Of a stretch of DNA of 64,000 bases, positions 1 to 64,000 are shown piece by piece. Position 1 is the first letter of the stretch; each line of letters begins with the position of its first letter. A model generated the notes under the pieces. That model searched no databases. It was not told the DNA's origin and saw only the letters and a program-made list of their open reading frames with translations. This stretch comes from Geomonas azotofigens (lineage in GTDB: Bacteria > Desulfobacterota > Desulfuromonadia > Geobacterales > Geobacteraceae): positions 310,001 to 374,000 of the forward strand of contig NZ_JAHLME010000002.1 of NCBI RefSeq assembly GCF_018919395.1, in the 5' to 3' direction. A program made the position numbers and the translations under genes.

Positions 1-632
1 ACAGCCGGTTTCAAGATGGAATCTTGGACTTTAGTCATGAGCCATCGCGAAGGGGTTATCACGTTGAGCCGACAGGCGCGGTAAATGTCACTCTTTCTCT
101 TCCAGTTTTGATGGGAGGTGTCGCGCGTCAGGGCGTATTGCACGTCCGGATAGGGACAGCTGCCGCAGCCGCTAAGCCACTTGTCGCAATCGAAGGAGTG
201 CGCGCAGTGGCCTGCGAGGAGCCAGGCGTCGTGCAGCACAAGCACCACCGGGTGACGCCGGGACAGGTCGGCCAAGCCTGTAAGATCGAAGTACCCCCCG
301 TGCAGGTTGTGGCAGACGATGATCGCGCCGCCAGGCAAAGCGCTGTCGAGCGACCGGCTCGCAGGATCTCCGAAGTCCTCGAAGCCGGCGAAGAGTTCGG
401 CGCGGCGGCGCACCGAGCGCAGCAAGCGCCCCACGCTCCCCGGAAGCGAAGGTCGGACCGCGGCTCTCAGCTCTATCGTGTCGGGATCAGGGCCGAGCTT
501 GCGCCCCACCATGCGCAAGGATCCGTGCCCCTGGCTCTTGAAGTACTCGTGCAGGGTACTGGTGACGCCTGCGGCGCCCCCCACGGTGTCCAGCGTGTTC
601 AGCTGTATGATCTCGATTTTGGCGTCGGTCAT
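1..632 (-). CDS. Glycosyltransferase family 4, N-terminal part (runs off the window)
   Basis: Only the first 210 codons are visible; the gene continues past position 1. The ATG at 632 overlaps the stop of the upstream deacetylase gene as ATGA, so the two are probably translationally coupled. The visible protein starts MTDAKIEIIQLNTLDTVGGA, a typical nucleotide-sugar-binding entry of a GT-B enzyme with a Gly/Ala-rich loop after the first strand. Around residues 130-165 it carries LHDAWLLAGHCAH followed by several cysteines (CDKW, CGSCP). That block is characteristic of WcaC-type GT4 glycosyltransferases, which add sugars to colanic-acid-like polysaccharides. The C-terminal donor-binding domain lies outside the window, so donor and linkage cannot be inferred. 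The context is a surface-polysaccharide locus. Confidence 0.8.
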   Translation of the reverse strand, partial: MTDAKIEIIQLNTLDTVGGAAGVTSTLHEYFKSQGHGSLRMVGRKLGPDPDTIELRAAVRPSLPGSVGRLLRSVRRRAELFAGFEDFGDPASRSLDSALPGGAIIVCHNLHGGYFDLTGLADLSRRHPVVLVLHDAWLLAGHCAHSFDCDKWLSGCGSCPYPDVQYALTRDTSHQNWKRKSDIYRACRLNVITPSRWLMTKVQDSILKPA

Positions 633-1612
633 TTCAGGTACTCAGCCAGTCTTACGGCAAACTCTTCGGCGGACCAGTTGCGCACCAGGAGCCGGGGCAA
701 CTGGAAACGGGAAACTACGGGAAAGACAGCGCCGCCAAAGTTGGCGCAGGCACAGTCAAAACCCTCGTCCTGCAAGATCCGCTGCGTTTGACGGGCATAA
801 CTTTGCCTGGTGCCGTAGGGATAAGCGAAGCTGCGCACCGGCTGCCCACAGATATCTTCCAGCCGCTGTCTCCCCTGGGCGATCTCGCAGCGCTGCTCGG
901 TACCGGAAAGAAGGGCGAGGTTGGCGTGGTTTTGCGTGTGCGCCCCGATCTCGACGACGTCCTCCTCCGCGAGGCGGCGCAGTTCCTGCTCGGTGAGAAA
1001 CCGGCGCTCCCCCGAATCGGCGCAGCATCTGCCGGCCCACTCCCTGAGCTGAGCCATCGTCTCGACACGCTGGACAGGGGTGGAGAGACGCAGCTGATCG
1101 CAAAGCACCTGATAGGCATGCTGCCGCCCACAGCTCACGCCGCCAAGCAGGTTCCAGGAAGGATCAACCGGGCCGTGCGAGCCAAACTCCCAGGCCCTGG
1201 TATGGCCGTTTAACGTCAGCTGCAACCGTTTGGGCAGTACCGCGGACCACAGCAACAGGTCTGCCAGTTCGTCCCAGTATGGCCGCTGCGCATCCCCTAG
1301 AAACCCCGTGGCCACAAAGACCGTGGCGGGGACCAGGTACTGCCGCAGCAGCGGGACGGCGTTGGTGAGGTTGTCTGAATAACCGTCGTCAAAGGTAACC
1401 ACCACACTGCCCGGCTGCCAGCTTTCCCTGGCGGAGAGGGGCGCAGGGAGATATCGGGAACGAAGCACGTCCATGTGACCGGCGAAATTCTCCGGTGAAA
1501 CGCAGAGCAACTGCGGATCCCTGGCAGTATCGGCGACCCGATGGTAGAGCAGGATCGCCGCTTGTGGCACCATGCACCGCGCCAACTTCCTGAGCATCAA
1601 TTCTCCGTACAT
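629..1612 (-). CDS. Polysaccharide deacetylase family protein (NodB homology domain)
   Basis: 327 residues. Likely a metal-dependent carbohydrate esterase 4 enzyme removing N- or O-acetyl groups from a polysaccharide or its lipid-linked precursor. Visible motifs are TFDDGY (residues 73-78, catalytic base and metal Asp), HTQNH (225-229, the His-x3-His metal pair) and FAYPYG (262-267), in the family order. An early LLYHRV segment (21-26) is also typical. There is no clear signal peptide, though the N-terminus is moderately hydrophobic, so location is uncertain. The start at 1612 is supported by GGAG seven bases upstream. It lies 3 bp after the preceding methyltransferase gene and overlaps the next glycosyltransferase by 4 bp. 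Confidence 0.85.
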   Translation of the reverse strand: MYGELMLRKLARCMVPQAAILLYHRVADTARDPQLLCVSPENFAGHMDVLRSRYLPAPLSARESWQPGSVVVTFDDGYSDNLTNAVPLLRQYLVPATVFVATGFLGDAQRPYWDELADLLLWSAVLPKRLQLTLNGHTRAWEFGSHGPVDPSWNLLGGVSCGRQHAYQVLCDQLRLSTPVQRVETMAQLREWAGRCCADSGERRFLTEQELRRLAEEDVVEIGAHTQNHANLALLSGTEQRCEIAQGRQRLEDICGQPVRSFAYPYGTRQSYARQTQRILQDEGFDCACANFGGAVFPVVSRFQLPRLLVRNWSAEEFAVRLAEYLK

Positions 1613-1615
1613 CGG

Positions 1616-2287
1616 TCAGCTCCGGGCCCGCTTCACCGCTCGCACGGTGATCAGCACCTGGTAATCCTCGTCCCGGAATTCGAGCTCAGCTCTGGTGAGT
1701 TCACGGCTGGCAAGTCCATGCAGGAAGCTGCAGGCGACGAGAACGTTTCCGTGGCTTGCAACGGCCACGTTCTGGTCCCCGAACACGTCGCCGAACAGAC
1801 GGCGGGCGGCAACGTCGCTGAGGCGCCAAAAGTCGCCCCAGCGGTCCATGTCATACCGGCTGATCTGGCTGATGCCGGCAAAGGTTGCCAGGAGCACTCC
1901 TCCCTCCTTCAGCTTCAGGTAGGTGTTGGCAACCGCATCCTGCAGGTCGTAGATAAAAGGGAACGTCTGTGTCAGGATCATGCATTCAAAGGAGCGGTCG
2001 GGGATCCCTTCGCCCGTAGCGAGGTTTCCGACCAGCGTCGCCTTGGGATTGCCGGGCTGGGCGTGCAAAACATCGGACTTCGTCACCCGCTCAGCGCCGA
2101 AAACACGGGTATACTCGCCGTCGCCCACCTCGAGCACCCTCCCCTTGATATCCTGGCTGTTGTCGCTTAGGAACCGTTCGATGTAATAGCGATCGATGGG
2201 CTGGCCGCGGTCGAACCCGAAGCTCCTGCTGACCGGCTGCAGCCGCCCCAGCCGGATACCCCTCCATATGTGCCGGAAAAAGGCCAT
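1616..2287 (-). CDS. Class I SAM-dependent methyltransferase
   Basis: About 223 residues with the start placed at MAFFRHIW (2287); the open frame extends further upstream, but that extension lies inside the preceding FkbM gene. The SAM-binding motif I appears as RVLEVGDGEYTRVFG, followed by an acidic motif II region and a hydrophobic post-motif strand (ECMILTQTFPFI). The second glycine-rich position is degenerate (GDGEY rather than GxGxG). The fold resembles the type 11 methyltransferases often found in O-antigen and capsule clusters, which methylate a sugar. The substrate is unknown. It sits between an FkbM methyltransferase (4 bp gap) and a deacetylase (3 bp gap), so several decorating enzymes appear to act on the same glycan. 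Confidence 0.7.
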   Translation of the reverse strand: MAFFRHIWRGIRLGRLQPVSRSFGFDRGQPIDRYYIERFLSDNSQDIKGRVLEVGDGEYTRVFGAERVTKSDVLHAQPGNPKATLVGNLATGEGIPDRSFECMILTQTFPFIYDLQDAVANTYLKLKEGGVLLATFAGISQISRYDMDRWGDFWRLSDVAARRLFGDVFGDQNVAVASHGNVLVACSFLHGLASRELTRAELEFRDEDYQVLITVRAVKRARS

Positions 2288-2291
2288 TTCT

Positions 2292-3101
2292 TCACTTCCC
2301 GTCGATAAGGAGATCGTTGCGCTTGGCGTACACCAAGCAGAACCAGGTGGTGTCAGGCCCCAGCCTGAACGGGGGCTTGGAAGCGAAACAGGTCTCGGCA
2401 TCGAAATCGTGAACCAGGTAGCGGTACCCCTGCCGGTCGAGCAGATTCAGGATGTCTCCCAGCAGTTGGCGCCGGCCGGCCCAGCCATGGTACTCCAGGA
2501 CCAGTTCGCGAATCTGACGCAGCTTCCCGGCCTGAGCGGCCTCGGTGAGCACGGCGAGTTCCTCTCCTTCAATGTTCAGTTTGAGGAAATCCACCGGCTG
2601 GTCCAAGTACCCCGACAAACGCACCATGCGCACCCGGACCGAACCCTGATCAGCGATCTGTCCGCCGGCCTTTCCGTCCGCCAGGAAGCTGGTCTCGCCC
2701 TCCTCTGCGGCAAGTCCCGCGTTGACCAACTGCACGTCGGAGATGTTGTTGCGTGAAAGGTTGCCCGAAAGGATCTTGAACAGCTCCGGATCGGGTTCGA
2801 AGGCGAAGACCCTGGCTCCCGGGTGGACCTTTTTGAACTGCAGGATGGACATGCCCATGTTGCTGCCGCCGTCGATGATTACCGGGTCTGGCCGCACCGC
2901 GTCGAAGTGGTAGATGCGGTTGACGAACTCGTCCTTGTACTGCATGTAGAAATTCGCTCCGTCGGTGACCGCCATTTCCAGCCCCCGCATACGCAGGACC
3001 GCTCCCGACCTTTGCTGCCAGCACTTACGGCGCAGCAGAGCGAGGCGCAGCCGCTTTGTCGTGTGCCGGGCGATGTCGGCCAGCAGATTGATGATGCCCA
3101 T
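2292..3101 (-). CDS. FkbM family methyltransferase
   Basis: 269 residues. The SAM-binding core reads IDGGSNMG (76-83) with the acidic ribose-binding partner FEPDP (101-105). The diagnostic FkbM segment KLNIEGEE follows at 174-181. FkbM enzymes are O-methyltransferases; in polysaccharide loci they typically methylate a sugar hydroxyl. A basic N-terminus (residues 12-31) precedes the domain. The gene ends 4 bp before the next methyltransferase and starts 47 bp after the pyruvyltransferase-like gene. Target sugar and position cannot be read from sequence. Confidence 0.85.
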   Translation of the reverse strand: MGIINLLADIARHTTKRLRLALLRRKCWQQRSGAVLRMRGLEMAVTDGANFYMQYKDEFVNRIYHFDAVRPDPVIIDGGSNMGMSILQFKKVHPGARVFAFEPDPELFKILSGNLSRNNISDVQLVNAGLAAEEGETSFLADGKAGGQIADQGSVRVRMVRLSGYLDQPVDFLKLNIEGEELAVLTEAAQAGKLRQIRELVLEYHGWAGRRQLLGDILNLLDRQGYRYLVHDFDAETCFASKPPFRLGPDTTWFCLVYAKRNDLLIDGK

Positions 3102-3148
3102 GAAAAACCCTCTCCTTGCCGCCCCGTGCCACGACGGTCAATGCGGTT

Positions 3149-4105
3149 TCACGCCGGTTGAACCGAGGAAAACTGCCCTTTCCAACGGGTAACGTTTTCA
3201 AGCGGTATGCGGATCTGCGTCCGATGAGGGGTCCTGATCCGGCTCTCCAGTTGGTCAAGGGCCGAGCGCTCCAGGACCGGAAGGTCGAAATCCTTACGCA
3301 TCTCAGCGGCGCGGTTGTCTACCCCGACGATCAGGCTTCTTCTCCCTTTTTGCAGTGACCTGATCCCCGCATGCAGCCTCGTGCCGACGTAGTCGACGGC
3401 CGGATCGGCCAGGGCGCCGTCAAAGGCCTGGAGATAGGGGGGAATCACCTCGACACCGGCAACGCCAAGCGCGGCCAGGTAGTCCCTGTCCCCCACGCCT
3501 TGCAACCAGACCAGGACACGCCGGTAGCACTGCGACAGCACCTCCAGCATTCTGCGGTCCAATTCCGGGTTTTGGCTGTAGTCCGTCAGGGTGCTGACGA
3601 CGGTATCGCCCATGCCTGTCCTGATCTCCCGGCAGTGCTCCGGCGTCAGGTGCCAAAGCGTGGGGCACCCCGTGTTCACCACGTTGTCAAAGCCAAGGAT
3701 GCGCAACTTTGCCTCAGTATATGAGTCCCGGACCGAGTGCAGCCATTTCCCGCTCAACACGCGCTTTAGGAGCACCTTGGTGTAGAGGCTCTCTTTTTCC
3801 TGGTACTGCCACCAGCCAAGCCCCATCAGGACCACGTTTTTCACGTAGGCCGACTTGCGCAGGTTCACGTCCCATTGTTTATACTGCTCCATCCTGCTGC
3901 TTAGGGAGTTGGTACCACCGAAGACGAGGAGGTCGCTTTGCTGGATGCAACTGCGGGTGTGCCGGGTTATCTCCATGTAGGGGAGCTTGAAGAAGAAGGC
4001 CTCAGGGAAAACCTCACGCATGTGGCCGTAGACCGACTCCATGATGATCTCATTGCCAAGATTGTAATCGCTGATGGAGGTGTCGAATATCGATATGGTA
4101 TTCAC
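3149..4105 (-). CDS. Polysaccharide pyruvyl transferase family protein
   Basis: 318 residues if translation begins at the GTG at 4105 (NTISIFDTSISDYNLGNEII). This GTG overlaps the upstream stop as GTGA, so I prefer it to the longer open frame starting at 4195. The N-terminal strand plus the NLGNEII glycine/asparagine turn, the central FGGTNSLSSR segment and the C-terminal VGTRLHAGIRSLQKGRRSLIVGVDNRA block match the polysaccharide pyruvyl transferase (CsaB/WcaK) superfamily. Such enzymes transfer pyruvate from phosphoenolpyruvate to a sugar as a ketal, adding negative charge. Some relatives are glycosyltransferases instead, so the reaction is uncertain. The family assignment is firmer than the function. 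Confidence 0.75.
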   Translation of the reverse strand: MNTISIFDTSISDYNLGNEIIMESVYGHMREVFPEAFFFKLPYMEITRHTRSCIQQSDLLVFGGTNSLSSRMEQYKQWDVNLRKSAYVKNVVLMGLGWWQYQEKESLYTKVLLKRVLSGKWLHSVRDSYTEAKLRILGFDNVVNTGCPTLWHLTPEHCREIRTGMGDTVVSTLTDYSQNPELDRRMLEVLSQCYRRVLVWLQGVGDRDYLAALGVAGVEVIPPYLQAFDGALADPAVDYVGTRLHAGIRSLQKGRRSLIVGVDNRAAEMRKDFDLPVLERSALDQLESRIRTPHRTQIRIPLENVTRWKGQFSSVQPA

Positions 4106-4680
4106 GGGCTGGCCTGGCTCCTGGTCGGACTTTGCCTGGATGGTTTCTCGAACTTCAGTATCTCGTTGCCGTCTATATCCTCGCCCCGGGCGCACAGATG
4201 AAATCCGGCGGCCTCAGCCTTGGCAAGCAAGGCATCATGGCTGAGATGGCTCTTCCAGGCGAGGCTCTTCCTGCCGGCGAGGCCGGAGACGAGTTCCGTG
4301 CTGCAATAGGAGAGGATGAGCCGGTCCGACGCCTGGGCAACTCTGCCCAGAAACCAGTCCACGTCCTCCACGTACTCCAGACAGCCGCTGACGAAACAGA
4401 CATCGACCTGCAGATCGGGGAACTCGGAGCGGTTGAAGTCGCACACAATCGTTTCCGGGCTCCTGGCCACGTAGTCACAGCAAAAGTACCGGGTGCCGGC
4501 CGGAAGAAACTCCCGAAGCCACATCCTGCCGCAGCCAAGGTCGAGAACGCTCTTCTCCTGATCGAGCAGGTCGGCCAGCCCCTTTATGCGCCGCTTCCAC
4601 TGCTCGTCAAAATGCTCTATCTCACGCCATTTTGGGGGGCGCACGGCGCGCCTGAGTCTGGCTAAGAGCGAACGGATCAT
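4102..4680 (-). CDS. Class I SAM-dependent methyltransferase (short)
   Basis: 192 residues. The SAM-binding motif VLDLGCGRMWLREFL lies at about residues 45-60 and is followed by FCCDYVARS, where an Asp would bind the ribose, and by CFVSGCLEYVEDVDWFL, a usual motif IV region. The protein is short for a class I methyltransferase and lacks an obvious extra substrate domain. It overlaps both neighbours by 4 bp (ATGA with the MptE-like gene, GTGA with the pyruvyltransferase-like gene), indicating coupled translation. It probably modifies a sugar or a nucleotide-linked sugar made by the cluster. The substrate is unknown. Confidence 0.72.
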   Translation of the reverse strand: MIRSLLARLRRAVRPPKWREIEHFDEQWKRRIKGLADLLDQEKSVLDLGCGRMWLREFLPAGTRYFCCDYVARSPETIVCDFNRSEFPDLQVDVCFVSGCLEYVEDVDWFLGRVAQASDRLILSYCSTELVSGLAGRKSLAWKSHLSHDALLAKAEAAGFHLCARGEDIDGNEILKFEKPSRQSPTRSQASP

Positions 4681-5528
4681 TCGGGCCTCGCCGGCGCGCG
4701 CGAAATCACTTCGCTGAGCCTTCCCTGTTCAAACATGTCAAGCCAGCTATCGGTGGAGAGGTTCACTATGGTCGCTCCCGATTTGCGGTACAGATCCTTG
4801 TAGAACTCATACTGGCTGAAAAGGTTGTAAGCCTGCCACATGGTGCTGGTGACATTGTCCCAGGCGTTCTCGTCGGAGGCGTTTTTGCGGACGTCCTGCT
4901 CCTTAGGGTAGAAGTGCTCCATCGGTTTTTTGTAGTCCCTGAGGTTGCTATGATCGCACCCGACAAGGTAGACCACCCGGTATCCCATGTACAGCAAAAC
5001 GGGCAGGATCATGAGCGGGCCGCTCTGCGGGCAGAGGACCTGCCTGGTGATATCGACCAGTTGGCTACTGGGGTGCTCCGACAGGTAAAGGTAGAAGACC
5101 TCGCGCCCGGCGAACAGGCGGTACCGCTCCACCAGGGGCTTTGTGGCATGTCCCAGAAAGATCGCGGTGCTTTTGGGCAACGTGCGGTCCGCAAGCCGCA
5201 GCCATTCGACGTAGTTCTCCAGGACCAAAGGCGGGTGGTACGGCGCAAAGAAGTGGAACCGCGGGCAGATGTCCTTGATGTGCTGGTGCAGAAAGAAGTT
5301 GCTCAGGCTGAAGCAATCCTCCCCTTTCAGCAGTTGCAACTCTTCCTGCTTGATGCTCGGCCCGGTGGCCAGCAGAAAAGCCCTTCGCCCCCGGGCCACC
5401 CCCTTGAGCGACACGTTCTTTGAGAGTGCGACCCGATCGGGGTGTCCCCGGAAGGTCCAGGTGTCGAGCAGTTGTTCCAGCTTTCTAAAGAGCACCGGTG
5501 GCAGTACCTGCTGGGTCCTCACTAGCAT
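4677..5528 (-). CDS. MptE-like / Maf-type DUF115 protein, candidate glycosyltransferase
   Basis: 283 residues from MLVRTQQ. The ATG at 5528 has GGAGG seven bases upstream, which decides the start; it overlaps the end of the CMP-sugar synthetase gene by 7 bp. Family features are AFLLATGPSIKQEEL near residues 50-65 (the conserved G-x-S turn of DUF115) and VVYLVGCDHSNLRDY later on, the conserved GxD block. The superfamily contains 6-hydroxymethylpterin diphosphokinase MptE and the bacterial motility-associated Maf proteins, which are implicated in attaching nonulosonic acids to flagellin. Because it directly follows nonulosonate synthesis genes, I infer a role in transferring that sugar. A different role in glycan assembly is possible. 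Confidence 0.6.
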   Translation of the reverse strand: MLVRTQQVLPPVLFRKLEQLLDTWTFRGHPDRVALSKNVSLKGVARGRRAFLLATGPSIKQEELQLLKGEDCFSLSNFFLHQHIKDICPRFHFFAPYHPPLVLENYVEWLRLADRTLPKSTAIFLGHATKPLVERYRLFAGREVFYLYLSEHPSSQLVDITRQVLCPQSGPLMILPVLLYMGYRVVYLVGCDHSNLRDYKKPMEHFYPKEQDVRKNASDENAWDNVTSTMWQAYNLFSQYEFYKDLYRKSGATIVNLSTDSWLDMFEQGRLSEVISRAPARPE

Positions 5529-6673
5529 CCCCGGGCCTCCAGGATCATCTGGCACAGTTCCCGGACAGCGCCCATGCCCCCCGCGTGCCTGGAAACGTGA
5601 TGCACCACCGCCCGAACCGCATCCACCGCATCGCCGGGACAGGCCGAGAACCCGGAAAGCTTGAGACAGGCGAGGTCATTGACGTCATCCCCGATGTAGG
5701 CTACCTGGCCAAGATCGATATTCAGGTCGCGCACCAACTCCAGCAGACAGCTCTGCTTGTCCTCCACCCCGGTGTAGCAGCGCGTGATGCCGAGCTTCGC
5801 CATTCGGGCGGTCACGATGGGGGAGTTCTCCGAGGTCAACACCGCCACGTCCACGCCCGCTTCCCGCACCAGTTGAAGCCCTTTGGCGTCGCGGGTGTTG
5901 AACTTCTTCAGCCGGTCGCCCTCTGCTGACCAGTACATGCCGGCGTCGGTGAGCGTGCCGTCCACGTCGACCGCCAAGAGCCTGATGCCGCGAAGGGAGC
6001 CGGTTGCCGTCCCCACAGCCTTTAGCCTCAGGGCGCGTTCCACCATCTCCCAATCGGCAGGCTCGTCGATTTCGACGGCTGTATCCGGGGCCATCTCGTA
6101 CACCGCGACCCGCCCGCCCAGACGGCAATGCGACTCCTCCAAGAGTTTGCGCCTGGTGAAATAAAAGGCTCCGTTCTCCATGAAGGACCCGGCGAACTCC
6201 TGCCTGCGCGGACGAGAGCGCGGGTCGTAATTGAGCGGCGTGCCGTCACCGTTCCAGAAAAACCTCTTGGTCCTGACCCCGGTAACGAGCGAGTCGTAGC
6301 CGCCGCCCCTGAACAAGGCATCGGCGCGACGAAAATCTTCAGGGGTGACCAGGGGGGAGGTCGCCTGAATGGTGACCACTACTTCAAAATCGATGCAACC
6401 GGCGGCATGGAGCATGACCGACTCGGTGGAGGCAGTGTCCGTTGCGAATTCGGCGGGACGATGAAGCACCTCCACGGGGAGCCCGAGCCCCGCCACCGTC
6501 CGCGCTATCCTTTCGGAATCCGTGGATACTACCACCCGGGAGAAAATCCCGGATTGGCACGCGGCCTCAAGGACCCAGGCGCACAGCGGTTTGCCGCCGA
6601 TCATGCGGATGTTCTTGTCCGGAATGCTCTTGGAGCCGCCACGCAACGGAACCAGGGCCACGATGTCAGTCAT
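5522..6673 (-). CDS. Acylneuraminate cytidylyltransferase fused to a KdsC-like HAD phosphatase
   Basis: 383 residues in two domains. Residues 1-225 form a CMP-nonulosonate (NeuA-like) synthetase with the nucleotide-binding VPLRGGSKSIPDKN loop (8-21) and TIQATSPLV (101-109). Residues 228-383 form a HAD phosphatase of the KdsC type with DVDGTLTD (236-243, nucleophile and acid Asp), TSEN (280-283) and GDDVND (328-333). The pair would remove a phosphate from a nonulosonate 9-phosphate and then activate the free acid with CTP. Similar fusions occur in animal CMP-sialate synthetases and in scattered bacteria. The preceding NeuB-like gene overlaps by 8 bp, giving a compact pathway. Which nonulosonate is made cannot be told from sequence. 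Confidence 0.85.
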   Translation of the reverse strand: MTDIVALVPLRGGSKSIPDKNIRMIGGKPLCAWVLEAACQSGIFSRVVVSTDSERIARTVAGLGLPVEVLHRPAEFATDTASTESVMLHAAGCIDFEVVVTIQATSPLVTPEDFRRADALFRGGGYDSLVTGVRTKRFFWNGDGTPLNYDPRSRPRRQEFAGSFMENGAFYFTRRKLLEESHCRLGGRVAVYEMAPDTAVEIDEPADWEMVERALRLKAVGTATGSLRGIRLLAVDVDGTLTDAGMYWSAEGDRLKKFNTRDAKGLQLVREAGVDVAVLTSENSPIVTARMAKLGITRCYTGVEDKQSCLLELVRDLNIDLGQVAYIGDDVNDLACLKLSGFSACPGDAVDAVRAVVHHVSRHAGGMGAVRELCQMILEARGC

Positions 6674-7532
6674 TGACCTTCCTCTTCAGCTTTTTGCGCT
6701 GGACCGCTTCGATGGGGAGCACATCCTGGCTCTTGTAGGTAAGCGACCTCGATACGTTGCGCAGGTCGCGCGCAAGGCGCCTCATGCCGTCCGGCTCGAG
6801 GCTGGCCGCATGATCGGTCCCCTTCCAGGTGCGGTCCAAGGTGAAGTGACGCTCAAAGTACCTGGCTCCCAGCGCCAGCGCCGCTATATCCGCGGCGATG
6901 CCAAGATGGTGCCCGGAAAAACCGATGCCGCGGACCCTGTGGCCAAAGCTTTCCACCAGGTGCCTGATCTGATACAGGCAGATATCCTCGAACGGCACCG
7001 GGTAGCCGGAGGTGCAGGCGTACAGGACGAGATCCTGGCTGCGTCCCTTGTTTTCAAAGAACGACACGATGCGTTGTTCCTCGGCGGGTGTGGTCATCCC
7101 CAGCGATAGATGCAGTTCACCGCCGTAGTTTGTCGCCAGCCACTCCAAAAGCTCGAAATCGAGGTTGCAGGCGGAGGGGATCTTCAGAAAGCGCGGCTTG
7201 AGCTGCGCGATCTCCTTGGCGGCGGTCAGGTCCCAGACCGAGGTGCTGTACTCGCAGCCCCACTCCTCGCACCACGCCTTGAGCTGGCGGTGCTGGTCCA
7301 CGTCGAACTCGAGGTAATCGCGGTGTTCGCCGTAGGTGGCGCCGTAGGAATTGGCGGGATTGGGGTGCGGTGCCTGGTACTCCTCGGGGGTGAGCAGTTC
7401 CCTGTTGGTCCGTTTCTGGAACTTTATGATGTCGACCTTGCAAAACTGCGCCGCCATCTTGATCATCTCATGGGCGATGTCCATCTTTCCCATGTGATTG
7501 CATCCTATTTCCGCGATTGCCTTAACGTCCAT
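6666..7532 (-). CDS. NeuB-like nonulosonate (sialic acid type) synthase without SAF domain
   Basis: 288 residues. It matches the TIM-barrel catalytic domain of N-acetylneuraminate/legionaminate synthases, which condense phosphoenolpyruvate with a hexose or hexosamine or its 6-phosphate. Visible landmarks are AEIGCNHMG (7-15), KIPSACNLD (117-125), LSLGM (142-146), YPVPFED (177-183), GFSGHH (204-209) and ERHFT (227-231). The protein stops soon after the barrel; the C-terminal SAF (antifreeze-like) domain of canonical NeuB (about 340-350 residues) is absent. SGHH replaces the usual SDHT-like active-site segment. It overlaps the NeuA-phosphatase fusion by 8 bp. Coupled with a phosphatase, a 9-phosphate product is plausible. 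Confidence 0.8.
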   Translation of the reverse strand: MDVKAIAEIGCNHMGKMDIAHEMIKMAAQFCKVDIIKFQKRTNRELLTPEEYQAPHPNPANSYGATYGEHRDYLEFDVDQHRQLKAWCEEWGCEYSTSVWDLTAAKEIAQLKPRFLKIPSACNLDFELLEWLATNYGGELHLSLGMTTPAEEQRIVSFFENKGRSQDLVLYACTSGYPVPFEDICLYQIRHLVESFGHRVRGIGFSGHHLGIAADIAALALGARYFERHFTLDRTWKGTDHAASLEPDGMRRLARDLRNVSRSLTYKSQDVLPIEAVQRKKLKRKVND

Positions 7533-7535
7533 ATC

Positions 7536-8540
7536 TCACCATGCCCTTTTATAGGTCCACCCGATGATGCGGGCTACCAGCTGGGGAAGCTTCCTGAAAA
7601 TCGCCAACCTGCTCAGCTCGACGCTGTACAGATAGCACAACACTTTCGCATACTCTCTCTTGCCAACCTGCACCGGTCTCCCGCTTCCCTTTTTGAAAAG
7701 CGCGACGACGTTTTCATACCCGAATACCAACTGGAAGCCGGCATCGGCCAAAAGCGACGACAGGGTGCTCAGGGTGAAGTGGTACAGGTGCGCGTTCTGC
7801 AGATAAAGCAGAAAGTCCCGATATACGTTGTGAATGTTGAATACGCCAGGGAGCTCGATGTACAGGTAGCCGTCATCCTCCAGAAGCGACGACAGCAATG
7901 CCAACTCCGCCCTCGGGTCAGGAAAATGCTCAAGTACGTGGCTTAAGATGACGACCTTCGCCTTCCCGTGCTGTTTAAGCTCCGCCGCTCCGCCGTGCTC
8001 CAGCCGCAGCCCCTGAGAGCGACCGTACTCAAGATACCTGCCACCGTGATCGCAGCCATACACCAGGCAGCCGGACTCCCGGAACGGGATCAGGACACCG
8101 CCCGCACCGCAGCCCACGTCGAAAACTACCGCCCCCGCCAGGTCACCCGCGATGTTGTGCAGCACCGAGTCAAGGATCGAGCGGCCATGGGCTATCTGCT
8201 CCGCGAAAAAGGCGTCCGAGGCAGTCTCCTCACCACCATATATTTCCCGGTAGTCGCTGTCATAGAAGCGTGACAGGCTCTCCGGGGAGAGCCGCGGCGA
8301 GGTCCTGAGCACGCCGCAGTGCCTGCAAAGATAGGTATCCACCTCAAGCCCGTAGCGGTCCCGTCTCGCCAGCAGCACCCCGTCCTCGCTTCCGCAGATG
8401 CATGGGGCGGGCTCCAGCGCGTAGAGCCCCTCGTTCATCCCCGTCCTGAACCGCTCAAGTGCGGCAGCCTGCGGCCCGGTCAACGGTACAGAGGGGGCGT
8501 CCAGACTATAGAAACGGGTGGGGTAGCTGCAGAAAAACAT
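7536..8540 (-). CDS. SAM-dependent methyltransferase with N-terminal zinc-binding motif
   Basis: 334 residues from MFFCSYP. GGGAG eight bases upstream of 8540 and the TGATG overlap with wzt decide the start over the ORF beginning at 8564. An N-terminal C-x-C ... C-x2-C set (residues 47, 49, 72 and 75) may bind zinc. The SAM domain follows with VVFDVGCGAGG (138-148) and LSHVLEHFPDP, a common motif in sugar C-methyltransferases and other type 12 methyltransferases. The C-terminal 80 residues are basic and hydrophobic (KRAW end) and could associate with the membrane. It lies 3 bp before the NeuB-like gene. The substrate is unknown, most likely a nucleotide sugar or glycan. Confidence 0.75.
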   Translation of the reverse strand: MFFCSYPTRFYSLDAPSVPLTGPQAAALERFRTGMNEGLYALEPAPCICGSEDGVLLARRDRYGLEVDTYLCRHCGVLRTSPRLSPESLSRFYDSDYREIYGGEETASDAFFAEQIAHGRSILDSVLHNIAGDLAGAVVFDVGCGAGGVLIPFRESGCLVYGCDHGGRYLEYGRSQGLRLEHGGAAELKQHGKAKVVILSHVLEHFPDPRAELALLSSLLEDDGYLYIELPGVFNIHNVYRDFLLYLQNAHLYHFTLSTLSSLLADAGFQLVFGYENVVALFKKGSGRPVQVGKREYAKVLCYLYSVELSRLAIFRKLPQLVARIIGWTYKRAW

Positions 8541-9811
8541 CAGGGCTTCTCCCGGAGGTGCCATGGCACCTCGAAAACGAGCAACCCCGCCCTCCTGGCC
8601 CCCTCCTTGAGCGTCGCAAAGCCGCCGGTGTCATGCAGGGTGAAGGAGAGTGCTTCCTGTCGGTCAAGGATCTGCACCCCGGGGATTCCGATGCCGATGG
8701 CGACATGGTAGATCCCCGAGTTGAAGTCCTTCATGGGGAGTCGCACCCAGGATACGTATTCGCCGGCGGGGCGCGCCTCAAAAAACTTCGGGTTCGTGTC
8801 GGTGTCCGCGGTCGAGAAGGCATGCACTCCCTGCACGGTGGTCACTATGCAGGCCACGTGTATCCCGGTCAGTTCATGGTTCAGCAGGTAGCGGACCTCG
8901 ACAAACGGCTCCTCTCCTAAACCGAATTCCGTACTCTCTTGGTGCTCACCGTTGAGAAGCCTCACCTGCAGGACCTGAGCGGCCTTGTCGCTTTTCACCG
9001 GGAATTGCCTGGTCGACTGGCCGAGAAAGGCCGAAGAAAGGTACTTCTGAACGACCGTCTCCGTGTCGCTCGATTCAAGCAGCTGTCCGCTCTCCAGCCA
9101 GATGGCGCGGTCGCACAGCTTGTTGATGGCACCCATATTGTGGCTGACGAAAAGCACGGTGCGTCCCTCCCTGCCCACCGCCTCCATCTTCCCGAGACAT
9201 TTGTTTTGAAACTGCGCATCGCCGACTGCCAGCACCTCGTCCACGACCAGTATCTCGGGTTCAAGGTGGGCGGCTACGGCGAAGGCCAGGCGGACGTACA
9301 TCCCGGACGAGTAACGCTTGACCGGGGTGTCCAGGAACTTCTCGATCTCGGCGAACTGCACGATCTCGTCGAACTTGCGCCTGATCTCCTCGCGCCGCAT
9401 GCCGAGGATTGCGCCGTTCAGATAGATGTTCTCGCGACCGGTCAGTTCCGGGTGGAACCCGGTGCCGACCTCCAGCAGGCTCGCCACCTTACCCCTGATC
9501 CGGATGCTGCCGGTGCTGGGCTCGGTGATGCGGCTCAGGATCTTCAAGAGGGTCGATTTTCCCGCGCCGTTGCGGCCGATGATGCCGACCCGCTCCCCTT
9601 GCTTGATCTCGAAGGAGACATCCTGCAGCGCCCAGAATTCCTCCACGCTATCGGCGCGCTCCCCTGGTGCGAAAGGATGGCGAAGCCTTCTGGCAAAAGC
9701 TGCGACCCCGTCGCTTAGCACGTCGCGCAGGGCGGTGTACTGCTCCCGCGGCTGATGCGAGAGCAGGTATTTCTTGCCCACGTTGCGGACACTGATGGCC
9801 GGCGCGCTCAT
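8540..9811 (-). CDS. wzt: Polysaccharide ABC exporter ATPase Wzt with C-terminal extension
   Basis: 423 residues. The ATG at 9811 overlaps the stop of the permease gene as ATGA; the much longer open frame upstream is only a shadow of the permease. The nucleotide-binding domain has Walker A GRNGAGKST (79-87), the signature region KRYSSGMYVRLAFA (165-178) and Walker B LVVDEVLAVGD (188-198). Residues from about 250 to 423 form a separate beta-rich region like the Wzt C-terminal carbohydrate-recognition domain, which binds a modified end of the O-chain before export. With the adjacent Wzm it would move a finished undecaprenyl-linked polysaccharide across the inner membrane. The cluster therefore appears to use the ABC-dependent pathway; no Wzx/Wzy was seen. 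Confidence 0.9.
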   Translation of the reverse strand: MSAPAISVRNVGKKYLLSHQPREQYTALRDVLSDGVAAFARRLRHPFAPGERADSVEEFWALQDVSFEIKQGERVGIIGRNGAGKSTLLKILSRITEPSTGSIRIRGKVASLLEVGTGFHPELTGRENIYLNGAILGMRREEIRRKFDEIVQFAEIEKFLDTPVKRYSSGMYVRLAFAVAAHLEPEILVVDEVLAVGDAQFQNKCLGKMEAVGREGRTVLFVSHNMGAINKLCDRAIWLESGQLLESSDTETVVQKYLSSAFLGQSTRQFPVKSDKAAQVLQVRLLNGEHQESTEFGLGEEPFVEVRYLLNHELTGIHVACIVTTVQGVHAFSTADTDTNPKFFEARPAGEYVSWVRLPMKDFNSGIYHVAIGIGIPGVQILDRQEALSFTLHDTGGFATLKEGARRAGLLVFEVPWHLREKP

Positions 9812-10650
9812 ATCACATCCGCCATGGTCCTCTCGGTGCCGCGGAAGAACCGGAGGCCGCCCGCCAGCAGCAAAAGCGACAGGAAGGTGGAAAGAACGAT
9901 GCCGGGCCAGAACACCTCGACCTTCAGCCCGAGCAGCGCCCACCTGAAGCCGTCGATCACCCCGACCATCGGGTTCAGCGCGTAGAAAAGACGCCATTTT
10001 TCGGGGACCACGGCGCTTGCGAACCCCACCGGCGAGACGTAGAGGCCGAACTGCAGCAGGAACGGAACTACGTAGCGGAAGTCGCGGTACTTCACGTTGA
10101 GCGCGGAGAACCACAGGCCGGCCCCGGTGGCGGCCACGCAGGCCAAGAGCAGGAACAGGGGAAGGGCAAGCACCCGCCAGGTCGGGAAAACCCCGTACCA
10201 GAGCATGATGGCCGCCATGACCCCGAGGGAGATGGCGAAGTCCAGCAGGCTGGCGATGACGCTGCTCAAGGGGACGATCATGCGCGGAAAATAGACCTTG
10301 GTGAGCAGGTTGGCGTTGCCGATCAGCGCACCGGAACTTTCGGATAAGGCGTTGGCGAAGAAATTCCAGGGAAGCATGGCGGCAAAGACCAGCAGCGGGT
10401 ACGGCGCCTCGCCGGAGGGCATCTTGGCGAACAGGCCAAAGACCAGGGTGAAGGCGATCATGGCGAGCAAGGGGCGCAGCAAGCTCCAAAGCACCCCGAT
10501 CGCGGTTTGCTTGTAGCGTACCAGCACGTCGCGCCAGACCAGGAACCAGAGCAGTTCCCGGTACCTCCAGAGGTCACGCCAGTAATGCAGGGCCGGAGCC
10601 TCAGGCTCGATGAGTAACACTTCAGGTTGTAAGCTTTCTTCTGTAGCCAT
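9808..10650 (-). CDS. wzm: Polysaccharide ABC exporter permease Wzm
   Basis: 280 residues with about six hydrophobic segments. The N-terminal amphipathic stretch LWRYRELLWFLVWRDVLVRYKQT is typical of ABC-2 type Wzm/TagG permeases. So are the block MLPWNFFANALSESSGALIGNANLLTK and the C-terminal LNPMVGVIDGFRWALLG. It partners the ATPase encoded next, with which it overlaps by 4 bp. It starts 15 bp after a GT2 gene. The pair forms the inner-membrane exporter for the polymer built by this locus. Confidence 0.9.
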   Translation of the reverse strand: MATEESLQPEVLLIEPEAPALHYWRDLWRYRELLWFLVWRDVLVRYKQTAIGVLWSLLRPLLAMIAFTLVFGLFAKMPSGEAPYPLLVFAAMLPWNFFANALSESSGALIGNANLLTKVYFPRMIVPLSSVIASLLDFAISLGVMAAIMLWYGVFPTWRVLALPLFLLLACVAATGAGLWFSALNVKYRDFRYVVPFLLQFGLYVSPVGFASAVVPEKWRLFYALNPMVGVIDGFRWALLGLKVEVFWPGIVLSTFLSLLLLAGGLRFFRGTERTMADVI

Positions 10651-10665
10651 GGCCTCTTGGTGGTA

Positions 10666-11391
10666 TCAGACGTCGCGTATGGGGCGCAGCTTCTTCATTA
10701 GCGGCATAATCCGCATGGCATAGTAACCCGAAATGGCCAGCGCCGCCCAGAAAAAACCGAAATTGGCCCTGACAACCCGCAAGGTTTCGGTGAAGCGGGG
10801 GCAATCGCTCACCCCGCCTGGGCGGGCATAGCCGATCAACTGCGGGCAGAAGACAAAATCGACCCCGGCTTTTTTCATCCTCTGATTGAAATCGAAGTCG
10901 GCGTACACCGGGTAGCGGCAGTCAAACGGAGGCTCGGGATGCACCCGCTTGGGCACCAGGAGCGCCTGGTGGTGCAGGGTGTTGTAGAGCCTCAAGTGCC
11001 AGTCAGCCCTCGGGTGAAAGACCCGCCCCGGCCCCATCTGCACCGTGCCGTAGAGAACGTCGCGGGGGCCATAGTCGCCGAGACGGTCCGGCAGGGAAAC
11101 CACCCGATCTCCCGCGCCGAGAAAGAGGATCGAGCTCTCGGGATCCGCAGCGCGCCACCCCTTGTTCATGGCGTCGTAGGTGCCGCGGTCCGGTTCGCTC
11201 ACCCAGTAGTGCAACCGGTCTGCGTACCTCTCGATGACCTGCAGCGTGCCATCCGTGGAGCCGCCATCGATGACCAGGTAGTCAATGGCCTTGGTGTGCT
11301 TTTGCTCCAGCACGCTGAGGATGGTCTCTTCGAGGTGGTCCGCGGCGTTACGCACCACGGTTACGATGCTAAGGCGCGGCTCCGTGCTCAT
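10666..11391 (-). CDS. Glycosyltransferase family 2
   Basis: 241 residues. The ATG at 11391 overlaps the stop of the preceding GT2 gene (ATGA); upstream open frame belongs to a different reading of that gene. GT-A features are LSIVTVVRNAADHLEETILSV near the start, the nucleotide-binding DGGSTDG (42-48), and SEPDRGTYDAMNKGW, diagnostic of WcaA-like GT2 enzymes that act in exopolysaccharide assembly. A FLGAGD segment lies where the metal-binding DXD-like motif is expected. The C-terminus (FFWAALAISGYYAMRIMPLMKKLRP) is hydrophobic and basic and may anchor the enzyme to the membrane. Sugar specificity cannot be inferred. Confidence 0.85.
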   Translation of the reverse strand: MSTEPRLSIVTVVRNAADHLEETILSVLEQKHTKAIDYLVIDGGSTDGTLQVIERYADRLHYWVSEPDRGTYDAMNKGWRAADPESSILFLGAGDRVVSLPDRLGDYGPRDVLYGTVQMGPGRVFHPRADWHLRLYNTLHHQALLVPKRVHPEPPFDCRYPVYADFDFNQRMKKAGVDFVFCPQLIGYARPGGVSDCPRFTETLRVVRANFGFFWAALAISGYYAMRIMPLMKKLRPIRDV

Positions 11392-12344
11392 CGCTTCGCC
11401 CCTTTCAGGAGGAGCCGCAGCACCATGGCGGCGTGGTCGAAGCGCCCCAGCAGAAGGCGCAGCAGCAGTCCCCCGAGCAGCACCAGGTAGACGGTCGGCA
11501 GCGCGTAGGGATAGTAGCGTCGGGTGAAGAGGATGCGGTTGCGCACGTTGTAGAAGTCGCAGGTGTAGCTCTTGCGGCGCGGGTTGCTGCTGGTGCCGAT
11601 GCTGCGGCCCACCTTGTGGTAGACAAGGCTTCGCGGCGCGTAGCCAAGCTCGAAGCGCCCCTTGGCCCGCTCCGCCCAGTCCGCCTCCTCGAAGTAGAGG
11701 AAGTAGTCCTCGGACATGACCCCTATCTCCTTGAGAAAGCGACTGGAGACCATGAGCGACGCACCTTCCACGTAGTTCATCCACCTCTCGGCCCTGCTGC
11801 GCTCGGTATGCCCTCCCAAGAATCGGCCGTAGTGCCAGGGAAGGCCGACGAAGCGGCAGTAATGCCCCCCACCCAGCGCCTGCACCTTTTCCCGGTCCTC
11901 GTAGTAGCGGATGGTCGACCCGCACATGCCGATGGAGGGGTGTTCCTCCATGCGCCGTACCAGGTGTGAAAGCGCATCGGGATCGACGACCGTGTCGTTG
12001 TTGAGCAGCCAGGCGTAGGAGAAATCGTCCCGGGACAGGGCGTAGCGCAACGCAACATTGTTGCCGCCGGCAAAGCCCAGGTTGCCTCCGTTTCGCACCA
12101 GCACAAGCCAGGGGTCCAGTCCCGCAACGCCGCCGGACTCCGCCTCGGCGGCATTGTACTCGGCGCAGTCGATGCCGTTGTCGTCGACCCAGTCGCGAAG
12201 GCGATGCAGCGAATCGTCCGTCGAGCCGTTGTCACAGACTATGACGCTCAGGGGGGAGTAGCTGAGTGCGCGCAGGCTTTCCAGGCACTCCACGGTGTCC
12301 CGCCAACCGTTCCAGTTGACAACGATGACGTAGACCCGGTTCAC
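11388..12344 (-). CDS. Glycosyltransferase family 2 (rhamnosyltransferase-like)
   Basis: 318 residues starting at a GTG (12344) that overlaps the upstream stop as GTGA, with GGAG nine bases upstream. The GT-A fold is shown by VYVIVVNWNGWRDTVECLESL, DNGSTDD (38-44), NLGFAGGNN (88-96) and WLLNNDTVVDPDAL with the metal-binding NNDT (115-118). EDYFLYFEEADWAERA is also present; this combination is typical of the rhamnosyl- and galactofuranosyl-type GT2 subfamily. A hydrophobic stretch near the C-terminus (TVYLVLLGGLLLRLLLG) suggests membrane association. The partner gene overlaps by 4 bp. The actual donor is not determinable. Confidence 0.85.
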   Translation of the reverse strand: MNRVYVIVVNWNGWRDTVECLESLRALSYSPLSVIVCDNGSTDDSLHRLRDWVDDNGIDCAEYNAAEAESGGVAGLDPWLVLVRNGGNLGFAGGNNVALRYALSRDDFSYAWLLNNDTVVDPDALSHLVRRMEEHPSIGMCGSTIRYYEDREKVQALGGGHYCRFVGLPWHYGRFLGGHTERSRAERWMNYVEGASLMVSSRFLKEIGVMSEDYFLYFEEADWAERAKGRFELGYAPRSLVYHKVGRSIGTSSNPRRKSYTCDFYNVRNRILFTRRYYPYALPTVYLVLLGGLLLRLLLGRFDHAAMVLRLLLKGAKR

Positions 12345-13186
12345 CAGTAGATGCTCCACGCCACCATGGCCACCCACACGATACCAACGGGGAGCAGCAC
12401 GAGGTCCTTGAGAAGCGATTCGGTCGGGTCGCCGCTTTTGCCGGACTGTACCCTCAGGATGTAACGGAAGAGACCGAAGCAGCAAAGCGGCACCGAGTAG
12501 ATGAGCGTGGTCCGGTTGATGGTGGTGTACATAGCGTAGGTCACCAGCGCGGCGCCACCGGACATGTACATGATCCCCTCAAGGTATCCCTGCGGGTAAT
12601 GGACGAGGTTTTCCCTGTGCTCAACCGCCTTCTCTCCCAAGAGGCAGTACTCACACAGCCTTTTTCCCGTGCTGAGAAAGATCGAAAGAAGAAATACGCT
12701 CATAAAGAGCCAGGGGGAAATCTCGACGTGAAAGACCTCCCCACCCGCCTGAAGACGGAGCAGGAACCCGGCGGAGATGCAGAACAGGTCCACGATAGGG
12801 TAGCTCTTGAGCGCGAAGGAGTAAGACAGCGTGACGCCCAGGTAGCAAAGAAGAAAGGCCAGGAACACCATCGAGCAACTGCTTCCGAGGGCGAGTCCCG
12901 CCGCCAGCAGCAGGACGGCAAGCACGACGGCCCCAGTGACGCTGGCCATCCCGGACGGGATGGGGCGCAGTTTTTTCCTGGGATGGCTCAGGTCGCGCTC
13001 GCGGTCAAGCAAGTCGTTCAGCACGTAGCCGGAACTGGAGACGAAGCAGAAGGCGAGCAGCGGGGCAATGCCGCGCGCGAGTTGGCCCTGCACCAGGAGT
13101 TGCCCTCCCAGGAACGGGGGGAAGAAAAGCATCAGGTTTTTGAGCCACTGGGCGGGACGCAGCAAGGTGATATAAGCCCTCATCAC
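12341..13186 (-). CDS. UbiA-family polyprenyl phosphoribosyltransferase (DPPR synthase-like)
   Basis: 281 residues. The first UbiA motif, NDLLDRERD (57-65), is followed by HPRKKLRPIPSG (68-79), the arrangement of decaprenyl-phosphate phosphoribosyltransferases rather than quinone prenyltransferases. About eight hydrophobic segments follow. Those enzymes join phosphoribosyl pyrophosphate to a polyprenyl phosphate, the first step to lipid-linked ribose or arabinose donors. The start is ambiguous: GTG at 13186 (GGAGG seven bases upstream) or ATG at 13183, which overlaps the previous stop as TGATG. The matching epimerase pair DprE1/DprE2 was not found in the window. The location among glycosyltransferases suggests a pentose in the polymer. 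Confidence 0.75.
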   Translation of the reverse strand: MMRAYITLLRPAQWLKNLMLFFPPFLGGQLLVQGQLARGIAPLLAFCFVSSSGYVLNDLLDRERDLSHPRKKLRPIPSGMASVTGAVVLAVLLLAAGLALGSSCSMVFLAFLLCYLGVTLSYSFALKSYPIVDLFCISAGFLLRLQAGGEVFHVEISPWLFMSVFLLSIFLSTGKRLCEYCLLGEKAVEHRENLVHYPQGYLEGIMYMSGGAALVTYAMYTTINRTTLIYSVPLCCFGLFRYILRVQSGKSGDPTESLLKDLVLLPVGIVWVAMVAWSIYW

Positions 13187-14892
13187 TGTCCAACCTCCAG
13201 CCTTTGCAGCATTTTCGTTGCCGCCGCGCGGTAGTGTGTATCGGCAGGGGCTTCCCGCACCGCTTGGCGGAAATAGGCCATGGCCTCGGCACGATCGCCG
13301 CGCTCTTGCGCCACCTTTCCGCTCTGGTAGAGGTTGAAGGGGTCGCGGGTCTTCAGGTACAGCAACCGGTAGGTGCCGATCATGCCGCGGTAAATGCCGT
13401 CCCTGACAGCCGCATCGGCGGCCTGCCGGGCAAGCCCTTCATCTGCCTTGACCAGCATCTGCAGGAATTCGGGGCCGGCTTGGTCCAGGCTGTCGAAATT
13501 GCGGAAGAAATATTCCCGCGCGCCCTGATAGTCTCCCTCATCGAGCCGCACCGCCATCAGGTTTTGCTTGATGAGGCTCCTGATCGACGGCCGGTCGTTC
13601 AGCCGCTCGGCCGTCTCGATCTCCTCGCGCCCGTGGCGCAACTCTCCCTTTAACAGAAGGGCAACGCCGAGTTCGAGGTGTGCCGCGCCAAAGCCTGGGG
13701 ACTTACCCACCGTATCCCGGAAAAGGGCGAGGTTATTTTGCCAGACAAAGGTGCGCTGCACCGTCAGAGAACCCGCGATGACGGCGATGGCAACGGCTGC
13801 GGGAAGCAACCACCGTTGCCGATTGCCCCTCTCCAGCAAAACGGAGGCCTGGCCGGCAACACCCAGACACATGAACGCCGAGGGGAGATAAAGGTAGCGC
13901 TCCGCAAACGGAGTCCAGGCCACATGGCCAAGCGAGACCACGAGCGCGGGGAGCAAAAAGATGGCGCAAGCCGCGCCTAGCACGGCAGCCAAGCTGCGCT
14001 TTTTCAGCCAGAACGGCACCAGCAGCAAAAAGAGGATCGCGGGAACCAGGTAGAGCGCTGAAACGGCATCGATGGCGAAATTGAGGGGAAACGGCACAAC
14101 CAGTTTTTTCAGATAAAAGCCGAGCGCGGCGGTGACGGTCCGCAGAGCTGCCAGCGGTCCGCCGACCTGGTTGCCCAGCAGGTTGCTGACGCTGAGAGTC
14201 GGGCTGAGCGCGGCGAGAATTGACAGCAACAACCCGCACGAGGCGGCAACGCCTGCCAAAACGAGCAGAACGATCCGCCGGGATCGGGCAGGAGCAGGCC
14301 AACAGGCGGCCAGCAGCATCGCAACCGGCAGGAAACAGATCGCGACCTCCTTGGTCAACACCCCTAAAACGAACAGCAGCAAGGCAGGGCAAAGATAGAG
14401 AAGCCGGTCCGTGCTGAGGCTCCGCAGCAGGCACCAGAGCGCGGCGAAGACAAAAGCGGCCGCCAAGGGATCGGTACGGCCGGCGATCCAGGTGACCGGT
14501 TCGGTGTTGATGGGATGAACGGCGAAGAGCATGGCACCTGCCAGCGGAAACCATGGTGCTTTTATGGACCAGGCCGCTGCCACTTGCCTGGCAATCAGGA
14601 ACAGGAGCATGGTGTTGAGGGCATGGAACAGGATGTTCTCCAGATGCATGAACCGGGGGTGCATGCTCCAGAGCAGGTTGTCCAGGTAATAGGAGAGTTC
14701 TATCAGCGGCCGGTAATAGTAGGTGCCGCTGGGGCGGAACAAATCCATCAACGTCTTGCCTGCGCCGGCGTTATAGGCTGCGATAATGCGGGGGTCGTCT
14801 ACTGAACAAACACCGGCGGAGAGTGCCGGATAATAGACGCAAAGGACGATAGCCGCCAGAATCAGTATCTGATAGCAGGGTTTGAGCTTCAT
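13183..14892 (-). CDS. Membrane protein with Tmtc-like glycosyltransferase region and C-terminal TPRs
   Basis: 569 residues. The first 400 residues hold about ten hydrophobic segments with an early acidic pair SVDDPRI (30-36), YYRPLIELSYYLDNLLW (59-75) and HPINTEPVTWIAGRTDPLAAAF (126-147). This layout occurs in GT-C enzymes of the Tmtc/O-mannosyltransferase type, which use polyprenyl-phosphate sugars on the periplasmic face. The last 170 residues look like degenerate TPR helices (LELGVALLLKGELRHGREEIETAERL; GDRAEAMAYFRQAVREAP). It overlaps both neighbours by about 4 bp. It may transfer the pentose or hexose from a lipid donor, for which the adjacent UbiA protein is a candidate supplier. Catalysis is inferred, not shown. 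Confidence 0.6.
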   Translation of the reverse strand: MKLKPCYQILILAAIVLCVYYPALSAGVCSVDDPRIIAAYNAGAGKTLMDLFRPSGTYYYRPLIELSYYLDNLLWSMHPRFMHLENILFHALNTMLLFLIARQVAAAWSIKAPWFPLAGAMLFAVHPINTEPVTWIAGRTDPLAAAFVFAALWCLLRSLSTDRLLYLCPALLLFVLGVLTKEVAICFLPVAMLLAACWPAPARSRRIVLLVLAGVAASCGLLLSILAALSPTLSVSNLLGNQVGGPLAALRTVTAALGFYLKKLVVPFPLNFAIDAVSALYLVPAILFLLLVPFWLKKRSLAAVLGAACAIFLLPALVVSLGHVAWTPFAERYLYLPSAFMCLGVAGQASVLLERGNRQRWLLPAAVAIAVIAGSLTVQRTFVWQNNLALFRDTVGKSPGFGAAHLELGVALLLKGELRHGREEIETAERLNDRPSIRSLIKQNLMAVRLDEGDYQGAREYFFRNFDSLDQAGPEFLQMLVKADEGLARQAADAAVRDGIYRGMIGTYRLLYLKTRDPFNLYQSGKVAQERGDRAEAMAYFRQAVREAPADTHYRAAATKMLQRLEVGQ

Positions 14893-15767
14893 CCCGACGT
14901 CTGCTTTGGTGACACCATTTCCAGAAAAAATGCTTCCATATCCTTTCTTTTGGGCTCCACCCTTTCGATGGCCCAGCGCTGCGCCATCGACTTCTCGATG
15001 AATTCCTGCAGATCGGCTTTGGCCACAACGCGCTCCTCGGATGCGCCGTCGGGCTTGAGGACTCGCACGGTGTACCCCTCGACGCCACGTTCGAGGACGC
15101 CGGAGACCGTATCGACGGCGAGAAGGACGCCTTTGTTGATGACGCCGACCCGGTCACACACGGCTTCCACGTCGGCAGTGATATGGGTGCTGAAGAATAC
15201 CGTCTTGCCGCGCTCTTTGAGTTCGCGGATGATGTCCTTCACCAGGGCCCGGCCGATCGGGTCCAGGCCGCTCATGGGCTCGTCGAGAACATACACCGAG
15301 GGATCATGTATCAGCGTCTGGGCAAGACCCAGACGTTGCACCATCCCCTTGCTGTAGCCACGGATCGGGCGCTTGCGGGCCTCCCAAAGATCGAGACGCT
15401 TCAGGACGTCGCTGCTTCCTGCGGAGATATCGGCCGCTGACATGTTGAAGCTCTTGCCGACAAAGCGCAGGTACTCCTCGCCGGTGAGAAAATCATAGAA
15501 AGAGGGGTTCTCGGGAAGAAAGCCCACATCGGAACGGGCAGATTTCTCGGTGACGTCGACCCCCATGATCCGGGCGGTACCGGCGGTGCTGCCGATAAGG
15601 CCCAGCAAAATCTTGATGGAAGTGCTTTTACCGGCGCCGTTGGGACCGAGAAAACCAAACACCTCTCCCTGGGCAACCTGCAAAGACAGGGAGTTCAAGG
15701 CGTTGACGGTGACCTTCTTTTTACCCTGGAACACCTTGCTTAATTCGTCGAATTCTATCGCGTGCAT
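14889..15767 (-). CDS. ABC transporter ATP-binding protein (NatA/CcmA-like)
   Basis: 292 residues from MHAIEFDELSK; the longer open frame to 15866 overlaps the preceding gene and GAGG precedes the chosen ATG by five bases. Walker A is GPNGAGKST (41-49), the signature is YSKGMVQRLGLAQ and Walker B is VYVLDEPMSGLDP. The order resembles ABC-2 exporters of the NatA type, which pair with a single multi-span permease. The permease at 16647-17438 is the likely partner, with a membrane-anchored TPR protein encoded between them. G. sulfurreducens xapD, reported as needed for its anchoring polysaccharide, encodes an ABC ATPase from this same neighbourhood of pilA. Whether this gene or wzt corresponds to it needs comparison. 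Confidence 0.85.
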   Translation of the reverse strand: MHAIEFDELSKVFQGKKKVTVNALNSLSLQVAQGEVFGFLGPNGAGKSTSIKILLGLIGSTAGTARIMGVDVTEKSARSDVGFLPENPSFYDFLTGEEYLRFVGKSFNMSAADISAGSSDVLKRLDLWEARKRPIRGYSKGMVQRLGLAQTLIHDPSVYVLDEPMSGLDPIGRALVKDIIRELKERGKTVFFSTHITADVEAVCDRVGVINKGVLLAVDTVSGVLERGVEGYTVRVLKPDGASEERVVAKADLQEFIEKSMAQRWAIERVEPKRKDMEAFFLEMVSPKQTSG

Positions 15768-15786
15768 TTCCGCCTCGGACCTCGCC

Positions 15787-16650
15787 TCATTTTTTCCCTC
15801 CGGAGAAGGAGAAACCGCTCGTAGAGCTGATGCTGCCATCACTTTGCAGGATGAATTTCCCGCCATACGGATCCCTGGGGATCCCGCGCAACAAACCGGC
15901 CCGCACCAGCTCTTCCAGTGACCCGGGAAGTTTGCCGTGCTGCTGCACGAAAGCGTCGCGTGCCTTTTCCAGCTCCAGCACCCTGATGAAGGCCGCCTGG
16001 CGGACGAGGAGCGATTTTTTCACGGCCTGGTCACGCGAGTTTCTGGCCATGTTGCCGAGGTAAACAATGGCCATTTCGGTACTGCCGGAGCGCTGCATGT
16101 AGCGCCCGGCCAAACTGATGAACATGTTATTGCCGCTAAGCTCAGCCGCGCGACGGTAGTATTTGGCGGCACGCCCGTAGTCCTTCAGGAAATAGGCGTA
16201 GTTGAACCCGACAAAATAGGGAAGCTGCCAATCCCAGTCACGATACTCCATGCCGCGTTCCAAGAACGTGTTGGCGAGGGCCACTTGGCCTACATTCCAG
16301 GTGAGAATGGCCTGGGCGAAATAGTAGCCATCCATGTTGTAGGGGTCCAGCTTCAGGCTGGCATCGATGGTGCGCGACATGGCGGGGTAATCGATCGGCA
16401 TCTCCAGCTCGTTGCTCGCCTTATCCACCAGCCCCCCGTAATACATCAGGACCTTCAGCATCAACAAGGCGCCGACTGTTTCCCGGTGATCGGCCGACAT
16501 CGCCTTCATGGTGTTGACGCTCGGTATGTAGCCGAGCTTTTCCACGAATGGCTTGCTTCTCATGTAATCGGCAAGAGCGAAAACGACCGCCAGATAACCC
16601 ACGAGGATGGGGAGAACAAGAAAAAGTTTCCGCACCGTTTTGGACATCAT
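15787..16650 (-). CDS. Membrane-anchored TPR-like protein with pseudopilin-like C-terminus
   Basis: 287 residues. One N-terminal hydrophobic segment (about residues 9-27) is followed by helical repeats resembling TPR units (for example residues 95-200: DPYNMDGYYFAQAILTWN; YGRAAKYYRRAAELSG). The final 60 residues, QHGKLPGSLEELVRAGLLRG then PRDPYGGKF, look like the end of type II secretion pseudopilin GspG, where a PxDPWG-like turn precedes the last strands. No enzymatic motif is visible. It is encoded between the permease and the ATPase of an ABC transporter and overlaps the permease gene by up to 4 bp. I infer a periplasmic accessory subunit of that exporter. Function is otherwise unknown. 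Confidence 0.65.
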   Translation of the reverse strand: MMSKTVRKLFLVLPILVGYLAVVFALADYMRSKPFVEKLGYIPSVNTMKAMSADHRETVGALLMLKVLMYYGGLVDKASNELEMPIDYPAMSRTIDASLKLDPYNMDGYYFAQAILTWNVGQVALANTFLERGMEYRDWDWQLPYFVGFNYAYFLKDYGRAAKYYRRAAELSGNNMFISLAGRYMQRSGSTEMAIVYLGNMARNSRDQAVKKSLLVRQAAFIRVLELEKARDAFVQQHGKLPGSLEELVRAGLLRGIPRDPYGGKFILQSDGSISSTSGFSFSGGKK

Positions 16651-17438
16651 TTCATCTCACGTCGGGTAAAGATAACGGTTGCCAAAACCACCAAGAGGGT
16701 CGTGTAGATGCAGAAGTACATTACGGGCAGAACCACGGCCTTCATGGACAAGGGGATCCCGTAAATCGCGTTGATCCTGAGATTGAAGGCACTGAAGTTA
16801 GGCAACAGATAGTAGAAAAACGAGGCTGCCTGTTTGACCACGGGAGACAGCGTCTTGGCCAGCGGGGAGTGGACATAATCGTAGGCCTGCTGCGAGGCGT
16901 TTCCGGCAAGGAACACGGAAATGGTGCCGAAAATGGGGAGAAAAAACGAGGTGCTGACCGTGGAAAACAAAAAGGCGTAGGCGACCAGCATGACGTATTT
17001 CAACAGATCGGCCGCGATGCACAAAACCAGATTCATCCAGACAATGGGGCGATCCGCAGGGTAAATTCCCGAGGCGAGCCAGATCATGCAGCAGGCGACC
17101 GCGCCAAGCACCAGCGTCGCCAGGAGCAGGAACAGGGCGACCGCGACGAACTTGCCAACCAGGTAGGAACTGCGACTGAGCGGGAGGCTGAGCACGCTGT
17201 AGGTGTAGCGGCGCTCGATGTCCTTCCAGAGCGAAGTGGCACCCAAGGAAATGGACAGTAGCAGGAGAATCAAGGAAAGCAGGGAAAGCGCGAGAGTAAT
17301 CGAGAGCTCAGTCACTTGCCGCATGGAAAGCGAGCTGACCGAGGGGATCAGCAGAAACAACAAGGCAACGACCACAATCCCATGAAAAACCCTGTCCCGA
17401 AAGATCGCCCGAAGGTTGACAGCAACTGTATTGAGCAT
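16647..17438 (-). CDS. ABC-2 family transporter permease
   Basis: 263 residues from the ATG at 17438 (MLNTVAVNLRAIFRDRVFHG); a GTG at 17453 is the alternative and has a GAGG almost touching it. The pattern, N-terminal basic stretch, one hydrophobic segment, a periplasmic loop and a cluster of about five further segments, is that of ABC-2 permeases. RRYTYSVLSLPLSRSSYLVGKFVAV is the typical cytoplasmic loop before the membrane core. It overlaps the following TPR gene by up to 4 bp. Together with the ATPase at 14889-15767 it forms a second exporter in the locus. The cargo is unknown; polysaccharide or another surface component is likely from context. Confidence 0.8.
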   Translation of the reverse strand: MLNTVAVNLRAIFRDRVFHGIVVVALLFLLIPSVSSLSMRQVTELSITLALSLLSLILLLLSISLGATSLWKDIERRYTYSVLSLPLSRSSYLVGKFVAVALFLLLATLVLGAVACCMIWLASGIYPADRPIVWMNLVLCIAADLLKYVMLVAYAFLFSTVSTSFFLPIFGTISVFLAGNASQQAYDYVHSPLAKTLSPVVKQAASFFYYLLPNFSAFNLRINAIYGIPLSMKAVVLPVMYFCIYTTLLVVLATVIFTRREMK

Positions 17439-17515
17439 ACCGCTTATCCGCACTCCTCATGTAAAAAAGACAGGATGTGAACCGCAACCTGGCAGGTGAA
17501 ATCCGAGGCACCATA

Positions 17516-17545
17516 GAAAACGGGATGCCGAAACATCCCGTTTTC
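17516..17545 (-). terminator. Rho-independent terminator after pilA/pilA-C
   Basis: A 12-bp perfect inverted repeat (GAAAACGGGATG / CATCCCGTTTTC) with a six-base loop. On the minus strand the GC-rich core is preceded by A residues and followed by TTTT, the usual intrinsic terminator arrangement. It lies 28 bp past the stop of the PilA-C gene, so it should end the short pilin transcript and separate it from the downstream ABC transporter genes. Confidence 0.8.
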
Positions 17546-17572
17546 CACGAACCCGATCGGTACCAGCTTAAC

Positions 17573-17992
17573 CTAGTAGGCAGTCCAACCGGCGACCCCG
17601 AAGTTGGTGTTGTTCAAAGCGGAGCCGAAATTGGCATTAGTCAAGGCGGTGCCGCTGGCGTTCTGCTTGAAGAAGATGGTGGTCGAATCGGACGCGGTAC
17701 CAAAAATCTTGGAGCCGTCTACATGCTTGGTGCCGATCGCGTAGCTGGAGCTCTGACCGATGCCCTTGTTTGCAGACTCGTAGTTGATGGTAGCGCTTAC
17801 TTTGGAAGACAGCTTGATCAGCGGGCTTTTAGCGTCAGTAGCGTTCTGCTGGGTGTTGCCGCCATAAATCGAAACGGCGGGGTTGGTTACGGCACCGCTG
17901 TCCATAGCGGTACCGGCAACGCCAGCGCCGGCAAAAGCGTACGACGAAGCGAACGAGAGCGAGAGAAGCGTTAAGGCGAGAACCTTTTTCAT
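17573..17992 (-). CDS. PilA-C type secreted protein (short pilin chaperone / pilin C-domain)
   Basis: 139 residues. A typical signal peptide (MKKVLALTLLSLSFASSYAFA, cleavage after AFA) precedes a small Ser/Thr/Gly/Ala-rich domain without cysteines. The position directly after pilA (35 bp), the ribosome site GGAGG before the ATG, and the sequence character agree with G. sulfurreducens GSU1497. There this protein is required for stability of the short PilA-N, and the two form a heterodimer in the pseudopilus model. Ordinary type IVa pilins carry this C-domain on the same polypeptide; here it is a separate exported protein. It is probably made from the pilA mRNA. Confidence 0.85.
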   Translation of the reverse strand: MKKVLALTLLSLSFASSYAFAGAGVAGTAMDSGAVTNPAVSIYGGNTQQNATDAKSPLIKLSSKVSATINYESANKGIGQSSSYAIGTKHVDGSKIFGTASDSTTIFFKQNASGTALTNANFGSALNNTNFGVAGWTAY

Positions 17993-18027
17993 TGTATCCT
18001 CCGATTTAGCAGATCTTATTATTGGGA

Positions 18028-18252
18028 TTAGTTGTATTCGTAGTATGCCGGGTAGGTCTGCACGTCGGCGTAGTACGCTTCCTGGCCGGTCTTCCAGTTC
18101 TTCAGGTCGGAGTTGGCGGCGGCGTTGAAGGCCTTCTCGCGGTAAGCGGAGAACTGCGGGATTGCGATGGCGGCCAGGATGCCGATGATCGCGACGACGA
18201 TCAAGAGCTCGATCAGGGTGAAGCCTTTGTTGCTTCTGATTTTGTTTAACAT
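18028..18252 (-). CDS. pilA: Short type IVa major pilin PilA (PilA-N)
   Basis: 74 residues: a ten-residue leader MLNKIRSNKG, then a mature 64-residue chain beginning FTLIELLIVVAIIG, with Phe1 and Glu5 as expected for prepilin peptidase PilD cleavage and N-methylation. There is no globular C-terminal domain. Mature aromatic residues are F1, F24, Y27, F32, W43, Y50, Y51, Y57, Y60, Y61 and Y63, eleven against about six in the G. sulfurreducens pilin. The start has AGGAG six bases upstream. The reading frame is open far upstream but contains no ATG, GTG or TTG between the predicted transcription start and this ATG. It is the pilus or pseudopilus subunit assembled by the PilB-C-T machinery encoded next to it. 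Confidence 0.95.
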   Translation of the reverse strand: MLNKIRSNKGFTLIELLIVVAIIGILAAIAIPQFSAYREKAFNAAANSDLKNWKTGQEAYYADVQTYPAYYEYN

Positions 18253-18311
18253 CTGTTTCTCCTTTTCGTTGGTGGATTGCCGATTGGAAGATCTGGTTAG
18301 ATCATCGGTAC

Positions 18312-18328
18312 CGCAAGACGTGTTCCAT
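18312..18328 (-). promoter_or_regulatory. Second candidate sigma-54 promoter of pilA (proximal)
   Basis: On the minus strand the sequence is ATGGAACACGTCTTGCG, with the GG and GC doublets again correctly spaced, but with a poorer -24 element (TGGAAC) and G after TTGC. It begins three bases downstream of the stronger site, so only one of them could be used at a time. Predicted start near 18301, leader about 50 bases. Confidence 0.4.
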
Positions 18329-18330
18329 AG

Positions 18331-18347
18331 AGCAACATATGGGCCAA
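18331..18347 (-). promoter_or_regulatory. Candidate sigma-54 promoter of pilA (distal)
   Basis: Read on the minus strand the 17 bases are TTGGCCCATATGTTGCT. The invariant GG and GC doublets are correctly spaced and the match to YTGGCACGrNNNTTGCW is good (TGGC-C, TTGCT). Predicted transcription would start near 18320, giving a leader of about 68 bases before the pilA ATG. The gene for the sigma-54 activator PilR lies just upstream, and pilA in G. sulfurreducens is known to depend on RpoN and PilR. Confidence 0.7.
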
Positions 18348-18470
18348 AACAACGAAACAGATAAAAACGGAGTAAATTGAGGGACTTTGCAACCAGTGAC
18401 AGGTCTGACACAACGCCCAGAAACGTCACAGCGACAATTTTGGCGACGATACGGTGACGTTTTTTGTCAG

Positions 18471-19844
<1,374 letters not shown>

Positions 19845-19940
19845 TTACAAAACCTCGCTCACTAGTCTCAGTATAAATCGTCCAACCGTATGAAGACGCG
19901 CGGCGCCGGGGCACGCTCCCCCAGGCCCAAAGCCCTGCCC

Positions 19941-21566
19941 TTACGCCGGCAGGTGGAGCGTGACGGTGGTGCCCTTCCCTTCGGCGCTGCTTATGGCCAT
20001 CCTGCCGCCGTTGGTTTCCACGATCCGGTACACCGTGGCAAGGCCCAACCCCGTCCCCCCTTTTTTGGTGGTGAAAAAGGGTTCGAAGACCCGCTTCACG
20101 TCGTCCTGGCTCATGCCGGAGCCGCTGTCCCTAATGTCGACGCGCGCCTCACAGGGGCAACCGCTCTCCTGGACCAGCGCGCCGTCGATGCGGATGCGGC
20201 CGTCTCCCGCGATGGCCTCGGCCGCGTTCACCAGGAGATTCCAGAACACCTGCGTGCACTGGTCCTTGTCGAACTGCACCACCAACTCGCCGGGGAGCTG
20301 GTTGTCGACCTCGACCCCTTCCATCCTGGGATCGGTGGCGAGCAGCGCGCAGAGGTCGGCGATGACCCGGTGCAGGTTGAGCGGCACCTTGGCGGGCTGG
20401 TTGGGCTTGGCGTAAGAGAGGAAATCGCGTAACAGGCCGTCCAGGCGGTCGGTCTCCCTCAGTATGATGGAGAACAGGCGCTCATCCTTTTGGTCCACCC
20501 AGGGGCGCAGCGCGACCAGTTGTACCGAGCCGCTGATCGCCGCCAGGGGGTTGCGTATCTCGTGGGCCATCTTCGCTGAAAGCTCGCCCAGCGCGGCCAG
20601 GCGGTCCGCCCGCTTCAACTCGGCCGCCATGCGCTTCAGCTCGGTCAGGTCGTGCAGGTCAAAGATCGCCCCTACCGGCGCTCCCGTCTTGTCCAGCAAC
20701 GGAACCGTCTTGTAGGACAGCAGCAGTTCCTTGCCGTCCGCCCCCTTGTGTTGAAACTCCCCCTGCCCCGCCTCGAAGAAGGTCGACTGGAACCGCGAGC
20801 AGCCCGGGAGGACGTCGGTGAGCAGGCGGTCGTAGGCGTCCTGCTGGGAGACCCCGGTCAGCAGTTCGGCGTAGCGGTTGAAGACCCGGATCCTGCCGTT
20901 GACATTGATGGTCAAAAGACCGCTGTCGATGGTCGAAACGATGCAGGAATTGAGGCGTTCCAGCTCCTCGTAGTCGATCGCCTTTTCTTGCAGCGCGCTC
21001 TCGGATACCCGAGCCCGCTCGGCCAGGTGCCCGGCCAGAAAGGCGGTCAGGAAAAACGAGGCGCAGTGGAGAAAGATCAGGTAGAACAGGTACTCGGCGC
21101 CCCACTGCTGCGCGGGATACGGGGAAAGCCCCAGGGGAACCAGCTTGCCGTAGTACTGGAAGTCAAGGATGGCGCCGTAGAAGATGACGCATAGCGACGC
21201 GGTATAGTAGGCCTGGGAACGGGCCAGCAGCACACTGGCGCTGATGATCGACAGAAAGTAGAGAAAAGCGTAGTGGGAGGTGACGCCACCGGAAACCAGG
21301 ATCAGGACGGTGACCAGGATGAGGTCCCAGACGATCTGGAGATGGGTCAGGGTACGGGTGGTCCTGTCGGACGCTTTGCGCAGCACCACCAGTGAAAGGA
21401 TCGAAAAGAGGTAAGTGGCGCCCAGCAACCGGACCAGCACTTTGCCGGCTACCTCGCCACTTACGTCGTAGGTGTGTACGTCAAGATAAACGGTGGTGAC
21501 GAGGAAGACCGATACCACCAGCAGTCTCAGCAGTATGAACCAGAAGACTTTCTTCTTTTCGATCAT
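19941..21566 (-). CDS. pilS: Sensor histidine kinase PilS
   Basis: 541 residues. Six hydrophobic segments in the first 180 residues are followed by a PAS domain (about 205-310), a HisKA dimerisation helix with His335 in AKMAHEIRNPLAA, and a HATPase domain with FWNLLVNAAEAI (N box), DSGSGM (G1) and KGGTGLGLATV (G2). In Pseudomonas PilS senses the level of pilin in the inner membrane and signals to PilR. The gene starts 5 bp after pilC and precedes pilR. Membrane topology and domain order match PilS rather than NtrB. Confidence 0.9.
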   Translation of the reverse strand: MIEKKKVFWFILLRLLVVSVFLVTTVYLDVHTYDVSGEVAGKVLVRLLGATYLFSILSLVVLRKASDRTTRTLTHLQIVWDLILVTVLILVSGGVTSHYAFLYFLSIISASVLLARSQAYYTASLCVIFYGAILDFQYYGKLVPLGLSPYPAQQWGAEYLFYLIFLHCASFFLTAFLAGHLAERARVSESALQEKAIDYEELERLNSCIVSTIDSGLLTINVNGRIRVFNRYAELLTGVSQQDAYDRLLTDVLPGCSRFQSTFFEAGQGEFQHKGADGKELLLSYKTVPLLDKTGAPVGAIFDLHDLTELKRMAAELKRADRLAALGELSAKMAHEIRNPLAAISGSVQLVALRPWVDQKDERLFSIILRETDRLDGLLRDFLSYAKPNQPAKVPLNLHRVIADLCALLATDPRMEGVEVDNQLPGELVVQFDKDQCTQVFWNLLVNAAEAIAGDGRIRIDGALVQESGCPCEARVDIRDSGSGMSQDDVKRVFEPFFTTKKGGTGLGLATVYRIVETNGGRMAISSAEGKGTTVTLHLPA

Positions 21567-21571
21567 CCAGC

Positions 21572-22795
21572 TTAACCGCCAACCGCGCCGGCCAACTTGA
21601 AGATCGGGAGATACATGGCGATGACCAGACCGCCGACCGTGGTGCCGAGGAACACCATGAGCAAAGGCTCCATCATGGAGGTGAGGGCCCCGACGGCGTC
21701 GTCGACCTCGTCATCGTAGAAATCCGCGATCTTGTTGAGCATGGCATCCATGGCGCCGGTCGCCTCGCCGACGGAGATCATCTGCACCACCATCGGCGGG
21801 AACACGCCGCTCTCGGCGAGCGGCTCGGCGATGGTCTTACCCTCGGAGATGGACTGCCGCACGTTGTAGATGGCCTCTTCGACGACCTTGTTCCCCGCCG
21901 TCCTGGCGACGATGTCGAGACCATCCATGATGGGTACGCCGGAACTGATCATGGTCCCCAGGGTGCGGGTGAACTTGGCAACGGAGACCTTGCGGATCAG
22001 GGGGCCGGCAATGGGCGCCTTGAGCGCGAAGGCGTCGAGCACCTTCCTGCCGCTGGTGGTGTTGTAGTATTTGCCGATGCCGTATTTGATCCCGAAGAGG
22101 ACGGCGATGATCACCACGATGTACTTGACCAGGAAGTTGGAAAGCGCGATGACGAATTTGGTCGGCGCCGGCAACTCGCCGCCGAAGTCGGCGAACATCT
22201 TCGCGAAGGTCGGGATGACGAAGATCAGGATGACGCCGACCACGATGACGGCGATGGACATGATGGTGATCGGATAGACCATGGCGCCCTTGACCTGCTT
22301 CTTGAGCTTCATCGCCTTCTCGATGTAGGCGGCAAGCCTGGCAAGGATGGTGTCGAGGATACCGCCCACCTCGCCCGCCGCGACCAGGTTGACGTAGAGC
22401 TGGTCGAAAGCCTTCGGGTGCTTGGCCAGGGCGTCGGCGAAAGTGGAGCCGCTCTCGACGCTCTCCTTCACCTTCACCAGAATGTCCTTGAAGGTCTTGT
22501 TCTCCTGTTGCCCGGAGAGGATATCCAGACACTGCACCAGCGGCAGGCCGGAATCGATCATGGTGGCGAACTGGCGGGTGAAGACGACCAGGTCCTTGGT
22601 CTCGATCTTCTTGGGACCGCCCAGGCCGGGGATCTTGAGCTCCATCGAGAGCCCCTTGCCGTGCTCCTTGACGGTGATGCCGGAGAAACCGTATCTCTTG
22701 AGCTGCGCCTCCACCATGGATGCGCTGGCGGCTTCCATGACGCCCTTTTGGACGCCCCCCGCCTTGCTCTTTGCTTCCCAATCGAATTTTGTCAT
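21572..22795 (-). CDS. pilC: Type IV pilus inner-membrane platform protein PilC
   Basis: 407 residues, the usual length. Two tandem GspF domains each contain three helical cytoplasmic regions and a hydrophobic segment (KGAMVYPITIMSIAVIVVGVILIFVIPTF near the middle, LLMVFLGTTVGGLVIAMYLPIF at the end). Conserved landmarks are FTRQFATMIDSGLPLVQ and the second copy ISSGVPIMDGL. PilC is the platform through which the PilB and PilT ATPases act on the pilin. The gene lies between pilT and pilS, in the order known for Geobacter. Confidence 0.93.
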   Translation of the reverse strand: MTKFDWEAKSKAGGVQKGVMEAASASMVEAQLKRYGFSGITVKEHGKGLSMELKIPGLGGPKKIETKDLVVFTRQFATMIDSGLPLVQCLDILSGQQENKTFKDILVKVKESVESGSTFADALAKHPKAFDQLYVNLVAAGEVGGILDTILARLAAYIEKAMKLKKQVKGAMVYPITIMSIAVIVVGVILIFVIPTFAKMFADFGGELPAPTKFVIALSNFLVKYIVVIIAVLFGIKYGIGKYYNTTSGRKVLDAFALKAPIAGPLIRKVSVAKFTRTLGTMISSGVPIMDGLDIVARTAGNKVVEEAIYNVRQSISEGKTIAEPLAESGVFPPMVVQMISVGEATGAMDAMLNKIADFYDDEVDDAVGALTSMMEPLLMVFLGTTVGGLVIAMYLPIFKLAGAVGG

Positions 22796-22835
22796 TACGT
22801 GCTCCTCTCCCGGCGCCGGCCGGGACTGGCTGCTG

Positions 22836-23939
22836 CTATCGTTGCGACGGACGCCTCATTTGCGCCGCCCCCGCCCCTCCCGGGGCGAGCATCTGCTTCA
22901 ACTCGTCGGGCTCTGACGAACGGCCCAGTGCGTCGTCGACCGTGATGACACGACGCGACAAAAGATTCATCAGGCACTGGTTCATGGTCTGCATGCCGAA
23001 TTTATCCTGGCCCACCTGCATCTGCGAGTAGATCTGGTGCACCTTGTCCTCGCGGATCAGGTTCCTGATGGCGGGATTGGGGACCATCACCTCCAGCGCC
23101 AGCGCGCGTCCCGGCCCGGTCGCTTTCGGGATCAGCGTCTGGGACATGACCCCTTCCAGCACGAAGGAGAGCTGGGTCCTCACCTGGGTCTGCTGGTAGG
23201 GGGGGAAAACGTCGATGATCCTGTTCATGGTCTGGGCGCAGGAGTTGGTATGCAGCGTGGCGAAGCAGAGGTGACCCGTCTCGGCGAGGGTCAGCGCCGC
23301 CTCGATGGTCTCCAGGTCGCGCAGCTCGCCGATCAGGACCACGTCCGGGTCCTGGCGCAGCACGTACTTGAGCGCATGCTTGAAGCTCTTGGTGTCGGCG
23401 CCGACCTCGCGCTGGTTCACGATGCATCCCTTGTGCGGGTGCAGGTACTCGATCGGGTCCTCGACGGTGACGATGTGGTCGTGCCGGTTGATGTTGATGT
23501 GGTCGATCATCGACGCGAGCGTGGTCGACTTGCCGGAGCCGGTCGGCCCGGTGACGAGGATCAGGCCGCGCGGCTTGTCGCACAGCGCCCTGACCACCGG
23601 GGGAAGCCCCAGTTCCTCGAAGGTGAGGATCTTGTACGGGATCACCCTAAAGACGCCGGCGACCGCGCCGCGCTGCACGAAGATGTTCCCCCTAAAGCGC
23701 GACAGCCCCTTGACGCCAAAGGAGAGGTCCAGCTCGTTGTCCTCTTCGAACCTGTGCTTTTGCGCGTCGGTGAGGATGCTGTAGCAGAGCTGCTTGGTCT
23801 CGATGGCGGTGAGCGGCGGGACGTCGATCGGGGTGAGTCTACCGTCGATGCGGATCTGCGGCGAGGTATTGGTGGTGATGTGGAGGTCGGAACCGCCCCT
23901 CTCCACCAGTTCCTTGAGCATTTGGTGAAAGTTGATCAT
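22836..23939 (-). CDS. pilT: Pilus retraction ATPase PilT
   Basis: 367 residues. Walker A is GPTGSGKST (131-139), the Asp box VTVEDPIEYLH follows, then the Walker B region VVLIGELRDLETIEAAL and the His box GHLCFATLHTNS. The PilT-specific AIRNLIRE motif, essential for retraction, is present at 290-297. The gene lies 32 bp after pilB. The copy encoded in the G. sulfurreducens pil operon is called pilT4; other paralogues usually exist elsewhere in such genomes. The hexamer depolymerises pili from the cytoplasmic side. Confidence 0.93.
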   Translation of the reverse strand: MINFHQMLKELVERGGSDLHITTNTSPQIRIDGRLTPIDVPPLTAIETKQLCYSILTDAQKHRFEEDNELDLSFGVKGLSRFRGNIFVQRGAVAGVFRVIPYKILTFEELGLPPVVRALCDKPRGLILVTGPTGSGKSTTLASMIDHININRHDHIVTVEDPIEYLHPHKGCIVNQREVGADTKSFKHALKYVLRQDPDVVLIGELRDLETIEAALTLAETGHLCFATLHTNSCAQTMNRIIDVFPPYQQTQVRTQLSFVLEGVMSQTLIPKATGPGRALALEVMVPNPAIRNLIREDKVHQIYSQMQVGQDKFGMQTMNQCLMNLLSRRVITVDDALGRSSEPDELKQMLAPGGAGAAQMRRPSQR

Positions 23940-23971
23940 GAATACCTCGTCTTCGTTACCCTTTCGTGGCG

Positions 23972-25678
<1,707 letters not shown>

Positions 25679-25707
25679 AGCTACCTCAGGGGTTAAATAT
25701 CCTGTGA

Positions 25708-25736
25708 ATGGTATTTTGTAATCACGTTAATGTCAA
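25708..25736 (-). promoter_or_regulatory. Sigma-70-type promoter candidate for the pil genes
   Basis: On the minus strand TTGACA and TACCAT are separated by 17 bases, ending 29 bases upstream of the pilB ATG. The -35 is a perfect consensus and the -10 matches four of six bases. It would drive pilB-T-C-S-R as one transcript, separate from the sigma-54-type control of pilA. Confidence 0.55.
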
Positions 25737-25750
25737 GGAATTGCTCTAAC

Positions 25751-26605
25751 CTACAAAACCGCGGCCAGCGCGCCCTCCATGCACCCCCGGGGTGGCGTGG
25801 CGCCGGTCCAGATCCTGAAGGCAGCCTCCCCCTGGGCGACCAGCATCCCGAAGCCGTTGGCGCAGGGGATCCCCAAGGCGCCCGCCTGGGCAAGGAGCGG
25901 GGTAACCGGCGGCGCATAGACCATGTCGTAGACGCACGCCCCCGGCGCGAGGGAGGAGAGAGCGAGTCCAGCAAACGAGTCCCCCGCCATCCCGACCGAT
26001 GTGGTGTTGACCACGAGGTCGAAGGAGCCCATGAAGCCGGGGTCGGCAAGCGAGGCGAGACCGCCCCCCTCGCACCGGGTCGCCGTCAGGCGCGCGCCCA
26101 CCAGGTGCGCCAGCGCGACCGCGGCATCCGTGGAACGGTTGGCGATGGCGATGCCGGCGGCCCCGGCGGCGGCCAGCGACACCACGGCGCTGCGGGCCGC
26201 CCCCCCGGCGCCCAACACCAGGACCCGCTTCCCCTCGGGGTCGCAGCCCAGTTTCTCGCGCAGCGCGGCGATCAGGCCGATGCCGTCGGTATTGTACCCG
26301 AAGAGCCGTCCTTCCCGCGCCACCACGGTGTTGACCGCGCCGATCAGCTCCGCCTCCGGGGTGACCTGGTCAAGCAGGGGAATGATGGCGACCTTGTGGG
26401 GGATGGTGACGCTGAAGCCGGCCACACCGAGCGACTTGAGCCCCGCGATACCCTCGGCCAGGCGCTCGGGCGCCACCGGGAAGGGAACGTAGATCCAGTC
26501 GAGATCCAGAGCCTGGAAGGCCGCGTTGTGCAGCACCGGCGAGAGCGAGTGCGACACCGGCCAGCCGATGATCCCGGTTACCGTGGTCTTTCCGGTGATG
26601 GCCAT
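25751..26605 (-). CDS. aroE: Shikimate dehydrogenase
   Basis: 284 residues. It reduces 3-dehydroshikimate with NADPH in the pathway to aromatic amino acids. Typical motifs are GWPVSHSLSPVLHNAAF (substrate binding), VTIPHK with the catalytic Lys, GAVNTVV and NTDGIGL. The Rossmann segment VLVLGAGGAARSAVVSL with ANRST follows. The start could be ATG at 26605 (TGATG overlap with the upstream gene) or GTG at 26608. The neighbouring DUF2723 gene is not functionally related, so the pair may simply share a transcript. Confidence 0.92.
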   Translation of the reverse strand: MAITGKTTVTGIIGWPVSHSLSPVLHNAAFQALDLDWIYVPFPVAPERLAEGIAGLKSLGVAGFSVTIPHKVAIIPLLDQVTPEAELIGAVNTVVAREGRLFGYNTDGIGLIAALREKLGCDPEGKRVLVLGAGGAARSAVVSLAAAGAAGIAIANRSTDAAVALAHLVGARLTATRCEGGGLASLADPGFMGSFDLVVNTTSVGMAGDSFAGLALSSLAPGACVYDMVYAPPVTPLLAQAGALGIPCANGFGMLVAQGEAAFRIWTGATPPRGCMEGALAAVL

Positions 26606-28461
26606 CACTGTGCCCCGGTCGCCTTCAGAATGGCGTCGACCTGCGGCTTGTTCTCCGGCGAGATGGCGGCGGCGATCTGGAGGTCGCGCACCCCCGCCTC
26701 CTTCTGCCCCATGCGCAGCCGCGTCTGTCCCGACTCGATCAGGGCCGCGGCGTAGATCAGGATCGCCTTGCCGGTATCGAGGTCGCGGAAGAACATGTCG
26801 TGGTCGCCCAGCACGCCGCGCAGCGAGTAGATGGGCCAGCTGTCCAGGTCGGGGGGGGACTGCGGAACGCTGGCGCTGTCCAGACGGAAGGTGATGCCGC
26901 GCTGGTGCAGCACGAAATTATTGAAGTTGATCGAGTACTTGGTAGAGAAGTCGACGAAGACGGGGCGGCGGTTGTACTGCTCCATGACCGAGGTGAGCAG
27001 CGTGTTGTCCGGGGAGCGGTACTCCATCGGCATCTTGCGCAGCTGGCTCTGCTTGAACATGCGCGGCATGGAGTCCAGGTACCAGTCAAAGACCAGGTGC
27101 GGGGTATGCGGCAGGTCGAGGTCCTCGCGCATCCGCTCCACCCCCTGCAGGTACCAAAGCGGGAAGGCGCCCGAGTCGCCCCAGGTGTACATCACCGCGT
27201 CCTGCGGCAGCGAACGCAGGGTGTTGGTGGCGTAGTCGAAGGCGATGTAGTTCTCGTGCTGGTCGTTCTCCACGAAGTTCTGGGCGAAGATGGTGGCGGG
27301 GAGCATGAAAAGAAGCGCCAGGAGCCCCACGCGCAAGGGCGCCGAGTCGGGGAGGCGCTGGGCCGCCTCCTTCACCACGGTGAAGAGTCCCACCCCGATG
27401 AAGACCGCGGTGAGGAGGTAAAGCGGGGTGAAGAACTCCTCGGTGAGGAAGATCAATTCCCCCGGCGTGTTGAAGTAGCCGACGATGACGGCCAGGAACG
27501 CGCCCAGGGTGATCAGGTACCCAAGCACCAGTTCGCGCTTTCTGAAGAGGAGGTAGCTCAGGCCGATGATGAGCAGCGCCATGCCGACCACGGTGAACTC
27601 GTAGGGGACGTTGAAGGCGTTCAGCTGCGCCCAGAGCAGGCCCAGGTCGCGGGCGGGCTTCTCCACGGGGTATCCCTTGCGCAGTATGTTCCAAAGGAAC
27701 TGCTCGAGGTTTTTCGAGTCCCCCCAGTTGAGCACCGGGTTCTGGAAGGCGCGCACCACCAGGTGCAGGTGGATGCCGAAGCCGAGCACCCCGAAGGCGA
27801 AGGCGATGAAGAACTCCTTGAAGCGCATGATGACGCGGTGATCGGCGGACCAGAGCAGGAAGGCGTAGGTCGGGATCATCAGCACCATGATCTGGTGCGC
27901 GCCCGCGCCCAGGCCGCAGAGAAAGGCGCCGAGATAGACGTAGGCCGGGCGCTCCTCGCCGGCGAGATAGCTCTCACGCCACAGGAGCATCAGGTAGAAG
28001 ACCACGGCGCAGATAAAGGCGAGCAGCGGGTACGGCTTGTCGTGGTTGGACTGCAGCCAGAGCCTCGCGGTGCAGGCGAAGGTGACGGCGGCGGCGAGGG
28101 CGGAGAGCTTCACCGGCAGTTCACGGAACCTCCCCTGCCAGGAGGTCTCCTCCCCTTCCAGGAACTTCACGGTCAAGAGGTAGACGCCGTAGCAGGCGAG
28201 CCCCGCCGAGACCGCGGTGGCGAAGTTGACCCTGAAGGCGATGCTGCCGATGGGAAGAAAGGTGAACGGCTTCGCGTAGTTGATGAACAGCGGGTACCCC
28301 GGGGAGTGCGCGACGCCCAGCGACGCGATGGCGGTCAGAAACTCGCCGCTGTCGAAAAAGGTCACCGTGGGGGCCAGTGTCAAAAGGTAGATGAACAAGG
28401 GGATGCTGAAGGCCAGGATGGCGAAGGCATCCAGCCTGCCGAGGATTCCGTTATTGTTCAC
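26605..28461 (-). CDS. DUF2723 membrane protein, possible protein or lipid glycosyltransferase
   Basis: 618 residues from a GTG at 28461, with AGGAG seven bases upstream; the longer frame lacks this. About eleven hydrophobic segments are visible. The DUF2723 signature DSGEFLTAIASLGVAHSPGYPLF lies near the first periplasmic loop and resembles the catalytic acidic loop of protein O-mannosyltransferases (GT-C fold). The C-terminal 100 residues are soluble and end in one TPR-like pair (ESGQTRLRMGQKEAGVRDLQIAAAI). Its start overlaps the upstream flippase-like gene by 11 bp, so the two products probably act together. The substrate is unknown. Confidence 0.7.
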   Translation of the reverse strand: MNNNGILGRLDAFAILAFSIPLFIYLLTLAPTVTFFDSGEFLTAIASLGVAHSPGYPLFINYAKPFTFLPIGSIAFRVNFATAVSAGLACYGVYLLTVKFLEGEETSWQGRFRELPVKLSALAAAVTFACTARLWLQSNHDKPYPLLAFICAVVFYLMLLWRESYLAGEERPAYVYLGAFLCGLGAGAHQIMVLMIPTYAFLLWSADHRVIMRFKEFFIAFAFGVLGFGIHLHLVVRAFQNPVLNWGDSKNLEQFLWNILRKGYPVEKPARDLGLLWAQLNAFNVPYEFTVVGMALLIIGLSYLLFRKRELVLGYLITLGAFLAVIVGYFNTPGELIFLTEEFFTPLYLLTAVFIGVGLFTVVKEAAQRLPDSAPLRVGLLALLFMLPATIFAQNFVENDQHENYIAFDYATNTLRSLPQDAVMYTWGDSGAFPLWYLQGVERMREDLDLPHTPHLVFDWYLDSMPRMFKQSQLRKMPMEYRSPDNTLLTSVMEQYNRRPVFVDFSTKYSINFNNFVLHQRGITFRLDSASVPQSPPDLDSWPIYSLRGVLGDHDMFFRDLDTGKAILIYAAALIESGQTRLRMGQKEAGVRDLQIAAAISPENKPQVDAILKATGAQ

Positions 28462-29479
28462 GCAGTTGCTCCTGAGAGGTATTTTCGCTGATGGTCCTGA
28501 TGGAAAGCTTGTCCCGCCACAGGCAGCCAAGCCCGGCGATGGTGACCGGGAAAAAGCCCATGGCGTGGATCACGATGGCGATGCTGAGGGCCCGCTCGCT
28601 CCCGATCTGGAAGGCAGACAACGCGGTGACGCAGGCGAGGTGGTGGGTCCCGATGAACCCCGGGGAGGCCGGCACCATGACCGCGAACACCAGGAACACC
28701 ATGATGAACATGGACGCCGTCGCCGGCAGCACGACCCCGAAAGCCCGCAGCATCAGGTCCACGGGCCAGATGGCGGTGGCCCAGACCAAGAGGGAGCTGA
28801 CCAGGATGCCAAGGACGGCGCCGAGGTTCCCGGGAAAGCGGATGCCCGAGATGAAAGAGCGGAGGACGCCGTCGATCTTCTCGCCCAGGTGCGGGGCGAC
28901 CGGGTGCACCAGGCGCGCCACCAGCCCGAGGGTGAGTTCCGTGTGGCGCCTGAGCAGGAAGAGAAAGGCGAGCACCCCGAGGTAGAGCGCGAAGGTGACG
29001 TACCCCCCGGTGACCAGCGCGCGCTGGATCCCCTCCATTCCGGCGGGAAGCCTGATGGTGAAGAAGGTGATCAACAGCACCAACAAGATGGTGAAGCCGT
29101 CGCAAAGCCGGTCCAGGACCAGGGAGGCGAACACGGCGCTGGTGCCGATCCCCTCCTTGTTGCCCAGCGAGTAGGCACGCACCAGTTCGCCCAGCCGCGC
29201 CGGCAACAGGTTGTTGGCCATGTAACCGATCAGGGTGGAGGGGAACAGGTTCCCCATGGTGGTCTTCTTGATGGGGAGCAGCAGGAACTTCCAGCGCACC
29301 GCGCGCAGGTAGTAACTGACGAAGGTGAGCAGCAGCGCCGGCACCAGGTAGCGGTACTCAAGCCCCGCGAAGGCCTCCGCCATCTTGTGGAAGTCGATCT
29401 TCCTGAACAGGAAAAAAAGGCACAGGGCGCTGATGGCGAGGCCGAGCAAGAGCTTTTTATCGAGTTTTTCCGTGAACAA
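28451..29479 (-). CDS. Flippase-like integral membrane protein (LPG synthase TM / AglD region family)
   Basis: 342 residues and about eight hydrophobic segments. The blocks YYLRAVRWKFLLLPI, STLIGYMANNLLPARLGELVRAYSLG and FASLVLDRLCDGFTILLVLL are diagnostic for the UPF0104/YbhN family. Members include the transmembrane part of lysylphosphatidylglycerol synthase MprF and the archaeal AglD region; several act as lipid or polyprenyl-sugar flippases or glycosyltransferase partners. Here the partner is the DUF2723 membrane glycosyltransferase, with an 11-bp overlap. I infer supply or flipping of a lipid-linked sugar. No soluble domain is present. Confidence 0.75.
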   Translation of the reverse strand: MFTEKLDKKLLLGLAISALCLFFLFRKIDFHKMAEAFAGLEYRYLVPALLLTFVSYYLRAVRWKFLLLPIKKTTMGNLFPSTLIGYMANNLLPARLGELVRAYSLGNKEGIGTSAVFASLVLDRLCDGFTILLVLLITFFTIRLPAGMEGIQRALVTGGYVTFALYLGVLAFLFLLRRHTELTLGLVARLVHPVAPHLGEKIDGVLRSFISGIRFPGNLGAVLGILVSSLLVWATAIWPVDLMLRAFGVVLPATASMFIMVFLVFAVMVPASPGFIGTHHLACVTALSAFQIGSERALSIAIVIHAMGFFPVTIAGLGCLWRDKLSIRTISENTSQEQLREQ

Positions 29480-29526
29480 TGGGGCTCCTGTCTTCAGTTC
29501 TCGCCTGCTTGCGCGGTCGCCCGCGA

Positions 29527-29556
29527 GGGGACTGGCTCCGCCAGGTGCCTGTCCCC
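29527..29556. repeat. GGGGAC/GTCCCC palindromic repeat, copy 1
   Basis: Between ribF and the flippase gene. GGGGAC at one end pairs with GTCCCC at the other, with an inner GGC/GCC pair. A second, nearly identical copy lies at 41874-41902. It is a dispersed hairpin-forming repeat and has no coding content. Confidence 0.65.
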
Positions 29557-29568
29557 CTTTCTGGCCTG

Positions 29569-30561
29569 TCAGGGGGTGTCCTTGGCCGGCGCCGTCATGC
29601 AGTCCCAGTCGCCGCCGCTCTCGGAGGCGACCGGACGGGCCTCCCGGAGTATCTCGCGGCAGCGCGCGACATCGGCCGCGATGGCCTGTTTCAGCTCATC
29701 GAGCCCCGCGAACCTCTTCTCGCCGCGCAGCCGTTCGATGAAGAAGAGCGTGATCTCGCGCCCGTAGAGGTCTCCCTCGAAGTCGAGCAGGAACACCTCG
29801 ATGGAGAGGCGTGCGTTGCCAAAGGTCGGGTTGGGACCGATGTTGCAGGCCCCGTCGAAGAGCCGGTCCCCCAGGCAGACCTTGACCGCGTACACGCCGA
29901 CGGACGGGATCAGGTCCTTGTCGGTGTCGATATTGGCGGTGGGAAAGCCCAAGCCGCGGCCCCGCTCGTGACCGTGCACCACCTTCCCCGTTATGGAGAA
30001 GTGCCGCCCCAGGAGCTGCGAGGCGGCGGCGACGTCGCCCGCGCTCACGAGCCTTCTCACCGCGGTGGAACTGTAGACCGTGGCGCCGTCGGAGATCGGC
30101 TGCAGTTCCTCGACGCTGTAGCCAAAGCGCGTCCCGAGCTCCCGCAACAGTTTCACGTCCCCTTCCCTGCCGCGCCCGAAGGCGTAGTCGTAGCCGATCA
30201 CGAGCCGCTCCAGCCCGATCGCGTCGACCAGCACCCGCTGCAGGAACTCGGTGGCGGGCATGGCCGCGAAGGTCCGGTCGAAGGGGATCTCCAGCAGGTA
30301 GTCGATGCCTGACCCCTCGATGAGCGCCTCCTTCTCCCGGCAGGTGGTGATAAGCCGCACCTCCTTGTGGGCCGCGAGCACCTTGAGCGGGTGGGGCGCG
30401 AAGGTGATCACCACGGAGACCCCGCCCAGCTCGCGGGCCAGTTCCCGCACCCTGCGGAAGATCTCGCGGTGCCCGAGATGCACGCCGTCGAAGTTGCCGA
30501 TGGTCACCACCGGGCGGCGCAGTTTTTCCTTTATTTCGGAAACGTTTCTGAAAATGACCAT
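29569..30561 (-). CDS. ribF: Bifunctional riboflavin kinase / FAD synthetase
   Basis: 330 residues. The N-terminal adenylyltransferase domain carries VTIGNFDGVHLGHREIFRRV (the HxGH-like nucleotide-binding loop) and the later YSSTAVR segment in place of the usual ISSTxIR. The C-terminal kinase domain shows GRGLGFPTANID, typical of flavokinases, and ends with the FLRGEKRF-type segment (here ERLRGEKRF). The protein converts riboflavin to FMN and then FAD. It lies 15 bp after tatC. The length is normal. Confidence 0.93.
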   Translation of the reverse strand: MVIFRNVSEIKEKLRRPVVTIGNFDGVHLGHREIFRRVRELARELGGVSVVITFAPHPLKVLAAHKEVRLITTCREKEALIEGSGIDYLLEIPFDRTFAAMPATEFLQRVLVDAIGLERLVIGYDYAFGRGREGDVKLLRELGTRFGYSVEELQPISDGATVYSSTAVRRLVSAGDVAAASQLLGRHFSITGKVVHGHERGRGLGFPTANIDTDKDLIPSVGVYAVKVCLGDRLFDGACNIGPNPTFGNARLSIEVFLLDFEGDLYGREITLFFIERLRGEKRFAGLDELKQAIAADVARCREILREARPVASESGGDWDCMTAPAKDTP

Positions 30562-30576
30562 GAACGGAAGGGACCC

Positions 30577-31425
30577 TCAGGCCTCGGCCGGCTCGACGTC
30601 CGCCCGGGGAACTTTCTTCTTCCCGAACAGGAGCGCGACCCAGATGCTGATCTCGTACATGAGATAGAGCGGGATCATGATGACGAACATGGTCACCAGG
30701 TCCGCATGGAAGGCGGCGACGATGGCGCTCGCCAGGAGCGCGTATTTCCTGCGGGTGGCCAGCATGCGGTAGTTGACGATGCCGAAGCGGGCCAAAAGCA
30801 GCGCCAGGATCGGCAGTTCGAAGATGAGGCCGAACATGAGGATCAGGCGCAGGCAGAAGTTGATGTAGGCCGAGATGTTGTACCAGCTCTGCAGCCCGGT
30901 CGCCTCGTAGGAGAGCGAGAAGTTGATGATCACCGGCCAGATGATGATCAAAAAGAACATCGCCCCGGCGCAAAAGGCGAGTGTGGCCGTGGTGACGAAG
31001 GGAACCACCAGCCGGCGCTCCTTGCGCGTCAGTCCCGGCGCCACGAAGAGCCAGAACTGGTGGAACAGGACCGGGAGCACGATGACCAGGCCGGCCAGCA
31101 TGGAGATCTTGCACTGCACGAAGAACGGCTCGAGCGGCGCGCTGTAGTTCAGCATGCGCGGCTTTTCCGCGACCGCGTGCTCCTCGCCCAGCTTCATGCG
31201 CTGGTACGCCTCGGGGTAGCTCTGCTTCACCTTTTCATACAGGGATTTCTTTATGTCGGACAGGTAGGTCTTGCCGGTCAGCGGCTGCTCCACGAACTTC
31301 AAGAGGTCGGTGGAAAAGTTCCAGGCGACCCCCATGCCGATGATGATGGCGAAAACGCAGACGATGAGCCGTTTCCGGAGTTCTACCAGGTGCTCCATGA
31401 ACGGCAGTACCTTTTCTTCAACCAT
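30577..31425 (-). CDS. tatC: Twin-arginine translocase subunit TatC
   Basis: 282 residues with six hydrophobic segments. The N-terminal MEHLVELRKRLI matches the conserved signal-peptide recognition site of TatC. FWLFVAPGLTRKERRLV and the conserved Glu-containing second region follow. TatC is the receptor for twin-arginine signals of folded exported proteins. No tatA or tatB gene is adjacent in this window, so they must be elsewhere. The gene starts 81 bp after rnr. Confidence 0.93.
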   Translation of the reverse strand: MVEEKVLPFMEHLVELRKRLIVCVFAIIIGMGVAWNFSTDLLKFVEQPLTGKTYLSDIKKSLYEKVKQSYPEAYQRMKLGEEHAVAEKPRMLNYSAPLEPFFVQCKISMLAGLVIVLPVLFHQFWLFVAPGLTRKERRLVVPFVTTATLAFCAGAMFFLIIIWPVIINFSLSYEATGLQSWYNISAYINFCLRLILMFGLIFELPILALLLARFGIVNYRMLATRRKYALLASAIVAAFHADLVTMFVIMIPLYLMYEISIWVALLFGKKKVPRADVEPAEA

Positions 31426-31470
31426 AAAACGTGTATCTCCTAATTAATACCGCGCAGAGCTCAAACCAAT

Positions 31471-31500
31471 TCTATACCACAGCGCGGAAAGCCAGCGCAA
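31471..31500 (-). promoter_or_regulatory. Weak promoter candidate upstream of tatC
   Basis: On the minus strand TTGCGC and TATAGA are 18 bases apart in the 81-base gap between rnr and tatC. The -35 is poor; support is only sequence similarity. It would allow tatC-ribF and the following genes to be expressed separately from rnr. Confidence 0.3.
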
Positions 31501-31506
31501 CAGCTT

Positions 31507-33720
31507 TCAACGGCGCTTGGGCTTGGGTCGTTTCCCCTTGATGGGGATGCGCTGGTAGGCGTTGCGCACGTCGGCGATCGGCTCGATGGGGCGCTTTTCC
31601 AGGGTCCCCACCAGGGCGAACTCGACCTGCTTGCGCGCTTCGTTCACCGCGGCCACCTTGACCCGGATCTTGTCGGCGATGCGGTACATGGCACGGCTTC
31701 TCTCCCCCACCAGGGCGTGGCTCTTCTCCAGGTGCACGTAGTAGTCCTGGGGGAGGGTCGCTACCGGCACCATCCCCTCCACGAAGAGGTCGACCAGCTC
31801 CACGAAGAGGCCAAAGGGGGCGACGCCGGTGATGAAGCCGTCGTACTCCTCGCCGATCTTGTCGCGCATGAACTGCATCTTCTTCAGGTCGACCATCTCG
31901 CGCTCGGCCTCCATGGCGACCCGCTCCCGCTTGCTGGTGTGCAGTGCCGTCTCCGGGAGCCGCGCCTCGAGCCGGTCCTTGTCCGCCTGCTTCATCTTGC
32001 CGCCCAGCACCCTCTTCAGGATGCGGTGCACCACGAGGTCCGGGTAGCGCCGGATCGGGGAGGTGAAGTGGGTGTAGGAGGAGGCGGCCAGGCCGAAGTG
32101 CCCCAGGTTCTCCGCGCTGTAGCGCGCCTGCTTCATGCAGCGCAACAGCACCTCATTGATGAGCCGCTCCTCGGGTTTCCCCGCCACCTCGGCGAGGAGC
32201 TTCTGCAGGGCGACCGGGTTCACCTTCTCGTCCTCCACCTTCAGTGTGTAGCCAAAGCCGAAGACGAACTCGGCGAGGTCCTGCAGCTTGACCGGGTCGG
32301 GGTTCTCGTGGATGCGGTACAGGGACGGGACCGGGGTGGACTCCAGGAAATGGGCCACCGCCTCGTTGGCCGCCAGCATGAACTCCTCGATGATGCGGTG
32401 CGCGAGGTTCCTCTCGGCCCGGACGATGGCGGTGGTTTCACCCTGCAGGTCCAGGATGATCTGCGGCTCGGGGAGGTCGAAGTCGATGCTCCCCCTCCCC
32501 TTGCGCACCGCGTTCAGCCTGAGGGAGAGCTCCTCCATGACCTTCAGGTCCGCGACCAGCTGCCGGTTCGCCTCGATGGCCTCGGCGTCCTGGTCCACCA
32601 GGATCTTCTTCACCGTGGTGTAGGTGAGCCGCGCCGCGCTCTTGATCACCGAGGTATAGAACTTCTGGTCCACCCGGGCGCCGTCGGAGTCAAAGAGCAT
32701 TTCGGCGGTCATGGTGAGGCGGTCCACCTGCGGGTTCAACGAGCAGATGCCGTTGGAGAGCTGTTCGGGGAGCATCGGGATGCAGCGGTCCGGGAAGTAG
32801 ACCGAGGTTCCCCGGAGGTAGGCCTCGGTGTCCAGGCGCGACCCCTCGACGACGTAGTGCGAGACGTCGGCGATGGAAACCCAGAGGCGGATCTTGTCCC
32901 CTTCCCGGGCAACCGAGACCGCGTCGTCGAAATCACGGGCGGTCTCGCCGTCGATGGTCACCGTCAACCTCCCACGCAGGTCCACCCTCCCCTGGATCGC
33001 CTCCTCGGTCACCTGCTGCGGCTGTTGTTCCGCCTCGGCCATGACCTTCTCGTCGAAGACGTGGGGCAGCTCGTACTTCTTGATGACGGTGAGCACCTCG
33101 ACTTCCGGGTCGTTCGCCTCGCCCAGCACCTCGACGATGCGCCCCTCGAGCGGCCTGGCGCCCACGGGGTACGAGGTGATGGCCGCCAGGACGATCTGCC
33201 CGTCCTTCGCCTTGGAAGCGCCACCTGCGGGTCCCGGCGTCACGAACAGGTCGCGCCCGAGTTTCGGGTCGTCCGGAATCACCCGTCCCCCCTTGCCGAC
33301 CGCCTCGAAGCGCCCGACGATCTCGGTGACGCCGCGCTTGACCAGCGCCGTGACGCGCCCTTCCCTCTTGCCGTCGCGCCGGGTCGACACCACCTGCGCC
33401 TCGACGATGTCCCCGTTCATATACTCCGAGAGGTAGCGCGCCGGGACGAAGAGGTCCTCGCCGCCATCCTCGGGCATGACGAAGCCGTAGCCGTCCCGGT
33501 GGGTGGAGAGTTTGCCGCGTACGCTGTCCCCGCCCCCGGCGACGGTATAGATGCGTCCCGGCAGCTTGGCGATCTCCCCGGTTTCGACCAGGTAGTCGAG
33601 CATGTCGTCAAGGCGTCCCCGTTCGTGCCGGGATACGTTGAGGGCCTTCAGCATCTGCCGGTACGGTACCGGCTCCCCCTTGCCGAGCAGCCTCAGGATG
33701 GCGTCTTTACCTTTACGCAT
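31507..33720 (-). CDS. rnr: Ribonuclease R
   Basis: 737 residues. N-terminal winged-helix region (1-60), cold-shock domains (about 60-220), the RNB catalytic domain with the metal-binding IDGETARDFDDAVSV block and SIADVSHYV, a conserved ASSYTHFTSPIRRYPDLVVHR and a C-terminal S1 domain (YDGFITGVAPFGLFVELVDLFVEGMV). It is a processive 3'-5' exoribonuclease acting on structured RNA and in ribosome quality control. The C-terminus is basic (KGKRPKPKRR), as usual. A 319-base intergenic region separates it from the divergent slt-type gene. Confidence 0.95.
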   Translation of the reverse strand: MRKGKDAILRLLGKGEPVPYRQMLKALNVSRHERGRLDDMLDYLVETGEIAKLPGRIYTVAGGGDSVRGKLSTHRDGYGFVMPEDGGEDLFVPARYLSEYMNGDIVEAQVVSTRRDGKREGRVTALVKRGVTEIVGRFEAVGKGGRVIPDDPKLGRDLFVTPGPAGGASKAKDGQIVLAAITSYPVGARPLEGRIVEVLGEANDPEVEVLTVIKKYELPHVFDEKVMAEAEQQPQQVTEEAIQGRVDLRGRLTVTIDGETARDFDDAVSVAREGDKIRLWVSIADVSHYVVEGSRLDTEAYLRGTSVYFPDRCIPMLPEQLSNGICSLNPQVDRLTMTAEMLFDSDGARVDQKFYTSVIKSAARLTYTTVKKILVDQDAEAIEANRQLVADLKVMEELSLRLNAVRKGRGSIDFDLPEPQIILDLQGETTAIVRAERNLAHRIIEEFMLAANEAVAHFLESTPVPSLYRIHENPDPVKLQDLAEFVFGFGYTLKVEDEKVNPVALQKLLAEVAGKPEERLINEVLLRCMKQARYSAENLGHFGLAASSYTHFTSPIRRYPDLVVHRILKRVLGGKMKQADKDRLEARLPETALHTSKRERVAMEAEREMVDLKKMQFMRDKIGEEYDGFITGVAPFGLFVELVDLFVEGMVPVATLPQDYYVHLEKSHALVGERSRAMYRIADKIRVKVAAVNEARKQVEFALVGTLEKRPIEPIADVRNAYQRIPIKGKRPKPKRR

Positions 33721-33904
33721 AAAAATGAACCCCTTCGGGAAATTATTGAAATCAGTACCGTTGGATAATGCAGAAGGGGCAGGAGAAAGTCAAGGAGAGG
33801 CGGGAAGGGAACCGTCGATTGCTTTACTATTCAGCGATGTCGTGCGCCAGTCCCTCGCCTCTTCGAAAGGGTGCCCGCAGGGCGATGAGGGCCTTAGCCG
33901 TGCA

Positions 33905-33925
33905 CCCTCTCCCGGAGGGAGAGGG
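33905..33925. repeat. CCCTCTCCC/GGGAGAGGG palindrome, copy 1
   Basis: Perfect 9-bp arms with a GGA loop. The same element recurs at 39260-39280, 39328-39348 and 44041-44061. Confidence 0.7.
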
Positions 33926-33976
33926 GATGTAGCGGCATGGGGCGGCGGATCATGCATTTTGTACCGTGCTTTTGAA

Positions 33977-34005
33977 TTGCCTTTTACGTCGCGCTTCGGT
34001 ACAAA
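33977..34005 (+). promoter_or_regulatory. Promoter candidate for the lytic transglycosylase gene
   Basis: TTGCCT and TACAAA separated by 17 bases, 34 bases before the ATG. A 9-bp inverted repeat (TTTGTACCG / CGGTACAAA) brackets the -35 and overlaps the -10, which would suit a dimeric regulator. The match to the consensus is modest. Confidence 0.3.
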
Positions 34006-34039
34006 TACGGGTTAGCTTTTGTAACGACAGGGAGTAGCC

Positions 34040-36157
34040 ATGTTTTGCCGTACCATTGCAGCAGCCGCGATCGTGTTGTACGCCACCCTTCCCGCCTCAG
34101 CCGTCAATCTCAACAAGCCCGACACGTCGCTCAGCGCAGCCGCCCAGCGCATGCAGGTCAAGGATTTCCGCGGCGCCCGCGACGCCGCCCAGACCATCAA
34201 CGACCCGGCGCTGCGTTCCTTCATGGCCGGCATCGCCGCCGCCAAGATGGAGCAGTGGGATGACGCCGCGGCCCAGCTCCCGGCGGCGGCCGAAGGGTAC
34301 CCGCTCCTGGCCGACTACGCCCTTTACTACCAGGGGCTCGCCCTTTCCAAATCGCAGCGCCACGCCCAGGCCCTGGCTCCCCTGTACAAGCTGCTCAAGG
34401 ACCACGCCGACAGTCGCCTGGCGCGCCAGACCCTGATCCTCTACGCCGACACCCTGGCCGCGGCGGGGTATCCCAAGGAGGCGCAGCAAAGCTACGCCAC
34501 CTTCGTGGAACGCTATCCTTCCGGCACCGACTCCATCTCCGCGCTGTTCGGCTCCGCGCTCTGCAAGATCAAGCTCGGCGACGCCGCGGCGGCGGCCGCC
34601 GTACTGCGCAACATCTACCTCGTCTACCCCGCCTCTCCGTATGCGGACAAGGCGGCGCTGGAGCTGCAGAACCTGGCCGCCCAAGGCATCAGGGCCGAGC
34701 CCTACACCAGCGCAGAGCTCTTCAAGCGCGCCGGCACCCTCTACGACCTGGGGCGCCACCTGAAGGCGGCGGAGGCGTACGCCGAGATCCCGCTCTCCGG
34801 CGAAAGCGATGACTTCATTCGCAAGGTGAAATTCAAGAAGGGGCAGGCCCTGTACAAGTCGAAGCGGTACCAGCAGGCGCAAAGCACCTTCGGTTCGCTG
34901 CCGGGCAACACCGAGGCGGATCTCTGGCTGGCGCGCGCCCTGGACAAGGCGGGCAAAGGGGACGAGGCCCTCCAGCTCTTCCTTAAACTCGGCCAGGACC
35001 CCAAGGGCGGCGTCGTGGCACAGGAGGCGATGCTGGAGGCGGCGTACCAGAAACGGTTCCAGAGGCAGTGGAGCCAGGCGGTGCCGCTGTTCAGGAAATA
35101 CCTCGCCATGGCGCCCAGCCAGAAAAACGGCAACGTCCTCTGGGAGGCCGCGTGGTGCAGCTACCAGGCCCGTGACTACCAGGAGGCGGCCGCCCAGTTT
35201 AAAAAGCTCGCCGACCGGGAGGATCTCCGCGACAAGGCGCTCTACTGGCTGGCCAGGACACTTACCCTGACCGGTGACGACAAGGGCGCCCAGTCGGTAT
35301 TGGCCACCCTGGCCGCGGAATTCCCGCTCGGGTACTACGCGTTGATCAGCAACCAGTTCCAGGCCGGCGATACGCTGCCGCAGCCCCCGAGAAACATCGC
35401 GGACGCGCTCCCCATGCCGGCCGGATTCGAGCGGGAGAAGGCGCTCATCACGCTCGGGCTCTTCGAGGAGGCCGCCCGCGAGCTTTCCCTTTCCAAGAAG
35501 GGGAAGAACCCGGCCGGGATCGCCAGGTTGTACCTCGAGATGGGCAACTACAACGGCGCCTACCACACCATGGCCAACGAGAAGCCCAGGCGCGGCGACA
35601 AGGAGAACGCCACCGTCCTCGGCGTAACCTATCCCCTGGCCTACCGCGACGATGTCGCCAGGAGCGCCGCGGCCCACGCCGTCCCGGAGAGCCTGGTGTA
35701 CGCGGTGATGCGCACCGAGAGCAACTACTTCCCGGCGGCCCTCTCGCCGGTGGGCGCGGTCGGCCTGATGCAGATCATGCCCTCCACCGCCGAGGCGATG
35801 TCCAAGGGTGATTCCAAGCGGCTCACCAGCCCGGACCTGAACATCAAGCTGGGCACCCGGCACCTGAAGGACCTGCTGGAGCTGTACGACAAGAACCTCA
35901 CCCTGACCGTCGCCGCCTACAACGCCGGCTCGGGCAACGTCAAGCGCTGGCAGAAAGCCTACGGCGATCTCCCGCAGGACGAGTTCGTGGAAAGCATCCC
36001 CTTTCGGGAAACCCGCGAATACGTCAAGAAAGTGGTGAGCAGCATGCAGATGTACCAGAGGCTGTACCGCCTCCCCCCTTTCAAGCAACCGGAGCAGCAA
36101 AAGGCGACACCGAAGGAAAACCTGGGCACCGTACAAGAAAAGGTCGCCCTGCGCTAG
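34040..36157 (+). CDS. Soluble lytic murein transglycosylase (Slt70-like)
   Basis: 705 residues. A signal peptide (residues 1-21, ending near PASA) directs it to the periplasm. A long helical superhelical U-domain with TPR-like repeats spans roughly residues 30-520. The C-terminal lysozyme-like domain has the catalytic Glu560 in AVMRTESNYFP, followed by SPVGAVGLMQIMPSTA and the AYNAGSGNVKRW segment. It cleaves the MurNAc-GlcNAc bond of peptidoglycan with formation of 1,6-anhydro ends. GGGAG five bases before the ATG supports the start. A strong terminator follows, so it is probably a single-gene unit. Confidence 0.9.
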   Translation: MFCRTIAAAAIVLYATLPASAVNLNKPDTSLSAAAQRMQVKDFRGARDAAQTINDPALRSFMAGIAAAKMEQWDDAAAQLPAAAEGYPLLADYALYYQGLALSKSQRHAQALAPLYKLLKDHADSRLARQTLILYADTLAAAGYPKEAQQSYATFVERYPSGTDSISALFGSALCKIKLGDAAAAAAVLRNIYLVYPASPYADKAALELQNLAAQGIRAEPYTSAELFKRAGTLYDLGRHLKAAEAYAEIPLSGESDDFIRKVKFKKGQALYKSKRYQQAQSTFGSLPGNTEADLWLARALDKAGKGDEALQLFLKLGQDPKGGVVAQEAMLEAAYQKRFQRQWSQAVPLFRKYLAMAPSQKNGNVLWEAAWCSYQARDYQEAAAQFKKLADREDLRDKALYWLARTLTLTGDDKGAQSVLATLAAEFPLGYYALISNQFQAGDTLPQPPRNIADALPMPAGFEREKALITLGLFEEAARELSLSKKGKNPAGIARLYLEMGNYNGAYHTMANEKPRRGDKENATVLGVTYPLAYRDDVARSAAAHAVPESLVYAVMRTESNYFPAALSPVGAVGLMQIMPSTAEAMSKGDSKRLTSPDLNIKLGTRHLKDLLELYDKNLTLTVAAYNAGSGNVKRWQKAYGDLPQDEFVESIPFRETREYVKKVVSSMQMYQRLYRLPPFKQPEQQKATPKENLGTVQEKVALR

Positions 36158-36179
36158 CACGCCACCTCCCCCTGCCAAG

Positions 36180-36211
36180 AAAAGGCGCCGGACAATAGTC
36201 CGGCGCCTTTT
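36180..36211 (+). terminator. Rho-independent terminator after the transglycosylase gene
   Basis: A 14-bp perfect GC-rich stem (AAAAGGCGCCGGAC / GTCCGGCGCCTTTT) with a four-base loop, 22 bases past the stop codon. The symmetrical A and T tracts mean it could work in both directions. Confidence 0.85.
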
Positions 36212-36268
36212 CTGTCTCCGGTGGTCGCCAATCATGCACCTGTCGTCGCGGCAAACGCCACATCAGGA

Positions 36269-36296
36269 TTGACAGCATACTGATTATATGCATAAT
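36269..36296 (+). promoter_or_regulatory. Promoter and probable MarR operator of the efflux operon
   Basis: TTGACA (36269-36274) and CATAAT (36291-36296) are 16 bases apart. The spacer begins with GCATA and ends with TATGC, a dyad of two 5-bp arms (36275-36279 and 36287-36291). GCATAATGC, a perfect palindrome with one central base, overlaps the -10. The gene for a MarR regulator follows directly, so autoregulation through these dyads is likely. Confidence 0.55.
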
Positions 36297-36332
36297 GCTA
36301 AAACTTTCAGAGTGTTACAAGCCGGAGGGGCC

Positions 36333-36767
36333 ATGAAAGACCCTGAGATCACCCCCATCGATATCGAGAACAACGTAGGGTTCCTGCTGGCCAAGGCGTA
36401 CCAGCGGGCATGCCTCATTTTCAAGGAACAGTTCGACCAGTACGACCTGACTCCGCAGCAATTCGGCCTGCTCTGCTTTTTGTGGCGCGAAGACGGCATC
36501 AGCCAGGCGCTGCTCTCGGCTAAAAGCCAGATCGACAGAACCACCATGGGCGGCCTCATCGACCGGCTGCAAAAGGAAGGGCTGGTGGTGCGTCGTCCCG
36601 ACCCGGCCGACCGGCGCGCTTACCGCATCTGTCTCACCGAAAAGGGAAAGGCGCTGGGGCCGGAACTGGCGCCGATCGCACTGCGGGCGCAGGGCGAGTT
36701 TATCGCCAAGCTGGAACCGCACGAACTGGAAACCTTGAAGTCGTTGCTCAACAAAATCAGAAGCTGA
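36333..36767 (+). CDS. MarR family transcriptional regulator
   Basis: 144 residues from MKDPEIT, chosen because GGAGG lies four bases before this ATG; an in-frame ATG at 36288 falls inside the promoter. The winged helix region is visible as LTPQQFGLLCFLW, SQALLSAKSQIDRTTMGGLIDRLQKEGLVVRR and the wing DPADRRAYRICLTEKGKAL, the last being the classic MarR signature. MarR dimers usually repress an adjacent efflux operon and release DNA on binding a small aromatic ligand. The next three genes encode a tripartite efflux pump. Confidence 0.9.
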   Translation: MKDPEITPIDIENNVGFLLAKAYQRACLIFKEQFDQYDLTPQQFGLLCFLWREDGISQALLSAKSQIDRTTMGGLIDRLQKEGLVVRRPDPADRRAYRICLTEKGKALGPELAPIALRAQGEFIAKLEPHELETLKSLLNKIRS

Positions 36768-36780
36768 TTCAGGAGCTTTC

Positions 36781-38046
36781 ATGCTTAACCTTCTAGTGCC
36801 ACTGGCGCTGTTTTTCCTGGCGCTGACCGGCGTAGCACAGGCGGAAACGCTCACCCTCAGGGAAGCGCTCGACCGCGCCACCGCCACCAGCCGGGGGCTC
36901 AAATCGGCCTCGCGCGACGTGGAGATAGCCCGCGAGCAGGTGAACGTGGCGCGCTCCACCAAACTTCCCCGCATCGACCTGCAGGGGGGGTATGTCGCCC
37001 AGGCCAAGGCCCAGGCCTTCAAGTTCGGCGCGGCGTCCCAGGAGACCCAGGACCCGCGTTACCCTTTCTTCAACTTCAGCATCTACCAGACCCTGTACGA
37101 CTTCGGCCGCACCAGCGCCAACGAGGCAATGGCACGTTTGCGCGGCGAAGCCGCCGCTTACTCCTACTCAGGGAACCAGCAGGACCTCTTCCTGCAGGTG
37201 GTCCAGGCCTATTACGGCATCCTTACCGCGCAAAAACTGGTGCAGGCCGCGGCGGACGAGGTCGTGCAGATGGAGTCGCACCAGAAGACGGCCCAGGCGC
37301 TCTTTGACGAGGGTGTGGTCACCAGGAACGACCTGTTGCAGGCCGAGGTGCGGGTCGCCTCCAGTCGTCAAAACGTCTTGAGCGCGCAAAACGAGGTGGC
37401 GAACGGGTGGCTCTTCTTGAACTACCTGACCGGCGCCGCACCGGATTACCGCGCCGAACTGAAGGATGAAGCACCGTTGCCGCAACTGCCGGACCAGCAG
37501 GGGAATCCCGACCTCGGCCGACGTGGCGAAATCGCCGCGCTGAAGGCGGTGGTCGGCGCCGACGAATACGCCGTCAAGGAAGCCAAGACCAGCCACTACC
37601 CGGAGTTCTTCGCCAAGTTCGGCGTCGACTACCTCGCCAACAGCAAGGTGCGCGAGCAGGCCATCACGGCGGCGACCGTCGGCTTCAAGGTGAACCTGTT
37701 CGACGGCCCCGCTTCGGCCGCCCGGGTCAGGCAGGCGGTACAGGCCCGTTCCAGGGACGAGGAGAGGCTGAGGGATCTCGAGGAGAGGACCAGGCTTGAG
37801 TACGGCATGGCGGTAAACGACCTGAAGGTTGCCGACGCCCGGATCAAGGTCGCCGAGAAGGCCATAGCCCAGGGGATCGAGAACCTGCGCATCACCAAGG
37901 ACCGCTACCAGGAGCACGTCGGCACCGCGACCGAGGTCGTCGATGCCCAGACGCTTTTGACCAAGACCAGGACCGACTACTACCGCAGCGTGTTCGACCT
38001 CCAGGTCGCGGCGGCGAGGGTCAAGAGGGCAACCGGCGAACTGTAA
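36781..38046 (+). CDS. TolC family outer membrane efflux protein
   Basis: 421 residues. A signal peptide (residues 1-20, ending GVAQA) leads into two repeats of long coiled-coil helices, as in the TolC/OEP fold; markers are LTLREALDRATATSRGLKSA, a PRIDLQGGY strand and the second-half LERT-type helix region LEERTRLEYGMAVNDLKVA. AGGAG five bases before ATG supports the start. It provides the outer-membrane channel for the adjacent HlyD-type adaptor and EmrB-type transporter. It lies 13 bp after the marR-like gene. Confidence 0.9.
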   Translation: MLNLLVPLALFFLALTGVAQAETLTLREALDRATATSRGLKSASRDVEIAREQVNVARSTKLPRIDLQGGYVAQAKAQAFKFGAASQETQDPRYPFFNFSIYQTLYDFGRTSANEAMARLRGEAAAYSYSGNQQDLFLQVVQAYYGILTAQKLVQAAADEVVQMESHQKTAQALFDEGVVTRNDLLQAEVRVASSRQNVLSAQNEVANGWLFLNYLTGAAPDYRAELKDEAPLPQLPDQQGNPDLGRRGEIAALKAVVGADEYAVKEAKTSHYPEFFAKFGVDYLANSKVREQAITAATVGFKVNLFDGPASAARVRQAVQARSRDEERLRDLEERTRLEYGMAVNDLKVADARIKVAEKAIAQGIENLRITKDRYQEHVGTATEVVDAQTLLTKTRTDYYRSVFDLQVAAARVKRATGEL

Positions 38047-38116
38047 CCGCCTACCAACACCACCCCACGGGACAGCGGCCGGTCGCCCGACCGCACCCGA
38101 TACCGGAGATACCGAC

Positions 38117-39193
38117 ATGGCAGACGAAACCACTGAACCGACACCGCCGGCGACCAAATCAGGCCTCAGCAAGAAACAGCGCGGCGGCATCATCCTTTTG
38201 ATCCTCATCCTGGTGGGCACCCTCTTCGGCGTGCGCCAGTGGGTGCGCAGCAAGACCCACATAGAGACCGACAACGCCTTCGTCGAGGCCCATGTCCACT
38301 CCGTGGCGAGCCGCATTCCCGCCCTGGTGCAACGCGTCGCCGTGGTGGACAACCAGTTCGTGCACAAGGGAGACCTGCTGGTCGAACTTGACCCGGCGGA
38401 CTACCAGGCGCGGCTCAAGAGCGCGTCGGCATCACTGGAGATGGCCAAGAACGAGACCTCCGGCGACTACGCCGAGGTGGAGAGCGCACGCGCCAACGTC
38501 GGGCTCGCCGCCGCCCGTCTGGACCAGGCGAACCTCGACCTGAAGCGCGCCGAGGCGCTCTACGCGAAGGAAGTGATTCCCCGGGAACAGTTGGACCGCG
38601 CCCGCACCGCGCAGAAGGTGGCCCAGGCCCAGGTCAGGGAAGCGCAGGAGGCCGAGAACCGCGCCAAGGCCATGATCGGCATGTCCGGCAGCGGCTCCAA
38701 GGACGCCAGGGTCGCCCAGAAGCAGGGGGACCTGGAAGCGGCCAAGCTCAACCTCTCCTACACCCGCATCGTGGCTCCCAGCGACGGCTACGTGACCAGG
38801 AAAGGGGTCGAGGTAGGCAACTACGTGCAGCCCGGGCAGGCGCTCATGGCAATCGTCCCCCTCGAGGACGCCTGGATCACCGCGAACTACAAGGAAAGCC
38901 AGTTGACCAACGTCCGTCCGGGGCAGGAGGTTGATTTCACCGTGGACGGCTATCCCGGCCGTCACTTCACCGGCAAGGTGGAGAGCATCATGGCGGGGAC
39001 CGGGGCGGCCTTCTCGCTGCTGCCACCGGAGAACGCCACCGGCAACTACGTCAAGGTGACGCAGAGGATCCCGGTGCGTATCGCCATCGACAGGAAGAGC
39101 GACCCGGAGCATCTGCTGCGCGTCGGCATGAGCGTCGTGCCGACCATCCTTACCGGGCAGACCTTCGGGCAGGTGATCGGGTTCGGGCAGTAG
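38117..39193 (+). CDS. HlyD/EmrA family periplasmic adaptor
   Basis: 358 residues. One N-terminal membrane segment (about 17-36) is followed by a biotinyl-lipoyl half motif (VDNQFVHKGDLLVELDPADYQ), a long coiled-coil hairpin (residues 95-200) and the second half with TRIVAPSDGYVTRKGVEVGNYVQPGQALMAIV. This order is standard for EmrA-type membrane fusion proteins. It would connect the EmrB-like MFS pump with the TolC-like channel. GGAG precedes the ATG. The gene lies 70 bp after the tolC-like gene. Confidence 0.9.
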   Translation: MADETTEPTPPATKSGLSKKQRGGIILLILILVGTLFGVRQWVRSKTHIETDNAFVEAHVHSVASRIPALVQRVAVVDNQFVHKGDLLVELDPADYQARLKSASASLEMAKNETSGDYAEVESARANVGLAAARLDQANLDLKRAEALYAKEVIPREQLDRARTAQKVAQAQVREAQEAENRAKAMIGMSGSGSKDARVAQKQGDLEAAKLNLSYTRIVAPSDGYVTRKGVEVGNYVQPGQALMAIVPLEDAWITANYKESQLTNVRPGQEVDFTVDGYPGRHFTGKVESIMAGTGAAFSLLPPENATGNYVKVTQRIPVRIAIDRKSDPEHLLRVGMSVVPTILTGQTFGQVIGFGQ

Positions 39194-39229
39194 CGATATT
39201 CCGTCCCTTTCCTCTGGACACGTTCGGCT

Positions 39230-39255
39230 GGGCGAATGATTATTCGCCCCTACAG
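39230..39255. repeat. GGGCGAAT/ATTCGCCC palindromic repeat, copy 1
   Basis: GGGCGAATgattATTCGCCC followed by CTACAG. Four further copies are at 41435-41460, 41515-41541, 49611-49636 and 49751-49776. Confidence 0.75.
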
Positions 39256-39259
39256 CACT

Positions 39260-39280
39260 CCCTCTCCCGTTGGGTGAGGG
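39260..39280. repeat. CCCTCTCCC palindrome, copy 2
   Basis: CCCTCTCCC, three bases, GGGTGAGGG: one mismatch from the perfect palindrome at 33905-33925. Confidence 0.6.
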
Positions 39281-39327
39281 CCGGGGTGAGGGCGCCTCTT
39301 CCATCTGAAGATGTTGCAGGGCGGCCA

Positions 39328-39348
39328 CCCTCTCCCGTAGGGCGAGGG
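39328..39348. repeat. CCCTCTCCC palindrome, copy 3
   Basis: CCCTCTCCC, GTA, GGGCGAGGG. It ends one base before an ATG at 39350 that is in frame with the EmrB-like gene; because that ATG is at the edge of the repeat, I place the gene start later. Confidence 0.6.
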
Positions 39349-39382
39349 TATGGACGGCGAGCGCAACCCAACTGGCGGTTTG

Positions 39383-40942
39383 ATGAAAAAGAGCGCTGAA
39401 GAAAAAAACGTCAACAAGTGGCTGATCACCATCACGGTGATGCTTCCCGCCATCATGGAGATCGTCGACACCTCCGTCGCCAACGTGGCGCTCCCGCACA
39501 TGCAGGGAAGCCTCAACGCCGGCACCGACGAGATCACCTGGGTGCTCACCTCCTACCTGGTGAGTAACGCCGTGGTCCTCCCCATGACCGGCTGGCTGGC
39601 GCGCATGTTCGGACGCAAACGCTTCCTCATCACCTGCATCACCCTCTTCACCCTCGCCTCCCTCATGTGCGGCGCGGCCCCCTCGCTGGGCCTGCTCATC
39701 TTCTTCCGGGTGCTCCAGGGGGCCGCCGGCGGCGCCCTGATCCCGATGAGCCAGGCGATCATGATGGAGACCTTCCCTCCCTACCAGCAGGGGATGGCGA
39801 TGGCGATCTTCGGCGTCGGCGCCATGTTCGGCCCCATCATCGGTCCGGCACTCGGGGGGTGGATCACCGACAACATGAACTGGCGCTGGATCTTCTACAT
39901 CAACATCCCGATCGGCATCATCGCCGTGGTCATGGCGACCTTCTTCATCTACGATCCGAGCTACCTAAAACGGGCCAAGACCAGCATCGACTACTGGGGG
40001 CTCGCGCTTCTGACCGTTGGCCTGGGCGCGCTGCAGATCGTGCTGGACAAGGGGCAGCAGGACGACTGGTTCAACTCGGGCTTCATCGTCGCCTGCTCCG
40101 TCCTCACCGCCGTCTCGCTGGCGGCCCTGGTCTACGTCGAGTTGACCCACCCGCACCCGATCGTCAACCTGCGCCTGTTCAAGAACGTCTCCTTCTCGGC
40201 CGGGAACCTGGTCATGTTCGCCGTCGGCTTCTGCCTGTACAGCTCAATCATGCTGATCCCGCTCTTTCTGCAGACGCTCATGGGGTACAACGCCACCATG
40301 GCCGGCATGGTGCTCGCCCCCGGCGGAGTCGCCACCCTTATCTGCATGCCCTTCGTGGGGGCGATCATCCAGCGCTACGACGGCAGAAAAGTCGTCTTCA
40401 TCGGGCTTCTCATCGCCGCCTACTCCATGCACATCATGCAGGGCTTCACCCTGGAGGCCGCCTACCGCGATTTCGTCTGGCCGCGCGTGGTGCTGGGCAT
40501 CGGCCTCGCCATGATCTTCGTGCCACTCACCACCGTGACGCTCGCCACCATTTCCAAGGAGGAGATGGGCAACGCGACCGGTATTTTCAGCCTGCTGAGG
40601 AACATCGGCGGCAGCGTCGGCATCGCCATCTCGGCGACGCTGCTGGCGCGCTACTCGCAGTTCTACCAGACCAGCCTGGTCGCCCACGTCAATCCCTACA
40701 ACCCGCAGGCGCAGTCGCAGATCGCGATGCTCAAAGGGGCCATGCTGAATCGAGGGCTGGGTCCCGTCGCCGCCGAACAAGGCGCCTTCGCCATCATCTA
40801 TGGCAAGGTGGTCCGGCAGGCCTACATGCTCTCCTACAACCGGATCTTCTTCATCGTCGGCATCGCCTTCCTGATCATCATCCCGCTCCTCCTCTTGCTG
40901 AAGAAACCGCAGAAGCACCTCCCCCCCGGCGCGGCGCACTGA
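39383..40942 (+). CDS. DHA2 family MFS efflux transporter (EmrB-like)
   Basis: 519 residues from MKKSAEEKNVNKW; an in-frame ATG at 39350 is an alternative but abuts a dispersed repeat, and neither has a strong ribosome site. Fourteen hydrophobic segments are expected. Motifs are MEIVDTSVANVALPHMQGSLN in the first segment (DHA2 motif D1), TGWLARMFGRKRFLI (motif A) and GPALGGWITDNMNWRWIFYIN (motif C, antiporter). It exports small toxic compounds by proton antiport. It completes the tripartite pump with the adaptor and channel genes upstream; the regulator gene is the likely repressor. Confidence 0.9.
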   Translation: MKKSAEEKNVNKWLITITVMLPAIMEIVDTSVANVALPHMQGSLNAGTDEITWVLTSYLVSNAVVLPMTGWLARMFGRKRFLITCITLFTLASLMCGAAPSLGLLIFFRVLQGAAGGALIPMSQAIMMETFPPYQQGMAMAIFGVGAMFGPIIGPALGGWITDNMNWRWIFYINIPIGIIAVVMATFFIYDPSYLKRAKTSIDYWGLALLTVGLGALQIVLDKGQQDDWFNSGFIVACSVLTAVSLAALVYVELTHPHPIVNLRLFKNVSFSAGNLVMFAVGFCLYSSIMLIPLFLQTLMGYNATMAGMVLAPGGVATLICMPFVGAIIQRYDGRKVVFIGLLIAAYSMHIMQGFTLEAAYRDFVWPRVVLGIGLAMIFVPLTTVTLATISKEEMGNATGIFSLLRNIGGSVGIAISATLLARYSQFYQTSLVAHVNPYNPQAQSQIAMLKGAMLNRGLGPVAAEQGAFAIIYGKVVRQAYMLSYNRIFFIVGIAFLIIIPLLLLLKKPQKHLPPGAAH

Positions 40943-40972
40943 CGCCGGATCAGGCAAAAAAACCAAAAGCTT

Positions 40973-41075
40973 TAACGCAAAGACGCCAGGCCGCCAAGGC
41001 GCAGGAAAAACAACAAGCTGGGGTAAAACACCCACCTGCATCCCTCTGCGTCTCGGCGCCTTGGCGCCTTGGCGT
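40973..41075. repeat. Large imperfect inverted repeat with ACGCAAAGACGCC arms
   Basis: The left arm (40973-41003) carries AACGCAAAGACGCCAGG and GCCAAGGCGCAG. The right arm (41044-41075) carries CTCTGCGTCTCGG and GCCTTGGCGCCTTGGCGT. The arms are degenerate reverse complements with about 40 bases between them. It lies after the efflux operon and has no ORF. Confidence 0.55.
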
Positions 41076-41093
41076 GATGTTTGGGGCATTAAA

Positions 41094-41122
41094 AAAGGCG
41101 GGGGATGGTATCCCCCGCCTTT
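41094..41122. terminator. Bidirectional terminator between the efflux operon and a small membrane gene
   Basis: A 13-bp perfect stem (AAAGGCGGGGGAT / ATCCCCCGCCTTT) with a three-base loop, flanked by A residues on one side and T on the other. It lies between the convergent ends of the efflux operon and the gene at 41150-41419. Confidence 0.8.
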
Positions 41123-41149
41123 CATATTTCCAATCTGCTCTTCCGGCTG

Positions 41150-41419
41150 TTATTTCTTCTTTTCCGCCTCTTCAGCCATCCGCTTCTCGTGGGCCTGCCG
41201 GGCCTGGTCCATCTCGGCCCAATGCGCGTCCCAGTCCTTCTTGCGGATGAAGTGCAACCCGACGCTGCCCAGCACGATGCAGACGCCGAAGAAGAATTGC
41301 ATCACCCGGAACCCTTGAGCCACACCGTAGACCATGCACCCGACACCCACCAACCCGAGCAGGAACGGTGCGCTGAAGATGAGGCTCACCAGGGATTGCT
41401 TCTCGTTGCTGTCCGCCAT
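41150..41419 (-). CDS. Small membrane protein of unknown function
   Basis: 89 residues. Two hydrophobic segments (about 10-32 and 38-55) are followed by a charged C-terminal tail (HWAEMDQARQAHEKRMAEEAEKKK) that is probably a cytoplasmic helix. No known family motif was recognised. The ribosome site GGAGG lies upstream. The gene stands alone between a terminator and two dispersed repeats. Coding potential rests on the clean ORF, ribosome site and membrane-protein character. Confidence 0.7.
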   Translation of the reverse strand: MADSNEKQSLVSLIFSAPFLLGLVGVGCMVYGVAQGFRVMQFFFGVCIVLGSVGLHFIRKKDWDAHWAEMDQARQAHEKRMAEEAEKKK

Positions 41420-41434
41420 CGAATTACCTCCGAA

Positions 41435-41460
41435 CTGTAGGGGCTAATAATTATTCGCCC
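41435..41460. repeat. GGGCGAAT/ATTCGCCC palindromic repeat, copy 2
   Basis: CTGTAGGGGCTAATAATT then ATTCGCCC; one base differs in the left arm. It lies in the 151-base gap before the parvulin gene. Confidence 0.65.
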
Positions 41461-41514
41461 GTCGACGCCCACTTTTCACTAAGACCGGCGGCACTGCGTA
41501 TTCCGGCTGGGGTT

Positions 41515-41541
41515 GGGGCGAATGATTATTCGCCCCTACAG
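41515..41541. repeat. GGGCGAAT/ATTCGCCC palindromic repeat, copy 3
   Basis: GGGGCGAAT, gatt, ATTCGCCCC then TACAG. It is separated from copy 2 by about 55 bases, in the opposite orientation. Confidence 0.7.
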
Positions 41542-41570
41542 GAGAACCAGCCCCTTCGGGGAAAACTCGC

Positions 41571-41852
41571 CTATGCGGTACGGCTGGTGATCAGGATCAG
41601 GTGGTACCCGAACTGGGTCTGCACCGGGCCAAGCACCTTGCCTACTTCGCCGCTGAAGACGACCTGGTCGAACGCCGGGACCATCTGGCCGGGACCGAAC
41701 TCGCCCAGGCGTCCCCCCTGGTTGCCGGAAGGGCAGAGGGAATTGGCGCGCGCCACCTCGCTGAAATCGGCTCCTGCCTCGATCTGGCTCTTCAGTGCGA
41801 CGCATTCCGCCTCGGTTGCCACCAATATGTGACTTGCTGTAGCTCTCGCCAT
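41571..41852 (-). CDS. Single-domain parvulin peptidyl-prolyl isomerase
   Basis: 93 residues from the second of two close ATGs (41852); AAAGGAG is correctly spaced only for this one. It is one bare PpiC/parvulin domain: ASHILVATEAECVALKSQIEAG, FSEVARANSLCPSG, GGRLGEFGPGQMVPAFDQVVF and the closing FGYHLILI. Parvulins speed cis-trans isomerisation at proline. There is no signal peptide, so it is cytoplasmic, like E. coli PpiC (93 residues). A GGGGAC/GTCCCC repeat lies just upstream. Confidence 0.9.
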   Translation of the reverse strand: MARATASHILVATEAECVALKSQIEAGADFSEVARANSLCPSGNQGGRLGEFGPGQMVPAFDQVVFSGEVGKVLGPVQTQFGYHLILITSRTA

Positions 41853-41873
41853 TTCCATCTCCTTTGCTGTTTT

Positions 41874-41902
41874 GGGGACTGGCTCCGCAGGTGCCTGTCC
41901 CC
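41874..41902. repeat. GGGGAC/GTCCCC palindromic repeat, copy 2
   Basis: Differs from the copy at 29527-29556 by one missing C in the middle. It lies between pdxJ and the parvulin gene. Confidence 0.65.
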
Positions 41903-41922
41903 TTTTCTTTTGGTCCTTTTCT

Positions 41923-42642
41923 TTATGCGTAGCGCACCAGTTCGGACATGTCGCGCACGGCGCGGTCCAGGCCGACCAGGATGGCGCGGGACATGATGGA
42001 GTGACCGATGTTGAACTCCTCGATGCCGCCGATGGCCGCCACCTTCTTCACGTTGGTGTAGTTGAGGCCATGCCCTGCATTGACCCCCAGTTCCAGCTTT
42101 CGGGCCAGCTTGACCGCGTTCTCGAGCTTGATCAGCTCCAGATTCTCTTCCTTCCAGGTAGGGGCGTCGGCAAAGGAACCGGTATGGATCTCGATGTAAT
42201 CGGCGCCGATCTTGTTGGCCACCTTGATCTGGTCCGGGTCCGGATCGATGAACAGGCTGACGATGATGCCACCCGCCTGCAGTTTCTCGATGGCCACCTT
42301 GAGCGCTTCCTGGTGGATCCTGACGTCGAGGCCACCCTCGGTGGTAAGCTCCGCCCTTTTCTCGGGGACGAGGGTGCAGCATTCCGGCTTGACCTTGAGC
42401 GCGATGGCGATCATCTCGTCGGTAGCCGCCATCTCCAGGTTCAGCCTGGTCTTCACGGTCTGGCGCAGGATCTTCAGGTCGCGATCCTGGATGTGCCTTC
42501 TGTCCTCGCGCAGGTGGATGGTGATCTGGTCCGCGCCGGCCAGTTCCGCGATGGCGGCGGCCGCCACCGGATCCGGCTCCACACCACCGCGCGCGTTGCG
42601 CAGGGTCGCCACATGATCGATATTGACACCCAGTCTAGCCAC
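41923..42642 (-). CDS. pdxJ: Pyridoxine 5'-phosphate synthase
   Basis: 239 residues starting at a GTG (42642); GGAGG eight bases upstream fits this start and not the GTG three codons before. Highly conserved blocks are [63 protein letters not shown] and [16 protein letters not shown]. PdxJ condenses 1-deoxyxylulose 5-phosphate with 3-hydroxy-1-aminoacetone phosphate in DXP-dependent vitamin B6 synthesis. It overlaps the end of glmM by 8 bp. Confidence 0.95.
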
Positions 42643-43999
42643 GGTTCTCACCTCCCAGGGCTGCGGACGCGGTCTGCGCGATCTCGTCGGCCCAGCTGCG
42701 GATAGTCGTCTCGTCGTTGCCTTCCAGCATGATACGCAGGAGCGGCTCGGTGCCGGACCAGCGGATCAGTACCCTCCCCTCCCCTTTGAGCTTCTCCTCG
42801 ACGTCGTTGATCACCTTGGCGATCTCCGGGACCTGCATCACGTCGGTCTTCTGGGACAGGCGCACGTTCACCAAGACCTGCGGCAGGGAGTGCATGACCA
42901 GGGCGAGTTCGGAGAGACGCTTCTGGCGCCGCTGCATGATGGCGAGCACCTGCAGCGCGGAAAGGATGCCGTCCCCGGTAGTGTTGTGGTCCAGGAAGAT
43001 CATGTGCCCGGACTGCTCGCCGCCCAGGTTGTAGCCCCCCTTGAGCATCTCCTCGACCACGTAGCGGTCGCCCACGGCGGTCTTGATCACCTCGCCGCCG
43101 GCGCGCTTCATGGCGATGTCGAGGCCCATGTTGCTCATCACGGTGGCCACCAGGGTGTTGTGCTTCAGGGTCCCCATTTTCAGCATGTCGGTGGCACAGA
43201 TGGCCATGATCTTGTCGCCGTCGACCACGTTGCCGTACTCGTCCACGAAGATGACCCGGTCGGCGTCACCGTCGAGCGCGATGCCCAGGTCGGCGCCGTG
43301 CTGCTTCACCGCCTCGCTCATCACCTCCGGATGCAGCGAGCCGCAGTCGGCGTTGATGTTGGTGCCGTTGGGCTTGACGCCTAAGGAGATCACCTCCGCA
43401 CCCAGTTCCTCGAAGACGGCGGGGGCCACCTTGTAGGCGGCGCCGTTGGCGCAGTCGAGCACGATCTTAAGGCCGGACAGGTCGAGGTCCTTTGGGAAGG
43501 TACTCTTCAAAAAGACGACGAAACGTCCCTGGGCATCGTCGATGCGGTAGGCCTTGCCCACCTCCTTCGCCGTCGGGCGCAGGGAATCGATGCGCTTGGA
43601 GAAGATCAGTTCCTCGATCATCAGCTCGGTCTCGTCCGGGAGCTTGAAGCCGTCGCGGGAGAAGAACTTGATGCCGTTGTCTTCGAAGGGGTTGTGCGAG
43701 GCCGAGATAACCACACCGGCGTCGGCGCGCATCGAGGAGGTGATGTTGGCGATGCCCGGGGTCGGCAGCGGGCCGACCAGGAGCACGTCCACCCCCATGG
43801 AGCAGATGCCGGCCATGAGGGCGCTCTCCAGCATGTAGCCGGAAAGGCGGGTGTCCTTGCCGATCACGATGCGGTGGCGCTTCTTGCCGTTCTTGAATAT
43901 GTAGGCGGCGGCGCGGCCGATCTGCATGGCCATTTCCGCCGTCATCGGGTAGACGTTGGCCACACCACGGACCCCGTCGGTACCGAAAAGCTTCTTCAT
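42635..43999 (-). CDS. glmM: Phosphoglucosamine mutase
   Basis: 454 residues. The active serine is Ser101 in [18 protein letters not shown]; metal-binding DGDADR lies in the middle ([16 protein letters not shown]), and the sugar-binding GGEQSGHMI and C-terminal phosphate-binding [12 protein letters not shown] follow. GlmM converts glucosamine 6-phosphate to the 1-phosphate for UDP-GlcNAc. GAGG precedes the ATG. It follows cdaR and cdaA, the arrangement found in Gram-positive bacteria where CdaA and GlmM interact. Confidence 0.95.
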
Positions 44000-44040
44000 C
44001 TGTTCACCTCTAGTTGATTTATTTGCGGCTACTCAGCATC

Positions 44041-44061
44041 CCCTCTCCCTCTGGGAGAGGG
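44041..44061. repeat. CCCTCTCCC/GGGAGAGGG palindrome, copy 4
   Basis: Perfect 9-bp arms with a TCT loop in the 81-base gap between the YbbR-like gene and glmM. It has no coding content. Confidence 0.7.
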
Positions 44062-44080
44062 AGCCGGGTGGAGAAGCATT

Positions 44081-44473
44081 TTAGTACTTGTTCTTCGTCG
44101 CCAAGGTAAAGCTCGCCGTGGCGGGCGCGACGTGCATCACCTTGATCTCCGGATCGAGGTTGAACTCCGCCTCTTTCATCGATACCTGCTGCAGCCCCGG
44201 TTGCGCGCCGGCCAGGTCAATGTCGCAACGGGTCTGGCGGAAGGGAAGCAGGAACAGCAAAATGCGCGGCCCCGACACCACCACCTCGACCTCGGCGGGC
44301 GCCCCACCGTCGAGCTTCAGCCCTGCCGGCATCCGGTGCAGGTTGACCGGCAGCACGAGCAGCATCTCCCCCGGGCGTTCCAGGATCACGCTGAGCCAGA
44401 TCAACACGGCCAGGAGCACCGAGAGGAACTTCACTCCCTTGAGCCATTCGTGTCCCTTGACGTGCGCCGTCAT
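44081..44473 (-). CDS. CdaR-like protein with a single YbbR domain
   Basis: 130 residues. One N-terminal membrane segment (about residues 15-30: FLSVLLAVLIWLSVILE) and a single YbbR-type beta domain (VNLHRMPAGLKLDGGAPAEVEVVVSGP). Firmicute CdaR proteins have three or four such domains and regulate the adjacent diadenylate cyclase. This one is much shorter, but its position between cdaA (ATGA overlap) and glmM is the same. It probably modulates CdaA at the membrane. The short size could affect regulation. Confidence 0.8.
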   Translation of the reverse strand: MTAHVKGHEWLKGVKFLSVLLAVLIWLSVILERPGEMLLVLPVNLHRMPAGLKLDGGAPAEVEVVVSGPRILLFLLPFRQTRCDIDLAGAQPGLQQVSMKEAEFNLDPEIKVMHVAPATASFTLATKNKY

Positions 44474-45228
44474 TTAAGCCACCTCGGTTCCACCAGCCTT
44501 CTCAAGGTCTTGCCCAGCGAGGGCATGTCGATGACATCGGTCTTCTTGCCCCCAACGATGACCGAGGCGGTGCCGGTCTCCTCGGAAACGACCACGACCA
44601 CGGCATCGACCAGTTCGGTGAGGCCGATGGCCGCGCGATGACGGGTCCCCAGGCTCTTGCTCACCTCGAGGTTCTGGGTGAGCGGCAGGAAACACCCGGC
44701 CTTGGTCAGTTTGCCGTGCTGGATGATCACGGCGCCGTCGTGGATGGGCGAGTACGGCAGGAAGATCGAGGAGATCAGCTCGCTGGTCACCTTGGCGTCG
44801 ATGTCGGTGCCGACCGCCAGGTAGCTGTCCACGGAGATGGCGCGTTCGATCACGATCAGGGCCCCGATCTTCTTCTGGGCCAGCCCCGCCACCGCGAACA
44901 CCAGTTCGTCGATGACGTCGGACATCTCGACGTCCTTCTCGGTGCGGCTTCTCGCCAGCGTGGCGAAGGCCCTGCGGATATCGGTCTGGAAGATGACCGC
45001 CAACCCGACCACCGAGGAGGCCAGGATGAGGTCGACGATGAGCCGGACGGTCTGCAGCGAGAAGAAACGCGCCAGGAGGTGCAGGGCGACGAGACCCGAG
45101 AGGATGGCGAGGATGCGCAGCGCGAGCACTCCCTTGAGAAGCCGCGCCAGCCTGGAGACGATCAGTATCGCGAGCGACAGGTCCACGAGGTCCCGCAGGA
45201 TGCCTATGTTTTGCAGGAATGAGTTCAT
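44470..45228 (-). CDS. cdaA: Diadenylate cyclase CdaA
   Basis: 252 residues from MNSFLQNIG; a GTG two codons upstream is possible and neither has a strong ribosome site. Three hydrophobic helices (to about residue 80) precede the DAC domain with HDGA and GTRHRAA, the two motifs that bind ATP and metal for c-di-AMP formation. CdaA makes cyclic di-AMP from two ATP, a signal for potassium and wall homeostasis. It overlaps the YbbR-like gene by 4 bp and lies 42 bp after folP. Confidence 0.93.
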   Translation of the reverse strand: MNSFLQNIGILRDLVDLSLAILIVSRLARLLKGVLALRILAILSGLVALHLLARFFSLQTVRLIVDLILASSVVGLAVIFQTDIRRAFATLARSRTEKDVEMSDVIDELVFAVAGLAQKKIGALIVIERAISVDSYLAVGTDIDAKVTSELISSIFLPYSPIHDGAVIIQHGKLTKAGCFLPLTQNLEVSKSLGTRHRAAIGLTELVDAVVVVVSEETGTASVIVGGKKTDVIDMPSLGKTLRRLVEPRWLK

Positions 45229-45270
45229 CCGCACCGGTCGGGAAGCTGCGCTTCCGGTTTTCGGGCCGGC

Positions 45271-46106
45271 CTACATGAGCGCCCGCGTCATCACGGCGAC
45301 GTCCCTCATGGCTGCCACGTCGTGCACCCGTACTATGGTGGCCCCGTGCACGATCGACATTGCGACCGCTGCGGCGGTGCCGAATATCCTTCCCCCCCCG
45401 TCCCTGCCGGTGATGGCGCCGATGAAGGACTTCCGGGAAGGTCCTACCAGTATGGGTCGTCCCAGCGGCAGGAACTCTTCCAGCCGCTTGATCAGTTCCA
45501 GGTTCCCCTGCACGCTCTTGCCAAAGCCGAGCCCCGGGTCGATCGCTATCCGCGCCTCGGGCAGCCCGGCCTTCTTCGCGAGGTTGATGGAGCCGGCCAG
45601 GTAGCTCTTCACGTCGGCGATCAGGTCGCCGTAGCCGGTGTCCTTCTGCATGGAGTCGGGCATGCCGCGGGTGTGCATCACGACGAGCCCGGCATCGGCC
45701 TCGGCGACCACGGCGGCCATCTCCGGGTCGAACATGAGCCCGGTGACGTCGTTGACGATCTCGGCCCCGGCGGCGCAGGCGGCGCGGGCCACCCCGGCCT
45801 TGTAGGTATCGATGGAGATGGGGACGGAGATCTCCCCCTTGAGCGCCTCTATAACGGGAAGCACCCGGCCCAGTTCCTCCTGCAGGGTGACGGCGGGAGC
45901 GTTGGGTCGGGTGCTTTCGCCCCCGATATCGATGATGTCGGCACCCTCACGCTCCAACTCGCGGGCGCGCTCCACGGCGGCCTCGAGAGAGAAGAAGCGC
46001 CCCCCGTCCGAGAAGGAGTCCGGCGTCACGTTCAGGATACCCATGATCTGCGGACGCTCCAGGGACAGGGTGCGGCGGGAAAGTTCCCACGTCGGTGCCT
46101 TGATCA

Positions 46107-46107
<1 letters not shown>
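45271..46107 (-). CDS. folP: Dihydropteroate synthase
   Basis: 278 residues. The ATG at 46107 overlaps the ftsH stop (TGATG); an apparently longer open frame is a shadow of ftsH. Motifs are MGILNVTPDSFSDGG, DIIDIGGESTRP, NDVTGL, VVMHTRG, DPGLGFGKSV and VGPSRKSFIG. The enzyme condenses para-aminobenzoate with hydroxymethyldihydropterin diphosphate in folate synthesis and is the sulfonamide target. The link folP-cdaA-cdaR-glmM is a known compact block. Confidence 0.95.
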
Positions 46108-47945
<1,838 letters not shown>

Positions 47946-48124
47946 GTTTCCTCCCGATCAATCGGTATGCTGCAAACACTCAATCTGCAATGATTTTGTC
48001 ATGACACAGACAGCGTGCTGCTTGGTTGAACGGTCGCCATTGCGGGCTTCCTTATGAGAACGAAGAAAAAAGCGTTCAAATGAGTAAAAAGGATTACCAT
48101 AAAGGGTGCAGGTTGACAAGAGCT

Positions 48125-49546
48125 TTAAGGTGTAATATCAAGAATTTCCACCCGTAAAACCGCGCCAGTCGCGGAAGTTACCCGTCCCTTCTCCCCCACT
48201 CTCACCCCGGCCACCCAGATGATCTCCCCCTCGCTGAAAACGAGCGGCACGCGGCCGCGCTCATGAAGTGGCAGCTTTTCGTTGATAAAAAGCTCCTTCA
48301 CCTTCTGAGAGCCCGTCATGCCGAGCGGCGTGAAGCGGTCGCCGAGGGAGAAGGGGCGCACGATCCAGGGAAACGGCGCCGTGTCCGCCGAGAGGTACGC
48401 GACGTCTTTGGCCCCCGTGGCCAGGTCCTGGGGACGTTCCACCCGCCGCACCGCGAGGGTCATCCCGTTTTCCAGGGCGTAACTCCCCTCCCCCGGCACC
48501 ACCTGCTCCCAGCGTTGCGCGGTCTGCGGCGCGGCGCAGGTGAAGCTGAGCCGGCCGTAGCAGCGTTCCACGCGGAGTGACCCCGGCAATTTCAGACGCG
48601 CGTTGGGGCGGTCGGAACTGGCCAGGCGGTCGATGGCCTCGAGGTGGGTGAGCGCGATGCGCATCAGGTCCCCGCGCAGTTCCTGCAGTCCATGGCGATA
48701 GAGCCGCAGGCGCAGTCCCCGGTGTTCCTTGAGCAGGGCCTCGACACCGAACGCCACCGTCTCCCCATCCAGCGAGGCCAACCGGTCGAAGGCGGTGGAG
48801 GTCAGGTGTTCCAGCAGTTCCTCGTCCGCGGCGAGGATCTCGGCGGTGGCGGCAAGCCGTTCACTGATCTTCGGGTTGTACTTCCTGAGGGTGGGGATCA
48901 GTTCGTGCCGGATGCTGTTGCGCAGGATGGTCGTGTCGGAGTTAGTCGAATCGGTGCGCCAGGTTAGGTTGCGGCTGTTCAAGTAAAGCTCCAGCTCGGC
49001 ACGGCTCACCTTCAAGAGCGGTCGCTTGACCAGGCTGTCGCCAGCAGCCGTCATCGCGCTCAGGCCGGTGCCACCGGCCCCGCGCAGCAGGCGGATCAGG
49101 ACCGTCTCCGCCTGGTCGTCGAGATGGTGCGCCACCGCGATACTGGAAGCACCGCGCCGCCTGGCGACCTCGTGGAAAAAGGCGTAGCGCGCCTGTCGCC
49201 CGGCGTCCTCCAGGGAGAACCCTTCGGCGGCGGCGAAAGAGGCGACATCGACGCGGATGGCGACGAAGGGGAGATGACGGCGGGTGGCGAGGTCCGAGAC
49301 GAATTTTTCGTCGTCGTCGGACTCGGTGCCGCGCAGGCAGTGGTTTAGGTGCGCGACCACCAGGTTCAGGCGTTCGTCCTCGAGCCGGAAAAGGATATCC
49401 AGCAGAGCCACCGAGTCCGCCCCCCCGGAGACCGCGACCACCACGGTCTCGCCGGGAGCGAAGAGATGTTGGTTACGGACGATGGCGACGAGGTCTTTCA
49501 AGCGGTTAGGCTCCTGTGTAAAGGCGGCGACTGCGGCGAGGTCCAT
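48125..49546 (-). CDS. tilS: tRNA(Ile)-lysidine synthetase
   Basis: 473 residues. The N-type ATP pyrophosphatase PP-loop SGGADS lies at 40-45 (VVVAVSGGADSVALLDIL). AHLNHCLRG and the later SLEDAGRQARYAFF and AHHLDDQAETVLIRLLRGAG blocks follow. A C-terminal domain with FTPLGMTGSQKVKELFINEKLP is the tRNA-binding TilS-C domain. It adds lysine to cytidine 34 of tRNA-Ile(CAU), making it read AUA. The gene precedes ftsH with a 179-base gap that has no clear terminator. Confidence 0.93.
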   Translation of the reverse strand: MDLAAVAAFTQEPNRLKDLVAIVRNQHLFAPGETVVVAVSGGADSVALLDILFRLEDERLNLVVAHLNHCLRGTESDDDEKFVSDLATRRHLPFVAIRVDVASFAAAEGFSLEDAGRQARYAFFHEVARRRGASSIAVAHHLDDQAETVLIRLLRGAGGTGLSAMTAAGDSLVKRPLLKVSRAELELYLNSRNLTWRTDSTNSDTTILRNSIRHELIPTLRKYNPKISERLAATAEILAADEELLEHLTSTAFDRLASLDGETVAFGVEALLKEHRGLRLRLYRHGLQELRGDLMRIALTHLEAIDRLASSDRPNARLKLPGSLRVERCYGRLSFTCAAPQTAQRWEQVVPGEGSYALENGMTLAVRRVERPQDLATGAKDVAYLSADTAPFPWIVRPFSLGDRFTPLGMTGSQKVKELFINEKLPLHERGRVPLVFSEGEIIWVAGVRVGEKGRVTSATGAVLRVEILDITP

Positions 49547-49610
49547 GTGCGGCGCCGCGGCGCGTACGATGGTGTTGCGAGTGAGTGCGGTGCATGGGCC
49601 GGGCAGCGCA

Positions 49611-49636
49611 GGGCGAATGATTATTCGCCCCTACAG
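49611..49636. repeat. GGGCGAAT/ATTCGCCC palindromic repeat, copy 4
   Basis: GGGCGAAT, gatt, ATTCGCCC then CTACAG. Same orientation and same centre as copy 1 at 39230. Confidence 0.75.
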
Positions 49637-49750
49637 AGGGGAGGTTGCCTGGTGCATCCCCTCCACTTGCAGGAGGGAATTGAGGGGTGAGGGAAGGGAC
49701 CACGTCAGCATTCCGGAGGGATCCCACCAAAAAGGGGGAACGAAAGGCAC

Positions 49751-49776
49751 CTGTAGGGGCGAATAATATTCGCCCA
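49751..49776. repeat. GGGCGAAT/ATTCGCCC palindromic repeat, copy 5
   Basis: CTGTAGGGGCGAATAAT then ATTCGCCC; the centre is two bases shorter than in the other copies. Confidence 0.7.
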
Positions 49777-49862
49777 CCCCAAGCGGCACCTACTGGCACC
49801 GCCACTCCCGGTCACCGAGATGCCACCCCGTCGCCACGCCCCGCCCAAAAAACGTAGAACGT

Positions 49863-49882
49863 AGAACGGTTTCTGCCGTTCT
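49863..49882 (-). terminator. Hairpin after the hypothetical gene (possible terminator)
   Basis: AGAACGG and CCGTTCT pair over a six-base loop, starting inside the stop codon of the gene at 49881. A run of six T occurs ten bases further on the minus strand. The separation of stem and T run makes this a weak terminator. Confidence 0.4.
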
Positions 49883-50393
49883 AGTCCTTAAGCGTGCACT
49901 CCCGCTCCCAGGCGTTGTACCCGTCCCCCACGATATCCCAGAAGGACTCGATGCGCCCCGCGTAGTAATCCAGGTCCGCGCATTCCGCCTCGATGGCCTG
50001 GAGGAACTTGAGCGAGATGAGCCGGTGGCCGTAGAGGAAGCGGTAGAACTCGCGGATTCCCGCCAGGTACCCATCGATCTCCGAGGCCAGCGGCTCCATG
50101 GTGTTGACGATGTACCAGTTGCCGGCGAACTGGCGCACGATCCCCGGGCGCTCGTCGAAGATGCTGCGCGCCTTGATCGAGACCACGAAATCCCGGGTGA
50201 AGTAGTCCGCCGCCCCCGCGAGAGCGGTCGCCTGTTCCGGCGACATGCCGGTCAGCTGTATCTCCTCGTAGAAGCGATGCAGCAGGTCGCTCACCAGCTT
50301 GTCCACCCGCACCTCGTCCTCGAGGGTCGTCGGCACGAAATCCCTTTTGTCAACCTTCAATACGTCGAATGCCTCATCGCAAAGTTCAGCCAT
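49881..50393 (-). CDS. Conserved hypothetical protein
   Basis: 170 residues, predicted soluble and largely helical, rich in acidic residues and with no membrane segment or signal. No catalytic motif was recognised. Cysteines are few (5, 159 and 166). It is flanked by inverted repeats of an ACGTAGAAC sequence on both sides and stands between tilS and the peptide transporter genes. It is a clean ORF with normal codon use, so probably real. Function unknown. Confidence 0.65.
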   Translation of the reverse strand: MAELCDEAFDVLKVDKRDFVPTTLEDEVRVDKLVSDLLHRFYEEIQLTGMSPEQATALAGAADYFTRDFVVSIKARSIFDERPGIVRQFAGNWYIVNTMEPLASEIDGYLAGIREFYRFLYGHRLISLKFLQAIEAECADLDYYAGRIESFWDIVGDGYNAWERECTLKD

Positions 50394-50412
50394 GGAATCC
50401 TCTTAAAAAACT

Positions 50413-50536
50413 TTCTACGTTCTATGTTCTATGTTCTACGTTAACGACTCTCACGCCGGCGCCCTTAGTTCTTTCCCCGCATCAACAAGCAAAGTCCATG
50501 GTTCCGACAACGTAGAACCTGGAACGTAGAACATAG
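50413..50536. repeat. Inverted repeat of ACGTAGAAC units
   Basis: TTCTACGTTCTATGTTCTA (50413 onward, ending TTCTACGTT at 50442) faces AACGTAGAACCTGGAACG (50509 onward, ending at 50536). A third copy of the unit lies at 49853-49869, so the gene at 49881-50393 is bracketed by this repeat. Confidence 0.6.
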
Positions 50537-50539
50537 CTT

Positions 50540-51394
50540 TTAGCCTTGCCTTCTCGGGTCGAGCGCGTCCCGGATCCCCTCACCCACCAGGTTGTAGGAC
50601 AGCACGGTGACAAGGATGGCCACGCCCGGGAACAGCGAGAGCCACCAGGCGAACTCGATGTAGTCCTTGCCGGAGGTGAGGATGTTGCCCCAGCTCGGCG
50701 TCGGCGGCTGCACGCCTATGCCCAGGAAGGAAAGCGCCGACTCGGTCAGAATCGCTCCCGCCACCCCCAGCGTGGCAGAAACGAGCACCGGAGAAAGTGC
50801 GTTGGGCAGGATGTGCCGGAAGATGATGCGCAGATCCGACGCCCCCAGCACCCGCGCGGCCAGGATGAAGTCCCGGCTCTTCAGCGAGAGCACCTCGGCA
50901 CGCACCAGTCGCGCCACCCCCATCCAGCCGGTGAGGCCGATGATCACCATGATGTACCAGATGGAAGGCTCCAGCATCGCGATCACGGCGAGGATCAGGA
51001 AGAAGGTCGGGAAGCAGAGCATGATGTCGACCACCCGCATCAGCACCGAATCGACCCAGCCGCCGTAAAAGCCGGCGAAGAGCCCGATCACGGTCCCGAC
51101 GACCACCGCGATGCCGACGGCGACGAACCCCACCTTGAGGGACACCCGGGCCCCGTAGACGACGCGGGTGAAGACGTCGCGCCCGAGTTCGTCCGTGCCG
51201 AACCAGTGGCTGGCGGAGGGGGGGAGGAGCACGTGCCAGGCATCGATGGTGTCCGGGCTGTACGGGGTCACGAGGGCCGCGGCCATGGACAGCAGGAACA
51301 GGGCAACGATCACGACCAGCCCCGCCGTCGCGAAGCGGTTGCTGGCGAAACGCTGCCAGAACTCACGGTAGGGGCTACTCACCTGGTCACGCAT
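50540..51394 (-). CDS. Peptide ABC transporter permease (OppC/DppC type)
   Basis: 284 residues. An N-terminal membrane segment (20-40) follows a cytoplasmic stretch, as in DppC. The core has the EAA-like loop LVRAEVLSLKSRDFILAARVLGASDLRIIFRHILPNALSP and the ending EGIRDALDPR, the C-terminal signature of this family. It forms the inner-membrane channel with the OppB-type permease encoded next. The proteins would import peptides or nickel-like complexes. No ATPase genes of this transporter are in the window. Confidence 0.88.
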   Translation of the reverse strand: MRDQVSSPYREFWQRFASNRFATAGLVVIVALFLLSMAAALVTPYSPDTIDAWHVLLPPSASHWFGTDELGRDVFTRVVYGARVSLKVGFVAVGIAVVVGTVIGLFAGFYGGWVDSVLMRVVDIMLCFPTFFLILAVIAMLEPSIWYIMVIIGLTGWMGVARLVRAEVLSLKSRDFILAARVLGASDLRIIFRHILPNALSPVLVSATLGVAGAILTESALSFLGIGVQPPTPSWGNILTSGKDYIEFAWWLSLFPGVAILVTVLSYNLVGEGIRDALDPRRQG

Positions 51395-51458
51395 GGCCCC
51401 CCCGCAGCGCCGGCATACCGGCTGTTGTCACGCTTGATCTTCGTTTCGATCGGCCGCA

Positions 51459-52439
51459 TCATCCCCTCCCGTGCCTGATGCGTGGATCCGCCAGGGCGTA
51501 GCAGAGGTCGGCCAGGAGGTTGCCGATCAGGGTCAGGCAGGCGCCGATCACCAGGATGCCCATCACCAGCGGGTAGTCGCGTGCCATCACCCCCTGGTAG
51601 AAAAGCTGCCCCATCCCCGGGATCGAGAAGATGGTCTCGAAGATGACGCTGCCGCCGATCAGGGCGGGGAGCGAGAAGCCGAGCAGCGTGATCACGGGAA
51701 GGAGCGCGTTCTTCAAGGCATGCCGGTAGATGATCACCCGCTCCCGCACCCCCTTGGCCCGGGCCGTGGTGATGTAGTCCTGCGACAGCACCTCGATCAT
51801 GGTCGAGCGCATGTAGCGCGACAGGCCGGCCAAGCTGCCGAAGGTGGCGATGGCTATGGGGAGCACCAGGTGCCGGGCGAGGTCGAGGCTGCGCCACCAG
51901 AAAGACCACTGGTCGCTGCCGAGCGAATGGATCCCCGAGATGGGGAGCCAGCCGAGCTTGACGCCGAAGAGGTACATGCACAAAAGCGCAAGCCAGAACG
52001 TCGGCACCGCGAAACCAACGAATACGAACACCGAGATGGCCCGGTCCAGGAGCGTGTCCCGGTGCACGGCCGCCATGATGCCGATGGGGAGCGCCAGGCC
52101 GAACTCGAGGATCAGGGCGATCACGTTGAGCGAGATGGTGATCGGGATCCGTTCCTTGATCTTGTCCAGGACCGGGCGGTTGTCCGGTGCGAAGGAACGG
52201 CCGAAGTCCAGGCGCGAGAGGTTGGAGAGCCACATGCCGTACTGCACGTGCAGCGGCTTGTCCAGCCCGTAGAACTCGCGCAGACGGGCGCGCGACGCGG
52301 CCGAAGCCTTGGGACTCATGGCGGTCTGCATCTCCACCGGTTCCCCCGGCGCGAGATGGATCACCGTGAAGGTGATCAGCGTGATCCCTAGGAGCAGCGG
52401 GACCAGCATGAGTATCCTTTTGATCAAGTAGTTGGCCAT
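51459..52439 (-). CDS. Peptide ABC transporter permease (OppB/DppB type)
   Basis: 326 residues from [24 protein letters not shown]; the longer open frame upstream is spurious. Family features are the HLAPGEP turn after the first segment, [15 protein letters not shown], the EAA loop [36 protein letters not shown] and [14 protein letters not shown]. Six membrane segments are expected. It pairs with the OppC-type permease, 64 bp downstream, and with the lipoprotein binding protein encoded upstream. Confidence 0.9.
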
Positions 52440-52525
52440 AGTTCTCTGAAGTAATAGCTGCAGTAGTTGCCGTGCTTTCAGTACCTGCTTAACAGCTGCG
52501 GTTTGTCCCCTCCGCCCTCTCACCC

Positions 52526-54115
52526 CTACTCCACGTACCACTTGATGAAGTTGTGCATGATCCCCGCGGGTGCCGGCTCGATCCCCTTGATCCTCGAGGT
52601 GACCACCGGCAGCGCGTCGGGCACGTAGAGGAAGGTGTAGGGCTGGTCCTTGGCCAGGATCTCCTGGATCTGGTAGTAGCAGTCGCGCCGTTTGGCCATG
52701 TCGAAGGTGCCGCGCCCCTCCACGATGAGCCGGTCCAGTTCCGGGTTCAGGTAGTGGATGAAGTTCAGCTCCTTGGGCCCGGTCTTCGAGGAGTGCCAGA
52801 CGTCGTATAGGTCGGGATCCTGGGAGATGGTCCATCCCATGAGCACCGCGTCGAACTTCCCCTTGTCGATGAAGTTGGTGAGGAAGGAGGCCCACTCCAT
52901 CACCCGGATCTTCACGTCGATGCCCACCGTCTTCAGGCGCATCTGGATGATCTGGGCGCATTTCAGGCGCTGGTCGTTCCCCTGGTTGGTCATGATGGTG
53001 AAGCTGAGCGGCTTGCCGTTCTTCTCGAGGATGCCGTTACCCCCCATCCGGTAGCCCGCCTCCCGCAGAAGCGCCTGGGCGCGCGCCGGGTCATAGCCGG
53101 GATCGCTTTCGACCTTGGACTTGTAGGCCCAGGTGCCGGGCTTGTAGGGGCCGTGGGCGATCTGCCCCATCCCCAGAAGCACGCCCTGGATGATCTCTTC
53201 CTTGTTGATGGCGCAGGTGATGGCCCGGCGCACCCTGACGTCCTGGAACATGGGCAGGCGCAGGTTGTAGCCGAGGTAGGTGTAGGCCGAGGCCGGGTAG
53301 CGGTACTTGTTGAAGCGTGCCAGGAATTCCTTGGTGGTGGTCTGGCGCTGGTACTGCACCGGGGAGAGCCCCATCATGTCGACACCGCCCGCCTTGAGCT
53401 CCATGTACATGGTCGAGTTGTCGGGGATGATGCGGTAGACGTAGCGGGCCAGGCGCGGCGCCCCCTCCCAATAGTTCGGGTTCGCCTCCAGCGCGAGCCT
53501 CTGCCCGGGGACCCACTCCTTGAAGATGTAGGGGCCGGTGCCGACCGGGTTGCGCGACAGCGGGCTCTTGGTGATGTCCTTCCCCTCCAAGAGGTGCGCC
53601 GGCAGGATCGGCATCCCCCAGGAGGCGAGCGCGGGGGCGAAGGGTTTCGCGTAGGTGACCCGGAAGGTGTACAGGTCCGGGGCCTGGGCGCTTTGCACCT
53701 GCTTGAAATCCTCGGCGTAGGCGGTCGGGGTCTTGGGATCGACGGTGACGCGGTAGGTGTAGAGCACGTCGCGCGAGGTGAAGTCGTGGCCGTCGTGCCA
53801 CTTCACCCCGCGACGCAGGTGGAAGGTGATCTCGAGCCCGTTGGCGGAAACCTCCCACGACTCCGCCAGGTCCCCCTCCAGCTTCAGGTTCTTGTCGTAG
53901 CGCACCAGACCGTTGTAGACCAGTCCCGAAATGTCGCTGGAGGAGCTGTCCGAGGCGAGGATGGGGATCAGGTTCGAGGGCTCGCCGATGCTGCCGGTGA
54001 CGAATTGCGAGCCCCCCTTCCCATCCTGCGCCTGCACCTTATTCCAGGGCGCATCCTGCCCGCAGGCGGCGCAGATCAGGAGGAGCAGGAGGCAGAGAAT
54101 CCGGGCCAGGATCAT
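52526..54115 (-). CDS. Peptide-binding lipoprotein (solute-binding protein family 5)
   Basis: 529 residues. The lipoprotein signal [18 protein letters not shown] carries a lipobox-like CAA-C, so the mature protein would be anchored by Cys18. The SBP family 5 fold is marked by [54 protein letters not shown] and [12 protein letters not shown]. It delivers peptides to the two permeases downstream. It overlaps the preceding TPR lipoprotein gene by 4 bp. Confidence 0.9.
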
Positions 54116-55833
54116 TTCTCACCGGCTTCCTGGCGGCAGTGCTTGATCTTCTCGGCGAGCTCGGCGCTCTGCTCGGGCTCCATCTTCTGCAGCTTCTTGT
54201 AGAGCGGCAGCGCCTTCTTGTAGGCCCGGATGGCGCAGTAGACGTCGGCCAGGTGCCCCACCACGGTGGCGTCGCCGTCGGAAAGCTCGGCGGCCCGCTC
54301 CAGTTGCGCGATCGCGTCGTTGTAGCGCTTGAGCTTGAAGTAGGTCCACCCGAGGCTGTCCAGGATGAAGCCGTCGTCGGGCCTCAAGCTCACGGCCTTC
54401 TTCAGGTAGGTGAGCGCCTCCTCCAGGTTCTCCCCCATCTCGGCGTAGGTGTAGCCCAGGTAGTTGAGCGCCTGGGGGTCGTCCGGGGTCGCTTCCAGCA
54501 CCTTCTTCATCATGCTGACCGAGAGCTCCTTCTGCCCCATCTTGTCGTAGAGGATGCCCAGCCGGAACAGGACGCGCGGGTCGGACTGCAGCTTGAGGTC
54601 CATGGATTTCAGGGTGTCGATACCGCGCTGGTACTGCTCCATCGACTCGTAGAAGCCGGCCAGGTGCAGGTAGGTCTCGATGCGGGAGGGTTGCTGCGCG
54701 ATCTCCTGCAGCAGCAGGGCGATCCCCTTCTCCGGCTGCCCCTTCTCCTTGTACAGGTAGGCCAGGTGCCCCAGGGCATCCAGGTAGTACGGCGAATCCC
54801 GGTTGATCTTCTTGAACTCGGCGATGGCCTGGTCCACGTCCTCCTTCTCCTCGTAGGCGGAGGCGAGGTAAAAGCGCACCTGCTGCGCGTCGGGCTCGAC
54901 GGCGAGGATGTCCTGGAAGGCCTTGATCGCCTCGTCGTAGCGCTCGAGCTCGAGCAGCAGCAAGCCGATCTTGCGCGAGGTCTCAAGCGACTTGCCGCCC
55001 TTTTGCTGCAGCAGGGCGAGGGCCTCCTCCAGCCGCTTCTGCTGGATGAAGAGCTGGGCCAGGTGCTGGATGACGTTGGCGTTGTTGGGGTTTATCTCCA
55101 GGAGATCCTTGTAGCTGTCGATGGCGTCCGGAATCAGCCCCTGGGTCTCCTGGGAGATCCCCATCTCGATCAGCGCCTGTTCGAAATCGGGTTTGAGATC
55201 GACCGCCTTCTTGTAGTAGGTGAGCGCCTCTTTGGGGAGCCGCATCTGCTCGTAGGTCTTGGCGAGGTAGTAGTAGCCCAGGGGGGACTCCGGCGAAGCC
55301 TTCACCAGCGCCTTCAGCGTGTCCACCGCCTGCTCGTACTCGAAGCTCTTCAGGTAGAAGATGGCGATGTGCAGGTACACCTCTTCCTTGGTCGGATCGA
55401 GCTCGATCACCCTCTTGTAGTGCTGGACCGCCTCCTTCTCGCGCTGCAGGGTCATCAGGATGTTGCCGCACAACTGCTCGGCCTGCAGCGACTTCGGGTC
55501 GATGGCGATGGCGGCCTGGCACTCGGCGAGGGCATCCTCGGGACGGTTCTGCTGCAGGTAGATCTGCGCGGCCGCGTTGTGCAGGAATGCGGAGGAGGGA
55601 TCGGCGGCGATCGCCTGGCGCAGCAGGGACAGGGCCCCCTCCTGGTCACCTTCGGACGCCCGCATCCTGGCTTCCGCGAAGAGCGACAGGTTCCTTCCCG
55701 CACCGGGGGGAGGGGTGGGCGCGGTGATGGCGCCGAGCTCGGCAAGCGGCGGCATTTCCGAAGCTTGTTCGGTGGTGGCGCAGGCGTTGATCAGCAGGGG
55801 CAGGAAAAGGAGCGCTAGACACTTCTTGGTCAT
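54112..55833 (-). CDS. TPR-repeat lipoprotein
   Basis: 573 residues. Signal MTKKCLALLFLPLLINAC with lipobox INA-C (Cys18), then more than ten tandem tetratricopeptide repeats of 34 residues (for example DPKSLQAEQLCGNILMTLQREKEAVQHYKRVIELDP; NPNNANVIQHLAQLFIQQKRLEEALALL). TPR lipoproteins of this size act as scaffolds at the outer membrane in pilus, secretion or envelope systems. The role here is not known. It overlaps the peptide-binding lipoprotein gene by 4 bp, so the two are co-translated. A terminator-like hairpin lies in its leader. Confidence 0.85.
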   Translation of the reverse strand: MTKKCLALLFLPLLINACATTEQASEMPPLAELGAITAPTPPPGAGRNLSLFAEARMRASEGDQEGALSLLRQAIAADPSSAFLHNAAAQIYLQQNRPEDALAECQAAIAIDPKSLQAEQLCGNILMTLQREKEAVQHYKRVIELDPTKEEVYLHIAIFYLKSFEYEQAVDTLKALVKASPESPLGYYYLAKTYEQMRLPKEALTYYKKAVDLKPDFEQALIEMGISQETQGLIPDAIDSYKDLLEINPNNANVIQHLAQLFIQQKRLEEALALLQQKGGKSLETSRKIGLLLLELERYDEAIKAFQDILAVEPDAQQVRFYLASAYEEKEDVDQAIAEFKKINRDSPYYLDALGHLAYLYKEKGQPEKGIALLLQEIAQQPSRIETYLHLAGFYESMEQYQRGIDTLKSMDLKLQSDPRVLFRLGILYDKMGQKELSVSMMKKVLEATPDDPQALNYLGYTYAEMGENLEEALTYLKKAVSLRPDDGFILDSLGWTYFKLKRYNDAIAQLERAAELSDGDATVVGHLADVYCAIRAYKKALPLYKKLQKMEPEQSAELAEKIKHCRQEAGEK

Positions 55834-55871
55834 GGGTTACCTGTGGGTTCGGTAGATTTCGGGCAAAATCT

Positions 55872-55916
55872 AAAAAACGCGGCACCCCGGTGGGATACAG
55901 TATCCGGGGTGGCGCG
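55872..55916 (-). terminator. Terminator-like hairpin in the leader of the TPR lipoprotein gene
   Basis: On the minus strand CGCG-C-CACCCCGG pairs with CCGGGGTG-C-CGCG (12 pairs, one C-C mismatch, 13-base loop) and TTTTTT follows at once. It lies 39 bases before the ATG of the gene at 54112-55833 and just after a promoter candidate. It fits an attenuator or the end of a short RNA. Confidence 0.6.
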
Positions 55917-55929
55917 GTTAACTACATGA

Positions 55930-55958
55930 AAGCTAGCATAAATAGGTACCAGCGTCAA
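55930..55958 (-). promoter_or_regulatory. Promoter candidate for the TPR lipoprotein operon
   Basis: TTGACG and TAGCTT on the minus strand, 17 bases apart. Transcription would begin about 55923, directly before the terminator-like hairpin. The -10 is weak, so support is moderate to low. Confidence 0.35.
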
Positions 55959-55984
55959 ACAACATTTAGATGCATTTTAGGCTG

Positions 55985-56012
55985 TTGCGGCTCTAATGTG
56001 GTATGGTAGTAT
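55985..56012 (+). promoter_or_regulatory. Promoter candidate for the kinase-phosphatase operon
   Basis: TTGCGG and TAGTAT on the plus strand, 16 bases apart, ending 34 bases before the ATG at 56047. It lies in the divergent region shared with the TPR lipoprotein gene. Sequence similarity is the only support. Confidence 0.3.
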
Positions 56013-56046
56013 TCTCAAGTGAAATCATCAGTTTACCGGCAAAACG

Positions 56047-57609
56047 ATGGATCAAAAGCTTATAAAATCGCTACTTGAAGCAGCGGCCTACCCCGAGCCG
56101 ACGGGAGAGGTGCGCCTGGTCGAGACCCACGTCTCCTTCATCTTCATCACCGACCACTTCGTATACAAGGTGAAAAAGGCCGTCGACTACGGCTTTTTGG
56201 ACTTCACCACGCTGGAGCGGCGCCGCTTCTACTGCGGCGAGGAGGTGCGCCTGAACCGGCGCCTGTGCCCCGAGGTCTACCTCGGCGTCGTGGAGTTGCG
56301 CGAGACGGAGCGGGGCGCCGCCTTCGCCGGCGACGGCGCGGTCATCGACTACGCCGTCAAGATGCGACGTCTCCCCGAGGAGCGCATGCTGGACCGGCTC
56401 CTCAGCGAAGGCGCGGTCTTCCCCGCCGACATGGCACGCATCGCGGCGGCGGTGGCCGCCTTCCATGCCGGCGCCGAGCGCGGCCCGCACATCGACGCCT
56501 GCGCCGCGCCCGAGATGATCGGCCAGAACTGGGAACAGAACTTCCGCCAGAGCGCCCCCTTCGTGGGGAGCACGTTGCGGGCCGGCGAACTGGCGGAAAT
56601 CCGCCAATGGGCGACCTCCTTCCTGGCCGAGAATGAACCCCTGTTTCGCGAGCGTGTCGCCGGCGGCTTCATCAGGGACTGCGACGGCGACCTCCATTCC
56701 GGCAACATCTGCCTGACCGAACCGGTCTGCATCTTCGACTGCATCGAGTTCAGCGAGAAGTTCCGCTACATCGACACCGCCGCCGACCTCGCCTTCCTGC
56801 TCATGGACCTTGAGTACGCCGGGCGCCCCGACCTGGCCCGGGTGCTGCTGGCCGCCTACCGCGAGGCGAGCGGGGATGCCGGCATGTCGCCCCTGCTCGA
56901 CTTCTACAAGGCGCAGCGCGCCTTCGTGCGCGGCAAGGTGACCAGCCTGCGCCTGGCCCAGCCCGGGCTGAGCCCCGAACAGCGCGCCGGTGTCGAGGCC
57001 AGCGCCCGGCGCTACTTCCGCCTGACCCGCGGCTATGCGCTTCGGGGGCGCCTCGTCCCGACGCTCATCCTCACCTGCGGGCTAAGCGGCAGCGGCAAGA
57101 GCAGCCTCGCCGGCGAGCTCAGCCGCGAGCTCGGCCTCGAAATCACCCGCTCCGACCTTGTGCGCAAGGCTCTCGCCGGCGTCCCCGCCGCCGGTGGCGC
57201 CGCGGGCGCTCACGGCCGGGACGGTATCTACAACGACGAGATGGACCGGGCCACCTACGCCGCCCTCCTCGCCGAGGCGGAGCGCGCGCTCGCTCTCGGC
57301 AGGGGCATCGTGGTGGACGCGACCTTCAAGCGGCGCTCCGACCGCGAGCGGTTCCGGCAACTGGCCGCGCGGCTGGACGCTCCGTTTCTCATCGCCCATA
57401 CGCGCTGCCCGGAACAGGTCGCCCACGAGCGCCTCGATCGGCGCCGGCACGACCCCGCCGAGGTCTCCGATGCGCGGTGGGAGCAGTACCAGCGGCAGCG
57501 GGTGGAATTCGAGTTCCCCGAGCCGGGCGAGAGCCTGCTCCTGGACAGCACCCTCCCCGTCTGGGACGAGGCGGACCTGGTAATGGCCGCCATGGGGTTA
57601 TCGGCATGA
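56047..57609 (+). CDS. APH-like kinase fused to an AAA/gluconokinase-type ATPase
   Basis: 520 residues in two parts. Residues 1-330 resemble aminoglycoside phosphotransferase/choline kinases, with KVKKAVDYGFLDF near 40-50 and the catalytic loop DCDGDLHSGNICL (about 211-223) followed by FDCIEFS. Residues 335-520 form a P-loop kinase with GLSGSGKSS (about 344-352) and an arginine-rich end, as in AAA_33 nucleoside or gluconate kinases. The two-domain arrangement is known in environmental bacteria but without an established substrate. It overlaps the next small gene as ATGA, suggesting it is part of the same coupled operon. Confidence 0.75.
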   Translation: MDQKLIKSLLEAAAYPEPTGEVRLVETHVSFIFITDHFVYKVKKAVDYGFLDFTTLERRRFYCGEEVRLNRRLCPEVYLGVVELRETERGAAFAGDGAVIDYAVKMRRLPEERMLDRLLSEGAVFPADMARIAAAVAAFHAGAERGPHIDACAAPEMIGQNWEQNFRQSAPFVGSTLRAGELAEIRQWATSFLAENEPLFRERVAGGFIRDCDGDLHSGNICLTEPVCIFDCIEFSEKFRYIDTAADLAFLLMDLEYAGRPDLARVLLAAYREASGDAGMSPLLDFYKAQRAFVRGKVTSLRLAQPGLSPEQRAGVEASARRYFRLTRGYALRGRLVPTLILTCGLSGSGKSSLAGELSRELGLEITRSDLVRKALAGVPAAGGAAGAHGRDGIYNDEMDRATYAALLAEAERALALGRGIVVDATFKRRSDRERFRQLAARLDAPFLIAHTRCPEQVAHERLDRRRHDPAEVSDARWEQYQRQRVEFEFPEPGESLLLDSTLPVWDEADLVMAAMGLSA

Positions 57610-57854
57610 AGACCACGTTAAGGCAACTGGTGCTGCACCGGCTCAAGCTGAAGGACACCTGGGTGATCTGTTTCGTCCTCGGCATGGTGATGATGAACTA
57701 TCCCTTCATCAGCATCTTCAACAAGACGACCCTCCCCTTCGGGATCCCGCTGCTCTACCTGTACCTGTTGACCGGCTGGAGCTTCTCCATCTTCATCGTC
57801 TACCTGTTCAGCCGGGCGGCACGCAAGGATAGCGACACCAGGGGGCACATGTGA
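57606..57854 (+). CDS. Small two-helix membrane protein of a symporter-like pair
   Basis: 82 residues with two hydrophobic segments (about 18-38 and 44-68). The start overlaps the previous stop as ATGA and the stop overlaps the next gene's start (GTGA or TGATG), so translation of all three is linked. Small proteins with two membrane helices (for example DUF485 YjcH and DUF4212 families) accompany SSS symporters in other systems. This one precedes an SLC5-type sensor, so I infer the same kind of partnership. No closer family was recognised. Confidence 0.7.
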   Translation: MKTTLRQLVLHRLKLKDTWVICFVLGMVMMNYPFISIFNKTTLPFGIPLLYLYLLTGWSFSIFIVYLFSRAARKDSDTRGHM

Positions 57855-60800
57855 TGCTGGATGTCAACTGGGTCTGGGGCACCGCGCTGCTCTACATAGC
57901 CTTTTTGTTCCTGGTCGCCTACTACGCCGACCAGCGCCAGAAGGCGGGCCGCAGCATCACCGCCAACGCCTGGGTCTACGCCCTCTCCATCGCCGTCTAC
58001 GCCACCTCCTGGACCTTCTACGGCTCGGTGGGGAAGGCGGCCACCACCGGCATCGACTTCCTCCCGGTCTACCTCGGCCCGACCCTCACCGCCTTCAGCT
58101 GGTGGTTCCTGCTCAAGAAGATGGTCAGGATCTCCAAGGAAAACAACATCACCTCCATCGCCGACTTCATCAGCTCCCGCTACGGTTCGTCCCAGTGGCT
58201 CGGGGGGATCATCACCGTGATCACCCTGATGGGGGTGATGCCCTACATCGCCCTGCAGCTGAAGGCGGTCTCCACCTCCTTCACCATCATCACCGGCTAC
58301 CACGACTTCCACGTCGGCTTCATGGAGCGGGTCTACATCCCCTCCCCCCACCCCGGCCTCTTCACCGCGCTCTTTCTGGCCCTGTTCAGCGTCATCTTCG
58401 GGGCGAGGCACCTGATATCCACCGAGCGCCACGACGGCCTCGTCGCCGCCATCGCGCTGGAGTCGGTGGTGAAGCTCATGGCGATGCTCACCGTCGGCGT
58501 CTGCATCAGCTACTTCGCCTTCAACGGCATGGGCGACATCTTCCAGCGCGTGCAGCAGAAGGACCCGCAGCTCCTGGCGCGGCTCACCACCCTGGGCGAG
58601 CGCGGCGACAACTCCTACGCCTCCATGTTCAGCATCCTCACCCTCTCCATGGGGGCGGTCATGCTCCTGCCGCGCCAGTTCCAGATCATGGTGCTGGAAA
58701 ACGCGCACGAGTCGCACCTGAACACCGCCTCCTGGCGCTTCCCCGCCTACATGTTCCTGATGAACCTGTTCGTGATGCCGATAGCCCTCGCCGGCGTGCT
58801 CATGAACGGCAGCAACGCTGGGGCCGACTACTTCGTGCTCACCCTCCCCATGCAGCTTGGCTACCCCTGGCTCGCGCTGGTCGCCTTCCTGGGCGGCTTC
58901 TCCGCCTCGGCCGGGATGGTGATGGTCGAGTCCATCGCCGTCTCCACCATGCTCCTGAACCACGTGCTGCTGCCGGTGGTGATCAAGCTCAAGCCGCGCG
59001 CCTGGTTCCCGCAGCTCCTCATCAACCTGAAGCGCTTCGGGATCGTGCTGGTCATCCTCCTTGGCTACCTGTACCAGAGCGTGGTCGGGGAAAGCTACAT
59101 GCTGGCCAACATGGGGCTCATCTCCTTCTCAGCCGCCATCCAGTTCGCCCCGGCGCTGATCGGCGGGCTCTACTGGCCGCGCGGCAACAAGGCGGGCGCC
59201 ATCGTCGGGCTTTTGGCCGGTTTCGCGGTCTGGTTCTACACCCTGCTCATGCCCTCGCTGTTGCGGGCCGGCGGGTGGCAGGGGGACTTCCTGCTCAACG
59301 GCCCCTTCGGCATCGCCCTGCTGCGCCCCCAGGAGCTCTTCGGGCTGACCGGCCTGGACCCGTACACCCACACCCTGTTCTGGAGCATGTTCATGAACAT
59401 CGCCGCCTACCTTTCCCTCTCCATCCTTTTGGGGCAGAGTGAGAAGGAGCGCGAGCAGGTGAACCGCTTCGTGCGCGTCTTCGCCCCGGAGAGCGCGACG
59501 CCGCAGTGGGAGACCAAGCGCCTCTCCAAGCCGGTCACCATCGTGCAGTTCGTGAACCTCATGACCAAGTTCATCGGCGAGCAGCAGGCCAACGCCGCCA
59601 TCACCGACTACCTTGGCGACCGCGAGATCGACAGCAAGGGGGGGGTGTCCGAGTTCGAGCTCCCCAACCTGAAGCGCTTCGTGGAGAAGACCCTGGCCGG
59701 CTCGCTCGGCGGCGCGGCGGCAGGCGCGGTGGTCGAGAGCTTCCTCTCCGACATCGGCTCCCGGATGGAGCCGGTCTACGACATCTTCTCCACGGTGCGC
59801 ACCTCGCGCGACCAAAGCCGCGAGGCGCTCTTCGTCAGGCTGCGCGCCTCCGAGATCATGAACCGCTCCCTGGAGCTGGACATCATCATGGGGGACCTCC
59901 TCGAACTTTTGCTGCGCGAGTTCAAGCTCGACCTCGCCGTGATCCGCCTTCTGAACGAGGAGTCGGTGCTGCAGGTCCGCTGCTACCGCGGCATCGGCGG
60001 GGAACGCCTCACCGCCGAGGACCGCATCCTCGAAATCGACACCCACGTCGGCGAGGCCTTCCTCGGGCGCCGCACCGAGTTCTTCAACGACACCGCCTTC
60101 ATCACCAAGCCGATCGCCAAGGAGATCTTCCGCCGGGAGGGGATCAAGTCCTTCGCCCACATCCCCATCGCCAGCGAGGGGGCCCAGCCGGTCGGCATCC
60201 TCTCCGTCTTCTCCCGCTCCATCGTCGGGCTTTTCACCGAGCAGTTCGTGGAACTCCTGGAGAGCCTCGCCGGGCAGCTGGCCCAGGCGGTGCGCATCGT
60301 CGAGGAGCGCGAGGCCAAGGAGCGGGAACGGCACCAGAAGGAGGCCGCCCTCTTGGAGAACGCCAGGGTGACCCGGGACCTCGAGCTCGCCAAGCAGATC
60401 CAGCTCTCGCTCCTCCCCGAGGCCCCGCCCACCCTGCCGGGGGTGCGCATCGCCTGCCGCTGCGTCCCGGCGACCCACGTGGGGGGGGACTACTACGACT
60501 TCTTCCAGCGCGGCGGCCAGGTGGTGGACATGGTCATGGCCGACGTCTCCGGCCACAGCGTGGGCGCCGCCCTCATCATGGTGGAGACCCGCAGCGTGCT
60601 GAGGGCCCAGATCGAGGAGCCGCGCTCGGCCCGGGACCTTTTGAAGCTCCTGAACGAGCTCCTCTACGACGACCTGAGCGCCGCCGAGCTTTTCATCACC
60701 ATGTTCTGCGCGCGCTACGACGGCGCGACCCGGACCCTGCGCTACGCCAACGCCGGCCATACCCGCCCCCTGCTCTTCCGCGCCGGGAGCTGGCTGGAGC

Positions 60801-61090
60801 TCGACGCCGAGGGGCTCATCCTCGGCGTGGAACGGAACGTGGTTTTCGAGGAACAGCACATGCAGCTGCGGGCGGGGGATCTCCTCTTCATCTACACCGA
60901 CGGCATCATCGAGGCGGAGAACGGCCAAGGGGAGCTGTTCGGCATCCCGAGGCTGTGCGGCCTGATGGAGACGCTCCTGGAGCTGGACCCCGAGGTGGTG
61001 ATCGAGAAGGTGCTTTCGGAGGTTTACTCCTACGCCTGGCCCAATCCTTTACAGGACGACATATCCATGGTAGTCATGAAAGTTGCCTGA
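57851..61090 (+). CDS. SLC5-type transporter sensor fused to STAC, GAF and PP2C (SpoIIE) phosphatase domains
   Basis: 1079 residues. Residues 1-535 form a sodium:solute symporter-like membrane region with about thirteen segments. Residues about 600-640 (EFELPNLKRFVEKTLAGSLG) match the STAC domain, known as the linker between SLC5 sensors and histidine kinases. A GAF domain follows (about 660-820) and the C-terminus (about 860-1078) is a PP2C/SpoIIE phosphatase with HVGGDYYDFF, ADVSGHSVGAAL, TDGIIEAENG and a final DDISMVV, which carry the metal-binding aspartates. It likely senses a transported solute or membrane state and dephosphorylates the STAS protein encoded next. The start is GTG at 57851 or ATG at 57854. 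Replacing the usual kinase with a phosphatase is unusual. Confidence 0.9.
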   Translation: MMLDVNWVWGTALLYIAFLFLVAYYADQRQKAGRSITANAWVYALSIAVYATSWTFYGSVGKAATTGIDFLPVYLGPTLTAFSWWFLLKKMVRISKENNITSIADFISSRYGSSQWLGGIITVITLMGVMPYIALQLKAVSTSFTIITGYHDFHVGFMERVYIPSPHPGLFTALFLALFSVIFGARHLISTERHDGLVAAIALESVVKLMAMLTVGVCISYFAFNGMGDIFQRVQQKDPQLLARLTTLGERGDNSYASMFSILTLSMGAVMLLPRQFQIMVLENAHESHLNTASWRFPAYMFLMNLFVMPIALAGVLMNGSNAGADYFVLTLPMQLGYPWLALVAFLGGFSASAGMVMVESIAVSTMLLNHVLLPVVIKLKPRAWFPQLLINLKRFGIVLVILLGYLYQSVVGESYMLANMGLISFSAAIQFAPALIGGLYWPRGNKAGAIVGLLAGFAVWFYTLLMPSLLRAGGWQGDFLLNGPFGIALLRPQELFGLTGLDPYTHTLFWSMFMNIAAYLSLSILLGQSEKEREQVNRFVRVFAPESATPQWETKRLSKPVTIVQFVNLMTKFIGEQQANAAITDYLGDREIDSKGGVSEFELPNLKRFVEKTLAGSLGGAAAGAVVESFLSDIGSRMEPVYDIFSTVRTSRDQSREALFVRLRASEIMNRSLELDIIMGDLLELLLREFKLDLAVIRLLNEESVLQVRCYRGIGGERLTAEDRILEIDTHVGEAFLGRRTEFFNDTAFITKPIAKEIFRREGIKSFAHIPIASEGAQPVGILSVFSRSIVGLFTEQFVELLESLAGQLAQAVRIVEEREAKERERHQKEAALLENARVTRDLELAKQIQLSLLPEAPPTLPGVRIACRCVPATHVGGDYYDFFQRGGQVVDMVMADVSGHSVGAALIMVETRSVLRAQIEEPRSARDLLKLLNELLYDDLSAAELFITMFCARYDGATRTLRYANAGHTRPLLFRAGSWLELDAEGLILGVERNVVFEEQHMQLRAGDLLFIYTDGIIEAENGQGELFGIPRLCGLMETLLELDPEVVIEKVLSEVYSYAWPNPLQDDISMVVMKVA

Positions 61091-61181
61091 CCCGGGGGCT
61101 GCGCCACTTGCTAAATGTCGGCGCTTATTGCACAATGAATCTGGCTGTATACCGTACGGACCTCAAAACAAGGAGATGGTC

Positions 61182-61523
61182 ATGAACCTAGCGAGCGAGA
61201 CGAGGAACGACGTTGTAATCATATACGTCAAGGAGGAAAGGCTGGACGCGCACAACTCGACCGAACTGAAAAGTGCGGTACAGAAGCTTTTCGAGGACGG
61301 CAAGAAGAATGTCCTGGTGGACCTGAAGGATGTACGTTTTATCGACAGTTCCGGGTTGGGCGCGCTGGTTTCCGGGTTCAAGAACGCCATCTCGCACCAG
61401 GGCAACCTGAAACTCTCCTCGCTGCAGTCCCAGGTCAAGTCGATGTTCGAGCTGACCCGTCTGCACCGGGTCTTCGAGATATTCCCTTCAACGGTGGAGG
61501 CGGTGGAGAACTTCCAGTCCTAA
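61182..61523 (+). CDS. STAS-domain anti-anti-sigma factor (RsbV/SpoIIAA type)
   Basis: 113 residues; AGGAG with six bases to the ATG at 61182 decides the start over an ATG within the ribosome site. The phosphoserine loop is FIDSSGLGAL (54-63), with the usual target Ser in DSSGLG. Unphosphorylated STAS proteins of this kind bind the anti-sigma kinase and free the sigma factor; PP2C phosphatases such as RsbU or SpoIIE reactivate them. It lies 91 bp after the PP2C fusion and 31 bp before the kinase gene. Confidence 0.92.
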   Translation: MNLASETRNDVVIIYVKEERLDAHNSTELKSAVQKLFEDGKKNVLVDLKDVRFIDSSGLGALVSGFKNAISHQGNLKLSSLQSQVKSMFELTRLHRVFEIFPSTVEAVENFQS

Positions 61524-61554
61524 CTGGTCGGGCGGCGGCAAAGCGAGGCGTCAG

Positions 61555-61977
61555 ATGGAAAACACGATCGAGGTCGACATAAAGGTTCCCAACAAGACCA
61601 GGTACCTGAGTCTTATCGGGAAGATCGGGGAGGACATCGCCCGCGAGCTGGAGCGTTACAGCGGCGACAAGGAGGTTCTCGCCTACCATCTGAACCTGGT
61701 GCTCACCGAGGCCATGGTGAACGCCATCAAGCACGCCGGGCCGAAAGAACCGGAAAAGCTGGTGCGCATCGTGATCACCCTGCACCGGGACGACCTGACC
61801 ATCAGGGTCTACGACGACGGCCAGGGGTTCGACATCAACGCCATCCCGGCCCCCAACTTCGAGGAGTTGGAGGACCGGGGCCGCGGCATCTTCCTGATCC
61901 GCACGCTGATGGACTCCGTGGCCTACAGAAAGAACTGCAAGGAAAACATGCTGGAGATGAAGAAGAAGCTCTCCTGA
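61555..61977 (+). CDS. RsbW-like anti-sigma factor / serine protein kinase
   Basis: 140 residues, a GHKL ATPase. Glu52 and Asn56 in LTEAMVNAIKHAG form the N box, DDGQGFD (87-93) the G1 box and RGRGIFLI (108-115) the G2 box. It would phosphorylate the STAS protein and hold a sigma factor or other target inactive. No sigma factor gene is nearby, so the target is unknown. It is the last gene of the group and ends 3 bp before the convergent lgt gene. Confidence 0.9.
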   Translation: MENTIEVDIKVPNKTRYLSLIGKIGEDIARELERYSGDKEVLAYHLNLVLTEAMVNAIKHAGPKEPEKLVRIVITLHRDDLTIRVYDDGQGFDINAIPAPNFEELEDRGRGIFLIRTLMDSVAYRKNCKENMLEMKKKLS

Positions 61978-61980
61978 GTC

Positions 61981-62754
61981 CTAGCCCCGCCTGCAGCGGT
62001 GCAGCACCATGGCCGCTCCCAGAAGAAACATCGGCAAACTCAGCATCTGCCCCATCGAAAATCCCCCCAGGACAAATCCGATCTGCTCGTCGGGCTGCCT
62101 CACGAATTCCACCAGGAACCGGAACAGGCCGTACAGCGCGATGAACGACCACACCACCACGCCGTCATGCCGCACCCTTTTGGAAACCTGGTACAGGATC
62201 AGGAACATGAGCGGCCCCTCCAGGAAGGCCTCGTAGAGCTGCGACGGATGGCGCGGCAGCGCCCCCCCGGACGGGAAGACGATGCCCCAGGGGAGGTCGG
62301 TGACCCGGCCGTAGAGCTCGCCGTTGATGAAGTTGCCGATCCGGCCGAAGCCAAGCCCCACCGGGGCCGCCAGGAAGCCGATGTCGGCCAGGGGGTAGAA
62401 GTTCAGCTTGAACTTCCTGACGAAGTAGATACTCGCCAACAGCGCGCCGGCCAGGCCGCCGTGGAAGGACATCCCCCCTTCCCATACCGCGAACAGCTTG
62501 AGCGGGTGGGAGAGGTAGTAGGAGAAGTTGTAGAACAGGATGTACCCCAGGCGTCCGCCGAGGATCACCCCCACCGCGACGGTGAAGATCAGGTCGGCGA
62601 CCTGGTCCTTGTTCAGGGGGAGTCCCTTTCGCTTCACCCCGGAGAGGATGATGAAGTAGGCGGCGACGAAGCCGCAGATGTACATGAGACCGTACCAGCG
62701 GAATTCCAGCGGCCCCAGGCGCAGGAAGACCGGGTCGATGTTCGGGAAGATCAT
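61981..62754 (-). CDS. lgt: Prolipoprotein diacylglyceryl transferase
   Basis: 257 residues with about seven hydrophobic segments. RWYGLMYICGFVAAYFI opens the family core; HGGLAGALLA and GFGRIGNFINGELYGRVTDLPWG contain the conserved Arg, Asn and Gly residues needed to transfer diacylglycerol from phosphatidylglycerol to the lipobox Cys. The product is needed by lipoproteins such as the two at 52526-55833. Its stop lies 3 bp from the convergent RsbW-like gene, with no terminator seen. Confidence 0.95.
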   Translation of the reverse strand: MIFPNIDPVFLRLGPLEFRWYGLMYICGFVAAYFIILSGVKRKGLPLNKDQVADLIFTVAVGVILGGRLGYILFYNFSYYLSHPLKLFAVWEGGMSFHGGLAGALLASIYFVRKFKLNFYPLADIGFLAAPVGLGFGRIGNFINGELYGRVTDLPWGIVFPSGGALPRHPSQLYEAFLEGPLMFLILYQVSKRVRHDGVVVWSFIALYGLFRFLVEFVRQPDEQIGFVLGGFSMGQMLSLPMFLLGAAMVLHRCRRG

Positions 62755-62835
62755 GCTGCTTTCTCCAAGAGATGGTTGTACGCCCGGTCCGGGACCCGCG
62801 GCTTGCGCACGGGGGCCCCGGCCGGTGGGTGGGAG

Positions 62836-63330
62836 CTACTTCCTGAATTCGGGGGGGACGCCGAGGCGCTCCGCGCTTTCCCGCAACTGGTCCAGCCTTT
62901 TCTGCTGGGCCTGGACCCGGTCCTCGGCGTACTTGATGCTGCTCTGGATGGTGAGGTACTCGGAACGGGTCATGTGCGAGGTGTCGGCGACCCTTCCCTT
63001 CAAGGTGGCGAGGTCGGACTCCGCGTTCTTCAGGTTGGCATCGGCCTGCAGAAACTCCCTGCGCCAGGTCGCCTCGTCCTTGCCGCCGTAGGTTTTCTTC
63101 CCCGCCTGGGCGTCGTCTTTGGTCTTGGCGGGCTCGGCCGGGCCCTTCTCGATCACCGTGGGAGCGGCATCCTCCTCACCCACTCGCCTCGCCTTCTTGC
63201 GATACTTCTTGGGGACCTGGCCCAGGTCGTCGGCGAAGTTCACCGTACCCCTCTCGTCGGTCCACTGGTATGTCTCCGCCGCCGCGGTCAACGGGTAGAG
63301 CAGGAGCAACAGCACGAGCAATCTCTTCAT
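62836..63330 (-). CDS. DUF4124 domain protein
   Basis: 164 residues. A signal peptide (ending TAAA, about residue 18) is followed by the DUF4124 module YQWTDERGTVNFADDL, a short beta unit found at the start of many periplasmic proteins. A linker rich in Lys, Ala and Asp follows, then a coiled-coil (about 85-155). The function of the domain is unknown. The gene lies 81 bp upstream of lgt. Confidence 0.8.
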   Translation of the reverse strand: MKRLLVLLLLLYPLTAAAETYQWTDERGTVNFADDLGQVPKKYRKKARRVGEEDAAPTVIEKGPAEPAKTKDDAQAGKKTYGGKDEATWRREFLQADANLKNAESDLATLKGRVADTSHMTRSEYLTIQSSIKYAEDRVQAQQKRLDQLRESAERLGVPPEFRK

Positions 63331-63398
63331 TTTCGACCTCCTTTAGCCGTACCTTCTGGGATCTGCACCTCGTACCGGCCGTCCGGCCGCCGCATCGG

Positions 63399-63743
63399 TT
63401 AGCCCGGAGGCCAGCCGAGGTTGCGCCCGGCCAGCAGGTGGAAGTGGATGTGCCAGACCGACTGGCCGGCGCCGGCGTTGTTGTTGTTCACCAGGCGGAA
63501 CCCCTGCTGGTCGAAGCCGCGCTCGCGGGCCAAAGACGCCGCGACCCGGTGCACCGCGCCGATCAGCTGGTCGTCCGCCGGGGTCAGCTCCAGGGTGTTG
63601 ACCAGGTGCTTTTTCGGGATGATGAGGATATGGACCGGCGCCACCGGGTTGATGTCCTCGATGGCGAAAAGGAGTTCATCCTCGTAGACCTTCTTAACCG
63701 GGATGGCCCCATCGGCCATCTTGCAGAACAGACAATCACTCAT
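63399..63743 (-). CDS. HIT family (histidine triad) nucleotide-binding protein
   Basis: 114 residues from MSDCLFCKMADG; GGAGG with five bases to the ATG at 63743 fixes the start. CxxC near the N-terminus (DCLFCKM), IEDINPVAPVHILIIPKKH and the catalytic triad VWHIHFHLL identify an HINT/HIT hydrolase that acts on AMP-linked substrates. In bacteria it is usually cytosolic with a housekeeping role. The gene lies 68 bp upstream of the DUF4124 gene. Confidence 0.93.
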   Translation of the reverse strand: MSDCLFCKMADGAIPVKKVYEDELLFAIEDINPVAPVHILIIPKKHLVNTLELTPADDQLIGAVHRVAASLARERGFDQQGFRLVNNNNAGAGQSVWHIHFHLLAGRNLGWPPG

Positions 63744-63781
63744 GATTTCCTCCAGTTGAAAGTGATACCTCGAGCTTTTGC

Positions 63782-64000
63782 TCAAGCCTGCGCCGACTCC
63801 GGGGCCGGCTCGACCGTGCCCCCCTTGCGCAGGTGGATCAGGAACTCCTTGTTCCCCTTGGGACCGAGGATGGGTGACTCGCAGACGCCCAGGACCGAAA
63901 GCCCCAGCCCCCGGGCCAGTTCGGTCACGTTCTCCACGACCTCCTGGTGTTTCTTCTCGTCCCTGACCACGCCCCCCTTCCCCACCTGGCCGCGTCCCAC
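63782..64000 (-). CDS. tlyA: TlyA-family rRNA methyltransferase, C-terminal part (runs off the window)
   Basis: The last 72 codons are visible. GRGQVGKGGVVRDEKKHQ matches the conserved block of TlyA-type 2'-O-methyltransferases of 16S and 23S rRNA, and SPILGPKGNKEFLIHL is the family's C-terminal strand with the GNKEF turn. The N-terminal S4 domain and the SAM-binding core lie outside the window. The gene precedes the HIT gene by 38 bp. Confidence 0.8.
   Translation of the reverse strand: MGRGQVGKGGVVRDEKKHQEVVENVTELARGLGLSVLGVCESPILGPKGNKEFLIHLRKGGTVEPAPESAQA

Follow-up and report, generated by a model that had tools for sequence, protein, structure and literature searches.

Partner switches are known to act on STAS and kinase targets; the STAS phosphosite of SpoIIAA and RsbV occurs in the variants DS(S/T)GLG, and RsbW-like kinases usually hold sigma factors. 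CbrA of Pseudomonas is an SLC5-STAC receptor, which in the available passages of PMC13022988 is reported to transport histidine and to have its Na2 site filled by a lysine, K196. The same passages state that CbrA-dependent growth does not need its small companion CbrX, and a section title in PMC6591292 reads 'CbrX is essential for CbrA production'. According to a passage of PMC5715377 the STAC domain precedes an array of different signalling domains, among which histidine kinases and GGDEF are named; the word 'array' does not exclude phosphatase outputs. In Actinobacteria, SSS proteins that carry GAF, PP2C_SIG and HATPase_c are mentioned in a passage of a 2021 review (PMC7918813).

Here we analyse a four-gene locus of Geomonas azotofigens (57606-61977, forward strand, from the ORF listing) in the window, by which we mean the whole 64,000-nucleotide stretch of DNA under study. 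The locus encodes a small protein, x, an SLC5-STAC-GAF-PP2C sensor, a free STAS protein and an RsbW-like kinase. We consider it probable that the sensor is a CbrA-type transceptor in which a PP2C phosphatase has taken the place of the histidine-kinase output and feeds into a partner switch.

Domain architecture of the locus

The initial annotation had read the sensor as SLC5, STAC, GAF and PP2C in that order, followed by a STAS protein with DSSGLG and then an RsbW-like kinase. Pfam together with the CbrA profile match confirmed the domain order, and family matches and ORFs confirmed the downstream pair (Table 1). ATG 57854, which shares TGATG with the stop of x, is a more likely start of the sensor than GTG 57851. 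The STAS protein likely starts at ATG 61182, ahead of which lies AAGGAG, with 61176 as an alternative.

Table 1. Features of the locus and of the adjoining upstream gene (positions in the window)
Feature	Position	Strand	Basis or remark
AAA_33 kinase-like protein	56047..57609	+	family match; overlaps x
x, 82 aa, predicted two-helix membrane protein	57606..57854	+	CbrX-like by size, topology and position
Sensor, 1079 aa (1078 aa from ATG 57854)	57851-61090	+	ORF
SLC5-like transporter domain, residues 1 to about 545	57851..59485	+	matched to CbrA 10ed_A by profile
STAC domain, about residues 557-635	59519..59755	+	within 10ed match; four helices, low-confidence model
GAF domain, residues 674-814	59870..60292	+	Pfam GAF_2 E 9e-13
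Long helical GAF-to-PP2C linker, residues 797-853	60239..60409	+	model secondary structure only
SpoIIE-type PP2C/PPM phosphatase domain, residues 892-1078	60524..61084	+	Pfam SpoIIE E 2e-46; conserved Asp columns
STAS anti-anti-sigma-type protein, 113 aa, DSSGLG	61182..61523	+	TIGR00377 above cut-off
RsbW/SpoIIAB-like serine kinase, 140 aa	61555..61977	+	HATPase_c_2 E 3e-24

A 47-sequence SLC5-STAC profile matched one solved chain, CbrA (10ed_A; positions 3-632, E 2.6e-116). Since this match spans the SLC5 and STAC parts of CbrA, both assignments stand. Homology runs along the 13-helix CbrA domain as a profile match rather than as a separate helix count, the model being poor, and extends through the CbrA STAC, with four helices predicted at 564-634 at low confidence. 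Only secondary structure was taken from the AlphaFold model of the sensor (mean pLDDT 57.5, alignment of 19 sequences). The STAC of the window sensor has LGGAAA where the motif in a passage of PMC4834066 is LGPx(x)A. Pfam SSF matched 14 of the 47 SLC5-STAC relatives and not the window sensor, and TIGR03648 matched its SLC5 part weakly; we guess that the SSF miss may explain how such proteins escape domain-table surveys. Pfam detected neither HisKA nor HATPase_c in the sensor, which is thus a receptor relative outside the CbrA/CrbS kinase class. Its nearest named records in a named-genome scan were Geomonas species, the best four at 94-95% identity.

Pocket residues taken from the available part of PMC13022988 were mapped onto the sensor by eye from the profile alignment. 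CbrA Y51, S53, W55, A56, F71, Y75, F248 and F406 correspond to Y50, T52, W54, T55, F70, Y74, S266 and F426; five of the eight are identical, and S53, A56 and F248 are exchanged. Conservation was scored in the window and 67 of the 103 syntenic loci described below (n=68), where the pocket columns are strongly kept (W54, T55 and F426 in 68/68, T52 in 67/68). By the same by-eye mapping K208 is the equivalent of CbrA K196, and it is kept in 67/68 syntenic phosphatase forms, in 10 of 10 solitary copies examined (13 in all) and in 41/42 kinase forms. This conservation makes proton coupling or no transport likelier than sodium; on the sequences, sodium coupling across the SLC5-STAC group is doubtful, and with it the 'solute:sodium' part of the symporter-like label first given to the domain.

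In the phosphatase domain D880, D898, D1017 and D1070, among which we take the metal-binding residues to lie, are conserved in 67/68 sequences, with one gap. The metal-site Asp residues of partner-switch phosphatases therefore appear to be present, and the STAS protein is the predicted substrate. This protein keeps DSSGLG in 68/68 sequences, reaches 81.9 bits against TIGR00377 (cut-off 53.45) while staying short of the SpoIIAA equivalog cut-off, and has TM1442 as its closest solved chain. The kinase retains E52, N56, G89 and G91, presumably with the roles of the N-box Glu/Asn and G-box residues, each in 68/68; its closest solved chain is RsbW 6m36, and it scores under the RsbW equivalog cut-offs. 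Between the window and its closest relatives, L034-L040, the PP2C domain (84-90%) is more variable than the GAF domain (94-98%) and the STAS protein (98-100%).

Gene linkage, distribution and history

We fetched 160 loci, 40 each at family, order, phylum and class level, picked as a subset of the hit lists and not at random. They comprised 117 phosphatase-type and 42 kinase-type loci and one truncated phosphatase form (L067). STAS and RsbW-like genes lay downstream of the sensor in 103 of the 117 phosphatase-type loci, so that the proposed adjacency held across genomes, and x lay upstream in all 103. The syntenic share was 33/36 for the family, 30/37 for the order, 36/40 for the class and 4/4 for the phylum draw, whose four phosphatase-type loci come from the window's class. 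The 14 non-syntenic loci were L262, which has x and lies at a contig end, and 13 solitary SLC5-STAC-GAF-PP2C copies (L068-L070, L079, L090, L092, L094, L099, L104, L111, L277, L280 and L288). No x, STAS or RsbW was found in the fetched stretches of the latter, although two of these stretches (L070 and L079) are close to a contig end; in some cases the same genome also has a complete locus. Neither STAS nor RsbW was found within the fetched stretches of the 42 kinase-type loci. In the 30 syntenic order-level loci, some of them truncated by contig ends, AAA_33 was present in 23 and lgt in 9. The homology of the parts and the linkage of their genes are shown by these comparisons.

The small protein was found by tblastn in 103/103 syntenic phosphatase loci and shows two hydrophobic stretches in the alignment. 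Its stop overlaps a sensor start codon in 86 of these loci (4 nt in 63, 1 nt in 23), in line with the translational coupling given in the initial annotation, and in the remaining 17 it lies within 19 nt of the sensor start. Against solved chains x gave no CbrX match, in a library that may lack a CbrX chain; the best hit, at E 0.17, was unrelated. The stop codon of the AAA_33 gene and the start codon of x share the sequence ATGA, and the AAA_33 gene is present in 75/103 syntenic loci (33+23+0+19 for family, order, phylum and class; contig ends truncate some loci). It is a conserved neighbour, though probably not an obligatory one, and possibly an operon member.

The locus recurs in most sampled genomes of one class of Geobacter-like bacteria. 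Of 200 class genomes with a completeness of 90% or more, 171 were matched by the full-length query (E<=1e-150); among the matches listed, alignments reach residue 1077-1079 except in G116 and G049, which end early, and G078 (6.9e-152) is probably a kinase form. The SLC5-STAC query matched 126/141 order genomes at E<=1e-3, some of them kinase forms or weak, and 68 of 297 genomes in an even draw across the phylum, some weakly. A hand tally of 112 order genomes at least 90% complete, uncorrected for kinship and with a few sensors from truncated frames, found sensor and STAS ortholog together in 92, the sensor only in 1 (G035, fragmented), STAS only in 5 and neither in 14; G078 was counted as having no sensor, and the 35-36% STAS matches of G105 and G111 as non-orthologous. 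Beyond the window's phylum, and thus also in Actinobacteria, the coverage of phosphatase forms is that of the named-genome scan, which detects close relatives only. On plasmids, 63 of 72,556 records had an SLC5-STAC match (E<=1e-10), and of 356 records matching the full sensor query none covered 80% of it. One plasmid, NC_020548.1 of Azoarcus sp. KH32C, has an SLC5-STAC-like match (202185-203933) within a gene annotated as an EAL-domain protein, possibly another SLC5-STAC output.

All 42 other SLC5-STAC proteins scanned carry HATPase_c, and 40 of the 42 HisKA. A quick tree of 84 SLC5-STAC rows (the window, 28 of the 103 syntenic loci, 13 solitary copies and 42 kinase forms; no bootstrap, root not fixed) had a branch (SH-aLRT 99) that set the 42 phosphatase rows apart from the kinase rows; the solitary copies were nested among the former. 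A single output swap is therefore the simplest history and, as kinase forms are widely spread, the swap would have run from kinase to phosphatase.

One genus of the same family offers a natural deletion control. Its genomes G040, G041, G042, G045 and G046 have an orthologous STAS protein (58-64% identity) and no SLC5-STAC match. In 5/5 loci fetched a PP2C domain (50-54% identical to the window domain), STAS and RsbW follow in the usual order, flanked by AAA_33 (4/5) and lgt (5/5), and neither x nor SLC5-STAC-GAF gave a match there. The motifs GGDYYDFF and DVSGH are retained in all five short PP2C proteins, in which no more of the GAF-to-PP2C stretch is left than its final 43-54 residues. Receptor loss is the simpler reading, since related families have the receptor at the same spot. 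The joint absence of x and SLC5-STAC-GAF, with the switch kept, indicates a removable receptor separable from a core PP2C-STAS-RsbW switch.

Proposed signal path and its alternatives

We infer conformational coupling, STAS dephosphorylation, polarity, ligand and target as follows. By analogy with CbrXA, x and the SLC5 domain would form the membrane receptor, and ligand binding in the SLC5 pocket, or a transport cycle there that may be coupled to protons, would move the STAC. As in SpoIIE and RsbP, this change and a cytoplasmic GAF signal could then be relayed along a long helix to the switch helices of the PP2C, setting phosphatase activity; the helix predicted with low confidence at 797-853 would connect the GAF to this switch. 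The families, the conserved residues and the gene linkage suggest that the RsbW-like kinase phosphorylates the DSSGLG serine of STAS and that the PP2C takes the phosphate off. More tentatively, unphosphorylated STAS might bind the kinase and release the second partner of that kinase, which may be an alternative sigma factor, with the RpoS-like one as first candidate. The fullest version of this path, in which, throughout one class of Geobacter-like bacteria, the transceptor directly gates the Ser/Thr phosphatase and a transport cycle driven by nutrients or protons thereby sets a switch on a global factor (RpoS-like sigma or other) after one histidine-kinase replacement, is plausible, but we are close to undecided about it and lean slightly against.

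The genome has three SpoIIE domains, in the sensor, in a REC-PAS-PP2C protein and in a REC-PAS-PAS-PP2C protein (by eye; L002, G000:C12, around 458.6-462.3 kb). The phosphatase part of the last is 53% identical to that of the sensor, which may therefore not be the sole input; the L002 protein could act on the same STAS protein as another input. Of five STAS matches in the genome the window protein is the strongest; a 605-aa frame was taken, by its size, as a SulP transporter, and another match (L258) adjoins an MCP-like ORF by eye. Two free HATPase_c_2 proteins far outscore all others, the window kinase and C11:141345. The latter is a second free RsbW-like protein (L231, 1462-1905), and no STAS or PP2C was seen by eye within 3.4 kb around it. 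A further locus, L303 (14411-16690), encodes a protein of 759 aa whose N-terminus is phosphoesterase-like and which also has a P-loop NTPase-like part; by eye it looks STAND-like.

The initial remark that no sigma factor lies nearby holds for the sigma-70 family: a region-2 search, which does not cover sigma-54, found five genes, all outside the window. One of them is, by size, probably RpoD, and the top RpoS match, C11:456834, reached 324.6 bits (family cut-off 378.7). With so few candidates the target question is directly testable. It is quite possible, if not what we would bet on, that the final target of the switch is not a sigma factor but, for example, an enzyme or a second-messenger protein. 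Sigma factors are, from family knowledge, the usual partners of RsbW-like kinases, and the genome does encode the RpoS-like factor, albeit below the cut-off; on the other side stand the window without a sigma-70-family gene and neighbour clustering of the fetched loci, which brought out no conspicuously conserved gene downstream of RsbW on the same strand. Precedents point both ways in the passages available: the Vibrio STAS protein SypA acts on an unidentified target (PMC8256260), whereas Pseudomonas RpoS is under partner switches (PMC6482189).

Somewhat unlikely, in our judgement, is that the cytoplasmic GAF, with cell state, is the true sensor and that SLC5-STAC serves mainly as an anchor or a reporter of proton-motive force with no specific nutrient ligand. 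Overexpressed CbrA does respond to carbon availability after deletion of its transmembrane helices, which a passage of PMC6591292 describes as dispensable for signal detection; members of the genus have well conserved GAF domains (84-98% identity, L034-L051), and the retained K208 is a further point in favour. The strong conservation of the SLC5 pocket speaks against this reading, however, and in the receptor-less genus x, SLC5-STAC and GAF are absent together, so that the GAF is not retained without the membrane part.

We regard as improbable a reversed flow, in which a working symporter has its transport adjusted by the phosphatase, STAS and kinase set, since the set is kept without a transporter in five loci and partner switches are known from their families to target STAS and kinase partners. 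This reading would accommodate the histidine transport reported for CbrA (PMC13022988) and the part in solute transport regulation proposed for STAC in the available text of PMC4834066. Chance adjacency or an inherited block without functional linkage is hardly credible: some of the loci do retain TPR, ABC and lgt neighbours as well, but the linkage of x, STAS and RsbW persists in many order-level loci where these flanks are lost, and solitary sensors lack all three genes together.

Relation to known systems

The initial annotation had suggested that a phosphatase output to partner switching would be a different route for transporter-type sensing. Phosphatase-linked SSS proteins are, however, not wholly undescribed, since the passage of PMC7918813 already names SSS proteins with PP2C_SIG. 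The literature found, as titles, abstract starts and passages, describes no SLC5-STAC-PP2C protein with STAS/RsbW, and a transporter-to-partner-switch pathway, if true, would have no earlier description there. It appears that the SLC5-STAC module can be wired to serine dephosphorylation besides histidine phosphorylation, a point of interest for the way in which STAC transmits signals, and the Geobacter group has a widely conserved, apparently uncharacterised switch.

The actinobacterial proteins, compared by description only, resemble the window sensor in joining SSS/SLC5 to a PP2C output, and differ in that PP2C is named with HATPase_c in the same proteins and STAC goes unmentioned in that passage. 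In the available part of PMC11109136, 5TM S-component-fold receptors likewise fuse a transporter-related membrane fold to a PPM-type phosphatase; the fold is other than the SLC5 of the window. The SpoIIE/RsbU/RsbP - SpoIIAA/RsbV - SpoIIAB/RsbW switches share with the locus the PP2C, a STAS protein with DS(S/T)GLG and a GHKL serine kinase. In contrast to them, the input here is a transporter-like receptor and the cluster has no sigma-70-family gene. CbrX-CbrA differs in its output, a histidine kinase with response regulator where the window has PP2C and the STAS/RsbW pair, in its PAS domain where the window has GAF, and in CbrX, to which x has no detected sequence match. Common to both are an SLC5-STAC receptor homologous over its full length, five of eight pocket residues together with the Na2-site lysine, and a small two-helix protein gene that lies just upstream of the sensor gene and overlaps it.
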